Shown in pieces: positions 1-23,796 of a stretch of 23,796 nucleotides of DNA (positions are counted from its first letter, which is position 1; each line of letters starts with the position of its first letter). The stretch covers positions 1 to 23,796 of IMG/VR virus record IMGVR_UViG_3300026097_000106, one strand, 5' to 3'. Position numbers and translations under genes: made by a program. A model generated the notes under the pieces. The model worked only from the letters and a program-made list of their open reading frames with translations, ran no database searches and was not told the origin of the DNA. This DNA is from a virus.

Positions 1-9
1 AAAGCGGTA

Positions 10-285
10 TCAGTTCAATTGATTCGGAGCAGGAAGCTGTCCTAATGGAAGCATACTGTTTCCGACCCGGTAATGTGATTGGGATTGGATTGTTTTGTAG
101 TAGGTCAGCTCTGAAACTGTTTGGTTGTGAGAAGCCTGTTCGGCCTCCAACTTACCCTTCAAGTCCTGATTAACCTGCTTGTACCCTGCAAGCTCGTTAC
201 TTCTATGACGAAGTGAGTTCAATGTAATTCCGAGTGCTGTTCCTAGAACAATTACTCCTGCTGTTAATGCTACTGTTACCATCAT
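10..285 (-). CDS. Small membrane-anchored coiled-coil protein (possible spanin or lysis component)
   Basis: This 91-residue protein has one N-terminal hydrophobic segment (about residues 3-22). It is followed by a charged, Gln- and Glu-rich helical stretch (about 25-65) that looks like a short coiled coil, and a Pro-containing tail. That layout, an inner-membrane anchor with a periplasmic helical rod, is typical of Rz-type i-spanins and of some phage lysis accessory proteins. It follows a larger membrane-anchored protein and an endolysin-like gene in the same direction, which supports a lysis role. I see no catalytic motif. The lysis assignment is inference from topology and neighbours; an unrelated small membrane protein is equally possible. 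Two ATG codons are adjacent at the start, so either may be used. Confidence 0.55.
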   Translation of the reverse strand: MMVTVALTAGVIVLGTALGITLNSLRHRSNELAGYKQVNQDLKGKLEAEQASHNQTVSELTYYKTIQSQSHYRVGNSMLPLGQLPAPNQLN

Positions 286-324
286 TTCTGTTTTTAGTTG
301 TTTAAGTTTTAACGAATCTACAAA

Positions 325-1056
325 CTATTTACCAATACGCAAGCGTTTTTTGTAAGAAATTTGAATTGACCAGTTCAAATGTGTCATATTAGCCACAATC
401 CCAAAGCTGTTTCTGCGTAGATCTGAGTAACCCAAGTATAGGCTGACCATTGCAGACCTGACCTGTGGAGAGTTAGCTAGGGTAAAGTCGGGACCAACAG
501 CTAATCCAACATCAATGCTTCTGTAATAGGTTGGAATAGGATAGCTTTCAATTCGCTTCTTTACAACTTCTAATGTCGGGAAGGTGTGTTGTATCTCGAA
601 TATGGGTGCTGAATTCAGCAAGCCTTTAGTTTGAATTGAGTAACGCAATCTGAATGAATCCGTTTCGAGTTGTTCCGAATAGGTTCGGATTGAACTTAGT
701 TCTTCTATTTCATCCAATAGTTCCTGGTTCACCGTTTTGTAGAAAGCTATGATTGAATCCTTATCTGTTGAGGTTGGTTCTGGTGTTGGTTTCTTAGGAA
801 TAGGCTCATTCTTGGTCGGAACGGGCGGTTTAGAATCGGTTATTCTAGTCCATTTGGTTGTATCAGGATTGAGTTGTATGGTATCAGTCGTTTCAATTAC
901 AGTTAGTTGGGGACAAGTCGGTTGTGGGTTGCAATGGGTCAAGGTGCAAATAATTATCCAGATGATTCCAGATACTATCAATAGCGTTTTCCAATGCTCT
1001 TTGACCAATGATAGAGCAGGATTGATAGCTGCAAGTATTGATGCAATCGGTATCAT
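325..1056 (-). CDS. Membrane-anchored protein with Pro-rich linker and beta-rich C-terminus (putative spanin-like)
   Basis: This 243-residue protein has a transmembrane helix at about residues 22-40 and a Cys at 42 that is not in a canonical lipobox. A Pro/Lys/Thr-rich linker (about 68-98) and a helical stretch (about 103-125) follow. The C-terminal 60-70 residues alternate hydrophobic and polar residues, with aromatic residues near the end, and resemble part of an outer-membrane beta-sheet protein. The start ATG overlaps the stop of the endolysin gene (ATGA), so the two are translationally coupled. An inner-membrane anchor, an extended Pro-rich linker and a possible outer-membrane-associated C-terminus would fit a protein bridging the envelope, as spanins do. 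That role is inference; I do not recognise the family with certainty. Confidence 0.6.
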   Translation of the reverse strand: MIPIASILAAINPALSLVKEHWKTLLIVSGIIWIIICTLTHCNPQPTCPQLTVIETTDTIQLNPDTTKWTRITDSKPPVPTKNEPIPKKPTPEPTSTDKDSIIAFYKTVNQELLDEIEELSSIRTYSEQLETDSFRLRYSIQTKGLLNSAPIFEIQHTFPTLEVVKKRIESYPIPTYYRSIDVGLAVGPDFTLANSPQVRSAMVSLYLGYSDLRRNSFGIVANMTHLNWSIQISYKKRLRIGK

Positions 1057-1535
1057 GCTCTTACAACTTGTAGTTTTCCATTGAAAGAATCAGAAGTCCA
1101 ACAAGTGTCCCAATGCAACCATGTCTTAGCATCTCGAATATCCTCGATACGTCTAATTCCGAGTGACCAATACACATCTTGGTTGGCAAGTATGAAATCA
1201 TACACAACCTTGTTCGGAACAAGTTTTCCCTTATTGGGTCCACTTGAGTATTTGAAGATTTTATCTGAAGCCCTACCTGTTGCGTGAAGAGATGTAGGTC
1301 GGTAATAACGTTGACCTTCTACTCTTAATCCTGATTGAGTTCGAGTGCCGCCCCAAAGCCAATTGTTGATGGTACAGCTTAATTCCTCTCCGAGATGGTC
1401 TTGCAAATCAAGTAGCAATTCAAGGTCTGCATCCATTAAAGCCCGGTCTACAAACCTTACGGAACGCTGACCATACTTATCCCATACTTCTTTTGGCACG
1501 TACTCTCTGATGTCGAACCTATCGTTAACCTTCAT
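1053..1535 (-). CDS. Peptidase M15-type endolysin (D-Ala-D-Ala carboxypeptidase/endopeptidase-like)
   Basis: This 160-residue protein carries the zinc-peptidase M15 signature. SGLR (68-71) is followed by SLHATGRASD (82-91), which matches the HxxGxAxD pattern with ligands H84 and D91. A Trp-flanked His at 141 (TWLHWD) fits the third zinc ligand. The length matches single-domain phage endolysins of this family, which cut peptidoglycan peptide cross-links. There is no signal peptide, so release would need a holin or spanin, and the two membrane-anchored genes immediately downstream could supply such functions. The ATG start overlaps the upstream stop (TAATG). The family call is strong from the motif, while the exact bond cleaved cannot be read from sequence. 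Confidence 0.78.
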   Translation of the reverse strand: MKVNDRFDIREYVPKEVWDKYGQRSVRFVDRALMDADLELLLDLQDHLGEELSCTINNWLWGGTRTQSGLRVEGQRYYRPTSLHATGRASDKIFKYSSGPNKGKLVPNKVVYDFILANQDVYWSLGIRRIEDIRDAKTWLHWDTCWTSDSFNGKLQVVRA

Positions 1536-2002
1536 TATCCAATGGTTTTAAGTCCTAGATTACTAAGAACTTCATTCAGTTTCTCAGCGAATATTACACT
1601 CTTATCCATCTGCTTTGTAGCTCGGTAAAGAGAGTGATTGACCATTGAATTGCTTGATAGACCAAGATATTCCCGAATAACTGAGTGAGGTCTCAGGTCG
1701 TAACGTTCAACCGCAATGTAGCAAGCAATGGAACGGATGTCTGATAGGTCCTTATCTGCTGCATCAGCGTATTCCAATCCGAATGAATGACATACTTCAT
1801 TTAGTAGTTTCGGAAACTTCTCTTCAGCGTGTTTTCTCTTGTAGTACATATCGGTAAACACCTTTGTAACTGCAATAGATGGAGGAACACCTTTCTCTCT
1901 CATTCGCTCTGCTTCTGATTGGATTTCAGCTTCGGTTGCTGTCATTCCCTTCTTTTCCATCTGGTGTCGAAATCTTCTCTCGTATGTGTCTGCTTCTAGC
2001 AT
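1535..2002 (-). CDS. DNA-binding protein with DnaA domain IV-like C-terminus
   Basis: The 155-residue product has a charged helical N-terminal part (1-65). The C-terminal region (about 66-148) reads like the DNA-binding domain IV of DnaA. An Arg/Ile-Ala-rich helix (90-100, including RSIACYIAVER) is followed by an HTH-like segment ending in a SNSMVNHSLYRATK stretch (117-130), resembling the DnaA signature around DHSTVLHA. The AAA+ ATPase part of DnaA is absent. A stand-alone domain of this kind could bind DnaA-box-like DNA as a regulator, compete with host DnaA, or act in phage replication. It sits directly before the endolysin gene, so it might instead control late expression. The fold resemblance is read by eye; the function is inference. 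Confidence 0.55.
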   Translation of the reverse strand: MLEADTYERRFRHQMEKKGMTATEAEIQSEAERMREKGVPPSIAVTKVFTDMYYKRKHAEEKFPKLLNEVCHSFGLEYADAADKDLSDIRSIACYIAVERYDLRPHSVIREYLGLSSNSMVNHSLYRATKQMDKSVIFAEKLNEVLSNLGLKTIG

Positions 2003-2006
2003 TGAT

Positions 2007-2276
2007 TTATTTTTTATCGGTTTGTTTACGCAAAGCTAAAACTTTTTTGCAAACAGCTAATAACCACTTGTAATCTTTCACTTTTACTTCGTGTGAATCG
2101 AGGTCTTTTATCCGGTGCATCCAAATCGGTCTGTTCGGGTCAGATTCGTCCAGGAATGATCCGATCCGTTGCAATCTCCTACCATTGAACTCAAATGGTC
2201 TGCATCCGATAATATCTACTTCGTTGTCTTTTGGTTTCATATTGAAACGGGTTGATAGCTGGGTGTTGTAGCACAT
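2007..2276 (-). CDS. Hypothetical phage protein
   Basis: The product has 89 residues from the ATG at 2276; a longer frame opens at 2318 (103 residues). I prefer 2276 because it lies 4 nt after the stop of the small ORF at 2281-2415, the close spacing seen elsewhere here. The protein is charged and ends in a Lys/Arg-rich helix. The motifs IIGCRPFEFNGRRL and PNRPIWMHRIKDLD suggest a compact mixed fold, but I recognise no family and no catalytic pattern. It lies upstream of the DnaA-domain-like gene with a 4-nt gap, so the two are probably on one transcript. Confidence 0.6.
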   Translation of the reverse strand: MCYNTQLSTRFNMKPKDNEVDIIGCRPFEFNGRRLQRIGSFLDESDPNRPIWMHRIKDLDSHEVKVKDYKWLLAVCKKVLALRKQTDKK

Positions 2277-2280
2277 ACGC

Positions 2281-2415
2281 TCACTGAGTATAGGTGTATT
2301 TAATTTCTGTCGTACCATCGCTCCAAGTGTATTTCCATTTCCTTTCCCATTTCATACTCCATTTATAAAATCTTGTGCTTAACAATTCTCTTTTATATCC
2401 TTTTTTTTCTTTCAT
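2281..2415 (-). CDS. Small basic aromatic-rich ORF (44 aa)
   Basis: A 44-codon ATG frame encodes a Lys-, Tyr- and Trp-rich peptide containing YKWSMKWERKWKYTW. It ends 4 nt before the preferred start of the next gene and begins at the first ATG after a 276-nt stretch without convincing genes. Spacing and strand support it as real. The unusual composition, with five Trp in 44 residues, and the absence of a recognisable family leave some doubt. If translated, a basic aromatic peptide could bind nucleic acid or membrane, but nothing in the sequence decides this. Confidence 0.4.
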   Translation of the reverse strand: MKEKKGYKRELLSTRFYKWSMKWERKWKYTWSDGTTEIKYTYTQ

Positions 2416-2533
2416 AATTCGTTCGCTTTACGATGCTACAACAAAGGGTATAGTGCATGGCTTAGGCTAATCGGCTTTAACGGTGTGTTAGATATATTTC
2501 AATCCAATTTATACGCTTGATTTTCACATTAAA

Positions 2534-2565
2534 GAGCCACGACACCATACCCAAAACGTTGGCTC
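2534..2565. repeat. Inverted repeat, 8-bp stem with one bulge
   Basis: GAGCCACG at 2534-2541 pairs with CGTTGGCTC at 2557-2565, with one unpaired T and a 15-nt loop. No long T-run follows on either strand, so it is not a convincing intrinsic terminator. It could be a transcript hairpin or part of a mobile or recombination site. Confidence 0.4.
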
Positions 2566-2644
2566 AAACCCCCATCGACCAAATCATACCACTTACCACC
2601 AACCACATGATAAATATAGCTGGCGTTGTGTATTTCTCAAACAT
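2564..2644 (-). CDS. Possible 26-aa hydrophobic peptide
   Basis: A short ATG frame encodes a charged head (MFEKYTTP) followed by about 18 mostly hydrophobic residues (AIFIMWLVVSGMIWSMGV), enough for one membrane helix. It lies 47 nt after the stop of the 59-residue gene on the same strand. The length is near what chance allows and there is no overlap coupling, so I rate it as doubtful. If real it would be a tiny membrane peptide. Confidence 0.2.
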   Translation of the reverse strand: MFEKYTTPAIFIMWLVVSGMIWSMGV

Positions 2645-2691
2645 CAGCGTACCTTTTCGGCAGCGATGGTTGCAAATTGTGATTTTTTTTT

Positions 2692-2871
2692 TCATTTCTT
2701 CTTGATGTTAATGACCTGAACCGTTGCTGTTACTTTGGTTATCTCTTGACTTTCAGATAACATATCTCTTTGAAATTTACCTGACTTGATCTCCCCCACC
2801 ACTTCTTCCATTTCGTTTTCGTAAAACTCATCAGTAACCCTCGTTCTTACTGTAACTGTTACCTCTTTCAT
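2692..2871 (-). CDS. Small hypothetical protein (59 aa)
   Basis: The ATG overlaps the stop of the upstream 78-residue gene in an ATGA arrangement, the same coupling used throughout this operon, which is good support for a real gene. The 59-residue product begins with a Val/Thr-rich beta-like segment (KEVTVTVRTRVTDEF), has a Glu-rich middle and ends in a beta-like strand and Lys tail (VTATVQVINIKKK). It looks like a small soluble alpha/beta protein with no motif I recognise. The stop is followed on the coding strand by a run of ten A. Confidence 0.65.
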   Translation of the reverse strand: MKEVTVTVRTRVTDEFYENEMEEVVGEIKSGKFQRDMLSESQEITKVTATVQVINIKKK

Positions 2872-3104
2872 TCGTAAGTGTCTTTGTAGTATTGTTCTTT
2901 CAGTTCTTGATTGTACATGATAGCTTTTGCTCCCTGATTATAAGCCTCCTCAATCTGCTCCCGTTCCGTTTCGAGAAGTTCGGTTGCTTTATCTTCGATT
3001 CCATGATGGTCTAAAATTTCACAAATTCCAACGCCTTGAACGTCAACTTCTTGTTTTGATGACTTGACAATGTCAATCAACTTTTGTAGTGCTGTCTTTC
3101 TCAT
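2868..3104 (-). CDS. Hypothetical Bacteroidota-phage protein
   Basis: The 78-residue acidic helical protein has a central pattern (LLETEREQIEEAYNQG) and a C-terminal EQYYKDTYE. This reminds me of a small uncharacterised family common in phages of Bacteroidota, whose members often end in a Gln-Tyr-Tyr motif. The start lies 1 nt after the stop of the phosphatase-like gene. No enzymatic motif is visible. The first bases (GAAATGAGAAAGACA) are identical to those of the upstream gene's start. Family resemblance is from memory only. Confidence 0.65.
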   Translation of the reverse strand: MRKTALQKLIDIVKSSKQEVDVQGVGICEILDHHGIEDKATELLETEREQIEEAYNQGAKAIMYNQELKEQYYKDTYE

Positions 3105-3105
3105 T

Positions 3106-3399
3106 TCAATATCCTTGACCCATTCTCATTATTATCTCCCTATTTGGGAACTCTTCTCTTAAAAGCTTTTCCACCATCTTTGATTCTGCTTGTCCATATC
3201 CAATTGAATATCCGTAAGCTATGACTGAATCTTCTTTAATAGTCAATCTACCGCCACCTAAACATCTTTGACAATCAATTTTTTCTACTATATCTGAATG
3301 TAAATCAGCAGATACATCAGATGCTAAAAAATAACTCCTGTCGTTTCCTAATAGCAATACAAACTTTGCCGTACCTTTTTCGTGTAGTGTCTTTCTCAT
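3106..3399 (-). CDS. Janus/Ocnus (PHPT1-like) phosphohistidine phosphatase homologue
   Basis: The 97-residue protein aligns by eye with animal 14-kDa phosphohistidine phosphatase PHPT1. LHSDIVEK (33-40) matches the family YHADIY-K segment, whose His is the catalytic base, here H34. CLGGGRLT (46-53) matches CxGGGRI. YGYSIGYGQAE (62-72) matches VYGYSMGFGxAD. The C-terminal MRMGQGY echoes the PHPT1 ending. At 97 residues it is shorter than human PHPT1 (125), mainly before the His segment. Family members remove phosphate from phosphohistidine or phospholysine; whether this one does is inference. Possible targets in a bacterium include histidine-kinase or phosphotransfer proteins. Its ATG overlaps the preceding stop (ATGA), within a run of small accessory genes. 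Confidence 0.75.
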   Translation of the reverse strand: MRKTLHEKGTAKFVLLLGNDRSYFLASDVSADLHSDIVEKIDCQRCLGGGRLTIKEDSVIAYGYSIGYGQAESKMVEKLLREEFPNREIIMRMGQGY

Positions 3400-3716
3400 T
3401 TCTCGTTTACAATTTCGTTCAACTTCTCGATGGCTGCGTTACGTGCTTCTTGACGGGTTTTGCAGCCTAACTCACTAATTTCAATTTGTTCGTTCTGATT
3501 GTAGATAGTGAAATCAAACTCAAACCGATATAACGTGTTCTCAATAGGAACTACAAGTATTTCAACTAAATACCCGATACTATCAGCCCAATCTTGGTAA
3601 ACTCCCCATTGCATTGAAGGCGAAAGTCCTGAGAAAGTATATTTGTACTGACTTAGACCTGACTTATGGTTGAGCCATTTATAAAACTCTTCTTTCGCTT
3701 CTCCTGTAAGTCTCAT
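3396..3716 (-). CDS. Hypothetical Bacteroidota-phage protein
   Basis: The 106-residue protein has the features MQWGVYQDWADSIGYLVEI (about 35-53), a beta-rich middle (LYRFEFDFTIYN) and a C-terminal KTRQEARNAAIEKLNEIVN helix (about 86-103). I associate these with a recurrent uncharacterised family in phages and prophages of Bacteroidota. It is coupled to both neighbours by ATGA overlaps. There are no catalytic residues to point to. Function unknown. Confidence 0.7.
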   Translation of the reverse strand: MRLTGEAKEEFYKWLNHKSGLSQYKYTFSGLSPSMQWGVYQDWADSIGYLVEILVVPIENTLYRFEFDFTIYNQNEQIEISELGCKTRQEARNAAIEKLNEIVNEK

Positions 3717-3928
3717 TTCCTTTCGTTTTTCCAGTTTTCCAAATCAGCGTGAGTAACCTCATGCCCTAAGTAATTGCAGAATGATACTAGGTCTGCTTCG
3801 GTGTACATTTGCTTTTCCATTTCATCGTAGCATTGGAGGAAGCCCGCTCTCAATGATTTGTAATGTCTAAATCTTTTTTCAGAAAACAACTCATTCGCCC
3901 TTGCTTCTGATTCTTCTCTGTTTTTCAT
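3713..3928 (-). CDS. Hypothetical small helical protein
   Basis: The 71-residue protein is highly charged and mostly helical. The N-terminal half is rich in Arg, Glu and Lys, and the C-terminal half holds FCNYLGHEVTHADLENWKNERK. I do not recognise a domain. The start ATG overlaps the stop of the YopX-like gene and its own stop overlaps the next start, so it is a solid operon member despite its size. Confidence 0.65.
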   Translation of the reverse strand: MKNREESEARANELFSEKRFRHYKSLRAGFLQCYDEMEKQMYTEADLVSFCNYLGHEVTHADLENWKNERK

Positions 3929-4377
3929 TGGTCGTGTATGTTTCCGATTATTTCATAATGCCAAAAGTTTGATAAAACCCTTTCTCTCGGCCATGTAATC
4001 ATTCCTCCGAAATGTTTAATCAACTCATTTAACTTATCTTCATCTTTCCACATAGGAAATGAATTGAATCCGTTTACCTTTAAATCGTGTCTAACCTCGA
4101 AGTAATCAGGAAAAGCCTCATACAACATACACTTAGGTGAGTGCTTGTTTCCACAAAAAAGCATATCTCCTTCGTAAATAGGCTGGTCAAGAATGTCTTC
4201 TTTATCTATGTGTTGACCTACTGTTTCGGGTATTACTTCAAAATCATAAGGGTTAGACCATTGACTACCATCTTGGGGTAAGATAGCACAAATACCTTTT
4301 GATTTCCATTGAACCAAATCACCGTAAACCCATTCACCGTTATCAACCCGTTTACCTCTAAACTTTATTTCCCTTAT
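3925..4377 (-). CDS. yopX: YopX family protein with apparent ATA start codon
   Basis: YopX proteins usually begin MREIKFRGK and continue through a GEWVYGDL motif to VIPETVGQ, a (K/P)xxYEGD motif and a final IIGNIHD. All are present here (150 residues), but the family N-terminus is encoded upstream of the first conventional start. The codon in the Met position is ATA (4377-4375), overlapping the TAA stop of the upstream gene. The nearest TTG (4317) would delete the first 20 residues, including KFRGK and GEWVYGD. A single G-to-A change of an ATGA overlap would create both the ATA and the TAA. Either ATA is used, TTG yields a truncated product, or the base is an error. YopX function is unknown; the family is common in phages and prophages. 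Confidence 0.8.
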   Translation of the reverse strand: MREIKFRGKRVDNGEWVYGDLVQWKSKGICAILPQDGSQWSNPYDFEVIPETVGQHIDKEDILDQPIYEGDMLFCGNKHSPKCMLYEAFPDYFEVRHDLKVNGFNSFPMWKDEDKLNELIKHFGGMITWPRERVLSNFWHYEIIGNIHDQ

Positions 4378-4550
4378 TTCTTCTCTCTTAAATAGTTGTA
4401 ATGTCTAATGTTCGTAACGTCTTTTTTCTCACCACACTCGCAGCATTTACCTACGTTAAATGTAATTGCGCAACTGTTCTTTTTCTGTTCTTCGGTGAAA
4501 TACTTAATTCCGCAGTCAGCGCACACGCAATCTGTAACCAGGTAACTCAT
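4374..4550 (-). CDS. Small zinc-ribbon protein
   Basis: The product has 58 residues from the ATG at 4550; a TTG nine codons upstream opens a longer frame but is less likely. It has two Cys pairs, CVCADC near residues 8-13 and KCCECGEKK near 36-44, spaced as in a zinc ribbon, and ends in a basic Tyr-rich tail. Small zinc ribbons of this size in phages are often nucleic-acid or protein adaptors. It precedes the YopX-like gene, with its TAA stop sharing bases with the ATA start there. The zinc-binding call is from Cys spacing; the partner is unknown. Confidence 0.65.
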   Translation of the reverse strand: MSYLVTDCVCADCGIKYFTEEQKKNSCAITFNVGKCCECGEKKDVTNIRHYNYLREKK

Positions 4551-4598
4551 ATCTCTGTTTTGTTTTAACCCACCCAACTCGGATAGGACAACCCAAAC

Positions 4599-4934
4599 CT
4601 ACATAAAACTTTCCAATAAATTACAAAAGTCCTTAAAGTTTTTTATCACGTAGTAACCTATTTGAAGATCAGAACAGACCTGCTCGAACTTGATTTGAGC
4701 TTCTGATTGCGTGTTGGAACCGACCTTCAATTCAATGAAGATAGGCTTACCTTGTTCGGTCAAGTAGCATAGGTCCGAAACACCCGCAACCATTCCCATT
4801 GATTTTAATCTGTTTCCATCTATTGCGTTGCGCGGATTGTTGTGGATCATAAATAACTGCATCCTCTGCTCAGGATAATTGTTCCAATGCCATTGAAAAC
4901 ACTTGGCTTGTAAAGCGGATTCTGAGCTTCCCAT
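4599..4934 (-). CDS. VRR-NUC domain nuclease
   Basis: The 111-residue protein is a stand-alone VRR-NUC module of the PD-(D/E)XK superfamily. It shows HNNPRNAIDGNRLKSMGMVAG (31-51), the Asp in GVSDL (D54), the E-x-K in FIELKVG (E68, K70) and the later Gln (Q80), all expected for the active site. Phage VRR-NUC proteins are thought to cleave branched or structured DNA during replication and recombination, which fits its place after two helicase genes. I choose the ATG at 4934 over a TTG at 4943. A TAnnTTTG promoter-like box ends only 6 nt upstream, so the message may be almost leaderless. Confidence 0.85.
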   Translation of the reverse strand: MGSSESALQAKCFQWHWNNYPEQRMQLFMIHNNPRNAIDGNRLKSMGMVAGVSDLCYLTEQGKPIFIELKVGSNTQSEAQIKFEQVCSDLQIGYYVIKNFKDFCNLLESFM

Positions 4935-4940
4935 TGGAAA

Positions 4941-4948
4941 CAAAGGTA
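4941..4948 (-). promoter_or_regulatory. TACCTTTG -7-like box upstream of VRR-NUC gene
   Basis: The minus strand reads TACCTTTG, a full match to the Bacteroidota -7 consensus TAnnTTTG. The start codon follows 6 nt later, implying a very short or absent leader. No clear -33 TTG is seen at 19-21 nt upstream, so this could be chance. Confidence 0.35.
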
Positions 4949-4971
4949 ATTAAACCCATTTCACCACCTAC

Positions 4972-4994
4972 TCCGTAACCTATTCCGTAACCTA
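4972..4994. repeat. Two tandem 11-nt copies, period 12
   Basis: TCCGTAACCTA occurs at 4972-4982 and again at 4984-4994, running across the helicase stop codon into the intergenic gap before the VRR-NUC gene. It could be a binding site for a regulator or simple slippage. Confidence 0.5.
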
Positions 4995-6455
4995 ACGGAG
5001 AGTGTAATCACTGTAACTACTATTTCCTACTTCTCTCATTTGCCGGTAAGCCCAACCCGTAGAGTAACCCATTTCTTGAGCATATTCCATCACCGCTTCT
5101 GAACCTCGGCTGCGAACTACTCTCCAGATAAAGGTATGCTTGTATGCTTTCGAGTCTTGCAGATCACCTAATTGGCTTAAACTGAGTTGGCTTAATTTCA
5201 ACCCACGAAGCTCTTCAGGAACCTTGCTTTCCAATTCTTTCAACTCTACCTCTTGCGCTTCTTCAACTTTCTTCTCGAACTTATGACCGCAATAGGAACA
5301 GTCCGTAGCTGATGCAGGAAGAATAGCTTCACATTTCGGGCAAGACTTAACAGGAGCAGGTTGTTCCGAACCTGATTGTATCTTCTCTAAACTCCATTCA
5401 CGCGGGTCATCCCAAAAACCGAAACGACCTACATTGTTCCCGAAGTCCAGGATAGTAAACTCCTTCTTGGTTTCTGTAACCCTACCACCCCTACCTACCA
5501 TCTGCAAATAGAGTGGTAGTGATGTGGTTGCTCGGTAAAGGATTACGCATTGGATGTCGGGCTGATCGAACCCCGTAGTCGCTATGGAGCAATTACAGAG
5601 TATTCCATCTGAGGATTTATCAAACCACTCTAACGTTTCCACTCGTTCTGATTTACTCATATTTGAATCCAAATGCCTTGCGTTGTAACCTTGAGCTTTA
5701 AGTTCGTTGCAAAGTTCAATTGAGTTATCTATCCCTGCTGAGAACACAATGGTTTTCTTTCCTTCAGCTAGGCGTTTGTAGTTATCTACAACACCTCGGA
5801 ACGTCTTTAATTTAGCGTATCTCTGCTGTAACTGACTAGATGAATAATCACCACCTATCTTCCCTACCCCTGACAAATCTACCTCCACTCCGAAATAAGT
5901 TGGCTTGGCTAAGTAACCCAAATCAATCAATCCTGGTGTATCAATCGAACTCACCATATCTTGATAGAACTCGTCTAAACTTGATTGTGCTTTACCTTTC
6001 CGGTATGGTGTGGCTGTTGCGCCTATTACGAAACAGTCATGCTTTATCTCTCGCAGAACTTTATCGTGAGATGCCCGATGCGCTTCATCTACCACTACAA
6101 GCGTTAATGACTCAATAAATTCCCTGTACTTATCAACCCTTCTGTGGAAAGTTTCTGTCATCGAAATGAAACAGTTGTGATTCAAGTTAGGGTACTCACC
6201 TGACCTGATGTAATTCGGTATCAATCCAAACTTCTCAAAAGCACCACCTGCTTGAGCCAATAGTTCTTGTCTATCAGTTAGTATCAATGCTTTACCACCT
6301 CTCTTTACGTGTTCTGAAACCATGTAGGAAAAGCAGAAAGTTTTTCCAAAACCCGTAGCTGCTTGCAGTACGGTTCTATTGTTCCCTGATTTGAACGAAT
6401 CTCTAAGGCTATTGATTATGTCAATCTGATGTGGGTATAAGGTTGGTTTTGTCAT
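4992..6455 (-). CDS. SF2 DEAD/DEAH-box helicase with C-terminal zinc ribbon
   Basis: The 487-residue SF2 helicase (ResIII/UvsW-like) has Walker A ATGFGKT (33-39), DEAH (123-126), GATATP (145-150) and the motif VI stretch QMVGRGGRV (about 315). A Cys4 ribbon, CPKC plus CSYC, lies near 370-390, and a helical C-terminus follows. An N-terminal LYPHQ Q-like motif is present (6-10). Such phage helicases remodel forks or recombination intermediates. The ATG at 6455 shares its A with the TAA stop of the upstream primase-helicase gene (TAATG), so I prefer it to the GTG ten codons upstream. It works next to the VRR-NUC gene. The exact DNA substrate cannot be read from the sequence. Confidence 0.88.
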   Translation of the reverse strand: MTKPTLYPHQIDIINSLRDSFKSGNNRTVLQAATGFGKTFCFSYMVSEHVKRGGKALILTDRQELLAQAGGAFEKFGLIPNYIRSGEYPNLNHNCFISMTETFHRRVDKYREFIESLTLVVVDEAHRASHDKVLREIKHDCFVIGATATPYRKGKAQSSLDEFYQDMVSSIDTPGLIDLGYLAKPTYFGVEVDLSGVGKIGGDYSSSQLQQRYAKLKTFRGVVDNYKRLAEGKKTIVFSAGIDNSIELCNELKAQGYNARHLDSNMSKSERVETLEWFDKSSDGILCNCSIATTGFDQPDIQCVILYRATTSLPLYLQMVGRGGRVTETKKEFTILDFGNNVGRFGFWDDPREWSLEKIQSGSEQPAPVKSCPKCEAILPASATDCSYCGHKFEKKVEEAQEVELKELESKVPEELRGLKLSQLSLSQLGDLQDSKAYKHTFIWRVVRSRGSEAVMEYAQEMGYSTGWAYRQMREVGNSSYSDYTLR

Positions 6456-8731
6456 TATTTCTGTTCTTCTAATTCTTTCTTCCACCTTCTAATAGTTCTC
6501 TCAGAAACATTCAGGATCCTAGCTGCATCTGTATTTTTCAGTTTCGGGTTGACTTCATACATAGCTAAGAATCTTTCTATATCTGACTTTACAGGTTTGA
6601 TTGAACTCTGCTTCAGCTTGCCAAACTCAATACTATCAATGCTTACTTTCTGATTCATTGATACAAAGTAGTCAACCAACCTTTGAGCGTTGTTAAGGCT
6701 TTCAATGTTTATATCTGAAACGTAATCAACACCATCATCATGGCAGCTTAATATGTGAAGTATTATTGCGAATCTTGGTAAATAGGTTTTCATTTTAGGT
6801 ATTACAGACTTCAAGTTTTCACTTACGTCATCTGAAGTCTGCATATCGGTTAGGTTATCCATTAGTTCGCCTAACTTCTCCTTTGCATCTGGTTCAAACC
6901 GCACATAGTTTGAATCAATATCTCCATCCTCATTTACAACGACAAGATTTGATTTTATGTGTCCGTATAGACTCAGAATAAAATCATCGTACATTGCTAT
7001 AAGATCAGAGTCCATCTCGTTGTAATTCCATTTCGGTGGTTTGTGATCAGGGTAACTAAGAAGAAGTCTATCTGTAAAACCATTATCTCTGAAATCTTCG
7101 GTAAACAGCTTGCTCATTACGTTTGGCTGAATACCACCAAGAACAGGTATTATTGGAGAATCAATGTATGAATCACTTACTGTCTTTCTGTTTGTAGATG
7201 CAAAACTATTACTGAATGTACTTAACCAAAACTCAAGGTCAGCACCTGCCCTGTACTTATTCATCTCCTTCACCCATCCTGCTAACTCGTCTTTGAAAAC
7301 ACCTACCGAATTAGGGTTTTCTTCATGTAATTCAATCAATGCTTCGATTGTAGTATCATTAACTACAAATTGCTTTCTTGATGGATTCATCACTTCTGCA
7401 TGGTTATTCTTCTCCTGGTCAGATAGTGCTGAGTATTCATCGAACTCTTTTTTTGCTTTACTGTAATCTCTTACAGCTCTTTTGTTCATCTCAATCAATG
7501 GTCTAATCGCATCTTTTACAGCAGGAGTTTTACCTACTCCAGCAGATCCAACAACAGCTATCCAAAGCGAACAACATTCTGTGTAACCTGTTTTCAATTC
7601 TACCTTGATTGAATTTCCAATTATCAAGGACCCAACCCATAGCACTCCAGAACCCATAAAGTCTACGCTATGACCCAATGTTTCATTACAAGCTAGTATG
7701 TACTCTCTGATGGTTGTAGGAAAAATGTCTATCGGAAATGAATGACGTTTGATCACTTCTTCCGAATGTTCAAGTTTTGGTTGTTCTTTTGGTTTTATTC
7801 TGTCACCGTAACCATCCTTGTACAATTGACTTGCTGCTTCGGAAAAATTGCCGTTATGGTGTTTCCAAGCATAGCAATGAAATGAACTGAGAAGTTTCTG
7901 ATTTGGATATTGAGTTCCTGTTGTGAATAGATACATACAACCGGAATCTTTGTAGATGTAACCTGAGTGAGCAGATGTAGCACCATGTCTTTTGATAATG
8001 ATTTTAGAAGAAAGATTCCTTACAACCTTAAACTCATCACCAACTACATCCAATACGGAATGTTTCTGCTCGTAATCTTGCCAAGGAGTAATTCCGTTCT
8101 GCTGAAACTCAGGCTTGTCTCTAGTAGGTTCTTCTAATTCAATCTCTTCTGGTCTTTCATCATACATCTTGCAAATGCTGATGATAGTATCATGCTCTTC
8201 TTTCGTTAGGTATTGAATCTCCGTATAATCCAATCCGTTGTAACAGTCATCGTATAGAATAGCGTAACCACCTTTCCCACGAGTTTCAATTACAGCTTCA
8301 TAACTCTTGCCTTCTTCTGGCTTTATACCTGTCTTTACAGGAACAGCCAACTTCTCGTTACCCATATCGGTTTCAGCCCGATAAGTAAGATGATAACCAT
8401 AGTTCAATGTAGCATGAACCGAGACCTTCTTGTCAAATCCATCTATCGAATCTCGTAAGTATTCAATAAACTCATTGAACCATTTTTTTCGATCCTCTTG
8501 ATGAAGAACTTTCAAATCCACATCTACACAAAAAACATTTTCGTAACCTGTAGCATAACCGAATCTCCAAGCATCGAAATTCTCAATTTCCTTCTCTAAC
8601 TGCTTTTGAGATATTTGAAATGTCTGAAAATCCTTCCACTTATGTAGAGGTCTTTTTTTATCATCTACCACAAGAATAGAATACTTACAGTTTAACAGTT
8701 TTCTTGCTCTATCTAATCTGATGTGGCTCAT
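6455..8731 (-). CDS. Primase-polymerase/helicase (prim-pol plus DUF3987-like ATPase)
   Basis: The 758-residue replication protein starts with an archaeo-eukaryotic primase-polymerase domain. It shows the acidic DxD CVDVDLK (D70, D72), the His of NYGYHLTY (H114), and E149 followed by RGKGGYAI (151-158). A linker domain (about 215-315) includes the pattern YPNQK. A DUF3987-type ATPase follows, with Walker A GSAGVGKT (395-402) and Walker B-like VGVFKDE (476-482). A C-terminal HTH (about 725-755, NTDAARILNVSERTIRRW) may bind DNA. This fusion supplies primer synthesis and unwinding in many temperate phages. It has a good promoter and a 140-nt structured leader, and the GGACA-repeat region lies just upstream, consistent with an origin next to its initiator. 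Confidence 0.88.
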   Translation of the reverse strand: MSHIRLDRARKLLNCKYSILVVDDKKRPLHKWKDFQTFQISQKQLEKEIENFDAWRFGYATGYENVFCVDVDLKVLHQEDRKKWFNEFIEYLRDSIDGFDKKVSVHATLNYGYHLTYRAETDMGNEKLAVPVKTGIKPEEGKSYEAVIETRGKGGYAILYDDCYNGLDYTEIQYLTKEEHDTIISICKMYDERPEEIELEEPTRDKPEFQQNGITPWQDYEQKHSVLDVVGDEFKVVRNLSSKIIIKRHGATSAHSGYIYKDSGCMYLFTTGTQYPNQKLLSSFHCYAWKHHNGNFSEAASQLYKDGYGDRIKPKEQPKLEHSEEVIKRHSFPIDIFPTTIREYILACNETLGHSVDFMGSGVLWVGSLIIGNSIKVELKTGYTECCSLWIAVVGSAGVGKTPAVKDAIRPLIEMNKRAVRDYSKAKKEFDEYSALSDQEKNNHAEVMNPSRKQFVVNDTTIEALIELHEENPNSVGVFKDELAGWVKEMNKYRAGADLEFWLSTFSNSFASTNRKTVSDSYIDSPIIPVLGGIQPNVMSKLFTEDFRDNGFTDRLLLSYPDHKPPKWNYNEMDSDLIAMYDDFILSLYGHIKSNLVVVNEDGDIDSNYVRFEPDAKEKLGELMDNLTDMQTSDDVSENLKSVIPKMKTYLPRFAIILHILSCHDDGVDYVSDINIESLNNAQRLVDYFVSMNQKVSIDSIEFGKLKQSSIKPVKSDIERFLAMYEVNPKLKNTDAARILNVSERTIRRWKKELEEQK

Positions 8732-8827
8732 TAGCTATTGGAATTAAAGAATGGGGAGGTGCGGCAACACCCTACAAACAGGCTGCAACCATGCGCTGCC
8801 GTAGTTTTATCCCCAAATGTGAAATCG

Positions 8828-8880
8828 TTTGTCATTAGTTGCATTATCAGACTCGCTATTTGCCGTAGCGATATGACAAA
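8828..8880. repeat. Nested inverted repeats in the primase-helicase leader
   Basis: An outer pair, TTTGTCAT (8828-8835) and ATGACAAA (8873-8880), encloses an inner hairpin, TCGCTA (8853-8858) and TAGCGA (8866-8871), with a 7-nt loop. The outer arm overlaps the -7 promoter box and the inner hairpin falls at the expected transcript 5' end. This could be an operator, a 5'-stabilising hairpin or a cis-regulatory RNA. Confidence 0.6.
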
Positions 8881-8906
8881 TCTACAACTAATTATTTATT
8901 AAACAA
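8877..8906 (-). promoter_or_regulatory. Promoter of primase-helicase gene
   Basis: The minus strand has TTG (8906-8904), a 19-nt spacer and TAGATTTG (8884-8877), matching both Bacteroidota promoter elements. Transcription would start near 8872, giving a leader of about 140 nt before the ATG at 8731. Confidence 0.6.
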
Positions 8907-8920
8907 GTAGTTATCATTTT

Positions 8921-9166
8921 GGACATGGTGTGTCCGTTTTTACAGTTTTGTCCAATCATTGATAATCAATGAGTTAGCTTGTTTTTAGGACACGTTTTGT
9001 GCTTAAGCGGACATGGACAAATTATTTTTTCCGTTTTGACCAACAGACTCACATGAAAACTGAAATTGACAATTTTCGTTTGTCCGTCCATTTTGTGTCC
9101 AAAACGGAGTTAATTAACTGATTAACAAGTGGTTGATAGGTGGACATGGGTGGACAAACCGTGTCC
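8921..9166. promoter_or_regulatory. GGACA/TGTCC iteron-like cluster, candidate origin or operator
   Basis: Eleven copies of GGACA or its complement lie in about 246 nt. GGACA occurs at 8921, 8988, 9009, 9015, 9142 and 9152; TGTCC at 8931, 8949, 9081, 9096 and 9162. Chance would give about half a copy. They fall into three extended forms, GGACATGG (three), GGACAAA (four) and GGACAC (four). The cluster sits in a 445-nt non-coding gap directly upstream of the primase-helicase promoter and includes AT-rich tracts and palindromes. Iteron-bearing replication origin or multi-site operator are the main possibilities. Confidence 0.65.
8957..8971. repeat. Perfect 15-bp palindrome inside the GGACA cluster
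   Basis: CATTGAT and ATCAATG are separated by one A, a perfect 7-bp dyad. It is a plausible dimer-binding operator or part of an origin. Confidence 0.55.
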
Positions 9167-9176
9167 TAAACAAAGC

Positions 9177-10025
9177 CTACCCACCGCTTTTTGCCATTTT
9201 TTCGTTAAAGTCTGCTTTAAGTTTTTCTTCCCAGACCTTATTTGACACGGTGTAGTAAGTTTTGCAATCAGGACATTGAAGTTGATGTCTGACCGTACCC
9301 GCTTTGGTAGTTCGTTTCTTGCTGTGATGCGGCTTATCATTAGCGCAGTTCGGACAGGAGTAGCGACCAAAACCGGTATGCGCTCCAACATGAGATTCGT
9401 TAGATACGTATGGTTGCATTAGATGGAAAGTATCTTCTAGGAGTTTGATGTCCTGGTGGCAATACGTAACCATCTTATCTAAGGCAGTTTGGTACGTATC
9501 AGGTAGGTCAACTTCATGTCCATACCAATAAGGCACGAGAGGATGGCTTATGTAGTCCCAATCCTCTTTACTCATCGGGTTCTTACCCCCATCGAAGAAA
9601 CGTTTACCGAAGTAGTCCAATCTGTTGCTCTGAAGATTGAAGTGAGATCTAGCTTTAGCGCAGGTGTCGTATGATTCTAATTTGGTCGGAAATGGAATAC
9701 CATGAACCATTGCTCTTGTCCTGACCCATTTATCATCGAACCGTTTACCGTTGTGAGATACTATTTGATCAGCTTCTAATGCTGCTTTCGTGAATCTCTC
9801 AATGACAGACTTATCATCTCCTTTATCCCAAACCGCTTCAAATTGGGTTTCTTGCCCTTCCCATTTCCAACAGATGCAGATGATTGCTGATTCATGTATG
9901 ATGTCTTGGAAGTTGATTCTTGCTTTGTGTGATGGTCTCCAGAATGAGCCAATGCAATAAGACGTTTCAATGTCGTAGAATAAGCGTTTGAATCCGCTTG
10001 GTGGTAACTCGAACTTTAAGTTCAT
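9177..10025 (-). CDS. DnaQ/RNase H-like 3'-5' exonuclease with C-terminal zinc ribbon
   Basis: The 282-residue protein carries the three exonuclease motifs of the DEDD superfamily: FYDIETS (D18, E20), SHNGKRFD (90-97, D97) and YCHQDIKLL (188-196, D192). The Tyr at 188 fits the DEDDy type. A C-terminal Cys4 ribbon follows (C224, C227, C251, C254), which may contact DNA or a partner. No polymerase domain is attached. It opens the replication transcript, with its own -7 box, a palindrome and a clear AAAGGA ribosome-binding site upstream. Roles in proofreading-like trimming, recombination or primer removal are inference. Confidence 0.85.
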   Translation of the reverse strand: MNLKFELPPSGFKRLFYDIETSYCIGSFWRPSHKARINFQDIIHESAIICICWKWEGQETQFEAVWDKGDDKSVIERFTKAALEADQIVSHNGKRFDDKWVRTRAMVHGIPFPTKLESYDTCAKARSHFNLQSNRLDYFGKRFFDGGKNPMSKEDWDYISHPLVPYWYGHEVDLPDTYQTALDKMVTYCHQDIKLLEDTFHLMQPYVSNESHVGAHTGFGRYSCPNCANDKPHHSKKRTTKAGTVRHQLQCPDCKTYYTVSNKVWEEKLKADFNEKMAKSGG

Positions 10026-10040
10026 GTAGTTCCTTTAATT

Positions 10041-10055
10041 CGGCTACGGTAGCCG
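10041..10055. promoter_or_regulatory. Palindromic operator candidate just after the exonuclease promoter
   Basis: CGGCTAC and GTAGCCG are separated by a single G, a perfect 7-bp dyad. It lies between the -7 box (10071-10064) and the ribosome-binding site, around or just after the likely transcript start, where a repressor would block transcription. It could also form an mRNA hairpin. Confidence 0.5.
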
Positions 10056-10063
10056 CGTTTCTG

Positions 10064-10071
10064 CAAAGTTA
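10064..10071 (-). promoter_or_regulatory. TAACTTTG -7 box of exonuclease gene
   Basis: The minus strand reads TAACTTTGCA, a full match to TAnnTTTG and the same sequence as in front of the gpW and protease-capsid genes. A clear -33 TTG is not present. It directly follows the terminator of the recombination operon. Confidence 0.5.
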
Positions 10072-10072
10072 C

Positions 10073-10102
10073 AAAAAAGCCCCACTCGTATTGAGCAGGG
10101 CT
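10073..10102 (-). terminator. Intrinsic terminator after recombination operon
   Basis: On the minus strand AGCCC and GGGCT close a GC-rich stem (inner CTC/GAG pairing after a 2-nt mismatch), followed at once by six T. It separates the HTH gene from the exonuclease promoter. Confidence 0.7.
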
Positions 10103-10173
10103 GTTCCACTTGAGCCATTCGTATCACAAGTGGATTAAGTGAAATCTTTGATTTACGAGGACTGCTTACTCGT
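10073..10173 (-). ncRNA. Three-hairpin 3' region, possible small RNA
   Basis: Between the stop of the HTH gene and the terminator run three inverted repeats: ACGAG/CTCGT (10155-10159 and 10169-10173), CCACTTG/CAAGTGG (10106-10112 and 10127-10133) and the terminator stem. The structured stretch of about 100 nt has no ORF. It may be a processed 3'UTR RNA or simply a stabilising 3' end; no known RNA family is recognised. Confidence 0.35.
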
Positions 10174-10174
10174 T

Positions 10175-10501
10175 TTATCTAGCAGGATGTTTTACATCCC
10201 TCTCAGGAACATCTACATCAAATTGAATTAGAGCAGGGCCGCATATAGCAGACTCCGCTACTGAATTACGATAAGACCTCATTTTCATGTTCAATGTTTT
10301 GAGTTTCATACCCAGGAACTTTGCAATCCGATTCCTAGTGTAATGCTTTTCCATACCCAAGCAGAACAGAACAGAACCGAGTGAGCTGCTTGAACCTTTT
10401 GTCTCGAACCCGGTTAATTCTTCCACCACCCAAGCACCCCACTCCAAGCTAGGTTTGCTCGGAGTAGGATTTAGGCAGTTTTCGCTGTTTGTCGGGTGCA
10501 T
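10175..10501 (-). CDS. Fis-like helix-turn-helix protein
   Basis: The 108-residue protein (ATG at 10501, sharing its A with the TGA stop of the SSB-like gene) contains YTRNRIAKFLGMKLKTLNMKMRSY near residues 54-77. This matches the Fis-type HTH pattern in which a short helix ending in Leu-Gly is followed by a recognition helix with Thr-Leu. Small Fis-like phage proteins, such as lambda NinH, sit in recombination or nin regions, as here. The first 40 residues are Ser/Pro-rich and probably disordered. It may regulate this operon or assist DNA bending. Confidence 0.55.
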   Translation of the reverse strand: MHPTNSENCLNPTPSKPSLEWGAWVVEELTGFETKGSSSSLGSVLFCLGMEKHYTRNRIAKFLGMKLKTLNMKMRSYRNSVAESAICGPALIQFDVDVPERDVKHPAR

Positions 10502-10818
10502 CAAAAGATAACCTCTTCGTCTGAATCGAGTGGAGCGGGTGCAGCTTTCTCATCTACATTCCATCTCCAACAAGTTAGGTTGGTGAAGTACCGACCATTA
10601 CTCTCGTTTGAACGGATGTTGAATGAAGCGGTCACCGTATCACCCACATTGATTCCTTCGATTGCTTTATCAGCTTTATCCTTTACAACCTCGAATTGAA
10701 TGTTGTTGGTGTAACCGTTATCGGTCACTTCAATTACGTATTCCATTTTCTTGAACCCGGACTCGAAGGTTTGAATATCCCCGACCTTGATTACTTTTCC
10801 TGTTGCTTTGTATTCCAT
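10501..10818 (-). CDS. DUF3127 single-stranded DNA-binding-like protein
   Basis: The 105-residue protein has the OB-like layout of the DUF3127 family: an N-terminal GKVIKVGDIQTF strand pair, a central INVGDTVTASFNIRSNE segment (about 55-72) and a GRYFTNLTCWRW strand (75-86). It ends in an acidic tail with hydrophobic tip, LDSDEEVIF, as in SSB proteins that recruit partners through their C-terminus. It sits 2 nt after the YqaJ exonuclease gene, the usual context for a phage SSB. The family is from memory; ssDNA binding is strongly suggested by fold and tail. Confidence 0.75.
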   Translation of the reverse strand: MEYKATGKVIKVGDIQTFESGFKKMEYVIEVTDNGYTNNIQFEVVKDKADKAIEGINVGDTVTASFNIRSNESNGRYFTNLTCWRWNVDEKAAPAPLDSDEEVIF

Positions 10819-10820
10819 GC

Positions 10821-11474
10821 TTAAAACTTGATTTGATTAACGTTTAACTCGATTTGTTCTTGTAGTTCAATTGCAGCGTTCAGTTTCATTTCACACACCG
10901 ATTCAACGGTTGCTAACTTAGGTCTTGCTGCTGTACCTATGTTCACCTCATCCGTAATGGATAGAGTTTTGATGAACAGTCTTTTTTCCGACTCAGGTCT
11001 GTATGAACAGAAATAAAGCGTTTCAAGACCATCAATCACAGTAAAGTAGTGAACGCATTGATGGACGTACTCCAATGGGATTTCGTTACCTCTGATGTAC
11101 TCTACGTGCTTTTTAACTGATGGACACTTGATTTCGCAAGCCAATGTTCCATTCAAGTTTATTCCATCTGGACTGATACCAAGTAGACTACAATCAGAAG
11201 ATTGAATCCAACCAACTTCCGTAAAAGCAGGTATTCCTAGATATTCAACCATCTCCTTACGACCAAACGGCTCCAGGTCATTACCTCTCTGCATTGCTTC
11301 GTTCTTGAAACTTTCAGCAGTTGGGTCATACGGCTCTAATCTAGCTCCGATAAGTTCGTTGAGCAGGTCACCTCCTTTCGTGTGAAGTCGTTTTGATGTC
11401 GACCCACCTACTTTTCCGTAACGAATCTTGTGCCATTCAAGGCTTCCTTGTTCTATGTCTCTGAAGATTTTCAT
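10821..11474 (-). CDS. YqaJ/lambda-exonuclease family recombination nuclease
   Basis: The 217-residue alkaline exonuclease of the YqaJ type has the N-terminal GSLEWHKIRYGKVGGS signature (10-25), E68 in GNDLEP, D103 in GISPDGI, the ExK of CEIKCPS (E114, K116) and Q139 in YVHQC. Together these form the PD-(D/E)XK site. Members chew 5' ends of double-stranded DNA to expose single strands for annealing. Its ATG overlaps the stop of the upstream 161-residue gene (ATGA) and it is followed by the SSB-like gene. A recognisable RecT, Beta or Erf partner is absent, which makes the upstream gene of interest. Confidence 0.9.
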   Translation of the reverse strand: MKIFRDIEQGSLEWHKIRYGKVGGSTSKRLHTKGGDLLNELIGARLEPYDPTAESFKNEAMQRGNDLEPFGRKEMVEYLGIPAFTEVGWIQSSDCSLLGISPDGINLNGTLACEIKCPSVKKHVEYIRGNEIPLEYVHQCVHYFTVIDGLETLYFCSYRPESEKRLFIKTLSITDEVNIGTAARPKLATVESVCEMKLNAAIELQEQIELNVNQIKF

Positions 11475-11956
11475 TTCGCAGCAGATTCAAGTGCATCTTT
11501 CTTCTTGTCTTTTGCAGATAGAACTGTTGGTAATTTGCGTTCTTCTGATGTCAACCCCGCCCATACAGATTTAAGCTCTGATAGGTCAACGCATCCTTCA
11601 ATAGCTTCGAGTGCTTTACTTGAATCAGCTAAGTTAGGTAGAACAGGTGCGATTCTGATTCCATCTACCATTTCAGCTCCGAATCGAACTTTCTCAACAT
11701 GAAGGGTTACGGTCATTCCAGCCCAATCCTCAATCTCTGGAGACTTGGACAGCTTTTCCAATGTCTTACAATTTGTTCTATTTAGAATAAGTGGTTTATA
11801 ATCCCCTTCTAAAGTTGCGATAGGAAGTGTCTCTTTCTTTCCCTTATCGAATGTTTCAGTCTTAGCCGAAACTGATTTGATCTTTACATTCGTATCTCCT
11901 TCAATATCAACCGAAGCAAGATAGTCTGATGTGTGAATTGTTCTCCAATGTGCCAT
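11471..11956 (-). CDS. Recombination-module protein of unknown function (candidate annealing or ssDNA-binding partner)
   Basis: The 161-residue protein begins MAHWRTIHTSDYLASVDI and has alternating beta strands (about 15-60), a LNRTNCKTLEKL helix and a WAGMTVTLHVEKVRFG strand pair (78-93). The Ala/Lys-rich C-terminus ends in DALESAAK. I recall similar proteins next to phage recombination nucleases but no assigned function. It is the first gene after a promoter and is coupled to the YqaJ exonuclease, the position in which a single-strand annealing protein is often found. The beta-rich core could be an OB-like fold. Both points are inference. Confidence 0.6.
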   Translation of the reverse strand: MAHWRTIHTSDYLASVDIEGDTNVKIKSVSAKTETFDKGKKETLPIATLEGDYKPLILNRTNCKTLEKLSKSPEIEDWAGMTVTLHVEKVRFGAEMVDGIRIAPVLPNLADSSKALEAIEGCVDLSELKSVWAGLTSEERKLPTVLSAKDKKKDALESAAK

Positions 11957-11980
11957 TTAAAATAGTTTTAAAGTTTGGCA

Positions 11981-12014
11981 CGAATCTATGTAATAGTTTT
12001 TAAGTATGCAAAAA
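11981..12014 (-). promoter_or_regulatory. Promoter of recombination operon
   Basis: The minus strand shows TTTTTG, a 20-nt spacer and TAGATTCG, a one-mismatch match to the Bacteroidota -33/-7 arrangement. It lies in the 77-nt gap before the 161-residue gene, with the ATG 24 nt downstream. Confidence 0.45.
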
Positions 12015-12033
12015 GAAAGTTAAAAATATCCGT

Positions 12034-12240
12034 TTACTGACCTTCTCCCTCATTTTCAACCCTTGCAAGTTCTTCATCGGTCAAGCCTTCACCATCGCCA
12101 ACATCTAAACACCATTGACCGTTGTGTTCAATAGGATGTGACCACCAATAGATAGTAGGCGGTTGACACCCTCTTTTGAACGCTTCAAACTTGTTGCGCT
12201 CGTCTGCTTGTTCCTTTGTATCAAATGGTAGTAGCATCAT
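12034..12240 (-). CDS. Small hypothetical protein
   Basis: The 68-residue protein is rich in Trp, Glu and Gly, with a central PTIYWWSHPIEHNGQWCLDVGDGEG stretch split by Pro and an acidic tail. The ATG overlaps the stop of the large adhesin-like gene (ATGA), so it closes the head/tail transcript. The WxxH and W-C pattern gives no family I can name. It may be a small accessory or tail-assembly protein; that is position-based inference only. Confidence 0.6.
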   Translation of the reverse strand: MMLLPFDTKEQADERNKFEAFKRGCQPPTIYWWSHPIEHNGQWCLDVGDGEGLTDEELARVENEGEGQ

Positions 12241-14468
12241 GGCAATAAACTTGGCGTAAAGTTGTTGTCAATGTTGGCTTCGATTGCTGCTCGGTCTGCT
12301 GTCTTATCGGTAGCGTATGTTACTATACAGGCTATTTTACCTCTCATGTATGAAGATGTAGGTGAGTCCGACCTCGTTCCAATTCGAGTCACAACAGGGT
12401 CGTCTATCGTGCCCGATGCGCTCAAACCACCATCTACATATACACCCGTGTCTGCTAAAAATGACGCTAAATGAGGGTTGAAATCTTCAACGGATGTAAA
12501 CAAAGTATTCCCCGCGTCTTTCATACCTATACCAGTAATACCTGAGAAAGACCCACCCCAACTGAAACCTTGGTTATTACCACCCAACACGTAATTAATG
12601 GTGCTATACGCATCATTTTGAGCCACAATAAACGCTGAATTGACCGTTAATGGTGCGCTAATGGTATAATTATTTGAGTTGCCAACCATTGCAACGACAC
12701 CGTTCAAATCTTCAAGCACTCCTGCTGTTGCAATTTTAGCCTGATTGGCCGCGTTAGCAGCGGTAAATGTTACGCCAGATAAGTCTTGCGAATAACCTGT
12801 AACCAAGTATGCATCTGCATTTCCCAACCAATCACCGAATGTAGTTCCACTTCCATCTTCACTCAAAAGACTAAAACTGTTATTTGTGTCCAGATAAAAC
12901 GACTTCTGCTGTTGGTCGTTAGAACGTCTTACTAACGCAATTACATCGGAATATCCACCGCGTAATCGGCTGAACTGAAATGCAAAGTTTGCGCCTGCAC
13001 CTTCGGGCGTATCAAGCAAGAAAGCAGATGAAATAGTTACTTCTTGTGTTCCAAATGCAGTTACGTCAAGTGTACCATTCTCAACCCCAAGAACGTAAAT
13101 CTCATACGTGCCAACCTCAATAGACGGTATTGTCCAATTAAATGTGTTACTCGCTTGCTCTGCAATGAAAATAATTTCCCCTGTTCCATCGTATGCGAAG
13201 TATAGATAACTGTCAGGTGTGAAACTTGAAGGTGTTGCTGTTATTGTAACCATATCGCCTATACTTGGCGAAGTGTCGCTTACTGCTACGGATATTGAGC
13301 CTCCTCCAGCAGGACAACTCGGAATGATAAATGCCGACCCATTCCAACTTCCAACAGGTGAACCGTCTTGTGTTACTGGAATGTCCAACGAATCCTCCGA
13401 CTTAACATCTGCAACAGGTGAGCCGTTAATGCTTATTTCGCTATCGTCAATACTCCAATGAGTACCTTGCTTCGAGCCTACCTGTGTAATGTCGTTACTT
13501 TGAAGAACAAGAATGTTCTCCGTATCGCCCGATGCAATGTCCGCCATGTCAACCCCGTTCAATTGAACCGTAGCGTCTGCACATGGGTTAGAAGTTACCT
13601 CCCAACTATCACCATCCCACGAGCCACTTGGAACACCATCAAGGTTGACTGTAAAACTATCAGTGTCACCACTTGGAATTGTTCCAATAGTTGAACCATT
13701 TAATTGAACCGTTGCATCATCGCAATTTAACCCCAACGTAATACTAACACTAGCTGTTGCTGTTTCATCTCCGTTAACAGCAGTTACGGTATAGGTTACA
13801 TCTCCGGTTATCGTAACGGTCGTTGAGCCGTTAGCAGAAACCTCTCCTATTCCATTATCAATTGTAACTGTATCTGCATTCTCAGAAAACCAAGCCAATA
13901 CAACTTGATCACCTGAGTTCAGAACGGAATAACCCGATGAGTATAACTGAACCGTTGGTATAATAGGGCCGACTTGAGCAGAACCCGTTACTGTAATCTG
14001 TTCAATCAGAGTTGATACGTCTTGGTCAGGATCTCCAATAGCAACAGTCTTGGTTATCATGTCCAAGACAAAGCTGAATACGTTGTCGTTCATCCCATCA
14101 GGGTCAATCGGTTCAAAACCGACCATCTTTAATGGAAGAACGCAGTTGTCAGGCTTGTAACCGATAAGCAGCTTTTTAGCAAGGTCAGCTAGTTCATAAC
14201 ATCCTATTCTGCCACCATCTGTTCTTAGCCTTTTTGCCCTTATTATGACTTGGACTGATATGAACTCGTCTTGAATTGAATCATTCGTCAATGAATGAAT
14301 GTCATCAATGTTACCTTTGGATTTACCTGCAAAAACGGTAATTCTACCATTATGCTGCATACCCTTGTTGTCGCTAGGCTTAGATGGCATATACTCCACC
14401 TCATGTCCTGCGGTAACAATAGGAGCTAACCTAGCTACAATATCATCTTCAAGCTCTGAATAGATCAT
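12237..14468 (-). CDS. Gp37-like tail-terminator domain fused to Ig-like and lectin-like adhesion domains
   Basis: The 743-residue protein appears modular. Residues 1-145 resemble the Gp37 family, which includes the tail-terminator-type protein of Mu-like phages (MIYSELEDDIVARL, VQVIIRAKRLR, a late VGFEPIDPDG). Residues 163-246 are an Ig/PKD-like domain. Three related repeats of about 45 residues follow (251-296, 298-341, 343-385), each with an LNG or INGS motif and an SGDT- or SEDS-like turn. A second Ig-like domain (390-480) precedes a C-terminal Ser/Gly-rich domain (about 481-743), whose AFQFSRLRGGYSDVIALVRRS motif recalls arabinofuranosidase/concanavalin-like lectin domains of Bacteroidota phages. 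The likely role is a virion neck or tail protein decorated for glycan binding. The junction is uninterrupted in frame. Confidence 0.7.
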   Translation of the reverse strand: MIYSELEDDIVARLAPIVTAGHEVEYMPSKPSDNKGMQHNGRITVFAGKSKGNIDDIHSLTNDSIQDEFISVQVIIRAKRLRTDGGRIGCYELADLAKKLLIGYKPDNCVLPLKMVGFEPIDPDGMNDNVFSFVLDMITKTVAIGDPDQDVSTLIEQITVTGSAQVGPIIPTVQLYSSGYSVLNSGDQVVLAWFSENADTVTIDNGIGEVSANGSTTVTITGDVTYTVTAVNGDETATASVSITLGLNCDDATVQLNGSTIGTIPSGDTDSFTVNLDGVPSGSWDGDSWEVTSNPCADATVQLNGVDMADIASGDTENILVLQSNDITQVGSKQGTHWSIDDSEISINGSPVADVKSEDSLDIPVTQDGSPVGSWNGSAFIIPSCPAGGGSISVAVSDTSPSIGDMVTITATPSSFTPDSYLYFAYDGTGEIIFIAEQASNTFNWTIPSIEVGTYEIYVLGVENGTLDVTAFGTQEVTISSAFLLDTPEGAGANFAFQFSRLRGGYSDVIALVRRSNDQQQKSFYLDTNNSFSLLSEDGSGTTFGDWLGNADAYLVTGYSQDLSGVTFTAANAANQAKIATAGVLEDLNGVVAMVGNSNNYTISAPLTVNSAFIVAQNDAYSTINYVLGGNNQGFSWGGSFSGITGIGMKDAGNTLFTSVEDFNPHLASFLADTGVYVDGGLSASGTIDDPVVTRIGTRSDSPTSSYMRGKIACIVTYATDKTADRAAIEANIDNNFTPSLLP

Positions 14469-14827
14469 ACTACTTCTTCTAGTCTTGCTTTGAAGTTACG
14501 ACCATCGTACTTCTTCTCTGTTGATCGGACATAGAAAGTCCTATCACCTGAGTCAAAGGTAATAACTACTTGCTCTTCTTCATCATCTCGGATAGCGGTA
14601 TCTAAACCTGTGAAGTCATCGTCCCAATACTCCATAAAAAAAGTACGCTGAATATAACTATCAGCGTACTCTCCTATTTCTTCGTCTTTGGTTGGTTCCA
14701 TGAACAGCACTCTGGCTGTTTGTGCAGAACCTCCTTGAGATGGTGACCATGAGGCATCATACCCCATAGTTCTTTCACAGGCATCAAATACCCTGTCCGA
14801 CAATCCATCGAACGGGTTCTGAGCCAT
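14465..14827 (-). CDS. Head-closure or head-tail joining protein (probable)
   Basis: The 120-residue acidic protein lies between the decoration protein and the Gp37-like tail-terminator gene, the position of lambda gpFII-type head-completion proteins. It opens with a helix (FDGLSDRVFDACERTMGYDASW) and then alternates strands, including RVLFMEPTKDEE, VVITFDSGDRTFYVRSTEKK and RLEEVV. This fits small beta-barrel neck proteins that start with a structural helix. The assignment rests mainly on gene order and size. Its start overlaps the decoration gene stop (TAATG) and its stop overlaps the next start. Confidence 0.6.
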   Translation of the reverse strand: MAQNPFDGLSDRVFDACERTMGYDASWSPSQGGSAQTARVLFMEPTKDEEIGEYADSYIQRTFFMEYWDDDFTGLDTAIRDDEEEQVVITFDSGDRTFYVRSTEKKYDGRNFKARLEEVV

Positions 14828-15168
14828 TATCCCACCAACTTACAGTTTACAGTTGCATCTCCAGAATCAGCAGCAGCAGCAGCATATCCAACTAGAGTGA
14901 AATCTCCCCAAGGAGAACCACCTTCTGAATCAGTAGTTACCTCGTCATTATCTGCATCGAAATACAGCTTCTGCCCGATTGTAACTGCTCCTGTTGCTTT
15001 CGCAAGCTCAAAGACACCGCATACTTGAACAGCAATCTCTTCTCCAACAGCTCCATCGGTTACAGCTACACCAACTAGGTCGGTAAGCTCAACGATGTCA
15101 CCGCTTGAGATAGCAGTACCTGCTACTGTATGGTTGAGGACTTTTCCTTCTTGAACGTAATTAGTCAT
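14827..15168 (-). CDS. DUF2190-type capsid decoration protein
   Basis: The 113-residue protein has the layout of DUF2190/capsid cement proteins. It starts with a short basic stretch and HTVAGTAISSGDIVEL, continues through GVAVTDGAVGEEIAVQVCGVFEL and TGAVTIGQKLYFDADND, and ends in small-residue-rich strands (VGYAAAAADSGDATVNCKLVG). These proteins sit on the capsid surface and stabilise it after expansion. Its place directly after the capsid gene is the usual one. The length matches the family. Confidence 0.8.
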   Translation of the reverse strand: MTNYVQEGKVLNHTVAGTAISSGDIVELTDLVGVAVTDGAVGEEIAVQVCGVFELAKATGAVTIGQKLYFDADNDEVTTDSEGGSPWGDFTLVGYAAAAADSGDATVNCKLVG

Positions 15169-15213
15169 TTTTTACTTCTTGTTTTTGTCGTTAGCAATTA
15201 AGCGTAGACTCTA

Positions 15214-17160
15214 TTACGAGCCTACGTTTCTGAACAATCCTCTCCAATCAATCGCTTTAGCAGCGAAGAACATTCTAACTTTTACCTCCATGCTGTCAGT
15301 ATCGAAGTTCATCTTGTTCTCGGTTGTGAAATCTCCTTCACCATCAAGGAAAGCATATTCAATCGTGTCGATGTTGGTTGGAGCAGCACTTACGTACCAA
15401 TTATCTCCTGTCAATCGAGGATCAACGATAACTTCCATTGCACCTTGATAGATGTTCTTGTTAGCTACTGTTGATGGGAAGTGCGATTGAGTCATCCACT
15501 TGATAGCATCAGCTTCTGCTTCCGGTCCTACAATAAGATACCTAGGAGCAACATTGATGAACTTACCGTTCAATCCTGTTTGCTGTCGCATCTTCTTGAT
15601 CGCTTCTTTTAAAGTAGTGTCAGAAATAGCACCTCCTGTTCCATCGTTACCATGACTTGCAGAGTCAAACAAGCTGTTTCCATCTCCCATTGTTGGGTTT
15701 CCACTCAAAATTGAGTAAACGATGTCAGACTGCTTGTAACCAGCTTCGTAAGCGATAGCTCGTGGAATACGACTGAAAGCATCAAGGTCATCATTGATGA
15801 TTGTTTCATCTGTGATTTTAACCTTTTTACCGTACTTAACTAGAGAGTATTCCTCTTTAGCCTCGGTCATTGAATCTGCCTTGTACTCTGCTCCTTCTGG
15901 AATCTCTTCGAGTTTTCCGAGTAAGCCAGACAACTGATTCACAGACTTGGTTTTCAAGTCAGACATTGTTGTTCTACGGCAGAATGGTTGGAAAGTACGC
16001 TCAACCAGGTCATACTCAGCTCGAAGTGATTTGTTCACAGCGTTAGCTAAGATGTATGGGAAATCTGAACTAGACAAAGCACGAGAAGCCAATTCCAAGT
16101 TAGATGAAGTTCTAACGTTCTCACCCTTACGGATAAGTGCATCTTCAGCCATTCGGATAAGGCTCATTCCTCGGAATGAATCACCACCTTGTTTTGCTTC
16201 TTTAACGTAACCTGTTCTGAGAAGTATTCCTTCCTCCATTGCAGCACGAACCTTATCAGCTTCGTCTACACCTGTTCGGACTCCCTGACCTTTCACTTCT
16301 TGAGCAGGGTCATTCTTCTCAAGTTCATCAAGAATCAAAGCACGAGCTTCATCAACGGTCTTATCATTCTCGATAAGATTCGTCTTGAACTCGTCATCCA
16401 TCCCATGCTTACGGCACAGAGATGAAATCTCCAATGAACGTTTCTTTTCAGTTTCAACTGCTTCGGCTCTTGCCTTTTCAGCAGCTTTTTTAGCAGCCTC
16501 TTGAGCTTTTCTCTCTTGCTCTTTAGCCTCAGCTTCGTTTACTTCTGGCATTTTTGTAGTTTGTTGGTTTTCTTTATTAGTTTTAGCGGTCTTTTCGGAA
16601 CGCTCTGATTGCAAATTTACGTCAATTATTTCGACTTGGTGCAATTCCTCGCTATTTTTTCTGATAAATGCGTTAGGATCTGCTTGAATCGGTGCTAAAC
16701 TGATTTCAAACGGCTCCCAATCAATAGCTCGGAGTTTTGGAATTTCACCCTCACCGACTTCTTCTTTCATGTACTTATATACCCGATAACCGAAACTGAT
16801 ACCACTCAAGATACCATCTCGTACATCTTGCCAAATACCTTTCACATCTTCTCGGTTTGAGAATCGCAATTTAGCTATACCCTTACCATCCTCAGTTCGG
16901 TATTCGTCAACCTTTCCAAGAACACCTTTAGCTCCTTCGTATCGGTTGTGGTTATCCAACAATGGCGCACCGTTGTCGAATCTATCCCATCTTACTGAAC
17001 CTTCTGAGAAGTCCATGATTTCCATGAACTCACCCATATCCCAATCATACATTCTGACCGGTGTATCAGTACCGAATACAACTTCAACAGTCCTTTCTTC
17101 CTCGTTTACAGTTGATGGAACAAAAGCTGCCCTAGCTTGTAATTCACCTAATTTTGGCAT
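15214..17160 (-). CDS. Prohead protease/major capsid protein fusion
   Basis: The 648-residue polyprotein has an HK97-type prohead protease at about 1-170, with LLDNHN (H71) and DGILSGISFGYRV (Ser near 119-122) as the His/Ser catalytic elements. A charged Ala/Glu/Lys helical segment (205-245), likely the scaffolding delta region, is followed by an HK97/Mu-gpT-like major capsid domain (about 300-648, including RYLIVGPEAEADAIKW). The fusion is known in some phages, where self-cleavage frees the capsid subunit. Here a promoter-like box (16619-16612) and an internal ATG at 16551 (M204, MPEVNEAEAK) mark the junction and could give a separate scaffold-capsid product. The gene has its own TAACTTTG box upstream. 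Confidence 0.88.
   Translation of the reverse strand: MPKLGELQARAAFVPSTVNEEERTVEVVFGTDTPVRMYDWDMGEFMEIMDFSEGSVRWDRFDNGAPLLDNHNRYEGAKGVLGKVDEYRTEDGKGIAKLRFSNREDVKGIWQDVRDGILSGISFGYRVYKYMKEEVGEGEIPKLRAIDWEPFEISLAPIQADPNAFIRKNSEELHQVEIIDVNLQSERSEKTAKTNKENQQTTKMPEVNEAEAKEQERKAQEAAKKAAEKARAEAVETEKKRSLEISSLCRKHGMDDEFKTNLIENDKTVDEARALILDELEKNDPAQEVKGQGVRTGVDEADKVRAAMEEGILLRTGYVKEAKQGGDSFRGMSLIRMAEDALIRKGENVRTSSNLELASRALSSSDFPYILANAVNKSLRAEYDLVERTFQPFCRRTTMSDLKTKSVNQLSGLLGKLEEIPEGAEYKADSMTEAKEEYSLVKYGKKVKITDETIINDDLDAFSRIPRAIAYEAGYKQSDIVYSILSGNPTMGDGNSLFDSASHGNDGTGGAISDTTLKEAIKKMRQQTGLNGKFINVAPRYLIVGPEAEADAIKWMTQSHFPSTVANKNIYQGAMEVIVDPRLTGDNWYVSAAPTNIDTIEYAFLDGEGDFTTENKMNFDTDSMEVKVRMFFAAKAIDWRGLFRNVGS
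16612..16619 (-). promoter_or_regulatory. Internal TAAATTTG -7-like box at the protease-capsid junction
   Basis: The minus strand reads TAAATTTG, a full -7 match, 61 nt upstream of the in-frame ATG at 16551. A TTG lies 22 nt upstream, slightly beyond the usual spacing. It falls exactly at the domain boundary. Confidence 0.35.
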
Positions 17161-17177
17161 TTCTTAATTGTTTAATG

Positions 17178-17185
17178 CAAAGTTA
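17178..17185 (-). promoter_or_regulatory. TAACTTTG -7 box of protease-capsid gene
   Basis: The minus strand reads TAACTTTGCA in the 35-nt gap before the ATG at 17160, a full TAnnTTTG match. No clear -33 TTG at the standard distance. Confidence 0.5.
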
Positions 17186-17195
17186 CTAAATCTGA

Positions 17196-18683
17196 TTAAC
17201 TCGGATCATCTTCATTGTCATCCGTATTCTCACCTGATGTAGCAGGTCTACCTGCTCCTGTTCCTTTCGGTTTGATTCCTTGCCTTGGGTCTGATTCTAA
17301 AACAACTCCTGCTTTATCAATCATCTCATTCCAATCCTTGATTTCTTCTACCACTTTCTCAGGGTCGTAACCTTGCTCTCGGATAGCATCAGGAGGTGAA
17401 ATCAAACCATTACGCATTGCTTCACCAATAGCCTTGATTTCTTTCGCAGGGTCAATCATTTCCCTTCTTGGTGGAACCCATTCAGCAGTTACATTAACCG
17501 TACCGCTTCTTAATTCGTAGGCTTCAATGAACCAATCCCATATCTTTTGACAGAACTGAGGTATCAATAGGTTGTATTGCCAATCCTCAATGTTTCGATG
17601 GTGTTCAATCCAACCCATACGACCAGAACTGAAGTTGACGTTATTGAGATCGCCTGTTAGGTTCTCATAGGTTGTTCCGAATCCTGCCGCAACAGATTGA
17701 AGTATAGTTCTACTGAACTCACCGAAATTCTCTACTGATGGTGGTTGTCCGAATTTCACATCCTCACCAGGAGCAAGTCGATAAACCATTCCGGGTTCTA
17801 CTCTTGAGAACTCTTCTTCTTCAGCAGATGTAGCAGGACCATCCGTAGGACTCGTGATCTGAACAGAATAACAAGCAGCTACTTTCTGTTTTACAACTTG
17901 AGCATCTTGGTATTCATCCATGTCTCTTACCCGCATGAAAGCAGAAACACCAAATGGAACACCTATCTGTTGTCCTGGTCGTGATTGTTCAAATACGTGA
18001 ATAACCGAATCAGCAGGAACTAACTTAGATGAAAGACTACCTACATTCATAGGGTCTCCTGGATGTTTGTCAAACAACCAATAACCAATTCTATCTCCTT
18101 TCTGATTGAAACGGATTCCCATAAAGTCGTAAGAACCATCTTGATTTCCTGTACCTAGAACCAATGAGTTCTTGGTGTGGTCCAAGTAATCAATTTCCAA
18201 TACTTGAAGTCGTAATGGAATCTTTCTTGACTTATCCCAATGCTTTACAATAAGGCAGTCTCCAGATTCAACAACAGCTCGGACAACCATTTTCTGAATA
18301 CCGTAACCATTCTTGAATCCATCATGGTCACACTTGGTTGTGTCGAACCAATTCGTGAAGTCTTGATATACCTTTTCCTTCTGTCTCTTGTTCTTCGAGT
18401 TTATCTTGGCTCGTATACCTGTTCCAACTACATTGTTTGATATAGACTGAACTGCTCTTTTTACGAATGGGTTATTTCGTGTCAATTCACGACTTCTGTC
18501 TCGTAATGTTTGAGCAGCAGCATAGGCTTCAGCGTTCTGAGATGAACCAGATGTAGACCATGAAGAAGTTCTTCGTGTTCCTTTACTTGCAGCATCGTAA
18601 GCTCTTAAAGCTCTACGTGCTTGTTCTCGTCTCAACGCATACTGAGGTGCAACGAGTTTGATTATCTGCTCGAATCTGTTCAA
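17196..18683 (-). CDS. Lambda-type portal protein with TTG start
   Basis: The 495-residue portal of the lambda gpB family (phage_portal_2) has an Arg-rich N-terminus, the TRNNPFVKRAVQSISNNVVGTG segment (68-89, typical of the family clip/wing start) and ESGDCLIVKHWD (about 138-149). Late conserved stretches include NVNFSSGRMGWIEH and a C-terminal Gly/Pro/Asp-rich tail. It forms the ring at the capsid vertex through which DNA passes. The start is TTG overlapping the gpW-like stop (TTGA), with AAAGGA just upstream; no in-frame ATG exists before the conserved region, so TTG is well supported. Confidence 0.88.
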   Translation of the reverse strand: MNRFEQIIKLVAPQYALRREQARRALRAYDAASKGTRRTSSWSTSGSSQNAEAYAAAQTLRDRSRELTRNNPFVKRAVQSISNNVVGTGIRAKINSKNKRQKEKVYQDFTNWFDTTKCDHDGFKNGYGIQKMVVRAVVESGDCLIVKHWDKSRKIPLRLQVLEIDYLDHTKNSLVLGTGNQDGSYDFMGIRFNQKGDRIGYWLFDKHPGDPMNVGSLSSKLVPADSVIHVFEQSRPGQQIGVPFGVSAFMRVRDMDEYQDAQVVKQKVAACYSVQITSPTDGPATSAEEEEFSRVEPGMVYRLAPGEDVKFGQPPSVENFGEFSRTILQSVAAGFGTTYENLTGDLNNVNFSSGRMGWIEHHRNIEDWQYNLLIPQFCQKIWDWFIEAYELRSGTVNVTAEWVPPRREMIDPAKEIKAIGEAMRNGLISPPDAIREQGYDPEKVVEEIKDWNEMIDKAGVVLESDPRQGIKPKGTGAGRPATSGENTDDNEDDPS

Positions 18684-18880
18684 AGTCCTTTGTTATGTTT
18701 AGAGTAGAATTTCTTAGGAGTGGTTCCATCCAATCCTAATGATTGACGAATCAGGTTTCTGGCTTGAATCATTGCTGTTGTGGATTGATACCTTACGGAT
18801 TTGTCACCGTAACGCACTTCGCTTGCTCCACTTGCAATAGCAGCTTCCAAAGCATCTAAATCTGATTGTGTCCACGCCAT
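18680..18880 (-). CDS. gpW-like head-to-tail connector
   Basis: The 66-residue protein matches the gpW family. MAWTQSDLDALEAAIASGAS forms the first helix, EVRYGDKSVRYQS the short hairpin, and TTAMIQARNLIRQSL the second helix. gpW closes the portal after packaging and prepares it for tail joining. Length and position between terminase and portal are as in lambda-like phages. A TAACTTTG box lies 16 nt upstream of its ATG, after a gap of 185 nt that holds no other gene. Confidence 0.82.
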   Translation of the reverse strand: MAWTQSDLDALEAAIASGASEVRYGDKSVRYQSTTAMIQARNLIRQSLGLDGTTPKKFYSKHNKGL

Positions 18881-18896
18881 TCTTTTAGCTTTAGTG

Positions 18897-18904
18897 CAAA
18901 GTTA
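18897..18904 (-). promoter_or_regulatory. TAACTTTG -7 box upstream of gpW gene
   Basis: The minus strand reads TAACTTTGCA, a full TAnnTTTG match, in the 185-nt gap between the terminase stop and the gpW start. The rest of the gap holds no gene I can support. A -33 TTG at standard spacing is not seen. Confidence 0.5.
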
Positions 18905-19065
18905 ATGTTTTGTAGTTTCAAAATAGTTTGTATGTTTACCGAAAGAAATGACCGAATGCGATTTTCTCCTACGGTTCGGGTATGTTGTCGTAGCGGATTA
19001 GAAAGCACGAATCTTGAATTATTCAATGCAAATTTGAAAGCTAAGAACTATTCAAAATCAACCAT

Positions 19066-20958
19066 CTAATACCCATCCCAAAAACCACCAGAACGTTTCT
19101 TTTTAGGTTTGGTCGTTTCACGATTGACAGGAACGGAATTTTCAGACTTCTTGACCTTGTATTTTCCTATCAAGTTATCCCAATGCGAATCATTGAATCG
19201 GTCCAACCCAACAATAGCTGCTGCTGCTCTTGAATAAACTCGGCAATCCAAAGGCTCATTCCTTTCATAAACCTTCTCCCAATACAATTTGCGATAACCA
19301 TGATGTTCTCTGTACTTCAATTCCTCTGCTGTTATACCCTTGAAGTATTCAATTGGGTACTCAGGAAAGTGACAGAATCCACTAGGTCTTTCACCTTCTT
19401 CATCCACGCCAATACGTAGATTAGCGTAAACCTCAGATTTCGCAACACCGACACCAACATTCCACATCTTCATAGATCCCGTTGATTTTCCGTTCCAAGC
19501 AACATCAACTGTACTCGGTCTACCAATAATGGTAGCTTGGTTGTCTCTACCCTTTACAGGTACAACCTTTGTAGATGAATGTTTCCTACACCAATTGTAA
19601 ACGGTCTGAGTGTTGTTTCCAGAGTCAACAGCCATCATAAGCATAGGTAGTTCAACGCCATCCGGTCTGTACCATTTCTCATTAACAACTTCATCTAACT
19701 GTTTCCAAGCATCACCATCAGGAGTAGACGTATCACCATAAAGCACTCGGTAGTCAATTGAATAGGTTGTCTTATCCCTACACCATCCAACTACTTCAAG
19801 TTCGATTCGTGAGTTCTTTCCTGCTTGAATATCCACTCCAACCGTTATCATTTCCACCGAATTGTTCGGTTTGTTTCGGTCATAGCTTTCTCGCCTTTCG
19901 TAAAGCATCTCCCAATCCGGAGCTTCACCTCTATCTTCCCAAGGTTGACCTAGTACTGTATTGATAAATGTTCTAAGCAGAACGGCATTGTCCTTATCCT
20001 TTAAGAATTGAGTAGCTATTTCTTCCCAAGACATCCAACCCAAAGGTGAATAAAGCGAGTTGATTCGATAACCTGCAACAAGCGGGTCAGACATCTCAGG
20101 TCTTGTTGGTTCCCAAACACCGTTCATCAGCATTTGAGTTTTGTACTTTTCTTCAATCAGAACACCGCAACCTTCACAAGCGTACTTAGCTGTTTCTGGT
20201 TTACCGCTATCCCATTTTAAGTTGTCAAATTCTAACTCTTGCTTGTGATCACAATGAGGACATGGGACTTTGTAAACTCGTTCGTCTGTTTCTGATAATT
20301 CCTTTGCTATTACGGATGTACCTGCTGCCGTTGGAGTTGAAAGCAGGAATATCTTCTTGTCCGAGAATGTAGTTGTACGTTTCTCAGCAAGTCTGATCGG
20401 ACTACCTTCATCATCAATAGATAACGGATAAGCATCAACCTCATCTAGCAGAAGCACCTTAACAGGATTGGAACGCAACCCGGAAGCTGAGTTAGCACCC
20501 GTTAGGAATAGTACACCTCCAGGAAAGTTCTTCTCCAATATCGTACTTGAACCTTCTCTACGGTTTGAATCAATCACTTTGTCTTTCAAGGTTGGAGATT
20601 CATTGATAAGGTGAAACAGTCTTTTCTTGGATAACTGTTTTGCCATATCCACCGTTGGCATAACGTACATTACAGGAGCAGGAGCAATGTCGATGTAAGC
20701 ACCAACACAGTTCAAAGCAGCTTCAGTCCCTGAAATCTGAACACCTTTCATAAACACCACTCGTTGACATGGGTCTGATGGAGATAGCTTCTTGAATATC
20801 TCTCTCATGTAAGGTACTCTATCCGTTCTCCAACGTCCAGGTTCTGCTGAACTTACCGAACTAAGGAATCTGTACTTGTCAGCCCATTCATCAACTGTTA
20901 GGTCGGGGATTGGTCTGAGCCCTTCTAGGAAGCCTTGGATGTGCGGAGATGGGTTCAT
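19066..20958 (-). CDS. Terminase large subunit, GpA type
   Basis: The 630-residue DNA-packaging motor has an N-terminal ATPase with a deviant Walker A region MKGVQISGTEAAL (70-82), as in GpA-type terminases where the Lys sits early. VMYVMPT follows (97-102), and Walker B is VLLLDEVDAYP (168-178). A Cys4 zinc-binding insertion (C233, C236, C261, C264) and a C-terminal RNase H-like nuclease (TVGVDIQAG; AVDSGNN) complete it. I use the ATG at 20958 rather than an upstream TTG (20982), because the upper site would overlap the 41-residue gene that ends at 20966. No small terminase subunit is visible nearby. Confidence 0.92.
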   Translation of the reverse strand: MNPSPHIQGFLEGLRPIPDLTVDEWADKYRFLSSVSSAEPGRWRTDRVPYMREIFKKLSPSDPCQRVVFMKGVQISGTEAALNCVGAYIDIAPAPVMYVMPTVDMAKQLSKKRLFHLINESPTLKDKVIDSNRREGSSTILEKNFPGGVLFLTGANSASGLRSNPVKVLLLDEVDAYPLSIDDEGSPIRLAEKRTTTFSDKKIFLLSTPTAAGTSVIAKELSETDERVYKVPCPHCDHKQELEFDNLKWDSGKPETAKYACEGCGVLIEEKYKTQMLMNGVWEPTRPEMSDPLVAGYRINSLYSPLGWMSWEEIATQFLKDKDNAVLLRTFINTVLGQPWEDRGEAPDWEMLYERRESYDRNKPNNSVEMITVGVDIQAGKNSRIELEVVGWCRDKTTYSIDYRVLYGDTSTPDGDAWKQLDEVVNEKWYRPDGVELPMLMMAVDSGNNTQTVYNWCRKHSSTKVVPVKGRDNQATIIGRPSTVDVAWNGKSTGSMKMWNVGVGVAKSEVYANLRIGVDEEGERPSGFCHFPEYPIEYFKGITAEELKYREHHGYRKLYWEKVYERNEPLDCRVYSRAAAAIVGLDRFNDSHWDNLIGKYKVKKSENSVPVNRETTKPKKKRSGGFWDGY

Positions 20959-20965
20959 GCTGTTC

Positions 20966-21091
20966 TTAGGCGTAATTAGCAAACACTAAAGCCATTATGG
21001 TAATTATTAAAATAGCTATATAAGAAAAGTCACCACCACCTTTATTCCAAGTTGTTTGACTAGTAGTTGTTCTAGGTCTTTTTTTGCTCAT
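20966..21091 (-). CDS. 41-aa single-pass membrane peptide
   Basis: The ATG overlaps the stop of the galactosyltransferase gene (ATGA) and the frame ends 7 nt before the terminase start, filling the gap exactly. The peptide has a basic head (MSKKRPRTTT), a Gly-rich hinge and one hydrophobic helix, DFSYIAILIITIMALVFANY, near its C-terminus. Coupling argues strongly that it is translated. The basic N-terminus and single helix could suit a small holin, an anchor for the glycosyltransferase or a membrane-active peptide. No family is recognised. Confidence 0.65.
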   Translation of the reverse strand: MSKKRPRTTTSQTTWNKGGGDFSYIAILIITIMALVFANYA

Positions 21092-21732
21092 ATCGAAACA
21101 GTAACATTCAATACACCTTTATCTAATTCCTCTTGATTGACCAATTCAAACCGAAGCGTGTTAATACCATCCTTACTTGTGTCGTACCAATTAGCGAATC
21201 TTTTTCCATTCTTCGCGTGTAGTTTCTTCTGCTCTTTTTGTTCCAATGCGTGTTCGTGCGATAATGATTGGAACGGATTGGATTCGACTCTTGTTACCTT
21301 AACATCTGCTTCTTGGCAACGTTTAAGCATATCGTCATCTTCTGCACCCCAACCCCAATACTCGTTTGAGTAACCATTAGTTCGTTGGAACGCATCTGCT
21401 GAAAATACAGTAACACCACCAAAGTATTCATCGTAAGGCATCTTTCCACCGAATTGAGTTGCAGCAGAAGCAAGATGAACCGCATCACCTAGTTCGTACT
21501 TGGTGAACTTGGTAGGAATCATATCAACATCATGCGTTATTACATGAGTAGCACCTTGTTGGAAAGAAACAACCGAACCTACATTAAGTAATTTCGCTCT
21601 GTTGAATGGTTTACCTTGTTCTTGTTCTACAATTAGAACCGGGTAATTTACCTTTAACTTGCGTAAAGCTCTAATCAATACAGGTAGGTGTTCTTTTCTA
21701 TCTCGGTATGGTACGACTATGAATGGGTTCAT
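21088..21732 (-). CDS. Beta-1,4-galactosyltransferase-like (GT7) glycosyltransferase
   Basis: The 214-residue protein matches the catalytic domain of animal beta-1,4-galactosyltransferases almost end to end. It has VPYRDR (7-12), FNRAKLLNVG (43-52), the metal-binding DVD in HDVDMIP (67-73), YFGGV (103-107), WGWGAEDDD (126-134), a His-rich SHEH (158-161), KRF (177-179) and DGINTLRFELV (188-198). The Tyr before FGG matches the residue that favours UDP-galactose in bovine B4GALT1 (Tyr289). There is no stem or membrane anchor. Neighbours are a GT-A-like protein, a methyltransferase and a membrane peptide. Family and catalytic residues are clear; donor, acceptor (virion, host glycan or DNA) and role are inference. 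Confidence 0.85.
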   Translation of the reverse strand: MNPFIVVPYRDRKEHLPVLIRALRKLKVNYPVLIVEQEQGKPFNRAKLLNVGSVVSFQQGATHVITHDVDMIPTKFTKYELGDAVHLASAATQFGGKMPYDEYFGGVTVFSADAFQRTNGYSNEYWGWGAEDDDMLKRCQEADVKVTRVESNPFQSLSHEHALEQKEQKKLHAKNGKRFANWYDTSKDGINTLRFELVNQEELDKGVLNVTVSI

Positions 21733-22055
21733 TCTTCAACTGTTCTCTTTTTCAATATTTCAACCAATTGTTCGTAGCTGTTCTCTTTCATTAGTTTATC
21801 CATGTAAAACCTATCGGCTTGCCTACACTTACCATTTGAAATTACATAAGGTCTTGGATAGCAGATTGACGGTGGATATCCATGCTCGAACAGGCCATAT
21901 TCAATAACTAACCCATCCTTTTCATAAGCATTGAATAGATTTGTCATAGATGATAAGTTGGCATATCCATTTACTTTTTTCATCCGTTTTTTTCTAGTGT
22001 CAATGTGGTAACACTTAAAACCCTGCTCAATTAAATATTCTTCAAACTTTGTCAT
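21729..22055 (-). CDS. Hypothetical protein in glycosyltransferase cassette
   Basis: The 108-residue basic protein starts with a helix and KCYHIDTRKKRMKKVNGYANLSS, then has GLVIEYGLFEHGYPPSICYPRPYVI and a C-terminal helix rich in Glu and Lys. It shows no motif I know. ATGA overlaps on both sides tie it to the GT-A-like and GT7 genes. It could be an accessory or acceptor-recognition subunit for these enzymes, judged only by neighbourhood. Confidence 0.6.
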   Translation of the reverse strand: MTKFEEYLIEQGFKCYHIDTRKKRMKKVNGYANLSSMTNLFNAYEKDGLVIEYGLFEHGYPPSICYPRPYVISNGKCRQADRFYMDKLMKENSYEQLVEILKKRTVEE

Positions 22056-22723
22056 CTCTGCTTTGCTATTAATGATTCCTTAAATCGTTCGTCAATTCGT
22101 TTATTCTGCTCTTCGTTGGTTGTGTATTCACGAGAATACCAAGTATGTATTGCAAAAGGTCTGTTCTTGTACTTGATGATAGTGCTGATTCCATCCTCAT
22201 GTAAATCACCATGCAACCAAAGTGGTTCTCCGTACTCGAATAACCAGTTGAAAAAACCATTGAACGGCTCCCACATTGACTTTTCATATTCGGGTATGAA
22301 GTCTGGTTTTCTGTCATTCATGCTAGGTCGAAATCCGAAGTCTCGAACGTCCTCCAATCGTTCCAAATTAAAAGGAATCGAACTTTTAATCCAATCCGAA
22401 GCAAACAGATTGAAGAACGGATTCATTACAGCCCAAGATATGTTGTTCCTTCCAGATAAGCATCCACCATCTGAAATACCTGCATGAGTGTACGTTCCTT
22501 CTCGGAAGTCCTTGATAAGCTGATTCAGAACCGATTCATCCGTAATAAAACAATCTATATCAATGTTCATGGCTACTTCATCACCATGCGAAACAACCCA
22601 TTCCAAGTAGTCTGCTGCGTGAGTCCAATGATTGAAACCTTCTCCTTTGATGACTTCATAAGGACAAAGCGATTGCATCCTGTCAAATAGAACTGAATTG
22701 TTGTATCTAGTGTATGCTTTCAC
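22052..22723 (-). CDS. Putative GT-A-like glycosyltransferase
   Basis: The 223-residue protein shows features expected of a GT-A fold enzyme. An N-terminal strand/helix region (SVLFDRMQSLCPYEVIKG) is followed by NIDIDCFI near residues 53-60, a DxD-type nucleotide-sugar and metal site. GISDGGCLSGRNN follows near 83-95, and late His/Trp residues appear (AIHTWYSREY). Phages often encode such proteins but the family is divergent, so this is a fold-level judgement. The start is GTG, overlapping the methyltransferase stop (GTGA). It shares an operon with a GT7 enzyme, which strengthens a sugar-transfer role. Confidence 0.5.
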   Translation of the reverse strand: MKAYTRYNNSVLFDRMQSLCPYEVIKGEGFNHWTHAADYLEWVVSHGDEVAMNIDIDCFITDESVLNQLIKDFREGTYTHAGISDGGCLSGRNNISWAVMNPFFNLFASDWIKSSIPFNLERLEDVRDFGFRPSMNDRKPDFIPEYEKSMWEPFNGFFNWLFEYGEPLWLHGDLHEDGISTIIKYKNRPFAIHTWYSREYTTNEEQNKRIDERFKESLIAKQR

Positions 22724-23436
22724 TTCGCTTTTGTTTTGTCAAATACATAAATACTGTTCTTGAACCACGGCAGGTCAGCTCCTGCAATATCGCGCAGTTC
22801 TTGACTAAGGTCTTGCTTGAAAGAGAAACCTAGCTTCTCAATGGTCGGAATGACGTAATTCGCATTTCGTTCGTTCACATGACCGCAACCACCTTGTCCT
22901 TCAATACCCCAAGACAGAATCAATCTACCATTACAAGCGTTCTTGATGTTTGCTAGGACTTTCTTTTCTAGTTTAGCAGGTATGTGTTCCATAACCTCTA
23001 AGCAAAGCACAGAACCTCGTTTGACTCCTTTTATCTGCTTGGTAATATCCTGCTTCTTAATGAACTCAGGCGCATCTTTCAAAGGCTGACCTTCATAGCC
23101 TTGAACCTTGTATCGGAAATTCTTGAGTCGTTTAATGTACTCTCCATTACCGCATCCAAGGTCTATCACCATTTTATTTGCAGGAAGCACGTTAGGTAAT
23201 CTCCGAGCAAGTCGGTAAGATGTCTTGTGTTCTTTTTCGGATTGCTCTTTAGTGAATATTCCGTTTTCGTTTATCTGATCCATGTATTCGATTTTTGATT
23301 CGTGTAATGTGTAAGTGTCTAACCTATCTTCATCAGCGTACATTGAGATTGATAGGTTTCCTTTAGTGTAAGTCTCTCCAAGTAGTTCAAAACCTGCTTG
23401 AATTAGGTTTCTGTGGTTGATTCTAGTTTTTGGCAT
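22720..23436 (-). CDS. Class I SAM-dependent methyltransferase
   Basis: The 238-residue protein has motif I VIDLGCGNGEY (90-100), a later acidic YEGQ (114-117), CLEVMEHIP (145-153) and a conserved SWG...GQGGCGHVN stretch (175-188) seen in Methyltransf_23-like enzymes of phages. It resembles small-molecule or glycan-type methyltransferases more than DNA methylases, since the DPPY-type motif is absent. It leads a coupled cassette with two glycosyltransferase-like genes, suggesting methylation of a sugar or of a modified product. The substrate cannot be told from sequence. Confidence 0.78.
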   Translation of the reverse strand: MPKTRINHRNLIQAGFELLGETYTKGNLSISMYADEDRLDTYTLHESKIEYMDQINENGIFTKEQSEKEHKTSYRLARRLPNVLPANKMVIDLGCGNGEYIKRLKNFRYKVQGYEGQPLKDAPEFIKKQDITKQIKGVKRGSVLCLEVMEHIPAKLEKKVLANIKNACNGRLILSWGIEGQGGCGHVNERNANYVIPTIEKLGFSFKQDLSQELRDIAGADLPWFKNSIYVFDKTKAK

Positions 23437-23443
23437 CTTTGAT

Positions 23444-23791
23444 TTACTTTATGGTTAGTTCTTGACCCGTCAAAGCAAAGTAGAGGTTTTGGAGTTGGTG
23501 TGCATATTTAATTACCGCCATTCCATGCTTATATTGCATCCAATAACCTCTTTCATCTACTTTTACCCTAAATCCGTCTTTTGTTTGGTAAGCCGTAGGT
23601 ATTGACATTTCTATTTTCTCAAAACCGAAACGCTCCAACCATTCTTGTGTTAGTGGTATTGCTATACAGTACTTATCAATATATCCAGTTTCTGTTTCTA
23701 TCTGCAAATCATTTAAGATTGCCGTTACTACAGTAACCCCATCATTAGGCTGTTCTACAAAATTCCCAATACGTAGTTCGTTTACTCTCAT
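23444..23791 (-). CDS. Hypothetical Bacteroidota-phage protein
   Basis: The 115-residue protein opens MRVNELRIGNFVEQ and contains IPLTQEWLERFGFEK and a C-terminal HQLQNLYFALTGQEL. I recall this combination from uncharacterised proteins widespread in phages and mobile elements of Bacteroidota. The content is beta-rich with aromatic clusters; no catalytic motif is seen. It lies 7 nt upstream of the methyltransferase gene on the same strand, and is the most upstream complete gene visible. Confidence 0.7.
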   Translation of the reverse strand: MRVNELRIGNFVEQPNDGVTVVTAILNDLQIETETGYIDKYCIAIPLTQEWLERFGFEKIEMSIPTAYQTKDGFRVKVDERGYWMQYKHGMAVIKYAHQLQNLYFALTGQELTIK

Positions 23792-23796
23792 CCTCT

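Follow-up and report, generated by a model that had tools for sequence, protein, structure and literature searches.

A GT7-family glycosyltransferase gene beside phage head genes and its recurring glycosyltransferase-methyltransferase cassette

GT7 is usually regarded as an animal Golgi family of glycosyltransferases, and a gene of this kind lying beside the packaging genes of a phage raises the question of what its product does there and on what it would act. The locus was studied in a viral metagenome record of 23,796 bases (the window), in which the first-pass annotation had described a phage-encoded enzyme closely resembling animal beta-1,4-galactosyltransferase. The features of the locus are presented in Table 1.

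Table 1. Genes and predicted functional residues of the window, and the adjoining GTX gene (positions of the window unless preceded by L002, an overlapping contig).
Feature	Position	Strand	Evidence or remark
Fused head protease/major head protein	15214..17160	(-)	phrog_4523 1.4e-205; Pfam Phage_capsid_4 1.1e-54
Portal protein, head module downstream	17196..18683	(-)	Pfam Phage_portal_2 1.9e-96
Terminase large subunit (TerL)	19066..20982	(-)	Pfam GpA_ATPase 2.5e-87, GpA_nuclease 3e-84
GT7-family glycosyltransferase	21088..21732	(-)	214 aa; Pfam GT7N/GT7C, PDB phmmer, AF2 model, Foldseek
H159 codon, predicted metal ligand (bovine H347)	21256..21258	(-)	H in 136/143
E131-D134 codons, including predicted catalytic base D132	21331..21342	(-)	D132 in 143/143
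Y103 codon, donor-specificity position (bovine Y289)	21424..21426	(-)	Y in 116/143, else L/I/F/C/W/T
D68-V69-D70 codons, predicted metal/UDP-binding DxD	21523..21531	(-)	Invariant in alignment A1; D70 in 141/143
P108	21729..22055	(-)	108 aa; 4-bp overlap with GT7; among the loci, only the identical virus has P108
P223, unnamed family, predicted GT-A fold	22052..22723	(-)	Two genes before GT7; linkage and model
D55-x-D57 codons, DxD-like motif of P223	22553..22561	(-)	Invariant in 15 aligned sequences
Class I SAM-dependent methyltransferase (MT)	22720..23436	(-)	238 aa; profile matches SAM methyltransferases in PDB
P116, phage protein (phrog_10066) inside the cassette	23444..23791	(-)	115 aa; PHROG 1.3e-21
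GTX, GT2 family	L002:5274-5945		Just past window end; Pfam Glycos_transf_2 1.9e-10

The GT7 gene and its virus

The open reading frame is complete from ATG to stop. Its product matches both Pfam domains of the family, PF02709 (1.4e-24, 85.9 bits, for a curated cut-off of 23) and PF13733 (2.5e-15, 56.7 bits, for a cut-off of 27). A phmmer search against the PDB, from which the GT7-family enzymes returned were animal only, yielded human B4GALT1 (3.8e-28) and human B4GALT7 (1.7e-23). Over 183 aligned residues the protein is 35% identical to bovine B4GALT1, and its identity to B4GALT7 is 28%. The AF2 model, built from 13 phage sequences, presents a mean pLDDT of 91.7. When the model was submitted to Foldseek, ranks 1 to 30 were all B4GALT1 or B4GALT7, with E values from 2.9e-19 (human B4GALT1, the best match) to 1.4e-12 and a TM of 0.89-0.90 for B4GALT1, while the next family appeared at 1.1e-07, about five orders of magnitude weaker than rank 30. 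This ranking indicates a B4GALT-type GT-A fold, not a generic GT2 fold. All six motifs listed by the first-pass annotation (VPYRDR, FNRAKLLNVG, HDVDMIP, YFGGV, WGWGAEDDD and DGINTL) are present in that order, and the structural comparison it had proposed agrees with its family call. Hence, the assignment of this gene to GT7 is secure. An ASCH domain match (PF04266, 0.002) in the same region was rejected as a chance match, given that it is below the cut-off and overlaps GT7.

In the model, the first core strand begins after only three residues, which leaves no stem or anchor, as had been noted earlier. The protein has a single cysteine, and the animal disulphides are therefore absent. The sequence and model predict a soluble enzyme of family GT7, an inverting GT-A glycosyltransferase that depends on a metal. 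The soluble form and the place beside packaging genes had both been described before, and both held: TerL is the first gene downstream of the cassette described below, after a gap of 105 bp. A soluble, disulphide-free GT7 of 214 residues would also be a useful source of a B4GALT-like enzyme for bacterial expression.

Residue correspondence was obtained by aligning the window GT7 among 143 viral or bacterial GT7 sequences and three animal ones, with bovine B4GALT1 numbering. Bovine DVD 252-254 corresponds to D68-V69-D70, R228 to R45, Y289 to Y103 and the metal ligand H347 to H159, and the WGWGxEDDD motif spans W126 to D134, with the catalytic base D318 at D132. The tyrosine said to favour UDP-galactose in the bovine enzyme is indeed kept, though the position is variable among the relatives, and this variation suggests that the donor probably varies across them. 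With Y103 and R45 in place, UDP-galactose is a plausible donor, and may be taken as the likely one for the window enzyme.

L002, an overlapping contig of the same virus with 27,806 bases, shares 10,706 bases with the window at 100% identity and extends it by about 16 kb. Together, the two describe a myovirus with a contractile tail (tail sheath, baseplate, tape measure and head closure), head and packaging genes (terminase small subunit, TerL, portal and capsid/protease) and replication genes of its own (helicase, primase/polymerase and exonuclease). TerL is closest to that of Wolbachia phage WO, at 47%. Given that neither the window nor L002 yielded an integrase and that the virus has its own replication genes, lysogenic conversion is less likely, and the phage looks virulent.

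Two further genes of this virus deserve mention. At positions 12237-14468 the window encodes a 743-aa protein whose N-terminus is Gp37-like and whose long remaining part has only weak domain matches (DUF2807); its relatives in L005 and L007 are much shorter. Just past the window, L002:3975-4523 encodes a 182-aa protein with an EDDV motif, which may be a further glycosyltransferase and has no Pfam or PHROG match.

The cassette and its P223 member

The main point about this locus was not visible to the earlier reader: GT7 belongs to a set of linked genes, three for glycosyltransferases and one for a methyltransferase. The recurring cassette comprises a GT2-family gene (GTX), the MT, P223 and GT7. 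The gene order in the window virus is GTX-P116-MT-P223-P108-GT7-TerL, and neighbouring cassette genes overlap by 4 bp, including GTX, which lies 5' of P116 in L002. The MT matches Pfam Methyltransf_23 at 2.2e-05, slightly under the cut-off. Of the two interposed genes, P108 has no Pfam, PHROG or NCBIfam match, and P116 has homologues that precede P223 in L074 and L078.

The scan for P223 yielded 36 contigs, 34 of which have a GT7 gene within 6 kb (33 clear and one weak, in L140), and the remaining two end inside P223. All four genes are present in 20 P223 loci and GTX, P223 and GT7 in 17, some contigs being counted twice because they were found by both scans. Among the GT7 loci that lack P223, GTX is present in only 3 of 71. 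The arrangement of the cassette varies: MT-P223-GT7, P223-GT7, or a GTX-GT7 fusion followed by P223 and MT, the fusion protein having 431-441 aa in one group. In L005, GT7 is on the opposite strand. This variation in order, fusion and strand argues for a functional bond among the genes, and against a linkage that merely reflects shared descent of one stretch. Profile comparisons of P223 with GTX, of P223 with GT7 and of GTX with GT7 all showed no similarity.

Head genes adjoin the cassette in the window (TerL, portal and capsid), in L098 (head protease and portal) and in L088 (portal). The cassette is also found in two contigs of a Bacteroidetes MAG (46-16), without clear phage head genes. These hold two versions of it (L036:2983-5538 and L042:781-5911) with an extra GT2-like gene nearby, and a PF11860 muramidase gene lies beside one of the two. 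P223-like proteins were also observed near GT7, on the opposite strand, in the large-phage contigs L063, L068, L069, L071 and L072 (up to 373 kb).

The window P223 has no Pfam, PHROG or NCBIfam match, and P223 could not be matched solidly by sequence to a named glycosyltransferase family; three of 15 members weakly match Glycos_transf_2, at 6.6e-4 in the best case. In an alignment of 15 sequences (A2), the invariant positions are D55-x-D57-C58-F59, NPFF, EPF and H193-x-W-Y-x-R, which include the DxD and a C-terminal candidate metal histidine (H193). The AF2 model presents a pLDDT of 90.3, and its top Foldseek matches are GT-A enzymes, all weak: the best TM is about 0.5 and the others are near or below it, with 2p6w among them (0.47-0.51). 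The model thus points to P223 as a candidate GT-A glycosyltransferase of an unnamed family.

The proposed pathway and its target

The analysis establishes GT7 membership with intact catalytic residues and predicted DxD/His metal residues, a tight linkage of GT7 to P223, the frequent presence of GTX and MT in the same block, and a location next to head genes. Given three glycosyltransferases of different families and a methyltransferase, all apparently soluble, the simplest reading is a short pathway. Since this recurring cassette lies next to head genes, a short sugar chain of the virus's own making is probable, and the particle itself may be what it decorates.

We infer the donor and linkage, catalysis by P223, the sequence of reactions and a target on the virion as follows. 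GTX and P223 would add sugars, after which GT7 would add a further beta-linked sugar, most likely by transferring galactose (or a related hexose or HexNAc) from a UDP-sugar to O4 of an acceptor sugar, and MT would methylate the glycan. Assembly would take place in the host cytoplasm and yield a short methylated oligosaccharide, and the acceptor would most likely be a virion protein encoded by the late genes next to the cassette. Taken as a whole, this reading has in our judgement an even chance of being right: GT7 would act as one step of a phage pathway (GTX, P223, GT7 and MT), the product would be a short methylated glycan, and its most likely carrier would be a virion protein. The virion target is favoured because of the head-gene position in several lineages, the virulent-looking genome and the precedents compared below. 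A broader claim would be that P223 founds a new glycosyltransferase family tied to GT7 and that, with GTX and MT, they form a dedicated pathway that lets many uncultured phages cover their virions with a methylated glycan, maybe with animal-type beta-1,4-galactose; put so broadly, it is rather unlikely to hold.

The main rival to a virion target is host-surface modification, in which the sugars and the methyl group would be placed on a host surface glycan or a lipid-linked precursor, on the cytoplasmic side, and would block superinfection or mask receptors. Surface-glycan clusters commonly contain glycosyltransferases and methyltransferases of the kind found in the cassette, GTX weakly matches EPS and teichuronic acid glycosyltransferase models, and bacterial copies of the cassette and of GT7 exist. 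Morons that alter the host often lie on the strand opposite the structural genes, a placement that the cassette has in L074 and L087, and an integrase was found in 2 of 19 cassette contigs. These opposite-strand copies, the integrases and the copies in the Bacteroidetes MAG keep this alternative close behind. However, no membrane-bound flippase, polyprenol glycosyltransferase or Gtr-type partner was recognised in the window and the flanking ORFs scanned, the window phage looks virulent, with its own replication genes and no integrase found, and the position of the cassette tracks head genes in several lineages. Host-surface modification is a tenable explanation, if a somewhat improbable one.

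The first-pass annotation had also offered DNA as a target, in which case the enzymes would glycosylate hydroxymethylated bases of the phage DNA, as T4 and related phages do. DNA hypermodification clusters contain glycosyltransferases and methyltransferases, and a DNA methyltransferase-like gene of the same virus lies just past the window (L002:3319-3978). Yet the known T4 DNA glycosyltransferases are GT-B enzymes. The thymidylate synthase/dCMP hydroxymethylase family (PF00303) was found in none of 20 records (the window and 19 cassette contigs, which are fragments), and the positive controls matched; TET/JBP was found in none of the 19 contigs, in a search where the positive control gave no match either. 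Given that no hydroxymethylating partner was found in these records, DNA glycosylation is disfavoured, and we consider it highly improbable.

The GT7 family and phage-encoded glycosylation are both known; what sets this locus apart is the conserved cassette of several glycosyltransferases with an unnamed GT-A-like partner. The cassette is a small system in which the proposed glycosylation of a phage by its own enzymes can be tested, and P223 may represent a new glycosyltransferase family.

Integrity and origin of the GT7 gene, and known systems

One of the three metal ligands of B4GALT1, M344, is replaced by Ser156 in the window protein, as would be expected if the gene encoded a real fold that is non-catalytic or decaying. 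Loss of metal-site residues in close homologues was what the earlier annotation had named as evidence against its proposal, and the outcome is divided: the aspartate and histidine ligands are kept, whereas the methionine is serine or cysteine in most relatives. The M344 position aligns with a threonine in B4GALT7. The window sequence H159-E-H161 has the H-x-H of B4GALT7, with H161 present in only 34 of 143 sequences and the first histidine alone being general. The catalytic base, the DxD and the histidine are kept, and dN/dS is about 0.12 in comparison with the L003 relative, which is 72% identical and for which dS is close to saturation. These observations speak against a non-catalytic or decaying protein, which is very unlikely.

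As a single query, the window GT7 protein found 22 viral loci, and a profile of 13 GT7 sequences found 314 relatives in viral contigs, 80 of which were retrieved, and relatives in 22 bacterial contigs. Hence, the GT7 family is not confined to animals; uncultured phages commonly carry it, and some of the contigs concerned exceed 400 kb. When three GT7 proteins from different phages were searched by tblastn, no match was obtained in 50,697 phage records, among which TerL, the positive control, matched 1,034; a fourth phage GT7 had only two matches, in uncultured huge phages of 630-640 kb. A literature search of incomplete coverage found no paper on GT7 in phages.

The nearest relatives of the window GT7 are all from phages, with identities of 72, 59 and 54%, in comparison with 35% for B4GALT1. 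In a tree of 76 sequences, it falls within a starred clade made up of phages only (100/95); the animal enzymes are distant from it and have long branches in two separate places, a single animal clade not being rejected (AU p of 0.206). The view of the enzyme as an animal-like oddity finds no support, given this broad phage and bacterial population. Recent horizontal capture of an animal B4GALT would account for an animal enzyme being the best solved-structure match, though the PDB returned only animal GT7s, but the tree and the identities contradict it, the stem, anchor and disulphide cysteines are all missing, and we give it next to no credence.

The wider GT7 population includes some unusual architectures. 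In one phage group (L084:7986-9398, L094:7932-9398 and similar loci), the GT7 domain is interrupted by a Laminin_G_3 lectin domain (PF13385, 2.3e-17), which follows the catalytic helix and precedes the metal histidine, and the loci of this group have two or three GT7 genes each. On a 116 kb contig, a GT7 domain is fused to an unrelated N-terminal GT-A-like domain (L020:7248-8642). In Flavitalea sp. BT771, a GT7 gene is flanked by two NRPS genes (L053:5974-6633), which suggests a glycosylated natural product.

In comparison with known systems, the window GT7 shares with B4GALT1 the GT-A fold (TM 0.89-0.90), the DxD, the equivalents of R228, Y289 and H347, and WGWGxEDDD with its catalytic base. 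It differs in being 35% identical, in having no stem, anchor or disulphides, in the serine at M344, and in being predicted to be cytosolic and lying beside two other glycosyltransferases and a methyltransferase. With B4GALT7 it shares the GT7 fold and motifs and, together with its close relatives, the H-x-H at the metal position; identity is 28%, and the H-x-H is not kept across phage relatives. The best viral fold matches, from the BFVD structure library, are giant-virus GT7s (for example A0A5J6VLB6, A0A076FM45 and A0A481YZG5; TM 0.76-0.85), which belong to eukaryotic viruses and are 22-27% identical.

Two precedents concern viral particles. According to the account in PMC11256854, which cites Freeman 2023, glycosylation of the virion by glycosyltransferases that the phages themselves encode has been reported in mycobacteriophages; the likeness drawn here is one of function. 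The second is A64R of chlorovirus PBCV-1, an algal virus. A64R is a single polypeptide with no GT7, and its likeness to P223, which weakly matches 2p6w, a structure of the A64R type, is by fold only. It does combine a GT-A domain with a methyltransferase domain, as the cassette combines such genes, and it is discussed as acting on the glycan of the major capsid protein (PMC4691112).
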